64,000 bases of DNA. It comes from Paraglaciecola psychrophila 170 (GTDB taxonomy: Bacteria > Pseudomonadota > Gammaproteobacteria > Enterobacterales > Alteromonadaceae). Location: NCBI RefSeq assembly GCF_000347635.1, contig NC_020514.1:930001-994000 (forward strand). The letters are read 5' to 3'. A program made the translations under genes and the position numbers. The notes under the pieces were generated by a model. It was not told the origin of the DNA and ran no database searches. It worked only from the letters and a program-made list of their open reading frames with translations. Positions 1 to 64,000 of this stretch are shown here, in pieces. Positions within the stretch are counted from its first letter, which is position 1. Every line of letters begins with the position of its first letter.

Positions 1-626
1 CTCTGATAGCTGAAATGAATGTATTAAAAACGCAGATGCGCGCGCTCGAAGTAAGGGCACCTTTTGATGGTTTATTGGGATTACGTCAAGTCAGTGTTGG
101 GGCGTTAGTTCGACCCGGTGATGCCATCACTACCTTGGATGATTTATCTATTATCAAAGTTGATTTTAATATTGCCGAGGTGCATTTGCCTAGCTTGGCG
201 ATTGGTCAAAATATTCGAGCAACATCCATTGCCTATCCTGATGAAATATTCGAAGGCAAGATAGTCAGCATAGGCTCTAGGGTTGATCCTGCTACACGCG
301 CAATTCAAATTCGTGCAAATATTAACAACCAAGATTTTAAATTACGTCCGGGTATGCTATTACAGATTAACTTGCAGAAGAAGATGCTGACTACTTTGAT
401 TCTTCCAGAAGCTAGCTTAGTACCAGTCGAGGATAAACATTTTGTGTTTGTAGTTAACGATGCAGAAGTCACCAGAAAACAGGTGAAAATTGGCCTGCGT
501 AAACCGGGTAAAGTACAAATTATTTCGGGTTTAAACGAGGGGGAGCTGGTGGTGATTGAAGGAGCATTAAAATTAAGAGATGGCTCAAAAGTCAAAATTC
601 TTAATATTGATGAGATAGAGGGGTAA
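1..626 (+). CDS. RND efflux periplasmic adaptor (membrane fusion protein), 3' part
   Basis: C-terminal portion of a membrane fusion protein linking an inner-membrane RND pump to an outer-membrane channel. The frame is open to the left edge of the window, so the true start lies outside and the ATG at 15 is internal. The visible part shows the lipoyl-like return strand (VRAPFDGLLG), the beta-barrel domain and the membrane-proximal domain ending near GALKLRDGSKV. It stops 3 bases before the RND pump, so the two are surely co-transcribed. Substrate cannot be told from sequence; multidrug export is the family role. Confidence 0.9.
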   Translation, partial: LIAEMNVLKTQMRALEVRAPFDGLLGLRQVSVGALVRPGDAITTLDDLSIIKVDFNIAEVHLPSLAIGQNIRATSIAYPDEIFEGKIVSIGSRVDPATRAIQIRANINNQDFKLRPGMLLQINLQKKMLTTLILPEASLVPVEDKHFVFVVNDAEVTRKQVKIGLRKPGKVQIISGLNEGELVVIEGALKLRDGSKVKILNIDEIEG

Positions 627-629
627 GCC

Positions 630-3600
630 ATGTTTCTTTCAGATATATCGGTTAAACGCCCAGTTTTTGCATCAGTTGTGAATTTGTTACTTGTGGTCTT
701 TGGCATCGTTTCTATTAGTTTATTATCGTTGCGAGAATATCCTGATATCGACCCCCCAATCGTTTCAATCAACACTAATTACCCAGGTGCTTCAGCCTCG
801 ATTGTAGAAACACGTATCACACAGTTAATTGAAGAACGTATTAGTGGTATCGAAGGCATTAAAAATATTGAGTCAAGTAGTCGCAATGGGCGTTCATCTA
901 TCAGTATTGAGTTTGACCTATCCAGAGATATTGATGCCGCATCGAACGATGTGCGCGAGAGAGTAAGCCGAGTACTCAACAATCTGCCTGATCAAGCAGA
1001 ACCCCCTGAGGTGTCCAAGTCTAATTCAGACGAAGACGTTATCGTTTGGTACAACTTACGCAGCGACAACTTATCTGTGATGGAATTAACAGACTATGCA
1101 GATAGATTTGTAGTTGACCGTTTATCGGTTGCAGAAGGTGTTGCACGTGTGCAATTAGGCGGTGGTCGAAAATACGCTATGAAGGTGTGGTTAGATAGAA
1201 ACGCTATGGCTGCCAGAGATATTACCGTAACTGATATCGAGAATGTTATACGCTCTGAGAATGTCGAATTACCTGCAGGTGAAGTGGAATCTATCGACCG
1301 GGATTTCGAAGTACGAGTAGCAAGAAGTTTTCTTACTCCAGAAGATTTTTCTAATCTAACCATTAAAGCCAGTGCTGATGGTTACTTAGTTAAATTAAAA
1401 GAAGTGGCACGAGTTGAATTAGGTGCGGAGGACGACGAGACCGAGTTTCGTGGTGGCGGAGTAAATATGATTGGTTTAGGTATTGTTAAACAATCAAAGG
1501 CAAATACCCTCGAAGTGGCCAGAGCGGCAAAAGCTGCCATTCAACTTATCGAGCAGACTCTGCCAGACAATATTTTTATTGTTCCAAGTTATGATTCTTC
1601 GGTGTTTATTGAAGCGTCTATAAATGAGGTATATGAAACATTAGCTATTGCTATCTTGATGGTGGTATTAGTTATTTATGTGTTTTTAGGCAATATTCGA
1701 GCGACGCTAATTCCTGCCGTTACTGTGCCCGTATCTTTGGTTTCCGCTTTTATCGTCATGTACGCCTTGGGATTTTCGATTAACTTACTCACATTGCTAG
1801 CGATGGTTTTAGCTATTGGGTTAGTGGTTGACGACGCCATAGTGGTGTTGGAAAACATTTCTAGGCGAATAGAAATGGGTGAACCACCAATTTTAGCAGC
1901 CTATCGAGGGGCAAGAGAAGTGGGGTTTGCGGTAATCGCTACCACTTTAGTCTTAATTTCTGTGTTTGTTCCCTTGGTATTCTTACAAGGTAATATTGGT
2001 CGACTGTTTACAGAATTTGCTTTGGCTATTGCAGCAGCAGTAGCCTTTTCTAGTGTGACTGCCTTAACTTTATCACCCATGATGTGCTCTAAGTTATTGA
2101 AAAAACGCTCAAAGCCTTCGGGATTTGCGCATTGGGTGGATAATAAGTTTAGAAAAATTGAACAAGGTTACTTCACCGGTTTAGGTACAACCTTACATCA
2201 ACCCTGGTTAATGAGTTTACTGGTGATTGGTAGCATAGTGGCTTTATTTAAATTGATTCAAATATTACCCGGTGAGTTTGTACCCAAAGAAGACAGAGGC
2301 AATTTTTTTATACTGATGCAAAGTGCCGAAGGGTCAAGTTTTGAAAGCAATGCTGCTAATTTGAAAAAGATTGAGAGTATATTACTGCCCTATACAGAAA
2401 CAGGTGAAGCTGATCGTATCATCGTGCGTACCCCAGGTTTTGGTGGCAATGCCGGTATTGCCATAGTCGGAACACCTATTGGTCCAGAGAAGAAGGGATC
2501 GACCTTTGATTTGATGGACGAAATTAGCGGAAAGTTGGTTAATATTCCTGACGTTACCGCTTTTGCTGTAATGCGCAGTGGGATTGGAGGGCGAGGATTA
2601 GGCCGACCGGTGCAATTTGTGTTGCAGGGTAATACCTATGAAGAGTTAGTAGAGTGGCGAGACATTGTATTAACTAAGGCGAGAGAGAACCCTAATTTGA
2701 TCCGAATCGATTCTGATTATAAAGAAACGTGGCCACAATTATTGGTGAACATAGATAAGAACCGAGCCGCAGATTTAGGGGTGTCTATAAGTGATATAGG
2801 TCGAACACTTGAGACTATGTTAGGTCAAAGACGGGTTTCGACTTTTCTTGATAAAGGTCAAGAATATGATGTGATCATGGAAGGCTGGGAAGAGGATTAT
2901 CGCAGCCCTTCGAGCATTGAAAATATTTATGTTCGCTCGTCTCAGTCTAATCAATTGATCCCTTTAGATAACTTATTGACTGTGGGTGAAAATGCCACCT
3001 CATCGAGGCTTAATCGATACAATCGAATGCGTAGTATTACTATCAGTGCCAACCTCGCTGACGGTTACACAGTAGGTGAAGCATTAGATTATTTACGTAA
3101 TATTGTGGACACCGAACTACCTGCTGAAGTAGCTATAGATTATAAAGGTGAGTCGCAGCAGTATCAGGACTCAGGCAGCTCAATTTTGTTTATCTTTGTT
3201 TTAGCTCTAGCTATCACCTATTTGGTTTTAGCCGCTCAATTTGAAAATTGGATCCAGCCACTGGTGATTATGTTAACTGTGCCTTTGGCTTTAGTTGGTG
3301 CCTTTATAGGGTTGTATTTTTCAGATATGACTTTAAATATATACAGTCAGATTGGTTTGGTGATGTTGATCGGCTTAGCCGCTAAGAACGGTATTTTAAT
3401 TGTTGAGTTTGCTAATCAGCTACGGGACGCGGGAGTAGAGTTTGAAAAGGCGTTACGTCAAGCCGCTACTCAAAGATTGCGACCCATAGTAATGACAGGC
3501 TTTACAACTATATTTAGTTCATTACCTCTGGTTTTAGCTACAGGAGCAGGGGCTGAGAGCAGAACAGTGATTGGCATGGTGATATTTGCCGGTGTGACAG

Positions 3601-3743
3601 TTTCGGCTTTTCTAACCTTGTATGTTGTGCCTACTGCTTATTATTTATTGGCTAGAAATACAGGTTCACCCAATGCAAGAGCGCAAATGATAGCCAGTTT
3701 AGAAAAGACTATCGAATATAAGAAAGGTGATTTGGATATTTGA
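630..3743 (+). CDS. RND multidrug efflux pump, HAE1 (AcrB-like) family
   Basis: Inner-membrane proton-driven exporter of 1037 aa, the usual size for the AcrB/MexB family. TM1 lies at about residues 10-30. The TM4 motif VVDDAIVVLEN carries the paired proton-relay aspartates at about 401-402. The TM10 lysine is in GLAAKNGILIVEF at about 919. Two periplasmic porter/docking halves follow TM1 and TM7 as expected. It forms an operon with the adaptor just upstream, and an intrinsic terminator lies about 90 bases downstream. No outer-membrane channel gene is adjacent, so a TolC-like partner encoded elsewhere is inferred. Substrate unknown. Confidence 0.95.
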   Translation: MFLSDISVKRPVFASVVNLLLVVFGIVSISLLSLREYPDIDPPIVSINTNYPGASASIVETRITQLIEERISGIEGIKNIESSSRNGRSSISIEFDLSRDIDAASNDVRERVSRVLNNLPDQAEPPEVSKSNSDEDVIVWYNLRSDNLSVMELTDYADRFVVDRLSVAEGVARVQLGGGRKYAMKVWLDRNAMAARDITVTDIENVIRSENVELPAGEVESIDRDFEVRVARSFLTPEDFSNLTIKASADGYLVKLKEVARVELGAEDDETEFRGGGVNMIGLGIVKQSKANTLEVARAAKAAIQLIEQTLPDNIFIVPSYDSSVFIEASINEVYETLAIAILMVVLVIYVFLGNIRATLIPAVTVPVSLVSAFIVMYALGFSINLLTLLAMVLAIGLVVDDAIVVLENISRRIEMGEPPILAAYRGAREVGFAVIATTLVLISVFVPLVFLQGNIGRLFTEFALAIAAAVAFSSVTALTLSPMMCSKLLKKRSKPSGFAHWVDNKFRKIEQGYFTGLGTTLHQPWLMSLLVIGSIVALFKLIQILPGEFVPKEDRGNFFILMQSAEGSSFESNAANLKKIESILLPYTETGEADRIIVRTPGFGGNAGIAIVGTPIGPEKKGSTFDLMDEISGKLVNIPDVTAFAVMRSGIGGRGLGRPVQFVLQGNTYEELVEWRDIVLTKARENPNLIRIDSDYKETWPQLLVNIDKNRAADLGVSISDIGRTLETMLGQRRVSTFLDKGQEYDVIMEGWEEDYRSPSSIENIYVRSSQSNQLIPLDNLLTVGENATSSRLNRYNRMRSITISANLADGYTVGEALDYLRNIVDTELPAEVAIDYKGESQQYQDSGSSILFIFVLALAITYLVLAAQFENWIQPLVIMLTVPLALVGAFIGLYFSDMTLNIYSQIGLVMLIGLAAKNGILIVEFANQLRDAGVEFEKALRQAATQRLRPIVMTGFTTIFSSLPLVLATGAGAESRTVIGMVIFAGVTVSAFLTLYVVPTAYYLLARNTGSPNARAQMIASLEKTIEYKKGDLDI

Positions 3744-3831
3744 TCTCGATTTCTAAAAACGAAGCCTAGCTTGTGAGGAACAGCGACGCTTCGGAGTATA
3801 ATTAGTAATTTTTTGAGTGAAATTAGAAACT

Positions 3832-3867
3832 AAAAAGCCCCTACAATATCAATTACAGGGGCTTTTT
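3832..3867. terminator. Bidirectional intrinsic terminator
   Basis: Perfect 11-bp stem, 3832-3842 with 3857-3867, with AAAAAGCCCCT as the left arm and a 14-base loop. The arms start and end in A5/T5, so it can work on both strands. It lies between the end of the RND operon (+) and the minus-strand envelope genes. Confidence 0.85.
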
Positions 3868-4006
3868 AGATTGTTATGATAACTTGCCAAAGAGGCTTTA
3901 TGGATAGCACAAAGGGCTTTGATAACGCGATTTACGTAGTACTTTGAGTTGGCGATTATACTAAGAAATAGTGATAAATTATCTAATCAATAACCAATTT
4001 CAATCA

Positions 4007-4474
4007 TTATAATTGTTTATCTATGCGCACCGAGCCATTGGATAAATAAATCATACGGATTTTGTCTTGTGTGTGAAACAACATTGATGGGTCAAAATCC
4101 TGAACCACCATGTATTCACCGTCATTATCGATGCTGATCATTAATTCAACTAGCTGAATAGTCACATGTTTGACTCGGGCATGGCTGTCATTAGCAATCG
4201 AACTACCTAACATGGCTCCCAATATAGTAGAAAGGGCTCGTCCGCTACCACTACCAAATTGATTCCCTATGCTGCCACCAATTAACGCACCACCAAAAGT
4301 TTTCCAGCCTTGATTACGATCTTGGGTTAATTCAGTTTCTGTGATTTGACGAGCTGAGGTGACCTTTCCAAATAAAACTTTATCAACTGGCACTGCTTGA
4401 TTGCGATTATAATCTGCTGTTGCTTGGGAAATATGCCCTGCCATTAAGATAAAACAAACTAACAGTGCTTTCAT
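4007..4474 (-). CDS. Glycine-zipper secreted/outer-membrane protein (SlyB-like)
   Basis: 155 aa. N-terminal signal peptide of about 20 residues ending at an ATA-D type cleavage site. A glycine-zipper segment around residues 60-95 (GGALIGGSIGNQFG, then LGAMLGSSIA) matches the SlyB/Rick_17kDa-type glycine-zipper module that inserts in the outer membrane. Unlike classical SlyB there is no cysteine at a lipobox position; the only early cysteine is residue 7, inside the hydrophobic core. It lies upstream, in transcription order downstream, of lpoB and may belong to the same minus-strand envelope set. Role inferred only: envelope integrity. Confidence 0.75.
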   Translation of the reverse strand: MKALLVCFILMAGHISQATADYNRNQAVPVDKVLFGKVTSARQITETELTQDRNQGWKTFGGALIGGSIGNQFGSGSGRALSTILGAMLGSSIANDSHARVKHVTIQLVELMISIDNDGEYMVVQDFDPSMLFHTQDKIRMIYLSNGSVRIDKQL

Positions 4475-4530
4475 GGTTGTACCCTCATTATTAGTCTAAT
4501 GTTTATAAAATGCTGAGTAGGGGCCTTAAC

Positions 4531-5133
4531 CTACCAGCCTAATAATTTTTTACTGCTGGTCTTACGTATTTCAGTTTCATCCGCCCACTCTACCAAGCCA
4601 CTTTCTAGGTCCATTAAGCGCATGGTGAACTTGTAATACACATCTGATTTATCATTATTTGTTTTCACAATACTGGCTAGATTTCCATACAACATATATT
4701 CAGCGCCAACTTGCTTACCAAATTGAACCGCTTTGTTTGGGTTGACTAAATCACCTTCATTTTGATAGTTAAGCTGCTCACGCACGGCTGTCACTTTAGT
4801 CATGTCTACAAAGCGAAACTTGCCAGAGCGTAACAATTGGGTTGATATTGAATCAGTTAGCGATTCGGTATCAATATGTTCACTCGTTTTATTCTTAACC
4901 GTATCAACAAACACTATGGGGCGTTTATTAGCGGTCATGGTGCCAACGACTGGTGACTGTATCAATGACTCTGTCATCTGATCTGCAATTTTTTGTAAAT
5001 CTGTAGACCCAAAGTTTATATCTGTGGTTTCAACTGCGCTAGCATCACCATAACTAACCACTGTCTTATTGGCACAACCAGCCAATAAACTTATTGATAA
5101 GCCCATGGCACTCACTAATAGTAATTTTTTCAT
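4531..5133 (-). CDS. lpoB: Penicillin-binding protein activator LpoB
   Basis: 200-aa outer-membrane lipoprotein. The lipobox LLAGC puts the lipidated cysteine at residue 20. The body from ITDINFGSTDLQ-like sequence through LRSGKFRFVD and GAEYMLYGNLASI is the typical LpoB fold, which in enterobacteria reaches through the peptidoglycan to stimulate the bifunctional synthase PBP1b. Length is close to E. coli LpoB, but the proline-rich linker is short. Its neighbours, a COG3014-type lipoprotein upstream and a glycine-zipper protein downstream on the same strand, are a usual combination in marine gammaproteobacteria. Confidence 0.88.
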   Translation of the reverse strand: MKKLLLVSAMGLSISLLAGCANKTVVSYGDASAVETTDINFGSTDLQKIADQMTESLIQSPVVGTMTANKRPIVFVDTVKNKTSEHIDTESLTDSISTQLLRSGKFRFVDMTKVTAVREQLNYQNEGDLVNPNKAVQFGKQVGAEYMLYGNLASIVKTNNDKSDVYYKFTMRLMDLESGLVEWADETEIRKTSSKKLLGW

Positions 5134-5304
5134 AACTTATCCTTTTATTCATATTCTGTGGGGCTCTTTGTTTTTTATAAAACAAGCCACCTGTTTGTGA
5201 TCCTGCCTGCTTAAAATGTGGGCACTGAAGGGCTCGATATCAATGGCGACACAGTCGATTTTGATGTCTATTTTAAGTTATTTGCTGAAAATTAGTATGT
5301 CTTG

Positions 5305-6738
5305 TCATAGTTGTGTAAGTTTATGACTTTGAAAGTTTCCAATAGTTGTTAAATTTAACAAACTAATGCGTTTAGTCAGGATGTTTACTTCGATCAACTC
5401 CGTTTTACCCCCAATGTTAAGCTCTATTGCTTGTTGTCCAGGCGGTAAAGAGAGCCGTAATATTTGTACTTCATCGGGTAGGGTTAACCAACTACGTGTA
5501 TCTGCCTGTTCTGAGGCAACGTTGTATAAAACGGCCAAAATATTGCCAATGTCACCCCCTTGTTGGCTCATGGTATTACGAAGCTTTTCTTTGGCTACAA
5601 GACGCAGAGCTTGGCGTGTTAATAAGCTAGGCATTTGTTGTTGCAACTCTTTAGCTGCGAGCGATTGTAGTCTCACAATCTGTTCAGATGTATAGATTTG
5701 TCCCGCTAAATTAATGGTTAAGCTTGGATACTTAACAAGCGTTCCATTGTAAACCGGTAAAGCAAAACTAAAAAATCGGGGCTGATTAACGGCACTGAAT
5801 ATTGGTAGATTGAGAGACACTTCTTGTCTAGGGTTAATCGCACCGTTTTCAATCAAAATAACCAATTCCCCAGCGTTAGCCATTTTAGGTGCCTGATAAG
5901 CACCGTATTTAGCTGTCAATGCCGCAAGGTCAGCCGTCATATCGAGTTTGGTGGCCAGGCGTAGTACATCTTTTTGCAAGTAATGATTGTTTGGATAGAT
6001 TTCTAAGGCACGTTTGTAGTCAATGTAGGCATCATTGGGCTGCATTGCGGCCTCATATAATAAACCAGAAAGGTAAAAGGTATAAGCATTTTGAAAGCCA
6101 TTTTTAATATCACCAATCATTGCTGACATAGAGGGATACGCTTGATTAAAAGACTGTATATCAACGTTGATATCGCCTTTATCTAAGTCTTGCTGATGTG
6201 CTCTTAATGTTTTTTCTTGGACTAAGTTTGCGCGGCGTACTTCTACTAAAGCACCTTCAAGCCGGCCTAAGAACAAGTAATTTAAGGCTTGATAACTGTG
6301 TAACATCGTTTGTTCATAAGGTGGGATTTGGTAAGTAATCACATTGTCACTCGTCACTAAGGATGCCATATTGGCGGCGCCACGACTCAGCCTGAGTTTT
6401 GCTTTAGCTGCGTCTTCATCTAATACTTCCGTCACTAAGGCAAAGTCTTTGCGACTCTGCGTCCAGTCATTGGCTAGATAATATAAACGCGCTTTTTCAA
6501 GTAGATTTAGAGTGTAATTATTTCGATTGGCTTTTGCCCCAACAATTAATGCGGCAGCGGTTTTAAAATCACCTTTTAACTGAGCAGATCTAACATTTTC
6601 AAGTTGTGCAGCATAGTCAGAAAATAAATCTTTAAAACCCATACTAGCGCAGCCTGACAAACTCAAAGCTAAGTTGAACACGATCACAAGCTTTAATAGG
6701 AAATTAGGACGTAATAATGTAAAAACTGATAAACCCAT
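5305..6738 (-). CDS. COG3014-type TPR-like lipoprotein of unknown function
   Basis: 477 aa with a lipoprotein signal; the lipobox LSGC gives the lipidated cysteine at residue 30. The middle is helical and repeat-like (residues about 45-260, tetratricopeptide-like: ARLYYLANDW, QALNYLFLGRLEGALVEVRRAN, YEAAMQPNDAYIDYKRALEIYPNN). The C-terminal third is predicted to be beta-rich. This looks like the COG3014 family, which habitually lies next to lpoB, suggesting a peptidoglycan-synthesis role; that is inference. About 170 bases separate it from lpoB and I see no gene there. Confidence 0.75.
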   Translation of the reverse strand: MGLSVFTLLRPNFLLKLVIVFNLALSLSGCASMGFKDLFSDYAAQLENVRSAQLKGDFKTAAALIVGAKANRNNYTLNLLEKARLYYLANDWTQSRKDFALVTEVLDEDAAKAKLRLSRGAANMASLVTSDNVITYQIPPYEQTMLHSYQALNYLFLGRLEGALVEVRRANLVQEKTLRAHQQDLDKGDINVDIQSFNQAYPSMSAMIGDIKNGFQNAYTFYLSGLLYEAAMQPNDAYIDYKRALEIYPNNHYLQKDVLRLATKLDMTADLAALTAKYGAYQAPKMANAGELVILIENGAINPRQEVSLNLPIFSAVNQPRFFSFALPVYNGTLVKYPSLTINLAGQIYTSEQIVRLQSLAAKELQQQMPSLLTRQALRLVAKEKLRNTMSQQGGDIGNILAVLYNVASEQADTRSWLTLPDEVQILRLSLPPGQQAIELNIGGKTELIEVNILTKRISLLNLTTIGNFQSHKLTQL

Positions 6739-6832
6739 GAAAAGTGTAATCTTATAATTGGCGACAACAGACCAGATTGAGACAGCAAAGTAGCTAATTA
6801 ATTCGTTGGAAGAATATGGTTACTTAAATAAA

Positions 6833-6864
6833 AAAGCCCTAATAATATACATTATTAGGGCTTT
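6833..6864 (-). terminator. rpoD: Intrinsic terminator of rpoD / MMS operon
   Basis: Perfect 14-bp inverted repeat, 6833-6846 with 6851-6864, with a 4-base loop and an AAAGCCC base. On the minus strand it is followed by a T run, 20 to 50 bases after the rpoD stop codon. Confidence 0.9.
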
Positions 6865-6882
6865 CAATCATTTCTATACTAA

Positions 6883-8706
6883 TTAATCGTCTAAGAAACT
6901 TTTTAATTGCTCAGAGCGGCTTGGGTGACGCAATTTACGTAATGCTTTCGCTTCGATTTGACGAATACGCTCACGGGTTACATCAAACTGTTTACCTACT
7001 TCTTCAAGCGTATGATCGGTATTCATATCGATACCAAAGCGCATTCTCAGTACTTTTGCTTCACGAGCGGTCAAGCCAGCTAACACTTCTTGAGTTGCAT
7101 CCTTTAAGCTTCCACCTGTAGCAGAGTCCAAAGGCTGCGTAATAGTATCGTCTTGTATGAAATCACCTAAGTGTGAATCTTCGTCATCACCAATAGGCGT
7201 TTCCATTGAAATTGGTTCTTTAGCAATTTTCAAGACCTTACGAATTTTATCTTCGGGCATTAACATACGTTCTGACAATTCTTCAGGTGTTGGTTCTCTA
7301 CCCATCTCCTGGAGCATTTGACGGCTGATACGGTTAAGCTTGTTAATCGTTTCAATCATATGCACAGGAATACGGATAGTTCGTGCTTGGTCAGCAATCG
7401 AGCGAGTGATCGCCTGACGTATCCACCAGGTAGCATATGTTGAAAACTTATAACCACGACGGTATTCGAATTTATCTACTGCTTTCATCAAACCAATATT
7501 ACCTTCTTGGATAAGATCCAAGAACTGCAAACCACGGTTCGTATATTTTTTCGCAATAGAGATAACCAAACGTAAGTTAGCTTCAACCATTTCTTTTTTG
7601 GCACGACGAGCCTTGGCTTCACCAATCGACATGCGACGGTTGATATCTTTGATGTCGGCAATAATTAATCCGGTTTCATCTTCTACCGTATTCATTTTAC
7701 TGATTGCGCGCTCAAGTTCTTCTTGGTGCTCTCGCATTTCTTCTGCATAAGGCAATGAAGAGTTAAGTATCTTAAACAACCAAACTGTCGATGTTTCGTT
7801 GCCAGAAAATGCTTTAATGAAATCTTTTTTCGGCATTTTTGCTGTGATCACGCAGTGTTTCATCACTATGCGTTCTTGCACACGAATTCTGTCCATCATG
7901 CTACGCATGTTTTTAACCATACGGTCAAATTGCTTAGGCGTTAGTCTAAATTCCTTAAAGACTTCGCTAAGTTCATTAATTTGAACACGGGCTTCTTTGT
8001 GCGAACGGCCTTTTGCATCAATAACATCACGAGCTTTCTCGTATTGATGACGAAGTGCAGTGAATTTTTCACGTGCTAACTCAGGGTCTGGACCCGTGTC
8101 TTCTTCTTCTTCTTCTTCATCATCGCCATCTTCTTCTTTTAACTCTTTAGATGACAACTCAGAACCAACGTGAGTAGCTGTAGGCGCCACGTCTTGTTCG
8201 TTTGGATCAACAAAACCAATGATGATGTCGCTAAGCCTAATTTCTTCTGCTTCGAACATGTCCCATTGATCAAGTAAATGAGTGATAGCTTCAGGATATT
8301 CAGCGACAGAGCACTGAACCTGATTGATACCTTCTTCGATACGTTTAGCGATAACAATTTCGCCCTCACGGGTCAGAAGCTCAACAGTTCCCATTTCACG
8401 CATATACATGCGTACTGGGTCTGTTGTGCGGCCTATCTCACTTTCTACTGTAGCAAGAGCCGCAGCAGCAGCTTCAGCGGCTTCATCATCAGTATCGTTG
8501 TCTTGCATCAAGAGCTCATCTTTATCAGGAGCCCTTTCAAATACTTTGATGCCCATGTCGTTGATCATACGGATGATGTCTTCCATCTGATCTGAATCGA
8601 CAATATCTTGGGGAAGATGGTCGTTAACTTCCGCGAAAGTCAAATAGCCCTGTTCTTTACCCTTAGCAATGAGGAGTTTTATCTGCGACTGCTTGCTTTG
8701 CACCAT
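6883..8706 (-). CDS. rpoD: RNA polymerase primary sigma factor RpoD (sigma-70)
   Basis: Housekeeping sigma factor of 607 aa. Region 1.1 begins right after the start ([21 protein letters not shown]). An acidic stretch of D/E repeats follows in the non-conserved region. Region 2 contains [17 protein letters not shown] and region 4 ends with [20 protein letters not shown]. The start is placed at 8706, because E. coli RpoD begins M-E-Q-x-x-Q-S-Q and the 30 extra in-frame residues upstream resemble nothing in the family. Last gene of rpsU-yqeY-dnaG-rpoD, followed by an intrinsic terminator. Confidence 0.97.
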
Positions 8707-8869
8707 ATAACCTACGCTTCTCGAATTAGTTGAATATTCATGAAAACCTCTCTTCAGAGAGGATTTACGCTGTAACTTGCTTAACTGACCCAGCAAGTAC
8801 CCTGTAATTACTGCATTGTTAGCGAATTAGCCAGTATAGCAGATTCACTAAGCGTTGGGCTAGATGTTG

Positions 8870-8935
8870 GGTCATTTTTGTTCTTTTACAAGGTCACCTT
8901 TGTTCTTTTAAATGGTTACCTTTGTTCTTTTATGA
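8870..8935. repeat. Three tandem 22-bp units at the dnaG 3' end
   Basis: Units 8870-8891, 8892-8913 and 8914-8935 share the core TTTGTTCTTTTA preceded by GGTYA. The third unit contains the dnaG stop codon and the codons for its last residues KEQR. The other two lie in the dnaG-rpoD spacer. The pattern is a local tandem multiplication of the gene end. Confidence 0.85.
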
Positions 8936-10683
8936 GAATATTGAGTTCTTGTTTTTCTGCATCGGTTAGTTTGCTAACCCTTGACTTAGAAAACAACTCA
9001 TCCATGCGGCTCTGTAAATGCCAATCTAATAACTTGCCAAAACTGTCTTCAAACACCACTGCTTGGTTTTGTTCTGCATATTCCCACATCATTAACTTTG
9101 CTAATTGAGCCGTTTGTGGATGATCCCTAAAATGTTCTAAAACTTGTGCTGTATTAGCCAGTGGTTTGTTTAAGCAAAACTGATAAAGCTCAATCAACAT
9201 TGATATACCTGGTATTTCCACTGATACCAAGGGTGTTGGATCAGCGGCCTGACATTTTATCGCTAAACTAGGATCATCTAATAACAATCTAATCATCATT
9301 CTTACTGGAGATATTGTGCTCTTATTGGGAGTGTTGAAGTCTAATTTTTTAGGTGATTTTCTAAGATTTGCTTGTGCGACATCACGTTCATATTTATGTT
9401 TATTTTGGTCGCCCATATGATTACTTAAATCAGATAACAATATTTCTCGAATATTATCTCCAATTATTTGTTCAATTAGCGGCGTGGCTTCGGCTTTTAA
9501 AGCGGCTTTACCTTCATTGCTCCCAACGTGATGGCGTTGTAATAAGTTATCAAAAAAGAACTTAGACAAGGGAACCGCATCATTCTTTAAGTTTTCTTCA
9601 AAGGTTTCTTTGCCAATTTTACGCACCAATGTATCGGGATCTTCGCCATCGGGTAAAAACAGAAATTTCATTTCTATCCCATCTTTTAAATAAGGTAGAG
9701 CATTTTCTAAGGCACGCCAAGCGGCTTCTCTGCCTGCTCGGTCACCATCATAGCAACACACCACTTCACTTGTGGCACGAAATAACATTTGAATATGTTC
9801 TGGTGTAGTGGCTGTACCAAGTGATGCCACTGCGTAGTCGATACCAAATTGCCCAAGGGCTACAACATCCATATAGCCTTCGACAATCATCACTCGCGCC
9901 AAATTTCGATGAGCTTGTTTGGCTTGATAAAAGCCATATAGTTCATGACCTTTATGAAATATGCGCGTCTCGGGCGAGTTTAAATATTTGGGTCCGCCAT
10001 CTTCTAATACCCTACCACCAAAGCCAATAACGCGACCGCGTTTGTCACGAATAGGAAACATAATTCGGTCACGGAAGAAATCGAAGCGGCGTCTGTTATC
10101 ATTTTCGGTGATGAGCTTTAAGTCTAGCAACTGTTCTTGATAGACAGGGCTGACACCGAAGGTCTTAAGAACTGAGTCCCATTCAGGTGGTGCATAACCC
10201 ATATCAAAGGCTTTAACAATTTCGCCGCTGAGCCCGCGATTTTTTAAGTAATTGACGGCTTTGTCTTTATCAGGATGCACTCTAAGTTGTTGGGCGAAGT
10301 ATTTAGCTACTTTTTCCATTAACTCGTAATCGCTTTCTTTTTGTTGTTTTTGTTCAGCCGATGGAGGAGGAGCCCCACCTTTTTTCTCGAGGAACCTCAA
10401 TACTATGATATCGCGCTAATTCTTCAATGGCTTCTGGAAATTCTAGGCGGTCAAATTCCATCAAAAAAGAAATCACATTACCATGAGCACCACAACCAAA
10501 GCAGTGATAAAACTGTTTGTCTTGACTAACGGTGAAAGAAGGACTTTTTTCTTCATGAAAAGGGCAGCAAGCTTGATGATTACGGCCCGCTTTTTTAAGA
10601 CGCACGCGGCTGTCAATCAGTTCAACTATGTCTGAGCGAGCAATAATGTCATCAATAAACTCGCGGGGGATACGGCCAGACAT
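8916..10683 (-). CDS. dnaG: DNA primase DnaG, frame broken at a homopolymer
   Basis: Primase that makes RNA primers at the replication fork. The N-terminal zinc-binding domain (CPFHEEKSPSF, then YHCFGCGAHGN) is in one frame (start 10683). The TOPRIM catalytic core (IVEGYMDVVAL; CYDGDRAGREAA) and the DnaB-binding C-terminus are in another, joined near codon 100. The break coincides with a run of six A on the coding strand (10380-10385). Removing one A gives 588 aa, normal for DnaG (E. coli 581), and a smooth junction EVPREKGGA. dnaG is essential, so a sequencing or assembly error is the likeliest explanation. Programmed -1 slippage does not fit the frame. Confidence 0.9.
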
Positions 10684-10762
10684 TGTACCTTCTCAATTAA
10701 CAAAAACGGCTGAACATGATGCCATATAATTTGGCAAATTTAAATTTTATACAATAAAACAG

Positions 10763-10788
10763 ACAAACCGCATCGAAGTGCGGTTTGT
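10763..10788 (-). terminator. Hairpin between yqeY and dnaG (internal MMS-operon terminator/attenuator)
   Basis: Perfect 10-bp GC-rich stem, 10763-10772 with 10779-10788, and a 6-base loop. On the minus strand it is followed by CTGTTTTATTG, a moderate T tract. An internal terminator ahead of dnaG is known in the E. coli rpsU-dnaG-rpoD operon, where it keeps primase far below ribosomal protein S21. This hairpin is the likely counterpart, shifted behind yqeY. Confidence 0.65.
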
Positions 10789-10812
10789 AAATTAATTAGA
10801 CAAGACGTTGTA

Positions 10813-11277
10813 CTACAGTGAATTAAGTTTGGCTTTTATTTTGCCACTTAATTGACCCATGTCAGCGCGTCCTTGAACTTGAGGTTTTAACCAGCCCATG
10901 ACTTTGCCCATGTCTTGCATACCCGTTGCACCTGATTCTGCCATCGCTTGCACAATCAGAGCATCAAGCTCTTCTTCGTTAAGAGCTTTGGGCAAAAAAT
11001 CATGCAAAATAACAATTTCTGCTAATTCGATATCCAGTAAGTCTTGACGACCGGCAGCTTCATACTGACTTGCAGCGTCTTTTCGCTGCTTAACCATCTT
11101 GATCAATATCGCAAGAACACCATCATCATCGAGGGCAATATAATTAGGATCAATACGCCCATCGATTTCATGTTGTTTAACGGTAGCAAGAGCCATGCGT
11201 ATTGTCCCAAGACGAATTTTGTCTCTGGCACGCATAGCATCTTTTTGTGCGCTTTGTAGATCATCTAATAAAGACAT
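10813..11277 (-). CDS. yqeY: GatB/YqeY-domain protein
   Basis: About 154 aa, matching the YqeY family (SLLDDLQSAQKDAMRARDK, then KMVKQRKDAASQYEAAGR, ending MGQLSGKIKAKLNSL). The domain is related to the tRNA-binding tail of the GatB amidotransferase subunit; its cellular role is not established. I place the start at 11277 because family members begin M-S-L-L-D-D-L; an in-frame ATG exists four codons upstream (11289). It lies between rpsU and dnaG, a common arrangement outside the enterobacteria. Confidence 0.88.
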   Translation of the reverse strand: MSLLDDLQSAQKDAMRARDKIRLGTIRMALATVKQHEIDGRIDPNYIALDDDGVLAILIKMVKQRKDAASQYEAAGRQDLLDIELAEIVILHDFLPKALNEEELDALIVQAMAESGATGMQDMGKVMGWLKPQVQGRADMGQLSGKIKAKLNSL

Positions 11278-11362
11278 GGAATGACTCAATGAATACGGAT
11301 ATGTGATAAAACGACTTAAAGCGTGTGCCTATAGACTACAAACTACACGCTTCAGAAGAGAT

Positions 11363-11578
11363 TTAGTACAATCTGATGCGACGAGCGTTTTCGCGAGATA
11401 ACTTCTTCAAAAGACGTTTCTTAGCGGCTGCTTTCTTACGCTTACGTTCCCAAGTAGGCTTTTCAAAAAATTCGCGACGACGAACTTCAGAAAGTACACC
11501 TGCTTTTTCACATGAACGTTTAAAACGACGCAATGCAACATCAAAAGGTTCGTTTTCTCTTACTTTAACGATTGGCAT
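11363..11578 (-). CDS. rpsU: 30S ribosomal protein S21
   Basis: 71 aa, full length and strongly matching bacterial S21 ([20 protein letters not shown], ending RRIRLY). S21 binds the small subunit near the anti-Shine-Dalgarno region and helps translation initiation. A good ribosome binding site (GAGGTAAG) precedes the ATG. It is the first gene of the macromolecular synthesis operon and is divergent from tsaD. Confidence 0.97.
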
Positions 11579-11654
11579 TAAACTCTTACCTCAAAAATAA
11601 AAACTATATCGTGCCGGTACAATGAATAGCCAGCTCGGTTAAAAATGGTGCGGA

Positions 11655-11683
11655 ATTCTAATCATATCCTCAATGGATGTAAA
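11655..11683 (-). promoter_or_regulatory. rpsU: Sigma-70 promoter of the rpsU operon
   Basis: On the minus strand, -35 TTTACA (11678-11683) and -10 TAGAAT (11655-11660) are separated by 17 bases. This is close to consensus and lies about 77 bases upstream of the rpsU ATG. I saw no convincing LexA box next to it. Confidence 0.65.
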
Positions 11684-11796
11684 GTCTTGATGGGCCAAAA
11701 ACCTGATTAATTCAACAAATGTCATAATAAATTGGAGGTTTGACGGCTAATCAGTAGAATGCCGACAGTTTAAAATATTTTTGTTAGAAATTAAAT

Positions 11797-12810
11797 ATGC
11801 GTGTATTAGGTATTGAAACCTCTTGTGATGAAACCGGTGTGGCAATTTATGATGACCAACAAGGGTTATTGTCTCACCAATTATATAGCCAAGTGAAACT
11901 GCATGCTGATTATGGCGGAGTTGTGCCAGAACTTGCCTCTAGAGATCATGTGCGAAAGTTAATTCCTTTGATTAAAGAATCTTTGCAAGAGGCGAACTGT
12001 ACCGCTAAAAACATAGATGGCATCGCTTTCACCAAAGGTCCTGGCTTAGTTGGGGCTTTATTAGTGGGGTCTTCTGTGGCTCGCAGTTTGGCTTATGCTT
12101 GGGGTAAGCCCGCTATTGGTGTGCATCATATGGAAGGGCATTTGTTAGCCCCGATGTTAGATGACCCGGCACCCGCGTTTCCATTTGTGGCCCTTTTGGT
12201 TTCGGGCGGTCACTCGATGATGGTCAAAGTGGAAGGTATTGGTCAGTACGAAGTATTAGGTGAGTCGGTAGACGATGCCGCTGGCGAAGCTTTTGATAAA
12301 ACCGCTAAGTTACTTGGGCTTGATTACCCCGGAGGTCCTTTATTGGCGAAATTAGCTGAGAAGGGGGAGGCAGGTCATTATAAATTCCCGCGGCCTATGA
12401 CCACAAAACCAGGCCTAGACTTCAGTTTCAGTGGATTAAAAACCTTCGCTGCGAATACTATTCGAGCATCAGATGGCTCTGAGCAAACACGGGCAAACAT
12501 TGCCTTCGCTTTTCAAGAAGCGGTAGTCGATACCTTAGCAATTAAATGCAAACGCGCTTTGAAGCACTCTAACTTAAAACGTTTAGTTATTGCTGGCGGT
12601 GTCAGCGCCAATAAACAATTACGTGAAGACCTCGGAGCCATGATGAAATCAATCCAAGGTGAGGTGTTTTACCCTAGGTTGGAATTCTGTACTGACAACG
12701 GTGCGATGATCGCTTACGCTGGTTTGCAGAGACTTAAAGCCGGTGAAATTGAAAGTCTATCTACCAAGGCAAGACCTCGTTGGTCGTTAGAAGAGTTAGC
12801 CGCCATTTAG
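11797..12810 (+). CDS. tsaD: tRNA N6-adenosine threonylcarbamoyltransferase TsaD
   Basis: 337 aa, normal length. Together with TsaB, TsaE and TsaC it makes t6A37 in ANN-decoding tRNAs. It starts with [15 protein letters not shown] (actin-like ATPase fold). The metal-binding histidines are in GVHHMEGHL at about residue 110, and the C-terminal [11 protein letters not shown] motif is present. It is divergent from rpsU, as in most gammaproteobacteria. Confidence 0.97.
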
Positions 12811-13285
12811 ATTCATATTAACCTTAAGCTCGAGTATGTCACTTCCGGATAATGCGGGTCTTAGTGACTTATCAATAAGCAAAGTTATGAAAGATGGTGC
12901 GAATATACCTTTAAATACTGATACAGCAGTATCTCAGACAGATTAGACTAATGACTGGTTACAAAGGCTCAAGGAAGAAAGTTGAGAAGCTGAATCATTA
13001 GTTTATATCATGTATATATTTGGAATGTTTCGACTATATAGTGTGGTTATTTGGGCAACAAACTTGTTAACTGATGTCATCCCTTCTGAGTAATACCTAA
13101 TCGGTTATATAATTGTTTAGATTGGCTTACTGGCTGTAAGCATCTTAAGTAACTTGTTTATCATACACTTTATTTTGAGAGCTTATTGGGTCGGGTTAGT
13201 TGGATTAAACTCGGTGTTTCCTGATTACTGTCTTAAAAATAGCTTGCATTCAGAATTCTGTTCTGAAAATTGCTTTCAGTGTATC
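12811..13285. other. Intergenic gap between tsaD and plsY
   Basis: 475 bases without a recognised gene. The longest early ORF with an ATG is 36 codons at 12836-12946 (+). It has no recognisable domain and no clear ribosome binding site, so I do not call it. No terminator-like hairpin stood out. Confidence 0.5.
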
Positions 13286-13905
13286 TTATAACGTAAGTCT
13301 GCGGTTATTCTTAAGTTTTTTCTTGTTCCACAAGTTGGGTTCCTGCTTTTGGTAGAGTCTTATTATATTGTCTTTGTGACGTAGGACAATTAATATACTT
13401 AATATATCCACGGTTAGTGTGTATTCAGGTTTTAATAACCAAGTGAAGACTGGCGCTTGGCTAGTTGTCAGGATAGCAGCCAAATAAGAATAATGAGTTA
13501 AGAAGATGACGATGAACCAGCTCATTATCAACATGGCGGCTAAGTCTAAGCCTAAAGGTATAATCGCGCCGAATGCTGTCGCTACGGCTTTGCCCCAGAA
13601 AATTCAAAAAACAACGGAAACATATGGCCTAAACATGCCACCACAGCTACCAATGCTAAATAAAAAGGCTCAAGGCCGAGATAATAACTCGCCCAAACTG
13701 GCAGCGTCCCTTTAAGCACATCAAAAATGAGTACTAAGCTGGCGGGCAACTTCCCTCCTATTCTGAAAACATTCGTTACGGCAGGATTTCCTGACCCTAA
13801 TTCTCTTGGGTCGCCAAGGTTAAATAGCTTGCAGACTAAAATGGCACTGGAAATGGAACCCAGTAGATAGGCCGCAACAAAGATTAATATAGTTAGTGTT
13901 GTCAT
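13286..13905 (-). CDS. plsY: Glycerol-3-phosphate acyltransferase PlsY, frame broken at a homopolymer
   Basis: Integral membrane enzyme that transfers acyl from acyl-phosphate to glycerol-3-phosphate in phospholipid synthesis. The first frame holds [14 protein letters not shown] and [17 protein letters not shown] (substrate-binding loop) up to FEFSGAKP. The second frame continues [18 protein letters not shown]. Adding one G to the G4 run (13593-13596 on the + strand as C4) restores the motif [10 protein letters not shown] and gives about 206 aa, the family length. A sequencing error is likely. It is divergent from folB. Confidence 0.88.
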
Positions 13906-13980
13906 GTACTTATATTAAAAGAATAGGTTACACTTAAAGATAATACACTAAACCTCCTTAAAATGCAGCGCGGACCGTCA

Positions 13981-14340
13981 ATGGATAAAATTCACATAGA
14001 AGGGCTTGAAGTTTTAGCGCTAATTGGCGTCTATGATTGGGAGAGAGAGCATCAACAACGATTAATCGTTGATATTGAACTGATTGCTGACCTTTCTGAG
14101 GCGGCGCAAACAGATGATGTGAACAATACGCTGAATTATGCCCAAATAGCCCAGATCATTATCGAATTTGCCGCAAAGAGTCAATTTAAGCTGATTGAGG
14201 CCTTGGCAAGCCATATGGTTGACTGGTTGTTACAGTCTTTTCCAAAGCTTAAATCAGTGCGCTTAAAGTTGAGTAAACCGGATATTCTAGCGAATGCTAA
14301 GAATGTTGCAGTTGAATTTACTAAGGAACAAACTTTTTGA
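13981..14340 (+). CDS. folB: Dihydroneopterin aldolase FolB
   Basis: 119 aa. It converts 7,8-dihydroneopterin to 6-hydroxymethyl-dihydropterin in folate synthesis. The family opening DKIHIEGLEVLALIGVYDWE is visible, with the conserved NTLNYAQIAQ and LIEALASHMVDWLL segments. The start at 13981 fits the family; an in-frame ATG at 13963 would add six residues unlike homologues. It overlaps folK by 4 bases (TTGA), so the two are translationally coupled. Confidence 0.93.
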   Translation: MDKIHIEGLEVLALIGVYDWEREHQQRLIVDIELIADLSEAAQTDDVNNTLNYAQIAQIIIEFAAKSQFKLIEALASHMVDWLLQSFPKLKSVRLKLSKPDILANAKNVAVEFTKEQTF

Positions 14341-14858
14341 GTATTGACACTAGACAGTCTCATATTATCTATATCAGTGTCGGCAGTAATGTAGATAAAC
14401 AAAAACATACTAAAGCTGGATTACAGGGGATGTATCAAGCATTTGGCGAGCTGACTCTTTCCTCTGTGTTTGAAAGTGAATCAGTAGGATTTGAAGGTAA
14501 TAACTTTTACAATTTAGTGATTAAAGCTAACACCATGTTATCCATTGCACAGGTATGCTCTGTCCTTAAACAAATAGAACAAGATAACAAACGTCAGCGT
14601 AGTGAGCGAAAGTTTGCTCCCAGAACACTCGATTTGGACCTGCTGTTATACGATAACCAAGCGATGTCTCAGCCAATAGAATTACCTCGTCCAGAAGTTC
14701 TTTATAACGCTTTTGTGTTAAAACCTTTAGCCGAGATTGCCGCTGACGAAATCCACCCCATAATGAAACAAAGTTACGCCAACCTTTGGCAAACATATGA
14801 CAAAAGTTTACAAAAATTGTGGGCAATTAAATTTGATTGGAGTCCAATCGACACATGA
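14337..14858 (+). CDS. folK: 2-amino-4-hydroxy-6-hydroxymethyldihydropteridine pyrophosphokinase FolK
   Basis: 173 aa with a TTG start overlapping the folB stop. Catalyses pyrophosphate transfer from ATP to the pterin, the step after Fol[11 protein letters not shown] (N-terminal signature) and the HPPK motif [17 protein letters not shown] at about residues 85-105 are present, as is [19 protein letters not shown]. It overlaps the next gene uppP by ATGA. Confidence 0.93.
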
Positions 14859-15655
14859 CTTTATTTGAAATTATTATCTTGGCGATTATTCAAGGATTGA
14901 CTGAGTTTTTACCTATATCTAGTTCAGCTCACTTAATATTACCTTCTGAGGTATTAGGCTGGAATGACCAAGGTCTCGCTTACGATGTAGCCGTTCATAT
15001 AGGAAGTTTGTTTGCTGTGATGATCTATTTTCGTGCGGATATTCTGAGCTTAACTGGTGCTTGGTTCCGTCATGGATTGAGCCAAAACCAAACAACAGAT
15101 AGTCGTTTAGCGTGGTGGATCATTATTGGCACTATTCCCGCAGTGATGCTTGGATTTGCCTTTAAAGATTTTATAGAGTTGTACGGCCGCTCAGCCTTAG
15201 TGATTGCTATCACTACTATTGGATTTGGTTTGTTACTTTGGTATGCGGATAAAAAAGCGACCCAAGTTAAAGCTGTGCATCAGATTACTTGGAAAAATGC
15301 GATTTTTATTGGTCTTGCACAGGCTATCGCTATTATTCCCGGTACGTCACGTTCGGGTATCACTATGACAGCTGGCTTGATGATTGGTCTAGATAGAGAA
15401 AGTGCGGCGCGTTTTTCATTTTTGTTGTCGATACCAGTGATATTGGGTGCTGGCTTACTCGCCACTTTAGACCTGTTACAAGCCCCTAATGCTGTGGATT
15501 GGAATGCCCTCATCTTTGGCGCTGCCTTCTCATTTGTTAGTGCCTATGCGTGTATTTACTTATTTTTAGCGTGGATATCCAAAATTGGTATGTTGCCTTT
15601 TGTTATCTATAGATTGATTCTAGGTGCAGCACTATTATTGTTTGTATTTATTTAG
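14855..15655 (+). CDS. uppP: Undecaprenyl-diphosphatase UppP (BacA)
   Basis: 266-aa inner-membrane enzyme that recycles the undecaprenyl carrier for peptidoglycan and polysaccharide export. It begins [20 protein letters not shown], followed by the active-site ISSSAHL, and later shows [14 protein letters not shown], the second signature. Several membrane helices are evident. I chose 14855, which gives an ATGA overlap with folK, over the in-frame ATG at 14837, because family proteins start at this point. Confidence 0.95.
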
Positions 15656-15668
15656 GAAGGAAAAAGCT

Positions 15669-16049
15669 ATGAGCGGATCTATTAGCCAAACGACTAACGA
15701 AACTATCTTTACCAAGATAATCAATAAAGAAATCCCTGCTGACATTCTTTATGAAGATGAGCTCGCTTTGGCGTTTAGTGATATTAACCCCCAAGCGCCC
15801 ATACACTTTTTGGTCATCCCCAAAAAGCCGATAACAACTATTAATGCTATTCAAGAAGAAGATAAAGCCTTACTTGGGCATTTGTATTGGGTGGCAGCCA
15901 ATTTAGCTGAAAAACATGGCTTTGCTAAAGACGGTTACAGGGCTGTGATGAACTGTAACGAAAATGGCGGGCAAACTGTGTATCACATCCACTTGCACGT
16001 CTTAGCAGGGAAGGCTATGGGCTGGCCACCTTATCAAAACAAGCTTTAA
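15669..16049 (+). CDS. hinT: HIT-family purine nucleoside phosphoramidase (HinT-like)
   Basis: 126 aa. The histidine triad HIHLHVL is near the C-terminus and the N-terminal part ETIFTKIINKEIPADILYED is typical of HinT-like hydrolases of AMP-lysine or phosphoramidate substrates. The start at 15669 has a strong ribosome binding site (AGGAAGG at 15654-15660). An upstream in-frame ATG at 15624 overlaps uppP coding and is rejected. Confidence 0.9.
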   Translation: MSGSISQTTNETIFTKIINKEIPADILYEDELALAFSDINPQAPIHFLVIPKKPITTINAIQEEDKALLGHLYWVAANLAEKHGFAKDGYRAVMNCNENGGQTVYHIHLHVLAGKAMGWPPYQNKL

Positions 16050-16121
16050 ACGTTGTAAGATAAAATATAATACAAGTATTAAGCTGATAATAAGCACAAT
16101 ACTTAAAAGTATATGTTTAGA

Positions 16122-16570
16122 CTAGAGTCCTAGTACCTTAATTCCTTGTTTGAAATCAATATCCACTGGAATATTTGCAGCGTTCAATTTATTGAGTTCT
16201 TGTTGCAATTGTGCTTTTATCAGGCCCTCATCTGCTACTAACTGCGCAACATCGGCATAATATCCATCACCTTGCGGAGTCAGAATTTTATTTGATAAAG
16301 CATCAATGGCTTCAGTCATTTTCAGCATGTCAACTTGATAAAAGCCTGCTTCATTTCTACTAAAAGCGTGGTGTTCCTGAAAAAATTAAACCTGATCATA
16401 TTGGCTTTACCATGGGCACTGGATGCACCAAAACGAACAGAACGGAAAATTCCCGCCATAAAAGTGACGTAATAGTCTTCTAACATTCCCTCATCAATGA
16501 CACCTTTAGCTAATAGCTGTTGAACCATATACAAACCCAATATGTCGGCTTTACCTTCCTCTAATACCAA
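16122..16570 (-). pseudogene. C-terminal fragment of an M49-type (dipeptidyl-peptidase III-like) peptidase
   Basis: The remaining sequence starts VLEEGKADILGLYMVQQLL, resembling the zinc-ligand EExxAD helix of M49 peptidases, and continues about 145 residues to a normal-looking end. The catalytic HExxxH region and everything upstream are missing. A one-base loss in an A4 run (16340-16343) also splits the fragment into two frames. Its 5' side runs straight into a transposase tail, so an insertion or deletion event removed the rest. Family assignment is moderate. Confidence 0.6.
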
Positions 16571-16576
16571 TCCGCA

Positions 16577-16756
16577 TTAAGTTTTTCCTACTTTAAGCCA
16601 GTCCCGTGAGCACATTTTTGTCACGCGTAGTGTATCGCTTACAAAGTCATTCCAAGCGAGCGTGCAGGCATCAACAATATCCTCATAGCCGCTGAAACAG
16701 CGATTAGCTAAATGATGCTGGCGTAGCCAACTCCATACTTGTTGTATTGGGCTATT
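16577..16756 (-). pseudogene. IS630-family transposase, C-terminal remnant
   Basis: Reading the minus strand gives an uninterrupted stretch of about 59 codons ending TAA: NSPIQQVWSWLRQHHLANRC, then FSGYEDIVDACTLAWNDFVS, then SRDWLKV. This is the conserved C-terminus of IS630-type DDE transposases, including the N-P-x-E/Q-Q-V-W catalytic-loop region with the acidic residue replaced by Q. The N-terminal two thirds are absent. It abuts the truncated M49 peptidase. Confidence 0.75.
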
Positions 16757-16802
16757 TATCTTAATTCACTGAAAATGTAGCAAATTTTTAGCTTTTAATG
16801 CG

Positions 16803-16834
16803 TTTAAGATATCTAGATATCTAGATATCTTAAA
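16803..16834. repeat. Perfect 32-bp palindrome built of three AGATATCT units
   Basis: The sequence 16803-16834 equals its own reverse complement. The core is the 8-base palindrome AGATATCT repeated three times head to tail (16807-16830), flanked by TTTA and TAAA. It lies between the IS630 remnant and the HDOD gene, about 165 bases before that start codon. It lacks the GC stem of a terminator, so it may be a protein-binding site or an unstable short repeat. Confidence 0.85.
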
Positions 16835-16998
16835 AAAGTGTGCTAGCATTTATGATTGATTTTTAGATCCAGTGGTTAAATCTCTGTAATACTTAAATTA
16901 ACTCACCAAGTGAATACCTTAGGCGGGATAAAAGAGACTCTATTTTATTAGAATCACTCCAAGGTTCGATTTGTTTTGACAGGATTACAGGTAAACAT

Positions 16999-17835
16999 AT
17001 GGGTACAGAAAACGCACTTCTTACTATTTTAGTAGAAAAAATTAATAACGATACATTGGTGCTACCAACTTTACCTGCGGTTGCATTAAAGGTTAGGAGA
17101 GCGGCTGACAACCCAGATATTAACTTAGGCGCAATGGCTGACGTTGTTAGTCAAGATCCATCCTTAAGTGCTCGAATGGTAAAAATATCCAATAGTGCAT
17201 ATTTAGGCAGAAGTGTAAAAGTGACCTCGATACAGCAGGCTGTAACACGTATTGGACTACGCCAAATTAAAAATATCGCGACTGCTTTGGCAATGGAACA
17301 GTTGTTTGTTTCCAAAAATGAAATTGTAAAAGAGTATATGTCGCGTATTTGGGCCGATACTATCGAAATTGTGGCCAACTCTATGGCGGTATTACAAGTA
17401 CATACTAAGCAAACCAAAAATCGCGCGCTTAACCTTGATTCAATGATGTTGGCTGCGTTGGTACATAATATTGGCGTATTACCTATACTAACCGAAGCTG
17501 AGCGTCATGCTGATGTATTCGCTAACCCAACATTCTTAGACGTGGCTATAGAAAAATTAGCGGGTAAAATTGGTACAAGTATCATGACTGAGTGGGGATT
17601 TGAGCCAGAGTTTGTAGATGTAGCCCAGAACTGGAAAGACATGTCTGTGTCTTCTGACGCTGTTTCTTACTTAGATTTGGTCAGGTTAGGTGCGGGACTT
17701 TGCGGAAAGTTTGATAGTCATAAAGAAGTGATTTTCAAGGCGGTTGTAGAGAGAGGAATTATTGATAATCTGTCTGCAGTGCTGTCTAATGAATTTGACG
17801 AACTCCGTGATAGTGCCAAGCAAATTTTCCAATAA
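16999..17835 (+). CDS. HDOD-domain signalling protein
   Basis: 278 aa, almost all one HDOD domain (a non-catalytic relative of HD phosphohydrolases). Features are LPTLPAVALKVRRAADNPD, DPSLSARMVKISNSAYLG (residues about 50-75) and a helical bundle to about residue 230. The catalytic HD pair is not evident, as usual for HDOD. Such proteins act in regulatory and stress pathways, mostly by unknown means. Monocistronic: flanked upstream by a 32-bp palindrome and downstream by a hairpin. Confidence 0.88.
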   Translation: MGTENALLTILVEKINNDTLVLPTLPAVALKVRRAADNPDINLGAMADVVSQDPSLSARMVKISNSAYLGRSVKVTSIQQAVTRIGLRQIKNIATALAMEQLFVSKNEIVKEYMSRIWADTIEIVANSMAVLQVHTKQTKNRALNLDSMMLAALVHNIGVLPILTEAERHADVFANPTFLDVAIEKLAGKIGTSIMTEWGFEPEFVDVAQNWKDMSVSSDAVSYLDLVRLGAGLCGKFDSHKEVIFKAVVERGIIDNLSAVLSNEFDELRDSAKQIFQ

Positions 17836-17852
17836 ATCTTTAAGCTATATAT

Positions 17853-17885
17853 TAAGTAGATGCTGGGTTGGGCAGCATCTACTTA
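17853..17885. terminator. Hairpin between HDOD gene and rdgC
   Basis: Perfect 13-bp stem, 17853-17865 with 17873-17885, and a 7-base loop GGTTGGG, lying between two convergent genes. T tracts are poor on both sides, so its strength as an intrinsic terminator is uncertain. Confidence 0.6.
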
Positions 17886-17902
17886 TAAATATTCCTAGTG
17901 TA

Positions 17903-18811
17903 TTAGCTCACTTTTTCATCGTCTAATTTAAATATTTCTTTTAAACGCTTCGCAAAACGTACCACTTCTCCTGACATCAGCGCAAAGTTTGCATCCAATC
18001 TAGCTAACATCTGATCCTTAGGTATGTCGTCGTTCTGCTCTCTTATCACATCGGTGAACTTTAGGCGTTTAATGCTTAAATCTTCCTGAATAATCGCCGT
18101 GAGTGTTTCATTCCATTCAACAGCAATTTTTTGAACTGACTTTCCTGCTTCCAAATGATGGGTGATTTCTTCGCTATATAAATCTTGGTTTTTACAACGA
18201 ATAATGGCACCGTCTTCTTCCAATGCTTTTAATTCAGCCTCTTCTAAAATACTAATATCTGTTGGCGCTGAATCATCTTTTAACCATGAGGTTAAATCTG
18301 CATGCACTGAGTGTCTTGCTAAAGGTACAACCGGTAACGAACCAATGGCTTTTCGCAACATAGCCAAAAAGGCTTCGGCTTTGCCATCTGCAGACGAATC
18401 AACTACCACTAAGTGATCTTGGGTAGAAATGAAACCGTGGGTGTAACTATTTTTGGTAAATGCTTGCGGCAATAAACGATGAATTATTTCTTGCTTCATA
18501 TCCTGCTGGGCCTTTTTGCCTACAGGAGAGCCTGTTTCGGTTTCTATTAATGCGACTTTGTCTGCGAGTTCTGCATTCACAACTACCGCTGGCAATATAC
18601 GTTCTTGTTTTTTCAGGGTTAACCAAATCCTACCCGCTGTTGCGTGGATTAAAGTCTCGCCTTGATTAAAGGGAGAAGCCCAACCCATAGTGGCTAATTC
18701 TTGACTGCCACAAGGGCGAAATTTGAACTCAGCAAGTTTGTCTTCAAAGTCTTGCTCTTTGAAATCCATGTCTTGAGTAATTGCGTAAAGCTTTAGGTTT
18801 TTGAACCACAT
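17903..18811 (-). CDS. rdgC: Recombination-associated protein RdgC
   Basis: 302 aa, normal length (E. coli RdgC 303). It starts WFKNLKLYAITQD and contains ELATMGWASPF and LPVVPLARHSVHADLTSWL, typical of the family. RdgC is a ring-shaped double-stranded DNA-binding protein that limits RecA filament activity. Single gene, convergent with the HDOD gene. Confidence 0.95.
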   Translation of the reverse strand: MWFKNLKLYAITQDMDFKEQDFEDKLAEFKFRPCGSQELATMGWASPFNQGETLIHATAGRIWLTLKKQERILPAVVVNAELADKVALIETETGSPVGKKAQQDMKQEIIHRLLPQAFTKNSYTHGFISTQDHLVVVDSSADGKAEAFLAMLRKAIGSLPVVPLARHSVHADLTSWLKDDSAPTDISILEEAELKALEEDGAIIRCKNQDLYSEEITHHLEAGKSVQKIAVEWNETLTAIIQEDLSIKRLKFTDVIREQNDDIPKDQMLARLDANFALMSGEVVRFAKRLKEIFKLDDEKVS

Positions 18812-19018
18812 AAAATAATCCGCTAAGTGTTAGGGGCTGTTTATCTTTCGAGTTAACACTTTGTTTATTCTTAAGCGGCATTGCCGCCTTGATTTCGAAA
18901 AATATACAAGCCATCTGCGCAGAGTCGCGCTGTTAAAAAATGGGCGTAGAGACTATCAGGAATTAACTTAGTCTACTATGTGAAAAGTCAGAAACTTTCT
19001 GACTGATTGATTGATTGT

Positions 19019-20743
19019 TTAAACGGGGGTAGTAATGATGTATCTCAGGCCTTCGCCAGGTTTGCTGAATGCTTCAATATCGCCACCTAATGTTTGGGTC
19101 ACTAAGTTGTACATAATGTGAGTGCCTAAACCGCTTCCTCCTTTACCTCTTCGGGTAGTAAAAAATGCGTCAAAATGGCGTTTAAGGGTGCCTTCATCTA
19201 GCCCTCTTCCATCGTCAGAATAGTTGATAACAAGATTGCTGTCCTGCTCAGATATTTGCAGCATAATCGCCCCTTTGGGTTTATCTTCGAAACCATGGAT
19301 CAGAGAATTCATAATCATATTGGTTAATATTTGTGCTAACACACCGGGTGCGCATTTGATTAATAAATCGTCTGGACAATGAATATCAATAGTATGTTGA
19401 GTTTTTTTGAAGTTTGGTGCTAAAGATTGTACGACTTCATTTAAATACTCACTGACATTGATTTCTCTTTCTGCTTCACTTGTTTGGTCGACAGCAACTT
19501 GTTTAAAACTAGAAATAAGATCGGAGGCACGGTTTAAATTATTAGTAAGTAGCGTAATGGTTTGCTCTGCTTCAGACAAAAAGGAGGTCATAGTATTGCC
19601 AGTTAGCTTTTTATTATCGTAGGCCGATTGAAGTTTTTTGACTCTGTCATGCAAAAAGCTGGTGGCTGTCACACTTACACCTAAAGGTGTATTCACGTCA
19701 TGGGCAATACCCGCTACTAAGCCGCCCAATGAAGCCATTCTTTCTGATTCAACCAATTGATCTTTAGCCATTTGAATGGTTTCCATCGATGTGGCTAACT
19801 CCGTATTACGTTTGCGCAGCTCATCTTCAATAAACTGACGATTTTCGTTTTCTTGGCGAAGTTCACGTTGATTAATTAATAACTCATCTTTCTGTTGTTC
19901 CAAGTCCAACATAATTCTGCTGAGTGTGGCTGTTTTTTTAGCTACTTCTTCCTCTAACGAAATATTCTGATCATCTAATCTCAGATTGGCTTGTTGTAAC
20001 TCATTTTGAGTACCTGCAAGCTTAGACTGAAACTCAATCATTTCATCGATTAGTTTATTATAAGACGTTTCCAAAACCTTTAATTCATTGTCTTCATCGA
20101 TACTCAAGTCAAGCTTGGAGGATTCAGGGTCGTCCAAGTTGAAATCGGTAATTTGTTGGGTTAGCTCATTCAGCGGATTAGTCAGCATAGTGCGAAATGC
20201 ACTCATAAATAGAAACACTAAAAATGCAGTTTTGACTATAGCATTGCCAATCAAGAAAAATATTCCAACTTCTATTCGGCTAAAAATAATGGCTGAACTT
20301 GAGTATAAAGTGACATCACCGACTAATGATGTTCTACCAGAAAATTCGAATATTAATGGGAAACTATAGCCAAAAGTTCCACCTGCGTGATCTCTGACTA
20401 CACCTTTGGTGATCGATTCACCGACTAGTTTAGAGGTACGTCCTAAATCGGCAATATAATTGCTGTTTTCGTCTCGAATCTGGACGCCCTCGACTATAGG
20501 CAACTCCATCAATCCGACTGCAATAGATTTTGCTTGAGGCGTATTTAACTCCCAAATGGCGCGGGTTAAGCTAGTGCTGAAGGTGTTTTTTAAGGTTTTA
20601 AGCTCACCTTCGATATGACTTTTAGCATTTAAATACTCGGTGAAAATCTGGCCTGCAGTCACTATTAGAGTTAGTACAAAGTAAACTGACAGCACCCTGG
20701 CTAGAAGCTTTCTGGATAACCCTTGTTTGACGTTTGACATCAA
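19019..20743 (-). CDS. Membrane sensor histidine kinase
   Basis: 574 aa. TM1 at about 12-35, a periplasmic domain of about 120 residues, and TM2 at about 160-182. A HAMP-like linker is followed by a long coiled coil (about 225-335). The dimerisation box is MASLGGLVAGIAHDVNTPLG, with the phospho-accepting histidine at about 350. The ATPase domain shows DDGRGLDEGTL and GGSGLGTHIMYNLV. The HDVNTP form of the H box is characteristic of one HPK subfamily. No response regulator is on the same strand; phoB is divergent and already has phoR. Signal unknown. Confidence 0.88.
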   Translation of the reverse strand: MMSNVKQGLSRKLLARVLSVYFVLTLIVTAGQIFTEYLNAKSHIEGELKTLKNTFSTSLTRAIWELNTPQAKSIAVGLMELPIVEGVQIRDENSNYIADLGRTSKLVGESITKGVVRDHAGGTFGYSFPLIFEFSGRTSLVGDVTLYSSSAIIFSRIEVGIFFLIGNAIVKTAFLVFLFMSAFRTMLTNPLNELTQQITDFNLDDPESSKLDLSIDEDNELKVLETSYNKLIDEMIEFQSKLAGTQNELQQANLRLDDQNISLEEEVAKKTATLSRIMLDLEQQKDELLINQRELRQENENRQFIEDELRKRNTELATSMETIQMAKDQLVESERMASLGGLVAGIAHDVNTPLGVSVTATSFLHDRVKKLQSAYDNKKLTGNTMTSFLSEAEQTITLLTNNLNRASDLISSFKQVAVDQTSEAEREINVSEYLNEVVQSLAPNFKKTQHTIDIHCPDDLLIKCAPGVLAQILTNMIMNSLIHGFEDKPKGAIMLQISEQDSNLVINYSDDGRGLDEGTLKRHFDAFFTTRRGKGGSGLGTHIMYNLVTQTLGGDIEAFSKPGEGLRYIITTPV

Positions 20744-20936
20744 GATTCATATTTCCTTAAATTTAACCGCATGCAGAGAATATGCGGAATAAAAAAAATA
20801 AACAAGATGTCTAGATAACTGATTGAGCAACAATCTATTATGAGGCACAGTTTAAACAGAGCTTAAACCCAGCTTTAAATACCTGTGTTCTGGTAAAATG
20901 TTGTTTTTGAGGTTTTAATATTGACTAAAATGCTAA

Positions 20937-20954
20937 CCGTAATAAAAATGTCAC
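20937..20954 (+). promoter_or_regulatory. phoB: Putative Pho box upstream of phoB
   Basis: An 18-base site of the form CCGTAATAAAA-ATGTCAC, 50 bases before the phoB start. It matches the Pho-box consensus (two direct 7-base repeats of CTGTCAT type, 4 bases apart) at about 14 of 18 positions. It would give autoregulation of phoBR under phosphate limitation. Confidence 0.55.
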
Positions 20955-21004
20955 ACAAAATATGAATAATCTAATAAATTGTTGTTCTAGCAAGGAATTA
21001 AAAA

Positions 21005-21694
21005 ATGGCAAAACGTATTTTACTGGTGGAAGACGAAGCTCCCATCCGCGACATGTTAAAATTTGTACTTGAACAATCGGGTTATGAAACTGTTGAGGCT
21101 GAAGATTATCAAATCGCATTAGACAAAATAGTAGAGCCTTTTCCAGATTTGATTTTATTAGATTGGATGTTGCCAGGTGGTACGGGTGTGCAACTGGCAA
21201 AAAAACTCAAACAACACGAATATGCACGTGACATCCCAATCATTATGTTAACCGCTAGAGGCGAAGAAGAAGACAAAATCAGAGGTCTTGAAGCGGGCGC
21301 TGATGATTATGTTACTAAACCTTTTTCACCAAAAGAATTGGTGGCTAGAGTGAAAGCTGTGATCAGACGTGTATCACCCACAGCTAGTGAAGATGCCATT
21401 GATTTCCAAGGCCTGAAACTTGATCCTCTGTCACATCGCGTGACATCAAATGAGACGCCTATTGATATGGGGCCAACCGAGTTTAAACTTTTACATTTTT
21501 TTATGACTCATGCTGAGAGAGTCTATAGTCGTGAGCAGCTTTTGGACAATGTTTGGGGTACTAACGTTTATGTTGAAGACCGAACAGTAGATGTGCACAT
21601 TAGAAGGCTTCGTAAAGCATTGTCTGAGTTTTCACACGATCTTATGATCCAAACAGTTCGCGGTGCAGGTTATCGTTTTTCCAGTAAAGTGTAA
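21005..21694 (+). CDS. phoB: Phosphate regulon response regulator PhoB
   Basis: 229 aa, normal length. The receiver domain (residues 1-120) contains [12 protein letters not shown], the phospho-acceptor aspartate in [12 protein letters not shown] and the conserved lysine in [11 protein letters not shown]. The OmpR-type winged helix (about 130-229) ends with VRGAGYRFS. It activates phosphate-scavenging genes when phosphorylated by PhoR, encoded next. Confidence 0.95.
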
Positions 21695-21768
21695 TATACT
21701 TAGTCAATAATTAGCTTTCAGAGAAAGTAATATTTTTTAATCGCTTAGAAGAGGAATAAAGCCCACAA

Positions 21769-23097
21769 ATGTATCGCCCATTTCCCTGGTTAAGAAGCAT
21801 TGCAATCGTCATCTTTTTTCTGGCATCTTGCACGGTTCTTGGTTTATACATTAATCAGTTAGTCCTCACTTTGTTAATTGGGGCTCTTGGGTTGCTTGGT
21901 TGGCACTACTGGTTGCTTTATAGGCTTAACTTTTGGTTGTGGCACAGCAAAAAGATTTCACCCCCTATATCCCGTGGTATTTGGTCGCATATCTACCAAG
22001 GGATTTATGGTGCCAATTTAAAAAATCGTAATAAACGAAAATCCTTAGGTGAGGTTATTCGTCGTTTTCGGCAGGGCTCAGAAGCGCTACCCGACGCAGC
22101 CCTCGTGGTTGATAATTCTTCTGAGGTAACCTGGTGTAATCGATTGGCAAGGATCGAGCTAGGTATACGTTGGCCCGACGACATGGGGAAGAAAGTGTAT
22201 GACTGTATTATTGATGAGCAATTTATTAATTTCTATCACGCTAATCGTTTTGATAAGCCCATAGAAATCATATCGCCGATTAATCCCAACAAAGTATTGG
22301 AATTTAGGGTGGTGCCTTACGATGATGACAATCTGATGTTCCTAATTCGTGATGTCACGCGCCTGACCCAAATTGAAAAAATGCGTAAAGATTTTGTTGC
22401 CAATGTTTCCCATGAGTTGAAAACACCTTTAACCGTGATTAATGGATATTTGGAGATGTTGCCAGAAAACGGCGATCTTCCTGCGCCAGTGATGAAAAAA
22501 GCGATATCTGAAATGCGCTCTCAATCGATTCGCATGCAAAGCTTAATTGAAGAATTACTGGTGTTATCACGTATTGAAGCCAGCACGGAAAGGGCTTTTG
22601 AGAAAATGGTTAATGTGCCTCGATTGTTGTGGCAAATTCATGCTGAAGCAGAAGCACTTAACCGTGAAAGGTCACATAAAATATTTTTTGATATATCGCC
22701 AATTTTATATGTTTATGGAATTGAATCTGAATTACGCAGCGCGTTTTCTAATATAATTTTTAATGCCATTAAATACACACCTAATCATGGAGTGATCGAA
22801 GTGCGGTGGTCTCTGGAGGGTGAACAGGCCAAGTTTAGTGTCAGAGATAATGGAGATGGTATTGAAGCAGAGCATATCGATCGCCTTACTGAGCGTTTCT
22901 ATCGTATCGACAAAGCCAGATCGCGAACAACCGGAGGGTCTGGTTTAGGGTTATCTATCGTCAAACACGTTTTATCTCATCACAATTCTCGTTTGGTCAT
23001 TAAAAGCGATGTTGGTAAGGGGAGCAACTTCTCCTGTCGTTTTTCTGCAGAGTTGTCACTATTAATTGACCAAAAAACTAAAACCTTAGCTGATTAA
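21769..23097 (+). CDS. phoR: Phosphate regulon sensor kinase PhoR
   Basis: 442 aa. Two close N-terminal membrane helices (about 10-30 and 33-52), a PAS domain at about 100-195, the H box ANVSHELKTPLTVINGYLEM with histidine at about 217, the N box NAIKYTPNHG, and glycine motifs DNGDGIE and GGSGLGLSIVKH. This is the enterobacterial-type PhoR layout. It lies 74 bases after phoB in the same direction. Confidence 0.95.
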   Translation: MYRPFPWLRSIAIVIFFLASCTVLGLYINQLVLTLLIGALGLLGWHYWLLYRLNFWLWHSKKISPPISRGIWSHIYQGIYGANLKNRNKRKSLGEVIRRFRQGSEALPDAALVVDNSSEVTWCNRLARIELGIRWPDDMGKKVYDCIIDEQFINFYHANRFDKPIEIISPINPNKVLEFRVVPYDDDNLMFLIRDVTRLTQIEKMRKDFVANVSHELKTPLTVINGYLEMLPENGDLPAPVMKKAISEMRSQSIRMQSLIEELLVLSRIEASTERAFEKMVNVPRLLWQIHAEAEALNRERSHKIFFDISPILYVYGIESELRSAFSNIIFNAIKYTPNHGVIEVRWSLEGEQAKFSVRDNGDGIEAEHIDRLTERFYRIDKARSRTTGGSGLGLSIVKHVLSHHNSRLVIKSDVGKGSNFSCRFSAELSLLIDQKTKTLAD

Positions 23098-23245
23098 TTT
23101 TATTATTATTAATCAATATTAACGTTTTTATTAGACAGTGATATTCGTGTAAATGGTTTTAGTACAAGTACACATTGCGGACGGGATAGTTTTTTAAGAG
23201 GGCATAATTTAAGGTGGGATTGTAAGTTTATTAAAAAGGCAATAA

Positions 23246-24395
23246 ATGAAAAAAGTAATGGTTAGGATTTTGATAATTGTAGTGGCATAGGTTGCTGTTT
23301 ATCAAAAAAATATGGTGCGCTTGTTCACCGCTATCACGTTGTATGATCAACATAAAATCGCCAATAATTTCTTGAGTATGTATCAATCTTTTAATGACTC
23401 CGTCATTCCTGCCAGCACCCAGCCATTCCGGTTCCCTGAGGAAACCAAAGCCTTTTCTGATTCCTTTGAATATGAGGACTAAGCTATTTCAATAAGTTAA
23501 TTCAACTCATGGCTTTATCGAAGATAGCCAATCAACACACCTCTTTTTTGGTGGCTAAGTCTTTTGTATATGCCTAACGGGAATTGTTGAAGAAGGACTT
23601 GTGTCAAACATCGAACAGGCCGTTACTGATTATGTACCAGAATTGGAAGGCAGCGGTTATGATGGCGTAAGCATAAAAAACGTATTGCAAATGTCGTCAG
23701 GTGTTCGTTTTAATGAAGATTACAGCGACTATGATTTTGACATTAGCCAGTTTCACGAGCCACCGACTTTGGCACTTTTTTAGATGATTTTTCAGCTTCA
23801 TGGTAAGAGAAAGAAAACCAAGCACTTATGATCATAATGTGAGTATCGATATTCAACTATTGGGTATGGTGTTAACCCGCGCCAAAGGTAAAAACTTAAC
23901 CGATTACCTATCCTAAAAATTTGGCAACCTATAGGCATGGAACATCAAGCCTTTTGGTTAGCAGATGATGACGATATGGAATTAGCGTTGGGTGGATTCA
24001 ATGTGTCTTTGTGTGACTACGCTAAACTGGATTGGCTGTATCTGAATCAATGAACGTGGACGGATAACCAAAATAACATTCAGTAAATAGTACCCAAACA
24101 ATGGATTATTGATTCCACTCAAGCCGATGCGCCACATATTTTTGCTGTCGAAAACAATCCAGCGTCAACGTCTTCTTTTTGTTATGGATATCAATGATGG
24201 CTGCCACTTGATGCAGAAGACGAATTTGCAGCTCAAGGCATTTATGAAGAATATATCTATATCGACCCTGATTAAAACTTGGTAATAGTTAAAAACTCAG
24301 CCAACTATCGTTTCACACATAAAAGTCTGAACTGGAAAGCCAAACACTATGCTATGTATCGCACTATCAGCAAATTTTTTGCTAAAAAGCAGTAA
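23246..24395 (+). pseudogene. Decayed serine hydrolase (class C beta-lactamase-like)
   Basis: A run of fragments in several frames matches a beta-lactamase-family serine hydrolase: an N-terminal membrane segment, then NIEQAVTDYVPELEGSGYDG, SIKNVLQMSSGVRFNEDYSD, LLGMVLTRAKGKNLTDYL, IWQPIGMEHQAFWL, YIYIDPD and a C-terminal end at 24395. At least six in-frame stops and several frame changes occur, including a TAG in the leader. The SxxK motif region is not recoverable. The gene is dead; the decay looks real, not homopolymer noise. Confidence 0.75.
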
Positions 24396-24424
24396 GCTTT
24401 AAGCAGTAAGCTTTAAGCAGTAAA
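24387..24424. repeat. 14-bp tandem repeat, 2.7 copies
   Basis: Units 24387-24400 and 24401-24414, AAGCAGTAAGCTTT, with a partial third copy. The repeat begins inside the last codons of the dead serine hydrolase. Confidence 0.8.
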
Positions 24425-24440
24425 GGTGAAAAGATTCTTT

Positions 24441-24558
24441 AACCTCAGAGGAAAATCAAGGAACTACGGCCTGATAAATGTAATTGTTTCGGCAAAGCCA
24501 CATCACCTAGCCCTTCGCTTTCCTCTGTGTGGCGTCAGCGCTTTTTTTCCTCGGTGGC
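24441..24558. repeat. MITE-like CACAGAGG/CCACCGAGG element, degenerate copy A
   Basis: The left part carries AACCTCAGAGGAAAA and the right part CCTCTGTGTGGCGTCAGCGC, then T7 and CCTCGGTGG. It shares the order, spacing and middle motif (GGCACTACG-like GGAACTACGG) with the two better copies at 26.8 and 27.1 kb. Confidence 0.6.
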
Positions 24559-24639
24559 GTAAAAAGTTTGCTTTTATTTGGCTCTGGCTTTTAATATTTT
24601 TTAACTAACAACTATCCACTGCTTTTTTATGATGGGAGA

Positions 24640-26798
24640 ATGAGTATGCAGATGTTTTTTAATTTATGTATAGGAATAATAATATTGTCTTTTTTACCAG
24701 GTTGCAGTAGTGAAAAAAAGTCTGAGTCCTTTGTTCGTTTGCCACAGTTAGAAGGTAAGGCGCCGCAGGCAATAGCCAAACCTTACCGAGCTAAATATCA
24801 CGGGTTAACGTTATCAGATGATTATCATTGGCTAAAAGATGATGGTTATCCAGAAATAAACGATAAGCCAGTGTTAGATTATATCAAAGCTGAAAATGAC
24901 TATTATGCGAGTTTTCTAGCCCCACACAAAAAGCTAGTTGATACCTTGTTTGAGGAATTCAAAGGCCGAGTGAATGAAACCGATACGTCCGTGCCTTGGC
25001 AAAAGCAGGGGTATGAATATCGCTGGTATTATCAGCCAGGTAAAGAATACAAAATTTGGGTTAGGCGCAAGTTAGACAACGGAACCGAACAAGTCATTAT
25101 TGATGAAAACCTGTTAGCGCAAGGGCATGAATACTTCTCTTTAGGTGATTGGGATATCAGCCCAGACAATAGCTACTTAGCTTACTCCATTGACATCGAT
25201 GGCAGCGAGCGCAGTGTCATCAAAATAAAAAACTTAACGACTCAAGAATACCTTGAAGATGAATTAGTTGATGCTGGAGGCTCTGTACTGTTTAGCCAAA
25301 ACAGCCAAAACCTTATTTATTCTTTACTGCAAAAGGATAAATGGCGAACGTTGAGCGTAAACGTGCATAAATTGGGAACTAAACAAAATCAGGATAAAGT
25401 GTTAGTTACCGAAGATGATGAGGCTTTTTTCTTAGGTTTTGACCTCACCAGTAGTGAGCAGTATTTGATATTGACCACAGGTGATTCTGACAGAACAGAA
25501 GTCTCGGTGGTGAGTATGGCCGATTTAAACCAAGCGCCCAAAATGCTGAACACTCGAGAGCAAAACTTTAAGTTAGAAGTTGACCACGGGAATGGCTATT
25601 TTTACATGTTGAGTAACGATACCCACGTCAACTTTAGAATTGCGAAAAGTAAAGATAACCAGATTCAATACGAACAATGGCAGACTGTTCTTGCAGGTTC
25701 AGACACAAGTTATTTCAAAGCTCTGCAAGTATTCAACGATTTTATTGTTATTGGGCAGAGTATCCAAGGCATCGAATCGATCAGTATTTTGCCCAATGAG
25801 GGCGAGAGTCATCAAATATCGCTGCCTGAAAAAGTGGCCAATGTCAGTTTAGGGGCTAACCCTGAGTTTTCACAAAAACAAGTACGCATCAGATACGAAT
25901 CAATGATTACCCCCGACAGTATTTATGACTACGATGTGTTTAGTCGAACTCTGGATTTACGCAAGTCGAGAACCATTCCATCAGGTTATGACAAAAGTCA
26001 GTTCCAAACCGAGCGTATTATGGCTGATGCCCGAGACGGAACTAAAGTTCCTATCACTATAGTGTATAAAAAAGGCTTTAAAAAAGATGCTTCTCAACCA
26101 TTGTATCTTTATGCGTACGGAGCTTATGGGATTGGGCTTGAACCCAATTTCTCTACTACTCGTTTAAGCTTGCTAGAACGAGGCTTTGCATTCGCTTATG
26201 CACATGTGCGAGGTGGCGATGAAATGGGGTATCAGTGGTATTTAGATGGCAAATTAGATAAGCGAACGAATACCTTTAATGACTTTATTGATGTGGCAGA
26301 ACATTTAATTGACGCGGGGTATGTAGCTAAAGGCAACATATCCATTGAAGGAGCCAGTGCAGGTGGTGAGCTAATGGGTGCTGTTGTTAACCAACCCCTG
26401 CTGATGGGTTCAGTAACCTAGCGTACCTTATTGGGATTTCTGAATATTATGCTAGATGCAACGTTGCCCTTACCCTTCTTTATTGATTGAGTGGGGTATC
26501 CACTGATAAGCAGAGAATTCTTGAATTTAGTCAAAGCTACTCCCCATATGACAACATTCAAGCCAAAGCCTACCCTCCAATGCTGGTAACTGGCGGATTA
26601 AACGACCCAAGAGTGACCTATTGGGAGCCTGTAAAGTGGACTGCAAAAATGCGTGTCACCAAAACAGACAATAATCTATTGGTTATGCGCATCAATATGG
26701 GAGCAGGGCATTTCTCCAACACTGGAAGGTATGGGCAATTAAAAGACTCTGCCGAGGAATACGCCTTTGCTCTTATTGCCCATGGCATAGAGCAATAG
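24640..26798 (+). pseudogene. Prolyl oligopeptidase (S9A) lipoprotein, broken
   Basis: The first 593 codons are open: lipobox FLPGC with cysteine at 22, the N-terminal S9A segment YHGLTLSDDYHWLKD, a beta-propeller, and the catalytic serine in EGASAGGELMGAVV. Stops and lost bases follow at 26419-26486 (the region that normally reads A-x-V-P-F-V-D). The end resumes in another frame (26487-26798) with the catalytic aspartate in GGLNDPRVTYWEP and histidine in MGAGHFSNTGRY. All triad residues exist but not in one frame, so no active enzyme is expected. Good ribosome binding site (GGGAG) ahead of the start. Confidence 0.85.
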
Positions 26799-26842
26799 AC
26801 TGTAAGAAAATGATGAAAAGAACAAAAGAATAAAAAATTTTA

Positions 26843-26995
26843 AACCACCGAGTAAAAAGAGGTCACAGAGGAAAAGAAAGATACTACGAATTAATTTTGG
26901 TGATGGTCTTTTCGGCAATGTTTCACCGGGCTGATGTGGCTTATCTTTCTCTGTGTAGCGTTAGCGCTCTTTTTCCTCTGTGGTGGGATCGATTT
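26843..26995. repeat. MITE-like CACAGAGG/CCACCGAGG element, copy B
   Basis: About 153 bases bounded by inverted ends: left CCACCGAGTAAAAAGAGG, right CTCTTTTTCCTCTGTGGTGG. Internal GGTCACAGAGG, CTACGAATTAAT and GTTAGCGCTC are shared with copy C. No coding potential. Confidence 0.8.
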
Positions 26996-27062
26996 TGTCT
27001 TGGTTTTTATTGTGTTTATTGTTTTTATATAGCGTCTAGCTGCTGCCCTTAAAGAGATTTTA

Positions 27063-27198
27063 AACCACCGAGGAAAAAGAGGTCACAGAGGTAAATAAAG
27101 GGACTACGAATTAATAATGGTGATGGTTTTTTAGGTAGGAACGCATCTAGCCCTTAATTTCTCTGTGAAGCGTTAGCGCTCTTTTTCCTCTGTGGTGG
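27063..27198. repeat. MITE-like CACAGAGG/CCACCGAGG element, copy C
   Basis: About 136 bases, same ends and internal blocks as copy B, 67 bases after it in the same orientation. Left end CCACCGAGGAAAAAGAGG; right end CTCTTTTTCCTCTGTGGTGG. The middle differs from copy B, so divergence is older than the ends suggest. Confidence 0.8.
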
Positions 27199-27407
27199 GA
27201 ACGCCTTTTCTTTTGTTTTTTTATCTACAGCTTTCAAATTATTCATCATGCTTGAAATTTGTTTACCCTAGAGGATCGTTTGCAAACCTGCCGCTGATTT
27301 TAACGGAGGTTTATTGTGAGTTTTATATTTCACGATTGCTCTTCTTTTTATAATCAATTCTGGGTAATGTTACTTCGTATAAAATTTTATTAAGGAAATT
27401 AGTTTTT

Positions 27408-29849
27408 ATGAGAATGATTTTAGTGTGCCTGGTATTTATATCTGCTTTGTCGACAGCTGGTAAGATCGAAAATGCTAAACCGATAGCAGATTTTACTGCT
27501 GATATGCAGCATAAAACCGGTTTTTTTGATTTTTATTATCAAATCGAAACTGACAAAGTTTTCCTTAAAATTGACCAGTTTGATCAACCTTTTCTGTTCC
27601 AAAGTAGCATGCCACAGGGTATTGGCTCCAATGATATTGGTTTAGACCGAGGCCAGTTAGGTGAAACTCGATTGGTTAAATTCGAGCGTTATGGCAATAA
27701 GGTAATGCTCAAACAATTGAATACACAGTATCGTGCTAGTTCATCGAACCTTGCTGAACAGGCGAGTATTGATGAGGCTTTTGCTGACTCGGTTATTGCA
27801 GGTTTCCCTGTCGTAGCCACTGACGGCGATGGTGTTGTTATTGATTATACTGAATTTTTGTTATCTGATATTCATCAAATTTCTCAGCGTTTAACGGGTA
27901 CTAAGCAAGGCAGCTACAAAGTTGATCCACAGCGCAGTGGGGTATTTTTAAACCGTAGTAAGGCATTCCCTGATAATACAGAGTTAGAAGCTTTAGTGAC
28001 CTTTGGCGGCTCTAATCCAGGGCAGTATGTCAATCAAGTGACACCTGATCCTATTAGTATTTCTGTGCATTTACATCATTCACTGGTGAAGCTACCGGAT
28101 ACCGATTATCAGCCAAGAAAATTTGTGCCTTTTTCTGGATTCTGGTCAGTGGGTTATCAAGATTATTCAGTACCAATTGAAGACAGCATGACAAAGCAGT
28201 TTATACCTCGGCACCGTTTGAATAAAAAGCAGCCTAACGCCACGATGAGTGAAGCGATTGAACCTATTGTTTATTACCTTGACCCTGGCATTCCAGAGCC
28301 CGTAATGAGTGCACTAAAAGATGGTGCGTTATGGTGGGATCAAGCGTTTAGTGCTATCGGTTATAAAAACGCCTTTCAAGTTAAAGTGCTGCCTGCAGAT
28401 GCTGACCCCATGGATGTGCGATACAACGTGATCCAGTGGGTACACAGAGCCACACGTGGTTGGTCTTATGGTTCTTCTGTTATTGACCCTCGTAGTGGCG
28501 AAATTATTAAAGGGCACGTCACGTTGGGTTCACTGCGGGTTAAACAGGATTATTTAATTGCCTTAGGTTTGACCAGTCCGTTTAGTGCCGATGGAACTGG
28601 CCCGGACGGTGCTGTTGCTAATCGTCAGGCTGATGATCAAGTGGATATTTCTAAACAAAAAGAAATGGCACTGGCTCGTATTCGCCAACTGTCTGCTCAC
28701 GAAGTGGGACACACTATAGGTATTGCTCATAACTTTGCTGCCAGCGAATATGGCCGAGAGTCAGTGATGGATTACCCTCATCCTTTAGTGAGTATCATTG
28801 ATGGTGAAATTAGTTTAGATAATGCTTACGACGTGGGTATGGGAGAGTGGGATAAATATGTGGTGGCTTATGGTTATCAAGAATATCCCGATGCCAATAC
28901 CGAACAACTGGCGTTAAAACGTTTAGTGGTTGACGCTAGAGCGAAAGGTTACAGGTACCAGTCTGACCCAGACGCTCGTCAGTCGAATGCCGCCAATGCT
29001 GAGGGACACCTTTGGGATAATGGTGCTGACCCTGTCAGTGAGTTAACTCGTATTAGTGAAGTGCGCCAAGTCGCTATGGATAACTTTGGTCTTAAAACGA
29101 TTAAAACCGGTGCTACTTTATCTTCATTAGAAGAAACCTTTGCACCCATTTATTTGTTACATCGTTACCAACTAGATGCCGTTGCTAAGATTATTGGTGG
29201 GGTGAGCTATGAGTATGAATCGAAGGGAGATTATTCAAAGGCCAAAGGTGTTGATGTCATTTCTGCTAAACGGCAAAAAGATGCATTAGCTGCCATATTA
29301 AATACCTTACAGAGTGAGTTTTTGAGTATTCCTAGCTCTCTAGCTCAGTTAATCACGCCTAAAGCGTATGGTGAAAGTCGTAATCGTGAAAGTTTTAAAG
29401 GTCGAACTGGGCATACATTTGACCCTATCAGCGCAGCAGAGTCTGCAGCGGGTTACAGCCTTAACCTGTTGTTAAAGGCTGAGCGTTTAAATCGTATTGC
29501 GCAACAACAAGAACAGTTAAGAGGGACACCTAATTTAGCGTATGTATTGACTGAACTGTTTAACACGTCGATTAAAGACGGCATCGACAAAGACCACCCT
29601 CAGCTGAGTAAACGAGTCAACTATTTGGTGTTAGATCAAGTGGTCAAAGCCATGCAGCAAGAAAACTTGGCACCTGAAGTCCGTGGTGAAATTGAAATAC
29701 AATTGATTGATCTACATAAGTGGTTAAAAAACAAAGCTCGTAATGCTCACAACGAGGTGATGGCGCGTCAGTTGGAACAATATTGGCGTCTTGGTAAGTG
29801 GCAATCGCAGTTTATATTAAAACCGTTGCCGCCGGGCTCACCTATTTAG
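27408..29849 (+). CDS. Zinc-dependent metalloprotease (DUF5117/DUF4953-like), secreted
   Basis: 813 aa. N-terminal signal peptide of about 17 residues. The metzincin-type zinc motif HEVGHTIGIAHNF lies at about 433-445, and a Met-turn-like SVMDYPHP follows about 15 residues later. Three histidines plus a glutamate complete the active site. The N-terminal domain (residues about 30-300) is the beta-rich part usual for DUF5117 proteins. Likely a periplasmic or secreted peptidase; substrate unknown. Single gene, with a NUDIX gene 27 bases downstream. Confidence 0.85.
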   Translation: MRMILVCLVFISALSTAGKIENAKPIADFTADMQHKTGFFDFYYQIETDKVFLKIDQFDQPFLFQSSMPQGIGSNDIGLDRGQLGETRLVKFERYGNKVMLKQLNTQYRASSSNLAEQASIDEAFADSVIAGFPVVATDGDGVVIDYTEFLLSDIHQISQRLTGTKQGSYKVDPQRSGVFLNRSKAFPDNTELEALVTFGGSNPGQYVNQVTPDPISISVHLHHSLVKLPDTDYQPRKFVPFSGFWSVGYQDYSVPIEDSMTKQFIPRHRLNKKQPNATMSEAIEPIVYYLDPGIPEPVMSALKDGALWWDQAFSAIGYKNAFQVKVLPADADPMDVRYNVIQWVHRATRGWSYGSSVIDPRSGEIIKGHVTLGSLRVKQDYLIALGLTSPFSADGTGPDGAVANRQADDQVDISKQKEMALARIRQLSAHEVGHTIGIAHNFAASEYGRESVMDYPHPLVSIIDGEISLDNAYDVGMGEWDKYVVAYGYQEYPDANTEQLALKRLVVDARAKGYRYQSDPDARQSNAANAEGHLWDNGADPVSELTRISEVRQVAMDNFGLKTIKTGATLSSLEETFAPIYLLHRYQLDAVAKIIGGVSYEYESKGDYSKAKGVDVISAKRQKDALAAILNTLQSEFLSIPSSLAQLITPKAYGESRNRESFKGRTGHTFDPISAAESAAGYSLNLLLKAERLNRIAQQQEQLRGTPNLAYVLTELFNTSIKDGIDKDHPQLSKRVNYLVLDQVVKAMQQENLAPEVRGEIEIQLIDLHKWLKNKARNAHNEVMARQLEQYWRLGKWQSQFILKPLPPGSPI

Positions 29850-29876
29850 TGCCTTTATCGTATTCGGTTAGTTAAC

Positions 29877-30398
29877 ATGGATAATAACGATTTCACATTA
29901 CACTGCGTGAAATGCGCTCAGCCCAGTCTTATCAAACAAGGCGAAAAGACATACGAGTGTGCCTTGTGTGGTTTTGTGTATTTTCACAATGTCGCCGCTG
30001 CAGTTTGCGCGATTATTGTGTGTAATCAACAAATGCTGCTGGTGGAAAGGGCGCAACAACCATCAAAGGGGAAACTGGACTTTCCTGGTGGTTTTGTGGA
30101 TTACAACGAATCAAATGAGCAGGCGTTAAAGCGAGAGCTATTGGAGGAGTTACAACTGCCCGTTAACAACATGCAGTACCTTTTTTCTTATCCTAATAGC
30201 TACCTTTATAAAGACGTACTTTACTCAACATTAGATAGTTTTTTTGAAATCACTTTAGACACTAAGCCTGACTTGATTGTGCAGCAAGAAGAAGTGAGTC
30301 GATACCTCTGGTTGGATGTGTCGAGTCTGACTACTCAGGAGCTTGCTTTTGCATCGGGACAACATGCGTTTACGGAGTTTATACGAAGAATTAATTAG
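29877..30398 (+). CDS. NUDIX hydrolase with N-terminal zinc ribbon
   Basis: 173 aa. Four cysteines, CVKCAQP and YECALCGF (residues about 10-35), form a zinc ribbon of NudC-like type. The Nudix box GGFVDYNESNEQALKRELLEEL at about 76-97 keeps the catalytic glutamates; the final glycine is replaced. Members hydrolyse nucleoside diphosphate derivatives, but the substrate cannot be read here. 27 bases after the metalloprotease, followed by a strong bidirectional terminator. Confidence 0.85.
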   Translation: MDNNDFTLHCVKCAQPSLIKQGEKTYECALCGFVYFHNVAAAVCAIIVCNQQMLLVERAQQPSKGKLDFPGGFVDYNESNEQALKRELLEELQLPVNNMQYLFSYPNSYLYKDVLYSTLDSFFEITLDTKPDLIVQQEEVSRYLWLDVSSLTTQELAFASGQHAFTEFIRRIN

Positions 30399-30418
30399 AA
30401 TGCACAGGCGCTATTTAC

Positions 30419-30461
30419 AAAAAAGGTGGGCATAAATTTAATTTTTATGCCCACCTTTTTT
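30419..30461. terminator. Strong bidirectional intrinsic terminator
   Basis: 18-bp perfect stem, 30419-30436 with 30444-30461, and a 7-base loop. The GGTGGGC core is flanked by A6/T6. It separates the convergent NUDIX gene and the 30481-31911 gene. Confidence 0.9.
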
Positions 30462-30480
30462 TATCTTAAACTGATTTGAT

Positions 30481-31911
30481 TTAACCGCGATGACCAAAAA
30501 ACTTATTTTTGATTATTTCTTCGGCTACACCGACAGGTAGATCTTTTTGCCAATCACCTTGGCCACTAGAAATTTGTTTAAGGATTTCTCGAGAATAAAT
30601 ATTAAACAATTTTGGGTCGCTGCATTCAATACCATGTAAGAAGCCGTTCTCTAGCAAATGACGGTACAAAAAACGTAAATGATCGGGCACTTTAACATCG
30701 GTAAATTCTGTAAGTTGGCCATCTTCATTCATTTCTGGATATATAAATATGCGCGTATTGTCTGGAAAAAGTTTACCGAAACCTTCTAATATTCCACCTT
30801 CTACACCTCGATAGAATTTTTCATCGAATATCTGTTTAACGTTGACCATGCCCATCACGATACCGATTTGTAATTGGGTAAATTGACGGAAGTAAGCTCT
30901 CAGAGAGAAATAACGAGTGTAATCCGAAACCATGACGTTATAACCCAATGAGTTGAGCAACTGTACTCTTGCCACAATGTCACTTTCTGGCACTTTAGCA
31001 TCATTACCGTGGGCATCGTTAAGAGATATCTCGGCTATGGCTATAGTGTTACTCGGGTTGACTCCGGGCAATTCTGAAAAGGAATTTTGTCCCTGCTCAA
31101 TCATATCAACATTTAAATTAGTGACTGGGCGGAATGAGCCTCGAATAGTGAGTATATTTTTTTTGTATAACATCTCAGCAGGGATACCGACACTGCCATC
31201 AGGCTTAAACATAACGGCACGGGTTTTCCAGCTACGAATAAGGTGGATATTTTTAATTCTATTGTCGGCATCTTCAAAGTAAGGGCCTTCAAAATTGATC
31301 GAGTCAATTTCAATGCGATTGGCTTTCATACCATCGGTAAGTGAATCAATAATTTGCTTAGGATTTTCAAAGTAATGATAGGCCCCGTAGATTAAGTTTA
31401 CACCTAATACGCCTAAAGCTTGTTGTTGTGCTTCAGCATTATCATCTAACATCCTTACATGCACGGTGATAGTTGAAGGTTTTGCACCCGGATACATTTG
31501 AACCCGTACACCACACCAAGCATGGCATTCATTTTTGCGATTGAAGCTTTTGGCTGCGACGGTAGCGGCATAACTAAAGTACCTAGACGACTTAGAACGA
31601 GTCTCACCCACTCTATCGACCACTAAGTCAAACTCTTGCTCCATCATAGCTTCAACACGGCCTTTACTCACATAACGCCTGTCTTCTTGGACGCCATAAA
31701 TAGCATCTGAAAACTTCATATCATAAGCAGACATGGTCTTGGCAATGGTGCCTGCCGCCGCACCCGCTAAAAAGAAATGCCTCGCTACTTCTTGCCCGGC
31801 ACCAATTTCTACTATAGTTCCGTACTTCTTCTCATCAAGGTTAAGACGCAGTGCTTTTTGAGTTGTGGTACGTGAACTAACACTGAGGCGAGAGTTGATA
31901 ATTTTATCCAT
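30481..31911 (-). CDS. Conserved protein of unknown function (476 aa)
   Basis: Cytosolic-looking protein, no signal peptide or membrane helix. The start at 31911 has a textbook ribosome binding site (GGAG, 5 bases before ATG); the 27 extra in-frame residues upstream are rejected. Conserved-looking blocks are EKKYGTIVEIGAGQEVARHF (glycine-rich, nucleotide-binding-like), AGAAAGTIAKTMSAYDM, CHAWCGVRVQ, IFIYPEMNEDG and VPDHLRFLYRHLLENG. I recognise it as a conserved bacterial family but cannot give it a function. Single gene, convergent with the NUDIX gene. Confidence 0.7.
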   Translation of the reverse strand: MDKIINSRLSVSSRTTTQKALRLNLDEKKYGTIVEIGAGQEVARHFFLAGAAAGTIAKTMSAYDMKFSDAIYGVQEDRRYVSKGRVEAMMEQEFDLVVDRVGETRSKSSRYFSYAATVAAKSFNRKNECHAWCGVRVQMYPGAKPSTITVHVRMLDDNAEAQQQALGVLGVNLIYGAYHYFENPKQIIDSLTDGMKANRIEIDSINFEGPYFEDADNRIKNIHLIRSWKTRAVMFKPDGSVGIPAEMLYKKNILTIRGSFRPVTNLNVDMIEQGQNSFSELPGVNPSNTIAIAEISLNDAHGNDAKVPESDIVARVQLLNSLGYNVMVSDYTRYFSLRAYFRQFTQLQIGIVMGMVNVKQIFDEKFYRGVEGGILEGFGKLFPDNTRIFIYPEMNEDGQLTEFTDVKVPDHLRFLYRHLLENGFLHGIECSDPKLFNIYSREILKQISSGQGDWQKDLPVGVAEEIIKNKFFGHRG

Positions 31912-32078
31912 GATTTCTCCAAAAGAAGGGGCAAATAAACGAGCAATTGTATTGTAGCCTTTTTTCGTCAGAGCAATAAATCTAATTTTCATTCAAGGCT
32001 AAGACTAATCTATTGAATAATATGACGAAAATGTTACTAAAAAGTTAATGTTCAAGAGTAAACACTCAATCAAGGACA

Positions 32079-32112
32079 AAAGCCAAAGCCAAAGCCAAAG
32101 CCAAAGCCAAAA
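32079..32112. repeat. Hexanucleotide tandem repeat (AAAGCC, 5 copies)
   Basis: Five exact copies at 32079-32108 plus a partial copy, in the gap upstream of the 476-aa gene. Simple-sequence repeats like this change length easily. Confidence 0.9.
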
Positions 32113-32368
32113 TATACTGAATCACCAAGGAAACCGGACGCTCGGCGAAAAGAACAGGTAAAAGTAGAGTGAGGCTTCGCTAAAAAGATGTAGAGGCTAA
32201 TAGTACGTTCAGGGATTAAGTGAAAACCGAAACCATAGGTCGGGCTGACATTATTGATGAATAATCAATTCACTGTCTTGATGCACGGTATCTGCTGAAC
32301 TTAGGCTGTAACAAATTTTGTGTAACTGCTTATCATAAATTACTTTTTTGAAAGTTAAGGATAGGCAG

Positions 32369-32516
32369 ATGCAAATGAACACAAAAGAACTTGAAGCTTT
32401 CACTAAAGAAGCGGCCAAAGGCATTAAAGCCTCGCAAGACCAAAATGATTTCAGTTGAATGCTGAAGAAAATAAGCGTTACAGCCTCATTAAACGCTGAG
32501 ATGGATGTGCATTAAG
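32369..32516 (+). pseudogene. IS256-family transposase, N-terminal remnant
   Basis: The frame reads MNTKELEAFTKEAAKGIK, QDQNDFS, stop, MLKKISVTASLNAEMDVH, stop. This is the usual N-terminus of IS256 (Mutator-type) transposases, and the stop replaces the arginine codon CGA by TGA. Nothing of the DDE domain follows. Confidence 0.65.
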
Positions 32517-32818
32517 CCAATGACCATGGCTCTTTTCTAGTCCTATTCCAGCAGTGAGCAGATTCATTTTTGACTTTAGGATATCTAATATTCCTACGCC
32601 ATCTTCCAATATCTAAAAACAGATAAGAAACATTGGCCAAATATATGCGCCAACTTATCTTTGTTAATTAATATAAGGCAAAGTTGTTTATTGCTAATAA
32701 AAATTAAAGCAGTATTATGATTTTTTGTTTTCAATACTTATTATAAATATCTCTGTGTACAGAGATTGGACTTGGCACGTTCATTATTGTTTTTAGTGTA
32801 ACGTATTTGGAATGAACT
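32517..32818. other. AT-rich gap upstream of the VanZ-like gene
   Basis: About 300 bases. No gene, repeat or clear terminator seen. A promoter for the 32819 gene is expected here but none was clear enough to call. Confidence 0.5.
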
Positions 32819-33244
32819 ATGAGAAAAAGTTACCTTCAGATTTTATTAGACATTGTTTTTATTATAGTATTTTGTGGTTTAGTTTTTCTTTCCCTTTCTC
32901 GCTCGTTTGGTGTATCTGAATTTGCAAGATACTTTGAGTTGTTATTCGGATCTGATAAAGCCTTGCATTTTTTTGCCGGCACTGTGATTACTTTCACTAT
33001 TTTTCGTGCTTTAAGCCGCTTGTTAGCAGCAAAATATATTAATACTCTTTTTTTTAGTCTGGCACTTTCTACTCTTATATTAACTATTGATGAGTTTAGT
33101 CAGATAGCTAACGCATACCGAAATTTCGATATTTATGATCTTATTGCGGGCTTGTCAGGCTTAACTCTGGCAGCAATACTATTAATCATTATTTACAAAT
33201 TTTTTATCCTCAAAGTAAGTTCAACGCCGAAAATATCCATTTAA
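32819..33244 (+). CDS. VanZ-like membrane protein
   Basis: 141 aa with four hydrophobic helices (about 8-27, 47-65, 76-93, 105-130). The motif DKALHFFAGTVITF (residues about 45-58) and LTIDEFSQIANAYRNFDIYD (about 90-112) fit the VanZ-like family seen in polysaccharide loci. Biochemical role unknown. It lies at the edge of the exopolysaccharide region. Confidence 0.75.
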   Translation: MRKSYLQILLDIVFIIVFCGLVFLSLSRSFGVSEFARYFELLFGSDKALHFFAGTVITFTIFRALSRLLAAKYINTLFFSLALSTLILTIDEFSQIANAYRNFDIYDLIAGLSGLTLAAILLIIIYKFFILKVSSTPKISI

Positions 33245-33376
33245 GGTAGATTAACTGATAGCTACAAATCCTCCGCGAATTTTAGATAAAATATCGAGAA
33301 TAAATGGCAGAACAGGTTTGCCACCAAGGAAATGGAGGAATAGATAATCAAATACGAAATTGGAGATACGAGCAGA

Positions 33377-33826
33377 GTGTTTTTAGAGAAAGAGCTATTT
33401 TCTAAAGTGATTGAAAGTACCCCGCTAGTTTCAATTGATCTGGTGGTTAAAAATAATCTGGGACAAACACTATTAGGCCAACGCTTAAACAAACCAGCAA
33501 AAGGCTTTTGGTTCGTTCCAGGAGGACGAATATTAAAAAACGAATCTCTGGCGACGGCTTTTAAGCGTTTAACGCTGGAGGAGTTGGGTGAGGAATTTAA
33601 TATTGTGCAAGGCAGGCTACTAGGACCTTACGACCATTTTTATGACGACAATGTATTTGGTGATGATTTTAGTACTCACTACGTGGCCATAGCTTACGTT
33701 TTGCTCATAGACCATGAGCTAAATCATTTGCCAGTAGACATTCAGCATGGCACTTACCAATGGTTTGATATTGCCTCACTTTCAAACAATGATGAAGTGC
33801 ATATCAATACCCAGAATTATTATTAA
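33377..33826 (+). CDS. gmm: GDP-mannose mannosyl hydrolase (Gmm/NudD)
   Basis: 149 aa with a GTG start, full length against E. coli Gmm. Hydrolyses GDP-mannose or GDP-glucose to GDP and free sugar. Visible features are STPLVSIDLVVKNNLGQTLL, GFWFVPGGRI and the atypical Nudix box of this family (ESLATAFKRLTLEELG, lacking the usual RExxEE). HFYDDNVFGDDFSTHYVAIA is also diagnostic. Part of the GDP-sugar gene set with manC, manB, gmd and fcl. Confidence 0.9.
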   Translation: MFLEKELFSKVIESTPLVSIDLVVKNNLGQTLLGQRLNKPAKGFWFVPGGRILKNESLATAFKRLTLEELGEEFNIVQGRLLGPYDHFYDDNVFGDDFSTHYVAIAYVLLIDHELNHLPVDIQHGTYQWFDIASLSNNDEVHINTQNYY

Positions 33827-33899
33827 TGCTAGTCGCTAGCTTAGCTGTTTCCATGTGCCTATTATTTCCTTAAGGTTAATTGTTATTAGCCTTTGCAAA

Positions 33900-34523
33900 A
33901 AAGGGTGGTCCATGAACGGGGCAGATCAAAATTAACCAAGTTTATCCGCAAAGCGTAGCCGACTGGTTCACCTTGCTTCACTTCTTTTCCCCACCTTTTT
34001 CCTGTCATAGTTTCAACTTCTTTGACACCTCGTTTAGTTCCAGAGACCAAAATTTTATTAGCTGCTTGACGAATATCAATCAGTAACCTGTCGTCGACTT
34101 GATTTCTAAATAACTCACGGTAGGCTAAATTTCGCTCTTCGCTCGTTTTCCTAGTTTTTGGTTCAGTGCCATACGTGCTTAAAAATTTGCATGTCTGGCA
34201 ATGCCCATCAGATTGATAACTGGACCAACTTTAGTGAGTTGGGTCATCAACTATCCGTGCCCTCATCGGATTTAGGTTAATATAGTTGTGAATTTGCAGC
34301 AAGTAGGTTTTTTCTTGAACTAAGTGTGACCTGAATGCCCTTCCCACAACGTGCCCGTTCGCTTGTAGCTGCGGTTAAAATACTGAACATAACGCAGACC
34401 CAGTACCTGCATCATCTGTGATCTGGAAGATTGTCTGCCTGGCGTAGGAGAAATGCGAATGTGGTTGGTCATCAATACCCAAGCATAAATAGCAACGTTG
34501 AATAAGGTGTTCCAGTTCGCCAA
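33900..34523 (-). pseudogene. REP-associated (Y1, IS200-like) transposase RAYT, decayed
   Basis: Reading the minus strand from 34523: YAWVLMTNHIRISPTP (HUH-like motif region, the second His changed to Arg), MMQVLGLRYVQYFNRSYKRT, GTLWEGHSG. A frame change follows with LLQIHNYINLNPMRARIVDD, then a stop and the C-terminal part EERNLAYRELFRNQVDD, LLIDIRQAANKILV. The N-terminal start is missing and at least two breaks occur. These are the landmarks of RAYT transposases, which elsewhere mobilise short palindromic repeats. Confidence 0.8.
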
Positions 34524-34737
34524 CTACTTAAACTTTATGCTTTCTTGGCATAAAAATGAATCGTTTAAGAAAATTCGACTAAGTGTATCCTTGAATTTGG
34601 AACAACCCCTCTGTTATGCACTTTTATACAGGGTATTTGCTATATATGCACATTGTTGACTGAATCTCCGGCGTTGCTCTAATACCATTCCGACATTAAT
34701 TTGTTGTGACGTTAATATAAGTATTAAAGGATGTAAT

Positions 34738-36163
34738 ATGAAAGCTGTTGTATTAGCTGGTGGAAGCGGTAGTAGATTGTGGCGTAAATCAAGGACTGCA
34801 TTGTCTAAACAGTTTTTGCGCTTAACCTCTGACCTAATTATGTTGTAATACACTAATGCGCGTTTGGAAGGAGCCGACATTGATTCGCCCATCATTATGT
34901 GCAATGACGCCCATCGTTTTTAGTTGCGAGCAACTTCGTCAGGAAGATATTCAGCATGGTGGCATACTGCTCGAACCCATGGGCAGGAATACCGCACCGG
35001 CCATCGCCCTGGCGGCACTGCATGCCTCATTAAATGGCGAAGATCCGTTCCTGTTAGTTCTGGCATCCGATCATCTCATTGGTGACAAAATAGCTTTTCA
35101 TCAGGCCATCGGTGAAGTAGAAATTCTGGCGAAGTAATGCAAGTTGGTAACTTTCATTATCGTACCAGACATTTCGCATACCGGTTATGGCTAGAATCGC
35201 AGGGGCGAAGCCCTTGCTGCCGATAGCACGGGTTATGCCGTGGCTAAATTTAGGGGAAGATCAAAACCTGATCTTGCTACTGCCCAGAATTATTTAGACT
35301 CCACAGAGTATTATTGAAATAGCGGAATGTTTATGTTCAAGGTCAGTCGGTATCTGCAGGAGCTGGAAAATTACGCGCCGCAAATGCTGGCTATATGCAA
35401 AGAAGCCATCGCCACTAAAACGCCTGATTTTGAATTTGTGCGGGTAGATGCTGAGATATTTGCCACTTGTCCCGATGAATCCATTGATTAAGCTGTAATG
35501 GAAAAGACTGATGCAACTGCTGTGGTGCCGCCCGATGCAGGTTGGAGTGATGTAGGCAGTTGGTCGCCATTATGGGGAACCGCCAAGGAGAAAGAAGCCA
35601 TCAATAATGTGATTATTGGTGATGCAATTCTTGTCGGGGTCAAAAACTGCGACATTAATGCTGAGCAACGACTCATTGCTGTGGTGGGTCTGTATGATGT
35701 CGTTGTGGAAGAAACCAAAGATGAGGTGTTAGTGGCTCACAAGGACAAAGTACAAGATATTAAGAATATTGTGAATAAACTAAAAGCCAATCACCGTCAG
35801 GAATTTGTGTTTCATCGTGAAGTATTCCGCCCTTGGGGCAGCTATGACTCAATCGATAATGGTGAACGTTTTCAAATCAAACGTATTACGGTTAAACCCG
35901 GTGAAAAATTATCAGTACAGATGCATCATCATCGGGCTGAACATTGGATAGTGGTAGCAGGAACAGCCAAAGTGACCAACGGTGAGGATACCCTTTTGTT
36001 ATCCGAAAACCAGTCAACCTATATTCCCATTGGAGTGGTGCATTCTCTGGAGAATCCGATGAAAATTACGCTGGAATTAATAGAAGTGCAGTCGGGCACC
36101 TATCTTGGGGAAGACGATATTGTGCGTTTTTCTGATCGCTACGGCCGCGTTGAAGTTAAGTAA
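34738..36163 (+). pseudogene. manC: Mannose-1-phosphate guanylyltransferase / mannose-6-phosphate isomerase, broken
   Basis: The start reads KAVVLAGGSGSRLWRKSRTA, the nucleotidyltransferase signature with the P-L replaced by R-K. A stop TAA follows at codon 37, then several frame changes across 34850-35500 (EGADIDSPIIMCNDAHRF, GRNTAPAIALAALHA, FWNSGMF-like). The last 221 codons (35498-36163) are open and contain the cupin isomerase domain ([20 protein letters not shown]). A normal gene of about 470 codons has been lost to many mutations. Confidence 0.85.
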
Positions 36164-36389
36164 CCTGCACTAGGGATAAGTCGTGCCTCATAACATCGGT
36201 CTTTCTGCACTTATCTTTGTCGAGCTTACTAGTAATAGCCAGCTATTACGAACGTAAACCAGCCTCGATAAACACAAATATTTCGGTTCAGATAATTTAG
36301 CTAACAGTGTGAATCTACGTATAAAAATATACTTGGACGACATGCATTTTCATTAGAACAGCATAAGTAATTTATGGTTTGGAAGTAGT

Positions 36390-37356
36390 ATGACGATCAC
36401 CTGTTTCAAGGCCTATGATATTCGCGGGAAATTAGTTGAGCAGCTTGTGGGGGCGTGGCTTATCGAATTGGCCGCGCTTTTGCCGAATATTTGCATGTTA
36501 AAACGGCCGTCGTAGTGGCGATGTAAGACTTACGTCCAGGCCTTTGAAATTAGCTCTGGCGGCTGGCCTAATTGATGGCGGAGCACGAGTGAGTGACCAG
36601 GGAATGACCGGCACCGAAGAGATTTATTTCGTTACCAAGTATCTCGGGATGGATGGGGGGATTGAAATCACCGCCAGTCATAACCCTATCGATTACAATG
36701 GTATGAAGCTGGTTAAAAAAGACTCCAAACCGGTAAGCGGCGACACCAGACTTTTTGCTATTCGGGATCTTGCACAAATCTACAGTGATCAAGAGGTAAC
36801 TAAGGGCTGGCCGCTTATTATTCAGCCACCCTTACTACAGAACAAGTTTCTTGCCGGTGGCTGTTCAGTTGATACTAAAGACGCCATTGAGGCTGCGTTG
36901 ATATCGAATAATATGTCCATTGAATTTATCAAGGTCCATCATCAGCCAGTTGGGACTTTACCTCATGACATTCCAAATCCTTTATTGCCAGAGAACAGGG
37001 CAAACACTGCCAAGGCCGTTATCGCACATCAAGCAAGCATAGACATAGCCTGGGATGGGGATTTTGACCGCTATTTTTTTGATGAAAAAGGTGAGTTCGT
37101 CGAAGGTTATTACATCGTTGGTTTACTGACAGAAACCTTTTTGGACAAAGATCCAGGTGCGAAAATTATTTTTGAGCCGCGGGTTTATTGGAATACCCAA
37201 GACATCTTTGAGACAGCGAGAGGCGTGCCAATTAAAAATAAAGCCGGACACGAATTTATCAAAGAACGAATGCGTGCCGATGATGCAGTCTACGGTGGTG
37301 AAATAGTGCAAAGTGATGATTATGGCCTATCAAGTAGCATGTCCCAATTAACATAA
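36390..37356 (+). pseudogene. manB: Phosphomannomutase, broken and truncated
   Basis: The beginning, CFKAYDIRGKL, is recognisable, then frames and stops interrupt (VAYRIGRAFAEYLHVKTAVV, stop). From 36544 the frame is open with GMTGTEEIYF, the phosphoserine loop TASHNPIDYNGMKLV and the metal loop DGDFDRYFFDE. It ends at YGGEIVQSDD instead of the family's YGGEMSAHHYF, so the C-terminal phosphate-binding domain is missing. Mannose-6-P to mannose-1-P conversion cannot come from this gene. Confidence 0.85.
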
Positions 37357-37428
37357 AATAAATTTGCTTTCATGAATAAAATTTCTTTACTGTATCGTCT
37401 TTGGGATTATATAATATGATAAATTGCT

Positions 37429-38730
37429 GTGGAATCCTATGGCTCAGTCACTTATAGCGAACACTTTTTGATTTCTTTTTTAGCCACGGTGGGCTTTGCG
37501 TTAGCTGGAGAGTCCTTCAATTTATATCGTCCATGGCGTGCTGGCTTTTTTAAACAGTTGGTATTTTACACCATATTGTCATGGGCGGTCGCTTTAATAC
37601 TGGTGTTAGGTTCCTTATTTTTTACCAAATTAAGCGTTAGTTTTTCTAGAGTAACCTTTGGGCTGTTGTTTTCACTTGCCATCTTGAGTCTACTTGGCTG
37701 GAGTTTGTGTTTTGCGCTTTTTTTATTCCACATTAGGAGCAAAGGCTTTAACACTCGTAATGTGGCTATTATTGGATTAACCAAAGGAGCTGTGCGACTG
37801 GCAGAACAAATTCAGGGTCGCCCCGAAACCGGTTTTCGCTTGTTAGCGATTTACGATGACCGCGCACCAGAGCGGCTAGATCCTCAATATCATTCCTTGC
37901 TGCAAGGCGCGGTTGCTGAGGGTGTGACCCAGGCAAAACAGAAAAAATTCAATATTGTACATATTGCCATGCCACTCACTGATGAAGCAAGTGTCAAAGA
38001 AATACTCTATCAACTAGGTGACACTACCGATAATGTGCAATTAATACCTGATTTTTTCACCTATTGTTTAATGAATGCCACTATGGCCCATGTAGGTCAA
38101 GTACAAACCATCAGCATCTACAATAATCCCATGAAAGGCGGCAGCGCCGCCCTTAAGCGAGTCGAAGACATCATTTTAGCGATGGGAATATTAACCTTTA
38201 TTGCCCTACCCATGCTGGTCATTGCCTTAGGCATAAAATTGACATCTAAAGGCCCAGTAATGTTTAAACAACACCGCTATGGCTTAGACGGTAACGAAAT
38301 CAAGAAATTGAAATTTTGTTCCATGACCGTGGATGAAAATGGCGCAACCGTCACCCAAGCGATTAAGAACGATGCCAGAATTACCCCCCTTGGTGCGTTT
38401 TTACGAATCACCTCATTAGACGAACTGCCGCAATTATTAAATGTGCTCGTGGGCAGTATGTCGGTTGTGGGACCTCGACCTCATGCGGTGTCAAACAACG
38501 AGGAATACCGCAAACGAGTGGACTATTACATGTTGCGTCACAAGGTCAAACCGGTTATCACCGGCTGGGCCCAAATCAATGGCTGGCGCGGTGAAACTGA
38601 CACCATAGAAAAAATGCAAATGCGCATCAAATTCGACTTGGAATACATACGCCACTGGTCACTGTGGATGGATTTTAAAATTGTGTTGTTTACCTTCACT
38701 AAAGGTTTTGTTGGTAAAAATGTGTATTAA
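37429..38730 (+). CDS. wcaJ: Undecaprenyl-phosphate sugar phosphotransferase (WcaJ-like), N-terminus damaged
   Basis: Initiating transferase of exopolysaccharide synthesis: moves hexose-1-P to undecaprenyl phosphate at the inner membrane. 433 aa here: TM helices, a CoA-binding-like middle domain (NVAIIGLTKGAVRLAEQI), then the bacterial sugar-transferase domain with SKGPVMFKQHRYGLDG and SMSVVGPRPHAV. A same-frame start at 37372 (NKISLLYRLWDYII) matches the family N-terminus but is cut off by tandem stops TGA-TAA at 37417-37422. The GTG at 37429 has no evident ribosome binding site, so expression is doubtful. Confidence 0.8.
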   Translation: MESYGSVTYSEHFLISFLATVGFALAGESFNLYRPWRAGFFKQLVFYTILSWAVALILVLGSLFFTKLSVSFSRVTFGLLFSLAILSLLGWSLCFALFLFHIRSKGFNTRNVAIIGLTKGAVRLAEQIQGRPETGFRLLAIYDDRAPERLDPQYHSLLQGAVAEGVTQAKQKKFNIVHIAMPLTDEASVKEILYQLGDTTDNVQLIPDFFTYCLMNATMAHVGQVQTISIYNNPMKGGSAALKRVEDIILAMGILTFIALPMLVIALGIKLTSKGPVMFKQHRYGLDGNEIKKLKFCSMTVDENGATVTQAIKNDARITPLGAFLRITSLDELPQLLNVLVGSMSVVGPRPHAVSNNEEYRKRVDYYMLRHKVKPVITGWAQINGWRGETDTIEKMQMRIKFDLEYIRHWSLWMDFKIVLFTFTKGFVGKNVY

Positions 38731-38885
38731 ATAATGTCACAAAAAATTATAAAACATCACCCAAATGAGTAAGACTGGTAACATTGTGTTCTGTCAAAAC
38801 TTGAGATTGAAGGTGAGCAAAAAACAAAAAAGTCACTGGTTCAATTATATTGCCCCATTGATTATTAAATTTTCAAAGGATTAAA

Positions 38886-40261
38886 ATGAAAGTGACGTTT
38901 TACGGTATTGGTTATGTAGGTTTAGTACAGGCAACGGTTCTTGCCGACGCAGGGCATGAAGTTTGCTGCGTAGATATAGACACAACCAAAATTAAAAATC
39001 TTAAAAAAAGGTATTGTGCCTATTTTTGAACCTGGACTCACAGCACTAGTAGAAAAAAACCATGCTGAAGGACGCCTCATCTTCACCACGGACGCCAAAT
39101 TTGGCGTTGAATTTGGCAAACTACAATTTATTGCAGTCGGTACTCCCCCCGATGAAGACGGCTCAGCAGATCTACAATACGTATTGAAAGTGGCCGAAAC
39201 CATCGCCACTCACATGAGTACAGATAAGGTCATTATTAATAAATCGACCGTTCCTGTAGGCACTGCTGAAAAAGTCAGCACGCAAGTGCAAACAGTGCTT
39301 AATGAAAGAGACTCTCAGTTGACATTCACCGTGGTGTCAAACCCTGAGTTCCTAAAAGAAGGCGCGGCAGTCAGTGATTGCCAGCGACCCGATCGCATCA
39401 TAATAGGCACTGATTCAAACGTCGCAGAGCAGTTAATGCGCCTACTTTATGAGCCCTTTAATCGTAATCGCGAAAAAATCATTGTGATGGACGTTAAAAG
39501 TGCAGAGCTCACCAAGTATGCTGCTAACTGCATGTTAGCAACAAAAATCAGCTTCATGAATGAAATGGCCAATATTGCTGAACGTGTGGGAGCTGACATT
39601 GAAAATGTGCGACAAGGTATAGGCTCAGATCCCCGTATTGGTTATCAATTTATTTATCCAGGTTGTGGTTACGGGGGTTCCTGTTTTCCTAAAGATGTAC
39701 AGGCATTGGTGCGCACCACCGATGCGATTGGTTACGAGTCTGAAATATTAAAAGCGGTTGAACGGGTTAATTTTCGCCAGAAAGACAAGTTGTTTAGTTA
39801 CATCTCAAAACACTTCAAGCTAGACCAATACCCCGATGCCATAAAAGGCAAAACATTTGCACTGTGGGGGGTTATCATTTAAACCGAATACCGACGACAT
39901 GCGCGCGGCCTCAAGTCTAGTATTAATGGCGTCTTTATGGGCAGCCGGTGCCAAAGTACAAGCGTACGACCCAGAAGCGATGGAAGAAACCCAGCGCATT
40001 TGTGGTAGCCGCAAAGACCTCAGGCTTATGGGCACCAAAGAAGCGGCTTTACAAGGCGCCGATGCCTTAGTCATTTGCACCGAGTGGAAAAATTTTAGAG
40101 CGCCAAACTTTGAACTAATTAAAGAAAAATTAAATACCAATGCCCTATTTGATGGTCGCAACATGTTTGAGCCATCGCGTATGGCGGAAAATGGCTTTGC
40201 TTATTATTGCATTGGCCGCGGCCTGTCTGTGGCAGCTAATCTTAGTGAGAATGATTTATGA
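38886..40261 (+). CDS. ugd: UDP-glucose 6-dehydrogenase, two homopolymer frame breaks
   Basis: Oxidises UDP-glucose to UDP-glucuronate. The Rossmann start is [20 protein letters not shown]. The frame then shifts in an A7 run (39003-39009) before [14 protein letters not shown] sequence, and again in a G6 run (39866-39871) in [14 protein letters not shown]. Catalytic-cysteine motif [16 protein letters not shown] is intact. Deleting one base from each run gives 457 codons, the normal family length. This suggests sequencing error rather than decay. The stop overlaps the next ATG. Confidence 0.88.
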
Positions 40262-40485
40262 CATATTTAGTCACGGGTGCCGCTGGCTTTAACAGTAATT
40301 TCATTACCCCACGGTTATACCGGCAGGGCCATGATGTGATTGGTTTGGACCACCTCAAGAGTTCTCAAATTAACGTCTTTGACCCCATCGATTTGTTTTC
40401 CTCAGGGCTTGGGATGTTATTAACATATGTTTTTGATTCGAAACCACCTGATTTATTAGATTTACATAGCGTGGCTTATAAATAA
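40258..40485 (+). pseudogene. NAD-dependent sugar epimerase, N-terminal fragment
   Basis: 75 codons starting [14 protein letters not shown], the dinucleotide-binding motif of UDP-glucuronate epimerase-like enzymes with its last glycine lost (G-x-x-G-x-x-G becomes G-x-x-G-x-x-N). Similarity fades after DHLKSS. The active-site YxxxK part is absent. Its position right after ugd fits a UDP-glucuronate 4-epimerase. Confidence 0.6.
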
Positions 40486-40486
40486 G

Positions 40487-40651
40487 ATGTTGAGTCGTAA
40501 AAAAAATTGGATGGTAGCCTCAAAGGCTTACTTAAAAGAGCAGATGGAAATTTATTACACTCCATTGGGGGAAGACATTGAGAGTGATGACACTGAGAAA
40601 CCGACGTCTCTTTTCCAATCGATTAGTCGATTAAATAGTGTAAGAGGTTGA
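40487..40651 (+). CDS. Small ORF of 54 codons, unrecognised
   Basis: Reads VASKAYLKEQMEIYYTP, then an acidic segment EDIESDDTEKPTSL. No domain recognised, no signal peptide, no clear ribosome binding site. It may be the tail of a deleted gene. Confidence 0.3.
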   Translation: MLSRKKNWMVASKAYLKEQMEIYYTPLGEDIESDDTEKPTSLFQSISRLNSVRG

Positions 40652-40652
40652 A

Positions 40653-42062
40653 TTGATATTTAAGTTTTCTAGATCACACAATATTTGGGTTATTGCTAAT
40701 CACTTTACCAGTAAGTCACTAATGGCGGCTAAATTTTTCATTGCAGCTAGTTTTTTAGGTCCTGAAAAAATGGGTGTTGTAGGCTTATTACTCATTATTT
40801 ACGCTATATCAGAAACATTAACTGAATTTGGATTGATTCATGCTGTTATACAGGCTAAAGATGAGCCAGAGTTACAGGATTTAGACAGTGTTTGGTGGTC
40901 ATTGGCTTGCCGTGGATTAGCCTTAGCTTGCATATTACTTTTATTTGGATATTTTTACCCCATTGAAAGTGAATATAAGTATGTTTTTATTTTTTCAGCA
41001 CTACTCATTAGTATTTCTGCGCTATTTAAATCTTTGTATAGTCCTAGATATTACTTGGTACAGCGACATCGTATATTTAATCGGTTATTTTTGTTTAATG
41101 CTTTTGCTGGCATCGTTGATATTATTATTTGTATTTATTACTTAAATGCAGGGGCAGGAATACTTAGTATATTCATCGGTTTGGTTGCATCTGAATTATT
41201 AAAATTATTAACATCATTTGTTTTTTTTGGTAAAGACGCGAGGTTCTTTACTCGCTTATTAAACCCTACTTTTAAGGTTCATAAATACATTGATTTTGGG
41301 AAATGGATATGGATAGGCAATTGTAATAATCTTATTTTAAATCAATCAGACAAATTGCTTACAGGGGTCTTGCTAGGGGCACAACAGTTAGGGCTTTATC
41401 AAATGAGTAGTAGAATAAGTCAGTTAGGTATCTCAGATGTAGCTATGGCTATTGGTCAGTATTTATTTCCAACACTTTCTCGGCTAAATGTAGCATCAAA
41501 AGAAATCATGCATGCTACATTCTGTAAATTCTTTTGTTATATGCTGATTTTCTCAATTGTGAGTGCAAGTACAATAATCTCATTAGCACCTCTTTTGGTT
41601 GTTTTTTTGGGTGAACAGTGGAGTGGTAGTATTTTACTATTGCAAATATTATCTGTAACAATGGTCATCGGTTCATTAATATCAGTATTAGTCGCGTTTA
41701 TTAGAGCACAAGGAAATCCCAAATCAGTAACTATAGCTTCTTTCTATCAGCTGTTGGTATTTGTACCCTCACTGATTTTACTTGGTCATTTTTTTGGTGT
41801 TATTGGTGTAGCTATAACCACTGTTATTAGTACGTTAATTTGTTTTGGGACATTACTTCACTTCTGCAAAATACCAACATTTGAGATATTGATGCCATTA
41901 AAAAGTTTTTTAAAGCCATTATTTGTCTATACGTTTGTGTATGTTTTGTCTTTTGCAGTTGAAGATATATTTTCCTTAGTTTTAATAAACATCATCAACG
42001 CTTTATTTTGTATGACTGTAGTTTTGTACATAGAGAAGGATAATCATGAACATTCTCATTAA
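40653..42062 (+). CDS. wzx: Polysaccharide flippase (Wzx/MATE-like, oligosaccharide repeat-unit translocase)
   Basis: 469 aa, about 12 predicted helices, TTG start. The family pattern (SLMAAKFFIAASFLGPEKMGVVGLL near the N-terminus; NQSDKLLTGVLLGAQQLGLYQM mid-protein) is that of lipopolysaccharide/EPS repeat-unit flippases. It would move the lipid-linked repeat to the periplasm for the polymerase encoded two genes on. AT-rich like the genes that follow. Confidence 0.85.
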   Translation: MIFKFSRSHNIWVIANHFTSKSLMAAKFFIAASFLGPEKMGVVGLLLIIYAISETLTEFGLIHAVIQAKDEPELQDLDSVWWSLACRGLALACILLLFGYFYPIESEYKYVFIFSALLISISALFKSLYSPRYYLVQRHRIFNRLFLFNAFAGIVDIIICIYYLNAGAGILSIFIGLVASELLKLLTSFVFFGKDARFFTRLLNPTFKVHKYIDFGKWIWIGNCNNLILNQSDKLLTGVLLGAQQLGLYQMSSRISQLGISDVAMAIGQYLFPTLSRLNVASKEIMHATFCKFFCYMLIFSIVSASTIISLAPLLVVFLGEQWSGSILLLQILSVTMVIGSLISVLVAFIRAQGNPKSVTIASFYQLLVFVPSLILLGHFFGVIGVAITTVISTLICFGTLLHFCKIPTFEILMPLKSFLKPLFVYTFVYVLSFAVEDIFSLVLINIINALFCMTVVLYIEKDNHEHSH

Positions 42063-42858
42063 TTTTGCAGATGAAAATTTTCGTTCTAAACAGAAAGTGA
42101 ATTCTTATACCGCTAAACACTTTGGAGGTTTTGATGAAATTTGTGAATTTACGCCTAACGATATTGACTCTGATTTTATTAAAGTAAATAAAGATATATT
42201 TGACCAAAAGCGAGGTTTTGGTTATTGGCTATGGAAGCCATATTTCATATTAAAGGTATTAGAAAAAAGTAATGAGGGAGATTATATATTTTATTGTGAC
42301 TCAGGTTCTTTTTTTGTTAATAATATCGATCATTTAATAAAATCAATGGGCAAAGCAAAAGCAGAAATAATGCTTTTTGAAACACCATTAATAGAATGCC
42401 AATGGACTAATCAGTATTTATTTGACGCCTTAAATTTAAATGATGATAAATATAGACTAACTAATCAAATCTCAGCTACTTATATATTAATTAAAAAAAC
42501 CAATGAAACGGTTACATTTATAAAAGAATACCTATCTTTATGTAGCAATATAAATTTTGTTACGGATAAACAAAAAGTAAAAAGTAAAATGGTTATAGAC
42601 CATAGACATGATCAATCAATACTAAGTTTGCTGGCGAAGAGTAAAAACATAAAACCTTTTAAGGACCCCTCGGACTATGGGGTATATCCATTCCGCTATT
42701 TTACTAACGATAGATTATTTAGAGTAAACAAGTATGAAGAAAAATATCCTGTGATAGTGCTATCAAACAGGAACGTAAATCCCATAATGTATTATTTAAA
42801 ATACTGGTTAAGGACCATTCAAAGTAAATTAAGCCGGTTGAGTTATATTAATGTATAG
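42046..42858 (+). CDS. Putative glycosyltransferase (capsule-type, DxG-like)
   Basis: 270 aa, overlapping wzx by 17 bases and the next gene by 8. Contains RGFGYWLWKPYFIL (residues about 55-70) and GDYIFYCDSGSFF with a D-S-G motif (about 77-90), followed by HDQSILSLLAK. That is the layout of a nucleotide-diphospho-sugar transferase family seen in capsule clusters. No membrane segment. Acceptor and donor unknown. Confidence 0.6.
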   Translation: MNILINFADENFRSKQKVNSYTAKHFGGFDEICEFTPNDIDSDFIKVNKDIFDQKRGFGYWLWKPYFILKVLEKSNEGDYIFYCDSGSFFVNNIDHLIKSMGKAKAEIMLFETPLIECQWTNQYLFDALNLNDDKYRLTNQISATYILIKKTNETVTFIKEYLSLCSNINFVTDKQKVKSKMVIDHRHDQSILSLLAKSKNIKPFKDPSDYGVYPFRYFTNDRLFRVNKYEEKYPVIVLSNRNVNPIMYYLKYWLRTIQSKLSRLSYINV

Positions 42859-44152
42859 AACAGAAAGATTTTTTGTCTACCTGTACATTTTACCATTTTC
42901 TCTAGATTTTAAAGGTGCAGAAGATGGTGGGTCCGTAATTCAATTTTTTTTCCTAGCAACGGTTTTATTTGCTGGCATCGTTCTTATTGCTTCATTTTCA
43001 AAAATCCCAGCCATTAAATCTATCCCACACAAATTAAAAATAATTCATAACATTTGGTGGTTTTATTTAGCGAGCTCCATTTTAACAGCCTTAATTAATC
43101 AAGTTCCAATTGGTAATTATGTTCGCGTAATGCTGCCATATTTTTTGTCTGGGTTTTCAATGTTAATAGTAATAATGATTTATTCACGAGGTAGAGATCT
43201 AAATATATTTTTCGCACCTATATTGTGGGCTTTGTGGACTTCTGTTTGCTGGACCGCTGTATATGCTGTTGCTTTTTTAAATATCCCCCTTAATGAAATG
43301 AGATACCAAATAGTAAGCCCTTTACTAGTGGTGTTTTTAGCTTACGGTATTGTTTTATTGTTGACGCAGAAAAAAATATCAAAAATGGCTATGGCTATTG
43401 GCCTTACCTGTATCGTTATTATTGTTATAAGTGTCACTCGTTCGTTACTATTAAGCGCAGCATTTATATTGTTTTTTATCTTTGTAGTTTATCCACAGTC
43501 ACAGCGGCGGCCATTGATTAAAAAAGCAGTCAGGTTATTTATGCCTTTAGCTATTTTAATGGTTATTGCTATTCCTCTTATAATGGTTTTTAGACCCGAT
43601 GCTTTTACCGCATGGCAGTTAAGGTTGTTTTCACAACAAGAGGATTTGGGTTTTGATGTCACTACAGTTACGAGATTAGCTGAATACAGTGGTCAAATGA
43701 AAATGTTGTTTGAAAATTTCACATCAGCATTTTTCGGGAGGGGAATGGGGTCAGTGTATTATTGGGACCCTTTGTATTATGATCAAATCTCGCAAGTTAT
43801 TGATATCACTAAGTTAGAAGAGTCTGTTAGATGGTCGAACGGGCATTCTTTGTGGGTGTATTCGATATATAGTGGTGGTCTCTTATTCGGCTGGCTTATA
43901 CCTTTTTGTGTTTTAAGTGCCGCATACATAACATATAAAGATATAAAGAATAACATTTCAGATATAAATGAAAGACATAAAAGTAGAGTGTTATTTTTTT
44001 ATGTGATCGGCATTGCCATTTTGAGCGCTACATTCACTGCTAACCCACTAGGAGTGAGGCTTGTCGGGATGTTTTACGGTTTGGCAATTACATTGCCAAT
44101 TTTATATCTCAAACAAGTTAAAGAGCTACAAATAATCGGAAGAGTAAAATAA
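42851..44152 (+). CDS. wzy: O-antigen/EPS polymerase (Wzy-like)
   Basis: 433 aa with about ten hydrophobic helices and a periplasmic loop around residues 240-320 containing FFGRGMGSVYYWDP and WSNGHSLWVYSIYSGG, typical of the Wzy/O-antigen ligase fold. In a Wzx/Wzy-dependent cluster this is the repeat-unit polymerase. A ligase role is the alternative. Confidence 0.75.
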   Translation: MYRTERFFVYLYILPFSLDFKGAEDGGSVIQFFFLATVLFAGIVLIASFSKIPAIKSIPHKLKIIHNIWWFYLASSILTALINQVPIGNYVRVMLPYFLSGFSMLIVIMIYSRGRDLNIFFAPILWALWTSVCWTAVYAVAFLNIPLNEMRYQIVSPLLVVFLAYGIVLLLTQKKISKMAMAIGLTCIVIIVISVTRSLLLSAAFILFFIFVVYPQSQRRPLIKKAVRLFMPLAILMVIAIPLIMVFRPDAFTAWQLRLFSQQEDLGFDVTTVTRLAEYSGQMKMLFENFTSAFFGRGMGSVYYWDPLYYDQISQVIDITKLEESVRWSNGHSLWVYSIYSGGLLFGWLIPFCVLSAAYITYKDIKNNISDINERHKSRVLFFYVIGIAILSATFTANPLGVRLVGMFYGLAITLPILYLKQVKELQIIGRVK

Positions 44153-44155
44153 AAC

Positions 44156-45136
44156 ATGTCTAGTAATAAAGTCTTTAATTTTTATTCACGTTTTGAAAGT
44201 GGCCATCGTACAGAATATATTAAATTTACTGCCTCTCAATTAAACGGCGCAAGAGTAAAGTTATTTGCTGGCTTATTCAGCCGTAAACCTTTGCTTTTTT
44301 TAATGGTAGAAGAATGTTTCTTTATTTATTGGTTAATAAGTGTTGTTAGATCAATATTTAAATTAAAAACTGTTGGTTTGGTGTTTAGGGCTAAAGAATG
44401 TACTGTTTCAAATACTTTTAAACATAAACTGAAAAGATTTTTCTTAAAAAATATAAAAAAGAACCAAAACGCAACGTCGTTATCAATTATTCCTTTTTTT
44501 GTATGCCCTGCAATAGAAAATATTTGCGATGACTGGATATATGATTTTCAGTTTTGCGATATTGATTTTTTGTATACCTTAACAGATTTGGTTCAAGTTA
44601 AGTTATTTGTAAATGAGCTTAACAGTCTTGCTAATGGTCGTAAAATAATCTGTGCTATTGGCAAACAAGATGAGAGTAAAGGTTTTGATCAATTTATTAC
44701 TAACTATATTAATTCAGAATCTTTACAAAAAGATTTCTCATTTATTTCAGGGGGTAAAATAAGCGGTATAAGCGACTCACTTATAACTAAATTTGAAGAT
44801 GTTGGTGGCATAATTTTTAATAAAAAAATTACTGATTCTGAATTGGTTGCTTTATATGAAGCCTCCGATTTCATATGGGCATGTTATTCGCCTTTATACG
44901 ATCAGTCTTCTGGTATATTAGGTCGCGGTCTTCAATTCAATAAAACAGTAATTGTGCGTAAAAACTCTGTTGCAGAAAGTATATCAGTCAATTTGGAAGC
45001 CAGTTTTATAACAATGCCCATTTCCTCGGAGTTATTGTTCTCAGAGTTAAATGGGTTTACTAATAAAGAGTTAACTTCGTCACCTAAACTTAAAAACAAT
45101 ATGGATAAACTTAAATGTTTATTAGGTACTAAATGA
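44156..45136 (+). CDS. Glycosyltransferase, GT-B-like
   Basis: 326 aa, 3 bases after the polymerase gene. The C-terminal half shows FIWACYSPLYDQSSGILGRGLQFNKTVIVRKNS, the donor-binding end of GT-B enzymes. The N-terminal FYSRFESGHRTEYIKF is a family-like H-x-x-E opening. Substrate unknown. A short hexanucleotide repeat follows the gene. Confidence 0.6.
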   Translation: MSSNKVFNFYSRFESGHRTEYIKFTASQLNGARVKLFAGLFSRKPLLFLMVEECFFIYWLISVVRSIFKLKTVGLVFRAKECTVSNTFKHKLKRFFLKNIKKNQNATSLSIIPFFVCPAIENICDDWIYDFQFCDIDFLYTLTDLVQVKLFVNELNSLANGRKIICAIGKQDESKGFDQFITNYINSESLQKDFSFISGGKISGISDSLITKFEDVGGIIFNKKITDSELVALYEASDFIWACYSPLYDQSSGILGRGLQFNKTVIVRKNSVAESISVNLEASFITMPISSELLFSELNGFTNKELTSSPKLKNNMDKLKCLLGTK

Positions 45137-45150
45137 TAGATGTTTTCTGA

Positions 45151-45172
45151 AAGTTAAAGTTAAAGTTAAAGT
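45151..45172. repeat. Hexanucleotide tandem repeat (AAGTTA, 3.7 copies)
   Basis: Direct repeats between two glycosyltransferase genes, 14 bases after the stop codon of the first. Confidence 0.85.
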
Positions 45173-45202
45173 CGTTTTTTCTGAATTTATTCTAAGGGTG
45201 AT

Positions 45203-46288
45203 ATGATTTTTTTATTAGATTTGCCCAAACCTATACATGGAATGTCTGTTGTAAATAAAGCATTTATAGATAAGGTAAGTTCTGAGGTAGATGATTATGT
45301 AGTCATTAATACAGCGCCTTCTTATGCGGCTAATTATTTTAATGGTATTTTATGGATAATAGTTAAGTTTTTTCATACAATCTTTTGTTGTTTTAAATTA
45401 TTTTATAACTTAAGTACAAATACCAATAAGTCAGTGTATCGGTCGATTAATGGTGGCTGGGGTCAATGTTATGATGTCTTTTATATTCTGATTGTTAGAG
45501 CTTTCTCTAGAAAAATATATATCCATCATCATTCTTTTAGTTATTTAAATAATACAAGTAATATTTTTAAAATCGTAAAGATAATCACAGGAAATAAAGT
45601 CACTCATATTGTTCTAAGTAATCATATGGCTGATATATTATCTAGTAAATATGGTGTTGAAAAAATAAATATAACAATTATTTCAAATCTATTTTCTTTT
45701 GATGATGCGGAGAATAATTACTTTTCGAAACCTGTTGAAAAAGTAAATATTGGATATTTATCAAACATACAAATGGATAAAGGAATAGATGCGTTTATAG
45801 ATGTATGCCGGACTTTAAATTCACTTAACTTTAACTTTACCGCTAAAATTGCAGGCCCTTTTAGTGATGACGTGTCAAAAAAAATTGTGATTGCTGCAGT
45901 GAAGGAAATGGCACAAATAACTTACATGGCTCCATTGTATACTGAAGGTAGAGTAAATTTTTATAAGAGTTTAGACTGTTTTGTTTTCCCAAGTAGATAC
46001 AGATACGAGGCTGAACCGCTTGTTTTATATGAAGCTGCAATGTATGGCATATATATATTGGGCACAAGGCAAGGTTGTATGGAGGAGGTAATAGAAAAAA
46101 TGGACGGTACTTCGTTTGTGTTCAGCACTAATATGGCACAGGAGATTGCTGCTACCATTAAAGATAAGTTTGAAAGTAATTGTTTTAGTACCCCTGCAAA
46201 AAATAGGAGAATTGAACATATAAAAAAAGAAAGAATTAAAGCTACTTCTGCTTTAATAAAATTAGTAAAAGAAATAAATATAGTTTGA
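45203..46288 (+). CDS. Glycosyltransferase, family 4-like
   Basis: 361 aa. Starts FLLDLPKPIHGMSVVNKAF, the GT4 opening. The donor site lies in FVFPSRYRYEAEPLVLYEAAMYG (residues about 255-280) with the E-x7-E pair. IHHHSFSYLN is in the acceptor half. It acts on the cytosolic face, adding one sugar to the lipid-linked repeat; sugar not known. Confidence 0.8.
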   Translation: MIFLLDLPKPIHGMSVVNKAFIDKVSSEVDDYVVINTAPSYAANYFNGILWIIVKFFHTIFCCFKLFYNLSTNTNKSVYRSINGGWGQCYDVFYILIVRAFSRKIYIHHHSFSYLNNTSNIFKIVKIITGNKVTHIVLSNHMADILSSKYGVEKINITIISNLFSFDDAENNYFSKPVEKVNIGYLSNIQMDKGIDAFIDVCRTLNSLNFNFTAKIAGPFSDDVSKKIVIAAVKEMAQITYMAPLYTEGRVNFYKSLDCFVFPSRYRYEAEPLVLYEAAMYGIYILGTRQGCMEEVIEKMDGTSFVFSTNMAQEIAATIKDKFESNCFSTPAKNRRIEHIKKERIKATSALIKLVKEINIV

Positions 46289-46367
46289 TTTTTATGAACT
46301 CACCATTGTTCAATATGGCTTATAAAGTGGGTTATTTTAAAGTGGGTTTATATTTGCCAGGGAAATT

Positions 46368-47450
46368 ATGAATAATAGAAAATATATAATGTCTTTCACC
46401 TCTATGGGTGATTATAGACTTGAAGTAATGAAGCGAATATCTGAAAATTTAAATAATAAATTAACTATATATGCTGGCGACCAGGCTTTTGACCCGAGTA
46501 TTAGATTAATTAATAATAATGATATGTTTTATAAGCGAATAAAAAATGTGTTTTTATTACAAAGAAAGTTTCTATACCAATTTATACCTTTTAGAGAATA
46601 TTTAGCTTGTGACGTACTTCTGTTAGATCTGAATCCTAGAATTATAAATGTATGGTTACTTGTGATTTTAAGACGCTTTTTAGGTAAGCCGGTAGTCGTA
46701 TGGGGGCATGCGTTCCCTAGAGGAGGAGCCAAAAGTAAATCAGATATGGTTAGGGGGCTATTAAGAAAATTATCCAAAAATGTAATAGTCTATACTGAGA
46801 GTCAATCAAAAGAGCTAAAAGAAATTTCGCCTTTTTTGAACGTGGTTGCAGCACCGAATGCCTTATATAGTAAAAGTCAAATGTGTTTTGTCAATAACGC
46901 ACAAAGAGAGGATATACTTTACGTCGGTCGCTTGGTAAAAGAAAAAACCAAAATTTTACTTAAAGGATTCATTAAAGCTTGTGAAATCATTTCTTTTGAG
47001 GCTCGTTTGATATTTGTTGGTGATGGTAGTGAGAAAAAGTCATTAGAGAACATCGTATCAACGTTACCTGTGGAAATTAGGTCAAGAATATTTTTCTTGG
47101 GGCATGTTGCTGGTCACGAAAAAATTAGTAAACTTTATTCTAGTACATTTGTTAGTGTTTCCCCCGGCTATGTAGGTTTATCAATCACTCAGAGTTTTTC
47201 TTTTGGCGTACCTATGATTATATCTAAAGATGAACCACACGCCCCAGAGATAGAAGCTGCAATCGAAGGTGAGAATTCTGCGTTTTTTTCAACAGATGAA
47301 ATAGATTCTCTTTCAACGCAGTTGTTAGGTTTTTACAATGATCGTCGTCGTTGGGTGACAAAAGGCAATCAAATTGTACATTCTTGCCAACGTTTATATT
47401 CTGTGGAAGTCATGGCAGATAGAATTTGTAGTGCGCTAGTTGAAATTTAA
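46368..47450 (+). CDS. Glycosyltransferase, family 4-like
   Basis: 360 aa. LYVGRLVKEKTKILLKGF (residues about 185-203) and FVSVSPGYVGLSITQSFSFGVPMI (about 262-285) are the GT4 donor-site motifs, with a variant glutamate at SVSPGYVGLS. VWGHAFPRGGAKSK lies in the N-terminal domain. The stop shares a base with the next start (TAATG), showing tight coupling. Confidence 0.8.
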   Translation: MNNRKYIMSFTSMGDYRLEVMKRISENLNNKLTIYAGDQAFDPSIRLINNNDMFYKRIKNVFLLQRKFLYQFIPFREYLACDVLLLDLNPRIINVWLLVILRRFLGKPVVVWGHAFPRGGAKSKSDMVRGLLRKLSKNVIVYTESQSKELKEISPFLNVVAAPNALYSKSQMCFVNNAQREDILYVGRLVKEKTKILLKGFIKACEIISFEARLIFVGDGSEKKSLENIVSTLPVEIRSRIFFLGHVAGHEKISKLYSSTFVSVSPGYVGLSITQSFSFGVPMIISKDEPHAPEIEAAIEGENSAFFSTDEIDSLSTQLLGFYNDRRRWVTKGNQIVHSCQRLYSVEVMADRICSALVEI

Positions 47451-48597
47451 TGAATATTTTATTTGTCGTTTCTAATTTGTCTTACCCTCCAGCTGAAGGT
47501 GCCCACGATCAAACCTTAAATTTGATAATAAACCTCATAAAAAATGGTTATATAGTTAAATTACAGGGCTTTATTAAAAGTGATAGTTCTTTTGATTTAG
47601 ATAGACTTAAGACAGACATTCCAGAATTAAAACTTGGTAAATTTGAAAACTATTCAACTAATTATATTTTTCTTGCAATCAAAAATATTTTTTGTAGACG
47701 AAAAATTAGCCACGAACTATTTGACATCATTCATTTCGAAGGTTTTGGTGTATTAACGTCAGTTACAAATTATAGAAATTCGCATTCGAAACTACTAATG
47801 AGCTTAATTGACCCTTGGGCTCGAAGACAAAAAAGGCGAATGTTAGCCTCTAAAAGCACCATTCATAAGCTTGTTTTTTTGTTTCTTGGAAAATTGCTTA
47901 TTGGTTAGAGATGTTTTTTTTAAAAGACTATGATGCAGTCCATCTCGTTTCAGCTGATGATCTTTCTAATATATCACTAGACTACCCCAGAGCCACATTT
48001 ATAGATATCCCTGTTTTTTTTGAGGTGAAAGATTATAAAAAATATAGAAGAACTAACGATGTACTTAGTGTTTTATTTTGGGGTGATTTAAATGTACCTT
48101 ATTTATCGGAAGGTTTCCTTTTTATTATCAAGACTGTAATTCCGTTCGTTAGTAATGTTGAATTAAAAGTTCTCGGTAGAACTAGTAAAAGTGTTTACTT
48201 AAAAAATCATGATATTGATGATGTGGATTTTGAAAAAATTGCATTCATAACATGGGTTGATGATGTCGATGTATTTATTTCGGACTTTGATATAGTGATT
48301 TTACCGGACAAGAATGGTACTGGATTGAAAAATAGAACTATTTCTTCAATGATGTTAGGTATGACTATCGTTGGGAGTGATTTTGCTTTTGATGGCGTAG
48401 CAGGCGAACACGGTAAAGATTTTTTTATATGTAATTCACAAAATGAATATATAGAAACATTGAATTTATTACAAAAAAATTCTGAAACATTAGCAATAGT
48501 TGGGAAATCAGCAAACAAAACAGCAGAACAAAATTATTCAAAGGATATTGTAATGAAGGAATGGGATGAGCTTTATAGGAGGTTATTAAATAAGTGA
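47450..48597 (+). pseudogene. Glycosyltransferase split into two ORFs
   Basis: 47450-47908 (152 aa) is a GT4-type N-terminal half (NILFVVSNLSYPPAEGAHDQ). 47911-48597 (228 aa) is a matching C-terminal half (SVLFWGDLNVPYLSEGF; DIVILPDKNGTGLKNRTISS). Together they have the size of one enzyme (about 380 aa). The join contains a stop TAG and a T8 run (47914-47921), and at least two frame events are needed to reconnect, so a single homopolymer error does not fully explain it. Two separate expressed halves cannot be excluded. Confidence 0.65.
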
Positions 48598-49145
48598 AGT
48601 ACCAAAAACTTGATAAATTTAATATGCCTGAAGGATTCCGTGGGCGTGGTGTAATTACAGTGCAAATTTGGTGGATAGTACAATCGACACTCTTTGCTGG
48701 TTCACCACAGTTTGCTTATAAGTGGCGAAACTTATTACTTCGACTGTTTGGAGCCAAGATTGGTGAAAATGTCATCATACGTCCTTCTGTAAAAATTACT
48801 TACCCATGGAAGCTGACCATAGGTGATAACGCTTGGGTGGGAGATAATGTAGATTTATATACCTTGGGTGAAATTAGCATAGGTAAAAATGCCGTGGTGT
48901 CCCAGCGTGCTTATTTGTGTACCGGCAGTCACAAACATACTGCTGAAGCATTCGATATTTATGCTAAACCCATAATAATTGAAGATGAAGCCTGGGTTGC
49001 AACAGATGTTTTTATTGCGCCAGGTATTACCATTGGAAAAGGCGCAGTAATTGGTGCGAGAAGTTCGGTATTTAAAGATATGCCAGCAGGTATGATCTGT
49101 ATTGGTAACCCAGCCAAACCGGTTAAAAAGAGGCTTGAGGTGTGA
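48594..49145 (+). CDS. wcaF: Colanic-acid-type acetyltransferase (WcaF-like)
   Basis: 183 aa, GTG start overlapping the previous stop. Left-handed beta-helix hexapeptide repeats (IGENVIIRPSVKITYP, IGKNAVVSQRAYLCTGS, IGKGAVIGARSSVF) and the catalytic histidine in CTGSHKHTAEAF are seen. It adds O-acetyl groups to the repeat unit. From here on, base composition returns to the genome's normal level. Confidence 0.88.
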   Translation: MKYQKLDKFNMPEGFRGRGVITVQIWWIVQSTLFAGSPQFAYKWRNLLLRLFGAKIGENVIIRPSVKITYPWKLTIGDNAWVGDNVDLYTLGEISIGKNAVVSQRAYLCTGSHKHTAEAFDIYAKPIIIEDEAWVATDVFIAPGITIGKGAVIGARSSVFKDMPAGMICIGNPAKPVKKRLEV

Positions 49146-49482
49146 AGTTAGTCTTTAATCGCCGTCATTATTCCCCTGCGTTTACGGAAATGCTAATTGC
49201 AATAGAAAGATATCAACAAATAAATAGACTATTAGAGTAATGACACATTTCAAGCCATTGCTGTCTTTTAATTTCTTCACGCAATTTTATACACGCCGTT
49301 TGTTGTAAAGTATTGTAGTACGGAATGGAACTTGCTTAGTTTGGTTTTTGAAATATTAATGTCATTATTTTCTAGTATGTTGATGCGTCTAAGTACTTGT
49401 TAAGCTAAAAAAGAAACGGAACATCTGTTACTACTGAGTGTTAGTTAACCCTTATTAGCAGTTTGTAGTAGTTGTAAAATAG
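49146..49482. other. Gap between wcaF and wcaI
   Basis: 337 bases. Only tiny ORFs, no repeat of the CACAGAGG family and no terminator-like hairpin seen. Confidence 0.5.
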
Positions 49483-49497
49483 ATGGGATTTAACTTT

Positions 49498-50745
49498 ATG
49501 AAAGTGCTATTGAAAAGTTTAAATTATGCCCCTGAACTCACAGGGATTGGTAAGTACAATGGTGAAATGTGTGAGGCGTTTGCCGAAAAAGGCATGGATG
49601 TTACCGCTATTGTTGCCCCTCCTTACTACCCACAATGGCAAGTGTCTCCAGGTTATCGCAAGTTTTGGTATAAACAGGGCAAGACGAATGGCGTAAAACT
49701 GATCCGTTGTCCTTTGTATGTTCCAAGTAACGTGTCCATACCAAAGCGTTTTATTCACCTATGTTCATTTGCCTTTACTGCCGGCCTTGCCATGGCAACA
49801 CAGCTTTTCAATCGACCTAATGTGGTTATTTTGGTGCAACCAACCTTATTTTGTGCACCTTTTGCATTAATTTTTGCAAAATTAATGGGTGCGAAAACTA
49901 TCATGCACATACAAGACTTTGAAGTAAACGCCATGTTTGGCCTGGGTATGGTGCGTGAAGGTAAAATGGTGAACGTGGTTAAAAGATTAGAAAGCTGGTT
50001 ATTAAAACGCTTTGACGCCGTTTCCACTATTTCTTACAGCATGATGGAAATAGCCAAAGCTAAAGGGGTGGATGAAAGTAAGATTATTTATTTTCCCAAT
50101 TGGTCAGACATTGACTTTGTTACACCCCACTCTGATGGTTCTGCCTTGAAAAAAGAATGGGACTTTAACCCCAGTGATAGGATAATTATGTATGCAGGTA
50201 ATATAGGTTATAAGCAGGGCCTTGAAATTATTTTCGATGCAGCAGAATATTTCCAAGAACAAACTGATATAAAGTTCGTGTTAGTCGGCGCGGGGGCCTA
50301 TACGAATACCCTTATAGCGCTATCGGCCAAGCGAATGCTAACAAACGTTTATTTTAAACCACTGCAGCCCTGGGAAAATGTTCCACAGATGCTTGCACTT
50401 GCTGACATTCACCTCGTGGTGCAAAAAAAAGGGGCAGCTGATGCAGTTTTGCCCTCTAAGCTCACTAATATTTTAGCCGCAGGTGGCCATACATTGGTTA
50501 CCGCCGAGCGTCACACTGAATTAGGGGTGATCGCCGCAAAGTATGAAGGTATTTTTCATCGTATCGAGCCTGAAGATAGTACTGCGTTTATTGATGGTAT
50601 TACGCATTTATTAGATCAGGATTTAACAAGCCATAATACGGTTGCGCGTAAATTTGCAGAATCTAATCTAGCCAAGGATCAAATACTAGCGGAGTTCGCT
50701 GATAATTTGGCTTTGTTAGCTAAAACAGAATATGTGTTTAATTAA
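49498..50745 (+). CDS. wcaI: Colanic-acid-type glycosyltransferase (WcaI-like)
   Basis: 415 aa. Starts KVLLKSLNYAPELTGIGKYN, the WcaI signature, and contains VAPPYYPQWQV, IMHIQDFEVNAMFGLGM and IIMYAGNIGYKQGLEII. The start at 49498 fits the family; the in-frame ATG at 49483 is less likely. WcaI belongs to the colanic acid gene set, where it is thought to add a sugar to the repeat unit. Directly precedes gmd. Confidence 0.85.
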   Translation: MKVLLKSLNYAPELTGIGKYNGEMCEAFAEKGMDVTAIVAPPYYPQWQVSPGYRKFWYKQGKTNGVKLIRCPLYVPSNVSIPKRFIHLCSFAFTAGLAMATQLFNRPNVVILVQPTLFCAPFALIFAKLMGAKTIMHIQDFEVNAMFGLGMVREGKMVNVVKRLESWLLKRFDAVSTISYSMMEIAKAKGVDESKIIYFPNWSDIDFVTPHSDGSALKKEWDFNPSDRIIMYAGNIGYKQGLEIIFDAAEYFQEQTDIKFVLVGAGAYTNTLIALSAKRMLTNVYFKPLQPWENVPQMLALADIHLVVQKKGAADAVLPSKLTNILAAGGHTLVTAERHTELGVIAAKYEGIFHRIEPEDSTAFIDGITHLLDQDLTSHNTVARKFAESNLAKDQILAEFADNLALLAKTEYVFN

Positions 50746-50772
50746 AACAAGTAATTTTAAAGGAAGAAGTAA

Positions 50773-51894
50773 ATGACAAATAAAGTAGCGTTAATTACCG
50801 GGGTAACTGGACAAGATGGCTCTTATTTAGCCGAGTTGTTATTAGAAAAAGGTTATGAGGTACATGGTATTAAACGCCGGGCATCGTCATTCAATACGGA
50901 GCGTGTTGATCACATTTATCAAGACGGCCATGAAACCAGTCCCAAGTTTTTTCTGCACTATGGTGACTTAAGCGATAGCTCTAACTTAACCCGTATCATT
51001 AACCTTGTACAACCCGATGAGGTTTACAACTTAGGCGCGCAGTCACATGTGGCGGTATCGTTTGAATGCCCAGAATATACCGCTGATGTCGACGCTATGG
51101 GTGCGTTACGGATATTAGAAGCTATTCGCTTTTTAGGACTTGAAAAGAAAACCCGTTTCTATCAAGCATCAACCTCAGAGCTTTACGGTGAAGTACAAGA
51201 AATACCCCAAAAAGAAACCACGCCGTTTCACCCGCGCTCACCTTATGCGGTAGCCAAAATGTATGCCTATTGGATCACTGTTAACTACCGTGAATCTTAC
51301 GGCATGTATGCCTGTAACGGTATATTGTTTAACCATGAGTCACCCCGCCGTGGCGAAACCTTTGTTACCCGCAAAATCACCCGTGCCTTAGCAAACATCT
51401 CGCAAGGTTTAGAAAAATGTTTGTTCTTGGGTAACATGGACGCTCTGCGAGACTGGGGCCATGCTAAAGACTACGTACGTATGCAGTGGATGATGTTACA
51501 ACAAGACGTTGCCGACGACTTTGTGATAGCCACGGGTAAACAAATTTCTGTACGAGAGTTTGTACGTTTATCAGCACAGGAACTCGGCATAGAGCTTGAA
51601 TTCAACGGTGAAGGCATAGACGAAACAGCCACAGTCAAATCAATCACTGGTGACAACGCCCATGCCTTGACAGTGGGCGATGTAATCGTAAAAGTCGATA
51701 CCCGCTACTTCCGCCCAGCCGAAGTAGAAACCTTGCTGGGCGACCCAAGCAAAGCCAAAGAAAAACTTGGCTGGACCCCAGCCATCACCGTTGAAGAAAT
51801 GTGCGCAGAAATGGTTGCACACGATCTAGATAAAGCCAAACAACATGCTTTACTAAAATCAAACGGTCATAAAGTTAACGTCTCGGTAGAATAA
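50773..51894 (+). CDS. gmd: GDP-mannose 4,6-dehydratase
   Basis: 373 aa, full length. First step from GDP-mannose to GDP-L-fucose. Nucleotide-binding motif [20 protein letters not shown] near the N-terminus, active-site pair in [13 protein letters not shown] (Y-x-x-x-K), and [15 protein letters not shown]. Its usual partner fcl is 1138 bases downstream instead of adjacent. Confidence 0.96.
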
Positions 51895-51920
51895 AAAACA
51901 CGAGGCACGAGAACAATATT

Positions 51921-52199
51921 TTCACCACAGAGGAAAACGAGGACACAGAGGCAAGAAAATAATATGCATTACTCTATGAACTTGGTAGTGAGTTATTTAT
52001 GTTTTTATCATAACCATCTATCTCGTTTACCTCGGTGTTCTTTGTGGTAAATAGCTTTAGTTGTTTTTAATAAAGAATGGTTCGGTGGTAAGTACTTGTG
52101 TTTTTATCTTAACCATCTGCCTCGTTTACCTCATTGTACTCTGTGGTAAATAGTTGTTTTATACATTTTGAACTCGGTGGTGAATATTTTTTAGGAGGT
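51921..52199. repeat. CACAGAGG/CCTCGGTG repeat array upstream of the GxxExxY gene
   Basis: Starts CACCACAGAGGAAAACGAGG, followed by GGACACAGAGG. A segment of about 53 bases (52002-52054: T5ATC, TAACCATCT, TCGTTTACCTCGGTG, CTTTGTGGTAAATAG) is repeated at 52101-52153 with few changes. A CTCGGTGGTGAATAT box lies just before the gene. Confidence 0.8.
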
Positions 52200-52203
52200 A
52201 GTA

Positions 52204-52575
52204 ATGGAAACGGATCTTCTTACTCAAAAAGTCATTGGTTGTGCGATAGAAGTGCATAAGGAGTTAGGGCCTGGTTTATTAGAATCTAGTTATGAATGTT
52301 GCTTGATGTATGAACTCGCCAAAGCAGGGATAGTGGCGAAAAACCAAGTTGTACTGCCAGTCAATTACAAAGGTGTGTTGATTGAAAGTGGGTACCGGAT
52401 AGATATATTGCTGCCTAAAAAGTTAATTGTTGAGTTGAAGGCGGTGGACAAATTATCGCCTATCCATACCGCTCAAATGATCACATATTTAAAGCTAAGT
52501 GAAATTAAAACAGGCTTATTGATTAACTTTAACGTGCAAAAACTCTCTGATGGGCTTAAACGAATTAGTATGTAA
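52204..52575 (+). CDS. GxxExxY-family protein (PD-(D/E)xK nuclease-like)
   Basis: 123 aa, intact, with a strong ribosome binding site (TTAGGAGG). The name-giving motif is G24-L-L-E27-S-S-Y30. The PD-(D/E)xK-like triad D67, E77, K79 sits in YRIDILL and LIVELKA, and HTAQMITYLKL follows (H88, Q91). Family members are small, uncharacterised and predicted to have a nuclease fold. It lies alone between repeat arrays that separate gmd from fcl, so it behaves like cargo or engine of an inserted element, not like an EPS gene. Confidence 0.85.
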   Translation: METDLLTQKVIGCAIEVHKELGPGLLESSYECCLMYELAKAGIVAKNQVVLPVNYKGVLIESGYRIDILLPKKLIVELKAVDKLSPIHTAQMITYLKLSEIKTGLLINFNVQKLSDGLKRISM

Positions 52576-52584
52576 ATCAACCAA

Positions 52585-53003
52585 TAATTGTATTCTCTGT
52601 GTGTAATGCGAAGCATCTCTGTGTTCTCGGTGGTTAATATGTAGGTTGGAATAAAAGAATATAGATTGAACCACCGAGGACACTGAGAAAATAGGAATAA
52701 GGTATTTAATCTTAACTTCGTTGTACTTGTTGGTCTTAGTGGAATGAAGGATTAAAGATTGAACCACAGAGGACACCGAGAGCACCGAGGAAACAGCAAT
52801 AAGGTTTTTAATTTAACCTCTGTGTGCTCTCCACGCGGTGGCCGGAATCCTCGGTGGTTAATATGTTTTTGGTAGCCTTTTTTGGTTGATTTGTAGTTTG
52901 AAATATAAATATAAAGATTGAACCACAGACATCAGTAATGTCGCAGTAACAAAGCTTTTAAGATTATTTTAACCTCTTTGTACTTTGTGCCCTCGGTGGT
53001 AAT
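52585..53003. repeat. CACAGAGG/CCACCGAGG repeat array downstream of the GxxExxY gene
   Basis: Three direct repeats begin GATTGAACCAC at 52664, 52757 and 52916, each followed by an A/G-rich stretch and a converse CCTCTGTG or CCTCGGTGGT end (52626-52640, 52813-52860, 52970-53003). Together with the upstream array they frame the gene. The array ends 30 bases before the fcl start. Confidence 0.8.
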
Positions 53004-53032
53004 TTGTTTTTGTGGTGAATAAGGATTTAAAA

Positions 53033-53992
53033 ATGAAAAGAATTTTTGTTGCGGGCCATAACGGTATGGTTGGGTCGGCTATAGTTAGGCAGTTGGAAAC
53101 ACGCGGTGATGTTGAACTTGTATTGCGTAGTCGTAGTGAATTGGATTTATTGGATCAACATGCGGTTGTTGCGTTTTTTGCTTCTGAAAATATTGATGAG
53201 GTGTATTTAGCGGCTGCTAAGGTGGGAGGGATTGTTGCCAACAATACCTACCCTGCTGAGTTTATTCATCAAAACTTGATGATCCAGTGCAATATTATTC
53301 ATGGTGCTCATCTGTCGGGTGTGCAAGATTTACTATTTTTGGGTTCGTCTTGTATTTACCCTAAGTTAGCTGAACAGCCAATGAAAGAAACAGCATTGTT
53401 AACTGCTACCTTAGAGCCGACTAACGAGCCTTATGCGATTGCTAAAATAGCCGGTATTAAATTGTGTGAGTCGTATAACCGGCAATACGGGCGAAATTAC
53501 CGCAGCGTAATGCCCACTAATTTATATGGCCCTCACGATAACTTTCATCCGGAAAACTCTCATGTTATTCCTGCTTTATTACGCAGGTTCCATGAAGCCA
53601 AATTGACAGGTTTAGATGAAGTAGTTGCCTGGGGCTCGGGTAACCCCATGCGTGAATTTTTGCATGTTGATGATATGGCCTCCGCGTCTATCTTCGTGAT
53701 GGAGTTAGATCAATCTACCTATGCAGATAACACCCAAGACATGCTCAGCCACATTAATGTGGGTACAGGTGTTGATTGCACTATCCGTGAATTAGTTGAG
53801 ACCGTCTCTAGAGTTGTTGGCTTTGAGGGCAGTATCGTCTTCGATACGACTAAACCTGATGGGGCGCCTCGCAAGTTAATGGATGTGACTCGTCTAACAA
53901 ATCTGGGTTGGGGATATTCTATTGGACTCGAACAAGGTTTGAAGAGCAGTTATCAATGGTTTTTAGCCAACCAAGATAATTTTAGAAAATAG
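53033..53992 (+). CDS. fcl: GDP-L-fucose synthase
   Basis: 319 aa. Second enzyme of GDP-fucose synthesis (epimerase/reductase) after Gmd. Motifs [29 protein letters not shown] and the catalytic [10 protein letters not shown] (Y-x-x-x-K). The start at 53033 has a ribosome binding site (AAGGA); an in-frame GTG at 53012 would start inside the repeat array. Last intact gene of the cluster. Confidence 0.96.
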
Positions 53993-54089
53993 AGATACAG
54001 ATGCTAGATACAAGTTGCTAACAGCTTGTTGTGGTTGAATTAGCCGGACACTTCAATAAAGGATTATAATCCTGTTAATTGAGGTGAAT

Positions 54090-54377
54090 ATGACTAAACG
54101 AACAAACAGGCATTATCCAACAGAATTTAAGTAAGAAGCGGTTGCTCTGGTAATTGAGCAAGATTACTCAATCGTGCAGGCAGCTGCGTCTTTGGGCGCG
54201 ACAGACAAACTACTTTACAACTGGGTAGCCAAGCATAAGAAACAGGTACAAGGTTATGTGCTGTCTGGTGATGAACGGGCAGAGTTAATTCAGCTCAGGA
54301 AGGATAATAAACGTCTACACATGGAGCGTAAAATCCTAAAAAAGGCAAGTGCCTTCTTCGCGAAAGAAATGAAGTAA
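54090..54377 (+). pseudogene. IS3-family orfA (HTH protein), stop-interrupted
   Basis: Reads TKRTNRHYPTEFK, stop (TAA at the position of a glutamine codon), EAVALVIEQDYSIVQAAASL, GATDKLLYNWV, then the leucine-zipper-like LIQLRKDNKRLHMERKILKK. Only the part from 54174 is open. The helix-turn-helix and zipper are otherwise conserved. Confidence 0.8.
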
Positions 54378-54379
54378 GA

Positions 54380-55236
54380 TATTCTTTTATAAGTGAGCTT
54401 GATGCTAAATATCCTGTGTCAGTTGCTTGTAAAGTGATGGAAGTGAGTTCGTCAGCATACTACGTATGGCTAAAAAGACCGGGTGAACTCATAGTCGCTC
54501 AAACACTTAGACTGTATCGACGAGCAAAAATATTATTCAAGGCGAGTCGAAACAGTTGAGGCAGCGCAGAGCTTGCTAAAGCACTACGCAAAGAAGGCTT
54601 TGAGATAACACGTTATCGCGCCATTAAGCTAATGGAGCGGCTTAAATTAGTTGTGACTCGGAGAATAGCTTATAAAGTGACAACCAAGCAAAAACACAGT
54701 GATGCTGTGGCTGACAACTTGTTAAATATGAATTTCAATCCAGTTGGACCCAATCAAATTTGGGCGGGTGATGTGTCCTATTTAAAGACGGGTGAGGGCT
54801 GTTTGTACTTAGCAATTGTCATGGATTTGTACTCACGCCGTATTGTTGGTTGGCATATATCAAAACGCATGACGCGTGATTTGGTCGAGCAAGCGCTGGT
54901 AAAGGCCCATAACTTACGTAAACCGGCAAAAGGTGTGATATTTCACAGTGATAGAGGCTCTCAGTCCACGAGTACAGGCTTTAGAAATTTGGTGTCGCGA
55001 TTAGGTAGTCGAGCCCAGCATGGGTGACGTTGGAGCTTGCTGGGATAATGCTGTTGTGGAGCGTTTCTTTGGAAGTATAAAGCATGATTAGTTGTTTAAA
55101 GTACCGCAGCCAACTTGATGACATATTCGAGAAGATGTGACTAGGTACATGAAATATTACAATGTTGAGCGACTGCATTCAGCCAATTTGGAGCAATCGT
55201 CAATTGAATTTGAAAATTCCTTTAGAAAAGTGTCCG
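54380..55236 (+). pseudogene. IS3-family orfB (DDE integrase), multiply broken
   Basis: Frames give YPVSVACKVMEVSSSAYYVW, stop, KALRKEGFEITRYRAIKLME, then DVSYLKTGEGCLYLAIVMDL (first catalytic D), FHSDRGSQ (second D) and further fragments with stops. The final catalytic glutamate region is scrambled. The transposase cannot be active. Confidence 0.85.
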
Positions 55237-55315
55237 GTTGGAGTTGACCATATCATCTAGTATCTAAATGCGAGATAGGTAACTCGAGCAAAATGTTTTT
55301 AATAACAGTTTTTTA

Positions 55316-55353
55316 GTTTTTCCTCTGCGTAATCTGTGAACTCGGTGATCTAA
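55316..55353. repeat. Relic of the CACAGAGG-type repeat
   Basis: A right-end-like sequence, CCTCTGCGTAATCTGTG then CTCGGTGATCTAAG. Short and diverged, 66 bases after the IS3 element. Confidence 0.45.
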
Positions 55354-55471
55354 GACTGCTTCACTTGCTGGTAATGAGTAAGTACAAATCGCTTTTTTAG
55401 AGTTTGAATTGAATGCTACATAGGATATATTTATCTTATTATTCGTACATGAAAAAAATGCATGCAGGATA

Positions 55472-55747
55472 ATGATAAGCAGTAAGCACTCAATTGGGCA
55501 TTCTCGCCGCTATACAAGAAAAAACCTCACTTTTTACTTGAGGTTGTTTCTTATTTTGTTTTTGTCATCAGCAGTCATAAAAGTCAGTGATTTAATTTTC
55601 TTTCCCCCGGAACTGTTTGAGACTATTCGTGCAAGCTATGGTGACAGTGCACAAAAAAGAGTCTTGCTCTGGCAAGAGGTCATAATGGATAATCAGAATG
55701 AAGATCTTGACGAGCAACTTTATAACGTTAATCGCTTCTTTGATTAA
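55472..55747 (+). pseudogene. Truncated LapG-like transglutaminase cysteine protease, N-terminal part
   Basis: 91 codons. A hydrophobic signal segment (about 22-42) is followed by ETIRASYGDSAQKRVLLWQE and LYNVNRFFD, a pattern like the start of the BTLCP/LapG family (R-Y-G, W-Q, V-N-x-F-F). The family's catalytic Cys-His-Asp come later and are absent here. A hairpin terminator lies 62 bases after the stop. Homology is by pattern only; it could be an unrelated small membrane protein. Confidence 0.45.
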
Positions 55748-55808
55748 TTATTAACTACGGTATGCTCGAATAAGTATATGTGGTCCAATGTCGCCAATAA
55801 TCATCAAG

Positions 55809-55839
55809 AAACGCGTGCCAATTTGGTAGGCGTTTTTTT
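55809..55839 (+). terminator. Intrinsic terminator
   Basis: Near-perfect 13-bp stem (AAACGCGTGCCAA with TTGGTAGGCGTTT, one wobble and one mismatch) followed by a T7 run on the plus strand. It closes the 55472 gene. Confidence 0.75.
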
Positions 55840-56102
55840 GCTCATAAAGCTTCGCTAATCGACGATTATGATTTTTAATGTCTGTTTTAGAGCAAACATT
55901 CTAGTCATAAACATAAAAGCGAACTGCTGATTTTTATACTCGCCTATTAGTCAAAATTACATATTAATATTTTGAACTTTAACACAAAATCTACTGTGGC
56001 TTAATCTGTTAACACCAAGCTAATTTGTCGAATATAAATTGCTTTTATCCGTGCTCGGCAGCCATTGACCTCTTAGGTTCAAACATTTATATCTTTTGCT
56101 TT
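55840..56102. other. Gap before the BCCT-like gene end
   Basis: About 260 bases with no gene or repeat recognised. Confidence 0.5.
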
Positions 56103-57332
56103 TTACTGCTTGGCACTTTTCTCACGTTCCATGATACAAAAATCTAAGATGTTTTGCTCTGGACTGTTATTGATCTGGGCGACTGTTTTTAAACGGGTAA
56201 ATAATATAAACAATAAGCAACTGAACATTAAACCAATAACAACGGCTCCTACCCATTGGATCTGTAAAAAGTCTAGGGTGAATAATAAAGTCAGACTGGA
56301 TAGTACTAAAAGATTACCTACAAAATAGGGAGCTTTGCCTACTCTGGTAATGGTTATGTTTAAATTATCTGTGTAAAGGCGTATCAGTGAGTCCAATGAA
56401 TTGATCACAAATAACACTCCTACAGCAACCATCATGCCGTTTAACCAACCTGCAATATTGATATCGTTAAGGTGAACGTAATACAATCCTACAAACCATA
56501 TTGCGATCGGGATAGAAGGAAAAATCGACATTGTTAAAAATACTTGGTAAGTGCGAAGCCCACCCACAAACCGAGCGGTAAATTGGCCAATCATAATGCT
56601 CCAAGCAAACCACCAGTACAGATAAAATTCATGATAAGCGTTTAGCGGTAAAACAAACTGATGGATATTCGAAAAGTAACCATTTAATAAACCAAAAGTC
56701 TGGAAGAGTTCGCTGGCCTCTCCTTTATCCGATGACAAAGCGGCTAACCACGTGAAGGTTATCAAGGCAAAAAACAACCAAGTGCTAGCCAGGCTGAGAA
56801 TACTTACATAGCGAATATCCGTGCTTGAATATACCGAGGCGGCGATAACGCCTAACACAATCAAATAGAAACTAGCGGTTAACGCACCTTCATCGGCTAA
56901 CTGGGGAATATACCAAGGCAAATTGCTCAGTAGTAAAAAAGCTGTAAAAGCACAGGTACCAATAATAACCAAGTTATTGATAAATTTAACGATAGGGATG
57001 GCGAAAAACTGGACTTTAGGTTCGATAATACAAAAATAGAAACAGGTTAGAAAATAGAAACACCAGATCAAAAAAGCCCAAAAGCCAAATTCAATCGCTA
57101 AGGGGTTAGTAAACGCATACTCCGGGCTGGTGGCAATATCCGCGTAGCCTGCGAATTCAGTTAAGGGGAACATTATCAGCCCCACATCTAAACCTGAGGT
57201 AAATAAAATAGCGATAAAGGTAAAGGTGCTAACCGGAGTGACACCAATACAACGCACATTTCCCCATTTAAATAAAATACAGCCGATGCAAAAAAAAGTG
57301 AATAAAATGCCTGCTGATAACCAAATTGTCAT
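56103..57332 (-). CDS. BCCT-like choline/betaine transporter
   Basis: 409 aa, about eleven hydrophobic helices. YWWFAWSIMIGQFTARFVGG at about residues 240-260 is the BCCT-type W-W-x-x-W-S signature. Shorter than most BCCT carriers (about 500-700 aa), with a short C-terminal tail. Its place as last gene after betB and betA supports choline or betaine uptake. The spacing to betA is 51 bases. Confidence 0.7.
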   Translation of the reverse strand: MTIWLSAGILFTFFCIGCILFKWGNVRCIGVTPVSTFTFIAILFTSGLDVGLIMFPLTEFAGYADIATSPEYAFTNPLAIEFGFWAFLIWCFYFLTCFYFCIIEPKVQFFAIPIVKFINNLVIIGTCAFTAFLLLSNLPWYIPQLADEGALTASFYLIVLGVIAASVYSSTDIRYVSILSLASTWLFFALITFTWLAALSSDKGEASELFQTFGLLNGYFSNIHQFVLPLNAYHEFYLYWWFAWSIMIGQFTARFVGGLRTYQVFLTMSIFPSIPIAIWFVGLYYVHLNDINIAGWLNGMMVAVGVLFVINSLDSLIRLYTDNLNITITRVGKAPYFVGNLLVLSSLTLLFTLDFLQIQWVGAVVIGLMFSCLLFILFTRLKTVAQINNSPEQNILDFCIMEREKSAKQ

Positions 57333-57383
57333 AATACATCCGAAAAAAGTATAACCGAAAAATATGTGATGGTTTAGCCCTTA

Positions 57384-59060
57384 TTATCGTTTAGGTGTGT
57401 TAGCTCGTTGCTGAGTTTGCCACTGCACATCACCTGTTACCGTTACCGATTCAGGCGGTAAGTGATGACCTTTTATAAGGTCCGCTGCTCGCTCGGCCAA
57501 CATAATAGTTGGTGAGTTTAGATTTCCATTTGGAATAGTCGGAAATATCGAAGAGTCCACTACGCGTAAGCCTTGAATGCCATGTACTTTGGTTTCTGGG
57601 TCAACCACAGATAAGGCATCAGTACCCATCTTACATGAACAGCTTGGGTGATAGGCACTTTCAACAGATTCACGCACAAAGGCATCAATCTCTGAATCGC
57701 TTTGAATATGCATGCCGGGTTGAATTTCTTCGCCTCGGTAGCTATCAAGTGCAGGTTGATTAATAATTTCACGGGTTAACCTTACGCAGGCTCTAAAACC
57801 TTGAATGTCATCCTGATGTTGCAAATAATTAAATGTAATCTGCGGTGCTACGTCAGGTTGATTTGATACCACCTTGACGCTACCCCGGCTTTTGGGTTTG
57901 TTATGACCAATATGTACCTGAAAACCATGTCCTGCAAAGGCTTCTTTGCCATCGTAACGCATCGCTGCAGGCAAAAAGTGATACTGCAAGTCAGGCCATT
58001 CGACACCTACTTTTGAACGAATAAAACCGCAGGATTCAAAATGGTTAGTTGAACCTAAACCGTCTTTGTTCAAAATCCAGCGTACCCCAATTTTAAGCTT
58101 ACTCCACCAGTCTAATTCACCATTGAGCGTAATAGGCTGAGTACATTTGAATTGAAAGTAAAACTCTAGGTGATCTTGCAGGTTTTCACCTACACCGTTT
58201 AATTCATGCAAACATTCGATACCTGCTTTATCCAAGACCTCTTTAGAGCCGATGCCAGAAAGTTGCAGTAGGTGCGGTGAACCAATAGAGCCAGCACTTA
58301 AAATGACCTCTTTATTGACTTTTATTTCATGTGTCTGATTTTTATGGGCGAAACGCACCCCTACTGCTGCTTTGTTTTCAAGCAGTACTTTATGCACTAA
58401 AGCGTGGGTGACAACGGTCAAATTAGGGCGGCTCATCGCTGGGCGCAAATAGGCATTGGAGGTTGATGCACGGCGGCCATTTTTGACGGTCATGTGCATA
58501 GGGCCAAAGCCTTCTTGTTGCTCACCGTTATAATCTTCGGTGGCCAGATATCCTGCATCGGTTCCTGCATCTATGAAGGCTTGATATAGCGGATTTTTCA
58601 TCTGATTGCCGTTGTTGACCCCAAGTGGCCCTTCTTTGGCGCGGTAATCATCAGCCTTGAATGCCCAGCTCTCCGCTTTTTTAAAATAGGGCAGGCAATG
58701 GGAATAATCCCAATCAGTGGCACCACTTTGTTGCCACTCATCAAAATCTTTAGCATGTCCACGTACATACACCATGCCATTGATTGACGATGAGCCGCCC
58801 AACACTTTGCCACGAGGACAATGCATTTTGCGGTCATTCAAATAAGGCTCAGGCTGGCTTTCAAACTGCCATGCATATTTTTTAGTATTCATGGGGATAG
58901 ACAAAGCCGTGGGCATTTGAATAAAAATACTTTTGTCACTGCCGCCTGTTTCTAATAATAATACGCGGGTGTTTAAGTCTTCGGTTAGACGATTGGCCAG
59001 CACACAACCTGCAGAGCCTGCGCCAATAATTATATAATCATAATCTGCTTGGATATTCAT
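57384..59060 (-). CDS. betA: Choline dehydrogenase BetA
   Basis: 558 aa, FAD-dependent GMC oxidoreductase. Oxidises choline to betaine aldehyde. FAD motif [18 protein letters not shown] at the N-terminus, [22 protein letters not shown]-rich substrate loop, and the catalytic His in [12 protein letters not shown] near residue 470. 9 bases after betB, same operon. Confidence 0.95.
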
Positions 59061-59069
59061 TATTGGCCT

Positions 59070-60545
59070 CTAAAATGGACTGTCTAAAGATTGTAAACCG
59101 ACATATATCGATTTTAATTGAGTAAATTGTTTGAGTGTCGCCAAGCCATTTTCGCGGCCTATTCCTGACTGTTTATAGCCGCCTACAGGCATTTCAACAG
59201 GCGATAGTCCATAACTGTTAATCCAGCATATACCCGCTTGCATCTGATGAATTACACGGTGCGCACGGCTGATATCTTGGGTAAATACAGCCGCAGCTAA
59301 GCCCAAGTGAGTATCGTTGGCACGTGCAACAACCTCGTCTTCATTATCAAACGTCAGTACTGCCATCACCGGGCCAAAAATTTCTTCTCGGCAAATGCTC
59401 ATGTTGTCTTCACAATCAGTAAATACCGTAGGTGCAACAAAATAGCCGTCGGGTGCATTTTCGGGTTGCAGTGCTACACCTCCACATAATAACGTTGCGC
59501 CTTCAGCTTTGCCTTTTTCAATGTAACTCAGCACCAATTCTTGATGTTTCTTAGAAATAAGTGCGCCAAAGTTAGTATCGGGATGCATAGGGTCGCCTGC
59601 TACAATGTTGGATTTGATTCGGCTATGTAATTTTTCGATAAATACAGGGTAAATGTCTTTTTGTACAAACACTCGGGTGGCGTTGGTACAAATTTCGCCC
59701 TGAGTATAAAAGTTTCCAAGCATAGCTGCAGATACAGCGTTATCGATATCGGCATCATCAAAAATAATTAATGGGGATTTACCACCCAGCTCCATCGTCA
59801 CTTCTTTGAGTGAGCCTGCCGCCGCTGCCATCACTTTTTTACCTGTGCCGACTTCGCCTGTAAAAGAGACCTTTGCAATATCTTCATGATGACTGAGCCA
59901 AGCGCCTACTTTGCCATCACCTTGAATAACATTAAATACGCCTTCAGGAACGCCGGCTTGAATAAAAATTTCAGCTAGCTTCAATGCCCCTAACGGTGTT
60001 TCTTCAGAAGGTTTAAAAATCATCGCGTTACCACAGGCAAGTGCAGGGGCCGCTTTCCAACAAGCTATTTGTAATGGGTAATTCCACGCGCCTATGCCAG
60101 CACATATGCCTAGCGGTTCAGGGCGAGTGTAATAAAAATCTTCACCTACTTGTTGTTGATTACCCTCGACAGCAGGCGCAAGGCCTGCAAAAAATTCAAT
60201 CGCATCGGCTCCAGATACTATATCAACCACACTGGCTTCTTGCCATGGTTTACCGGTGTCAGCAACCTCTACTAGGGCTAAGTCGTCATTCTTTTCTCTT
60301 AGTAACGCAACAGCTTTTAGTAATATCCGGCTACGCTCTATTCCCGTCATGCGGGACCAAGTGATAAAGCCTTGTTGTGCGCTGTCGATAGCACTTTGCT
60401 GAACAAATGCATCTGCTACTTCAACCTGATAAATCACCTTGCCTGTTGCAGGGTTGATGACATCAAATTTTTCACCACTTTGATTATTAAGGTACTGGCC
60501 ATTCACAAAACTTTGATAAATTGGGAGAGGGTGGGGTGATGTCAT
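59070..60545 (-). CDS. betB: Betaine aldehyde dehydrogenase BetB
   Basis: 491 aa, NAD(P)-dependent aldehyde dehydrogenase. Converts betaine aldehyde to glycine betaine, an osmoprotectant. Catalytic glutamate in [16 protein letters not shown] and cysteine in [14 protein letters not shown], both at the expected places (about 255 and 289). First gene of the operon. No betI repressor gene lies next to it. Confidence 0.95.
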
Positions 60546-61045
60546 AGATTAGCTCACTAATAGTAGGGGGTGAATAGCGCGGGCACTATGCCTGCTATTT
60601 GTTTGACGATCAACCTCGATAATAGATGATATTAAAAGGCTAGAAAAAAGCTCGGTTAATTAACAGGGCTAGAGATTGAAAGCGTTTGAACATCATGGAC
60701 AGCGGGCGCTGCGAGCATAAAAGGTTAATGGATTGTTAATTGCAGTAAATAGTTAGTGGTAGTAGATAGTAAAAGCATAAGATAAAGATAAAGAGTAGGG
60801 CGTTTGAACCACAAAATAAGATGAGGGCATCGATTGCCGAACAACGATTAAAGCAAAAATAGTATTTTGCTTTAATCGTTTAATCATTCTTTAGCTAGGT
60901 GTATCGAAGCGCTCGGAGAGCACTCTGTGCGGATATAATCTGAGGTTCGATATCTTTTTCTCTAAAGTAATAGAGCGTTTGTAGCACCCCTCAGAGGATC
61001 AATTGTGCTTCGTTGCACCGCAAAAATTGCTATTCCAGGTATTTA
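60546..61045. other. 500-base gap upstream of betB
   Basis: Holds the 16-bp hairpin above and must hold the betB promoter, which I could not assign confidently. No betI homologue or other ORF of note. Confidence 0.5.
60843..60880. terminator. Strong AT-rich hairpin downstream of the lipoprotein gene
   Basis: Perfect 16-bp stem, 60843-60858 with 60865-60880 (left arm AACGATTAAAGCAAAA), 6-base loop. No good T run on the minus strand, so it could be a terminator, an operator or a transcript-stability element. Confidence 0.5.
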
Positions 61046-62515
61046 TTATTCGATAAAACGAATAACGCCAGGATTTAATTGCGTTTCTAAGCGATTGATT
61101 AAGGGTGTATTGGTTTTGGTGTCAATAATTTCGACACCCGGTGCTGCATCTTCTCTTACACTTACCCATAAGAAACCAGCGGCATCAATGTCAATAAAAC
61201 CGATGCTATTGGTGTCTATATCAAGCACTGTTTCATCGCTGATTTCACCTGTGCTTGGGTTAAATTGATAAAGTGTAGATTCTTCACGGTATGGACCAAA
61301 GAAGGTTTCGTTAGCAAAAAAGTAGCCTTTTTTATCTGAAACAATAGCCGTAGATTGGATGTATTTTGCGCTGTTGTTGGTAATGTCTGCAGCGCTTAAT
61401 ACGGTACTTAAACTGAAGTCGTTAGTATTCACTTCTTCAATCAAACTTTGATCTACGCTAACAGCCGAAAAGGAGTTGCGGGTGGTAATATAGACTTTGT
61501 CTTCAAATGCTCTAACGCTATTTTCTAATGGGTTTAAGCCAAGTAGAGGTATGCCCATTACGCTGTCAGTGGTGTCTGCATTAGTTTCAATTTCGCTGTC
61601 AGTGGCTGTATCAAATACAGCTAAATAGACTGCGTTAGTGCTACCGAAATTAGCATCTAAACGCTGCATCACAATAAATAACTTCTCATCACTGATGACC
61701 GCAGCAGATGGACTCGGTGTACCAGCTGTATTGTTCTCTGGTACGTAACTCGCTAAGTCTATTTCACCAATTTTAAAATTCTCAAAGTCTGTGGCTTGTG
61801 GGTTCACAATCCAGACTTTATCTGAACCATAACGTATCAAATATGCTTTTTCTGCACTGAGAGACACCAATGTATAAGGGTTACGTGTGGTGGAGTCTGA
61901 ATCATCTTGAGTTGAATAAGTCCAAATTTCGGTGCTAGCATCATCTGTATTGTATTTGCTAATGGTATCAATAAAAAAACGACCAATATGGTACACGTCT
62001 GTTTGATATACATTAATTGAGTAGTCGGATTGTGTTTTAGCATAAAAACCATCATCAACCGTTTGTGTTGCATAGTTTAAATAAGCGACTTGTGAACTTG
62101 AAAAGTCAGTTGCTATAGTTTGAACCAATCCCAGCGAGGGCGTATCTAACTCGTCTCCCACATTTACAGCCACATCAATAGAGTCGGTTAAACCCTGTGC
62201 GTCTGTCACTGTCACTGTAATGTTATAAGGTCCCGTATCACCACTTTCAAAATCAGGCGCGTTAATAAATTCCACTACACCAGTACTGGTAATAGCAAAC
62301 AGTTGCTGGTCTGTTCCTGTGATGGTGTAGGTCAAATCAACACCATCATCTATCGCAATATATTGACTAACTACTGTGGTGTTTTCAGCCACAGTGACTA
62401 ACAAACTACCTGATAGCTCAGGAGCTTCATTGTTGTCACTACTACACCCCCCTAAAACTGATAATGTACTTATTAAGCTGAGTGTTAGCGCACTTTTTTT
62501 GAATAATGTTAACAT
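61046..62515 (-). CDS. Surface-lipoprotein candidate with cadherin-like domain, TonB-receptor partner
   Basis: 489 aa. Lipobox VLGGC, cysteine 24. Residues about 30-125 are a cadherin-like module (VAENTTVVSQYIAIDDG, DFESGDTGPYNITVTVTDAQ). The rest (about 130-489) is beta-rich with propeller-like repeats (YSTQDDSDSTTRNPYTLVSL; KVWIVNPQATDFENF; IDIDAAGFLWVSV). It follows the TonB receptor with zero spacing, so the two are co-expressed and probably form a capture-and-import pair. Substrate unknown. Confidence 0.75.
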   Translation of the reverse strand: MLTLFKKSALTLSLISTLSVLGGCSSDNNEAPELSGSLLVTVAENTTVVSQYIAIDDGVDLTYTITGTDQQLFAITSTGVVEFINAPDFESGDTGPYNITVTVTDAQGLTDSIDVAVNVGDELDTPSLGLVQTIATDFSSSQVAYLNYATQTVDDGFYAKTQSDYSINVYQTDVYHIGRFFIDTISKYNTDDASTEIWTYSTQDDSDSTTRNPYTLVSLSAEKAYLIRYGSDKVWIVNPQATDFENFKIGEIDLASYVPENNTAGTPSPSAAVISDEKLFIVMQRLDANFGSTNAVYLAVFDTATDSEIETNADTTDSVMGIPLLGLNPLENSVRAFEDKVYITTRNSFSAVSVDQSLIEEVNTNDFSLSTVLSAADITNNSAKYIQSTAIVSDKKGYFFANETFFGPYREESTLYQFNPSTGEISDETVLDIDTNSIGFIDIDAAGFLWVSVREDAAPGVEIIDTKTNTPLINRLETQLNPGVIRFIE

Positions 62516-64000
62516 TTAGATACCTTGTATTGAGAGTTTAAATTGAATGCTTCGCCCTTGAGCAGGGCGGTTAGCTAGATCCAGATATTGCTGATCAAAT
62601 AGGTTATTGATACTTACGTTGAGGTGATAAGCCCCACTTGTATAGCCCAGTTGGATATCTGTTATCCGACGTTGTGCTGGTTTGCCTGCTTGCCCATTAG
62701 TTGATGTGAAAATATTGGGGCGATTAAAGTACAAATCTTTGTCTACATCACCGCGCAGGTGTATTTTCCACTGTGAATTAAATTGGTAGTTGACCGATAA
62801 ACTGTATTGTTGGTGATAAATACCTGGTAATTTTTTATGGTTAAACGATTTAATTGCTGAGCTGGTTTGGCTATCTATGATATTGGCTTGTACATTAAAA
62901 CTGAGGGCGGGCGATACCGTGATTTTTGTTTCCAGTTCCAGCCCGTTTAATCTGGCGTTACTCACATTTCTATAGGCACCGACACCGCTACTGTTAAAAA
63001 TTGCGACGATGGCATTGTCTGATTTTTGATGATAAGCCGAAGCATTCAGTGAGTAACTCATGTGCGCTATTTGATCGCTATATGTAGCCCCAAGGCTAAA
63101 CGTTTGCGCTTTTTCAGGTAATAAATCTTTACTACCTTTAAATAATCCTCTATCACCAAATAGTTCAAATAGGGTAGGAGTGCGGATACCGTTACTGGCA
63201 ATCAATTCAGTTTTTATACGCAATCCCTGATAAACCAGTCCTAATTCTTGAGTTTGGTGATCCTGTTCGCTGTTAAATGTCTCTGCATCAGACTGATTTG
63301 GCGCAATGTTTTGATTTTGCTCGTTTAACTGGGTCACTAACGAAAAGGCAGATAGTGGTCCATTATTTTGCTGCCACTCGAACCGAGAGCCAAGTAATAT
63401 CTGAGTTTGCTTGGCTATGACATCGCAGCTACTGATCCCATTGCAGTTAATCTGGCCATTATTATCGAAACTCAGAGAAGCAAAATGTTGTTTGTTTAAT
63501 TCAATAAAAGGGCTGACAGTTATGTCTGCGTATTGACTATCAAAAACAAAAAATGAAGTCAGGTCAGCGTGAGTTTTTGTGGTGGCATAATTCGCATCTA
63601 AGCGTGTCACGTCATCCAGTATATCCAAATAACGTTCTGTTTTATCTTCCTGGTACGCTTCAAATTCGAGGTTGTCTAACCATTTTAGGTTGGTGTAAAT
63701 ACTGTGTCTATAGCCTAATCGCCAAGTATTAGATGAAAGGCTAGATGCATTTTCTGGGGTATTGTTTTGGTAGTTAGGCAGGGCCTTTTCTTGTTCATTG
63801 TAATGCAGAGTTAGCCTGACTTTATGAGCTCCAAATGATAAATGATTGTTCACATACACATTCTTTTTCTCAAACTGATTGTTACGCAAAGGCTCTATGC
63901 TTGACTCATTACTGCGGATAAAACTTTGAGGCACAAGATAATCATAATTGTTATCTGTTTTTAGATAGCTTCCCCCCACAGATAAGTTATTTGTTTGAAA
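62516..64000 (-). CDS. TonB-dependent outer-membrane receptor, C-terminal part
   Basis: The frame is open to the right edge, so the plug domain and start are outside the window; the GTG at 63979 is internal. About 495 residues of barrel are seen, with the RTPTLFELFGDRGLFKGS loop, alternating beta strands and the C-terminal aromatic-type end (GRSIQFKLSIQGI). Cobalamin, iron-siderophore or other ligands are possible; sequence alone does not decide. Confidence 0.85.
   Translation of the reverse strand, partial: FQTNNLSVGGSYLKTDNNYDYLVPQSFIRSNESSIEPLRNNQFEKKNVYVNNHLSFGAHKVRLTLHYNEQEKALPNYQNNTPENASSLSSNTWRLGYRHSIYTNLKWLDNLEFEAYQEDKTERYLDILDDVTRLDANYATTKTHADLTSFFVFDSQYADITVSPFIELNKQHFASLSFDNNGQINCNGISSCDVIAKQTQILLGSRFEWQQNNGPLSAFSLVTQLNEQNQNIAPNQSDAETFNSEQDHQTQELGLVYQGLRIKTELIASNGIRTPTLFELFGDRGLFKGSKDLLPEKAQTFSLGATYSDQIAHMSYSLNASAYHQKSDNAIVAIFNSSGVGAYRNVSNARLNGLELETKITVSPALSFNVQANIIDSQTSSAIKSFNHKKLPGIYHQQYSLSVNYQFNSQWKIHLRGDVDKDLYFNRPNIFTSTNGQAGKPAQRRITDIQLGYTSGAYHLNVSINNLFDQQYLDLANRPAQGRSIQFKLSIQGI

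Follow-up and report, generated by a model that had tools for sequence, protein, structure and literature searches.

GxxExxY nuclease-like genes lie between inverted arms of short tandem modules in Paraglaciecola psychrophila and across bacterial and archaeal phyla

In a 64,000-nucleotide stretch of the Paraglaciecola psychrophila 170 genome (contig NC_020514.1, positions 930,001 to 994,000; hereafter the window), the genes gmd and fcl are separated by 1138 nt, the first of them following the gmd stop and the last preceding the fcl ATG (51895-53032). A first-pass annotation of this DNA had described the spacer as repeats enclosing one intact 123-codon gene with a good ribosome binding site; coordinates and profile matches agree with this description, and an AGGAGG sits just 5' of the open reading frame at 52204-52575 (Table 1). 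Beyond fcl, two transposase-like ORF pieces of 67 and 131 aa (54174-55027) resemble a broken IS3-type element, judging from their translations.

Table 1. Features of the gmd-fcl spacer, its neighbours and related repeats in the window
Feature	Coordinates	Strand	Details and basis
Further, more diverged gene-less inverted pair	24442..24558		Arm scan (genome 954442-954558)
Gene-less copies	26844..27196		Inverted arm pairs at 26844-26984 and 27064-27196, forming two hairpin-type units in tandem; pattern matches, arm scan
gmd, GDP-mannose 4,6-dehydratase, left neighbour	50773..51894	+	TIGR01472, 587.8 bits
Upstream repeat array	51921..52190		Arms 51924-51953 (+), 52022-52048 (-), 52120-52147 (-), single box 52173 (-); repeat finding, pattern matches, arm scans
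Ribosome-binding site AGGAGG	52193..52198	+	Direct sequence reading
GxxExxY / PDDEXK_3 nuclease-like gene, 123 aa	52204..52575	+	E27 of GxxExxY, D67, E77-x-K79, Q91; profile matches, alignment, predicted fold
Downstream repeat array	52617..53000		Arms 52617-52634 (-), 52670-52687 (+), 52763-52790 (+), 52850-52858 (-), 52983-53000 (-); repeat finding, pattern matches
fcl, GDP-L-fucose synthase, right neighbour	53033..53992	+	NF047922, 536.6 bits

The 123-aa product matches the GxxExxY family TIGR04256 at 148.7 bits (cut-off 35) and PF13366 (PDDEXK_3) at 144.9 bits (cut-off 22), the latter being its sole Pfam match, and its gene is the only GxxExxY match in the 5.41-Mb, one-contig genome. Besides these profile matches, the GxxExxY motif and the D67/E77/K79 triad named in the first-pass annotation are backed by an alignment in which all three triad residues, and likewise E27, Y30 and Q91, are invariant in 55 of 55 homologues. 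The predicted structure has the PD-(D/E)XK fold (pLDDT 95.8), and the protein combines the conserved D...ExK with the alpha-beta core expected of that superfamily; on the strength of sequence and model we regard it as a predicted PD-(D/E)XK nuclease. Pfam found no HUH/Y1 (IS200/IS605-like) transposase domain in it. A role in anti-phage defence was considered and set aside: three proteins gave no confident PADLOC match, two of them reaching Cas4/Cas4b at E 0.006-0.009.

The family is uncharacterised so far, its mentions in open-licence papers being gene labels or domain counts. The available portions of open-licence papers include GxxExxY in a virus gene table and in a remark on a gene beside a reverse transcriptase, and PF13366/PDDEXK_3 in a remark on domain expansion; for TIGR04256 or 'GxxExxY protein/motif' those portions hold nothing beyond the virus gene table. 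No link between the family and repeats was found in open-licence papers (an earlier description elsewhere is possible), and the sole match there to the module repeat strings was a paper on fish eDNA.

The repeats around the gene consist of arms, each made of two to four tandem 7-bp modules that read CACMGAG in the P. psychrophila genome and CRCNRAG in most relatives. Allowing up to three mismatches, the pattern ACCACMGAGGACACMGAG matches 11 times in the window, seven of these in the gmd-fcl spacer, compared with a chance expectation of 0.05 for the window and a maximum of 1 in 100 shuffles. Genome-wide it matches 97 times at up to three mismatches (17 for the reversed control) and 60 times at up to two (3 for the control). 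Relatives of the repeats had been noted elsewhere in the window, and gene-less copies do lie at 26844..27196 and 24442..24558. The paired boxes described around the gene itself stand in part: the outermost arms face each other ('+' at 51924, '-' at 52992), but those closest to the gene share one direction ('-' at 52139/52173 and at 52617). In most relatives the arrangement is tidier than in the window copy, whose array is composite. A looser scan of selected stretches of the genome found 114 arms in 39 places, often in +-+-+- strings, with a few single arms that look like chance matches. Gene-less units of facing arms in this genome mostly measure ~70-150 bp end to end, as given by scripted arm pairing that also joins a few unrelated boxes; their conservation extends ~20 bp outside the outer ACC as A/T tracts, and like units can lie far apart (78% over 249 bp, at ~3.15 and ~4.10 Mb).

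Because ACCACMGAGGACACMGAG is blind to period-8, period-10, CGC, GAA and GAT variants of the modules, we used degenerate modules and a motif-free inverted-repeat test for comparisons beyond the window. Our first sample comprised the best 80 GxxExxY loci of at least 573 confirmed stretches (from at least 589) in named genomes, including two flanks of up to 10 kb each; the record titles of these 80 loci name 17 phyla, and two loci are archaeal. Among them, the density of CRCNGAG pairs falls from 4.88 per kb within 250 bp of the gene to 0.13 per kb beyond 3 kb, while pairs of the reversed motif occur at 0.36 per kb within 250 bp and at 0.01-0.03 per kb far away. A CRCNRAG pair lies within 250 bp of 68 of the 74 genes with full flanks; of 595 control ORFs, drawn from the same contigs at a distance of at least 1.5 kb, 69 have one. 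Repeat enrichment near GxxExxY genes, which the first-pass annotation had set as a check, is borne out by these counts. Arms face each other across the gene at 48 of the 74 loci (7 of 595 controls), giving the gene-bearing unit terminal inverted repeats; the outward arrangement is found at 4 (5 of 595 controls) and the reversed motif at 9 (20 of 595 controls). Where an arm lies within 150 bp, its median distance is 20 nt upstream of the matched start (60 loci) and 11 nt downstream of the stop (49 loci). A second sample from one phylum, with 21 full-flank loci among 29, gave modules at 17 of the 21, facing arms at 13 and the reversed motif at none. The proposal that a small nuclease-like protein is tied to short repeats, in the manner of RAYTs and REPs, thus extends well beyond the window as an association, across 17 phyla.

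Six of the 74 loci lacked a CRCNRAG pair within 250 bp (L081, L083, L087, L117, L147 and L153); three of them (L087, L147 and L153) have other inverted arms by the motif-free test, and at two (L081 and L117) the modules end in A and T. This test locally aligned the 200 nt upstream of a gene to the reverse complement of the 200 nt downstream, with a threshold score of at least 30, which was reached by 40 of 74 GxxExxY genes, 3 of 601 control ORFs and 25 of 364 flank pairs taken from different genes. The figure for the GxxExxY genes is probably low, since the gene start is guessed and can fall upstream of the arms. The three passing control ORFs are a second PF13366 gene (L091), a methyltransferase (L141) and a Y1_Tnp (IS200-like) transposase (L151). 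The last of these (L151:12285-12725), perhaps a RAYT, was thus found blindly with its flanking inverted repeats, on a contig that also carries a GxxExxY gene.

Module spacing is mostly 8, 9, 10 or 11 bp and is specific to the locus, for example 10-11-10 on both sides. At all 39 loci where both arms lie within 150 bp, the left and right spacing strings coincide for as long as the shorter one runs; shuffling gave a mean of 12.5 agreeing loci and at most 23. The four spacing classes were mapped on a protein tree that has 93 rows (84 of them classed for spacing), few alignment columns and 61 of 90 inner branches open; they require 18 changes, compared with 45.2 when shuffled (0 of 300 shuffles as low). 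Phyla are themselves partly clustered on this tree. The correlation between spacing and protein persists when cross-phylum pairs alone are taken (rho 0.325, reached in 0 of 500 permutations); when labels were permuted within phyla alone, 0 of 500 values were as high as that observed. In 48 of 72 rows the spacing class is shared with the closest protein outside the row's own phylum, where 16.0 are expected.

The modules differ with the protein as well. In a larger set, which adds 50 phylum-search genes, seven plasmid loci, five virus loci and the loci from relative and phylum searches, CRCNRAG pairs accompany 125 of 135 GLLES-type proteins and CRCNRAT pairs 2 of them (59 of the 135 lie outside the first 80 loci; 5 were dropped for short flanks). 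The 23 GFLEK-type proteins have CRCNRAG in none, CRCNRAT in 13 and neither in 10, as scored by regular expression, and the 15 loci of neither type have CRCNRAG in 4, CRCNRAT in 4 and neither in 8, one locus standing in both counts. Sorting by the residue after the E, with 16 loci dropped, the last module base following S (n = 137) is G in 126, A in 2, T in 1 and none in 8; following K (n = 15) it is T in 14 and none in 1; following A (n = 5) it is A in 3, C in 1 and none in 1; and following G (n = 2) it is C in 1 and none in 1. Single loci with L, R and V gave A once and none twice. We do not take this table as independent evidence, since it works at the level of clades and holds 2 independent pairs.

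Presence of the gene is patchy, with 7 of 60 relatives (the P. psychrophila genome included) and 65 of 398 genomes in the phylum carrying it. Among the same 60, at least five ACCACMGAGGACACMGAG repeats were found in 5 of the 7 genomes with the gene and in 4 of the 53 without it (p = 4e-4), and in 5 of 6 and 3 of 16 within the genus alone (p = 0.011), both comparisons resting on a pattern drawn from the window's own repeats. Four genomes have repeats and no GxxExxY gene (G003, G016, G021 and G047), and G014 has the gene and just 3 repeats. G047, an 85%-complete genome of another genus, holds 70 repeats without a GxxExxY match, by gene loss or an assembly gap. In 49 genomes chosen by spacing class among the best 80 gene-bearing ones, a 9-9 triple-module pattern matched 719 times in the 16 of class 9, 494 times in the 17 of class 8 and 44 times in the 16 of class 10, while a 10-11 pattern matched 221 times in class 10, 43 in class 9 and 32 in class 8. 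An 8-8 pattern was rejected as a class marker: it does not discriminate (790/513/478), and its reversed form matches often in some genomes, with 221 matches over the 17 of class 8. Over the three patterns, 42 of the 49 genomes have at least five triple-module matches, a raw count from which the reversed control is not subtracted.

Carriage by phages or plasmids was rejected as the main route, since the window protein had tblastn matches (E 1e-5) in 0 of 50,697 phage and 8 of 72,556 plasmid records. No module arms were found at four divergent relatives among the five on virus contigs (L227-L230), nor at a relative on a Prevotella plasmid (L286); these arm-less proteins may represent a repeat-free branch of the family.

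Comparison of orthologous sites gave empty, filled, inverted and scarred forms. The gmd-fcl junction itself varies among relatives from ~10 nt (G040) to ~3.7 kb (G016), and with the empty and filled series elsewhere this supplies the spacer variation that the first-pass annotation had set as a check. A CpsB-like gene is present in 16 of 22 genomes of the genus. In 11 of these 16 the wzc-cpsB junction is empty, the wzc stop lying between -16 and +6 nt relative to where cpsB homology begins, and in five (G002, G003, G010, G013 and G014) it is filled with a repeat-bearing insert; the inserts measure 0.7-1.4 kb in four of the five, the wzc end of G010 falling outside the measured locus. The GxxExxY gene runs opposite to the operon in G002, G013 (two copies, one partial) and G014, and in the other orientation in G010. 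The insert of G003 has arms with an unrelated secreted-protein-like ORF and no GxxExxY gene, hinting that other genes, too, can be carried by the arms; this 242-aa product (L210:394-1122) has a terminal hydrophobic stretch and a basic tail, PEP-CTERM-like by eye. Further gene-bearing junctions are wecB/wecC (G019), ruvC/ruvA (G034) and fabD/fabG on a Sphingomonas plasmid.

Another series was obtained upstream of cobQ, where the preceding gene is presumably bluB. Of 16 genomes searched in the genus of G268, six have both junction flanks together: the junction is empty in G175, with TATCCATC running directly into ATGAAAAC; G268, G290 and G311 have the GxxExxY gene between arms; and G207 and G322 have a scar consisting of a left-arm remnant and no gene. 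ATCCAT stands on both sides of the insert in G290, with one substitution in G268, and is lost in G311, making it a possible 6-bp target duplication at one site, probably from a single event. In G268 the arm gives the upstream ORF its stop codon, which overlaps the ATG of the nuclease ORF, and both ORFs end inside an arm with the residues TDEHR (L287:2070-2110 and L287:2450-2470); the ATGA stop/start overlap of this GAT-type arm may keep translation of the operon coupled after insertion. A second dispersed repeat of ~63 nt (GGAAGTGCGACTTTAGTCGC...) is found in G207, where 22 of 24 query matches fall on it. It occupies the site of the missing nuclease gene before cobQ (L314:1501-1563, and the L289 junction).

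We consider it likely that the window locus is one copy of a compact, REP/RAYT-like intergenic element, formed by a PD-(D/E)XK nuclease gene and inverted module arms, whose product acts on its own repeats. The kept catalytic residues, the matched arms hugging the gene, the change of arms with the protein, the gene-less copies and the empty sites together point to such an enzyme, and the GxxExxY protein seems to be the partner of a widespread, apparently unnamed family of dispersed repeats. The protein would most likely bind module arrays with one protomer per module, the spacing being near a helical turn; it would then join both arms of an inverted pair and cut at or beside them, and host repair would copy or excise the unit, so that gene-bearing and gene-less hairpin forms reach intergenic gaps. 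We infer binding, cutting and protein-driven spread of the repeats, and with them the repeat-directed activity and mobility of the element, from these patterns.

Alternatively, another enzyme or plain recombination might spread the repeats, leaving the GxxExxY gene as a trapped passenger or a travelling cargo. The G003 insert with its unrelated gene, the gene-less yet repeat-rich genomes and the tandem unit arrays in the P. psychrophila genome (G000), which could expand by unequal recombination, would all fit; we nevertheless think it unlikely, since a passenger would not be expected to have arm spacing and a last module base that co-vary with it across phyla, nor arms as close as the medians given above. 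TIGR02436, a small accessory family of four-helix bundle proteins with matches in 8 of 60 genomes, was rejected as an alternative partner in repeat-rich relatives lacking the gene and used as a negative control; of its 10 loci in the same genomes, 1 shows a module pair, ~1 kb away, which also argues against a passenger. That the protein is resident, a regulator binding DNA or a housekeeping nuclease (one processing junctions or hairpins, for example) for which the repeats serve as unmoving binding sites or operators, is quite improbable in view of the patchy presence of the gene, the empty and inverted orthologous sites and the extent to which phyla mix on the protein tree (38 changes for 17 groups, with a minimum possible of 16 and 53.1 when shuffled). 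An invertible switch, in which the stretch lying between the arms is inverted by the nuclease or by host recombination, altering expression of neighbouring operon genes, would suit the opposite orientations at wzc-cpsB (G010 versus G002, G013 and G014) and the fall of insertions between co-directional genes, but it is very doubtful indeed, as the many dispersed gene-less copies and the empty sites require spread beyond inversion.

Returning to an enzyme that acts on its own repeats, we offer, tentatively, a bolder version: that GxxExxY proteins are mobile nucleases of a new class, reading repeats through a modular protein-DNA code, and that the repeat family is the footprint of the enzyme. The clade would set the module spacing (8, 9, 9.5 or 10) and the subfamily the last module base, S after the E going with G, K with T, A mostly with A and, in one case, G with C. 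As this residue adjoins the presumed catalytic Glu, cutting and reading could be coupled.

Rpn/YhgA-like proteins (transposase_31, PF04754) are PD-(D/E)XK nucleases of another Pfam family than PF13366, and to our knowledge Rpn genes have no association with cognate inverted repeats. The available part of one source (PMC5350276) connects them with recombination and horizontal transfer. Cas4 (SSO0001) and archaeal Holliday junction resolvases match the GxxExxY protein at the level of the fold alone, and the window gene adjoins gmd and fcl rather than cas genes. The element resembles MITEs and TIR transposons in having short non-autonomous inverted-repeat units, a gene-bearing form with ends of the same type, and empty sites. 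It differs from them in that the gene-bearing unit holds no DDE transposase, its single gene being PDDEXK_3 and encoding a 123-aa protein of PD-(D/E)XK fold, and in that a target duplication is a candidate at one site.

The closest likeness is to RAYTs and their REPs. As described in the accessible part of one report (PMC2817692), RAYT genes also lie between two inverted repeats, have dispersed gene-less repeats and alternating +/- clusters, and show enzyme and repeat types that go together. The likeness is functional and does not extend to homology: RAYTs are IS200/IS605-like (HUH/Y1) enzymes, whereas the GxxExxY protein matches PDDEXK_3 alone. REPs, in the passages available, are 20-40 bp palindromes (PMC3733652) with a GT(A/G)G head (PMC2817692), whereas the arms described here consist of 7-bp modules in tandem, spaced 8-11 bp. 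Since neither the RAYTs nor the DDE enzymes of known repeat systems are related to the GxxExxY protein, and since its repeats are built differently, this would be a new kind of system.

The analysis proposes an enzyme partner for the repeat family found beside the GxxExxY gene across the 17 sampled phyla, archaea included, and, if this is true, the REP/RAYT lifestyle would have a second solution that is unrelated to the first. Since modules and spacing are specific to subfamilies, protein-DNA recognition is directly testable by arm swaps in vitro, and a 123-aa predicted nuclease with a modular, subfamily-specific recognition sequence would be of practical interest. If the proposed code holds as well, the GxxExxY enzyme would have as its footprint a small repeat family that is very common among environmental bacteria and archaea.
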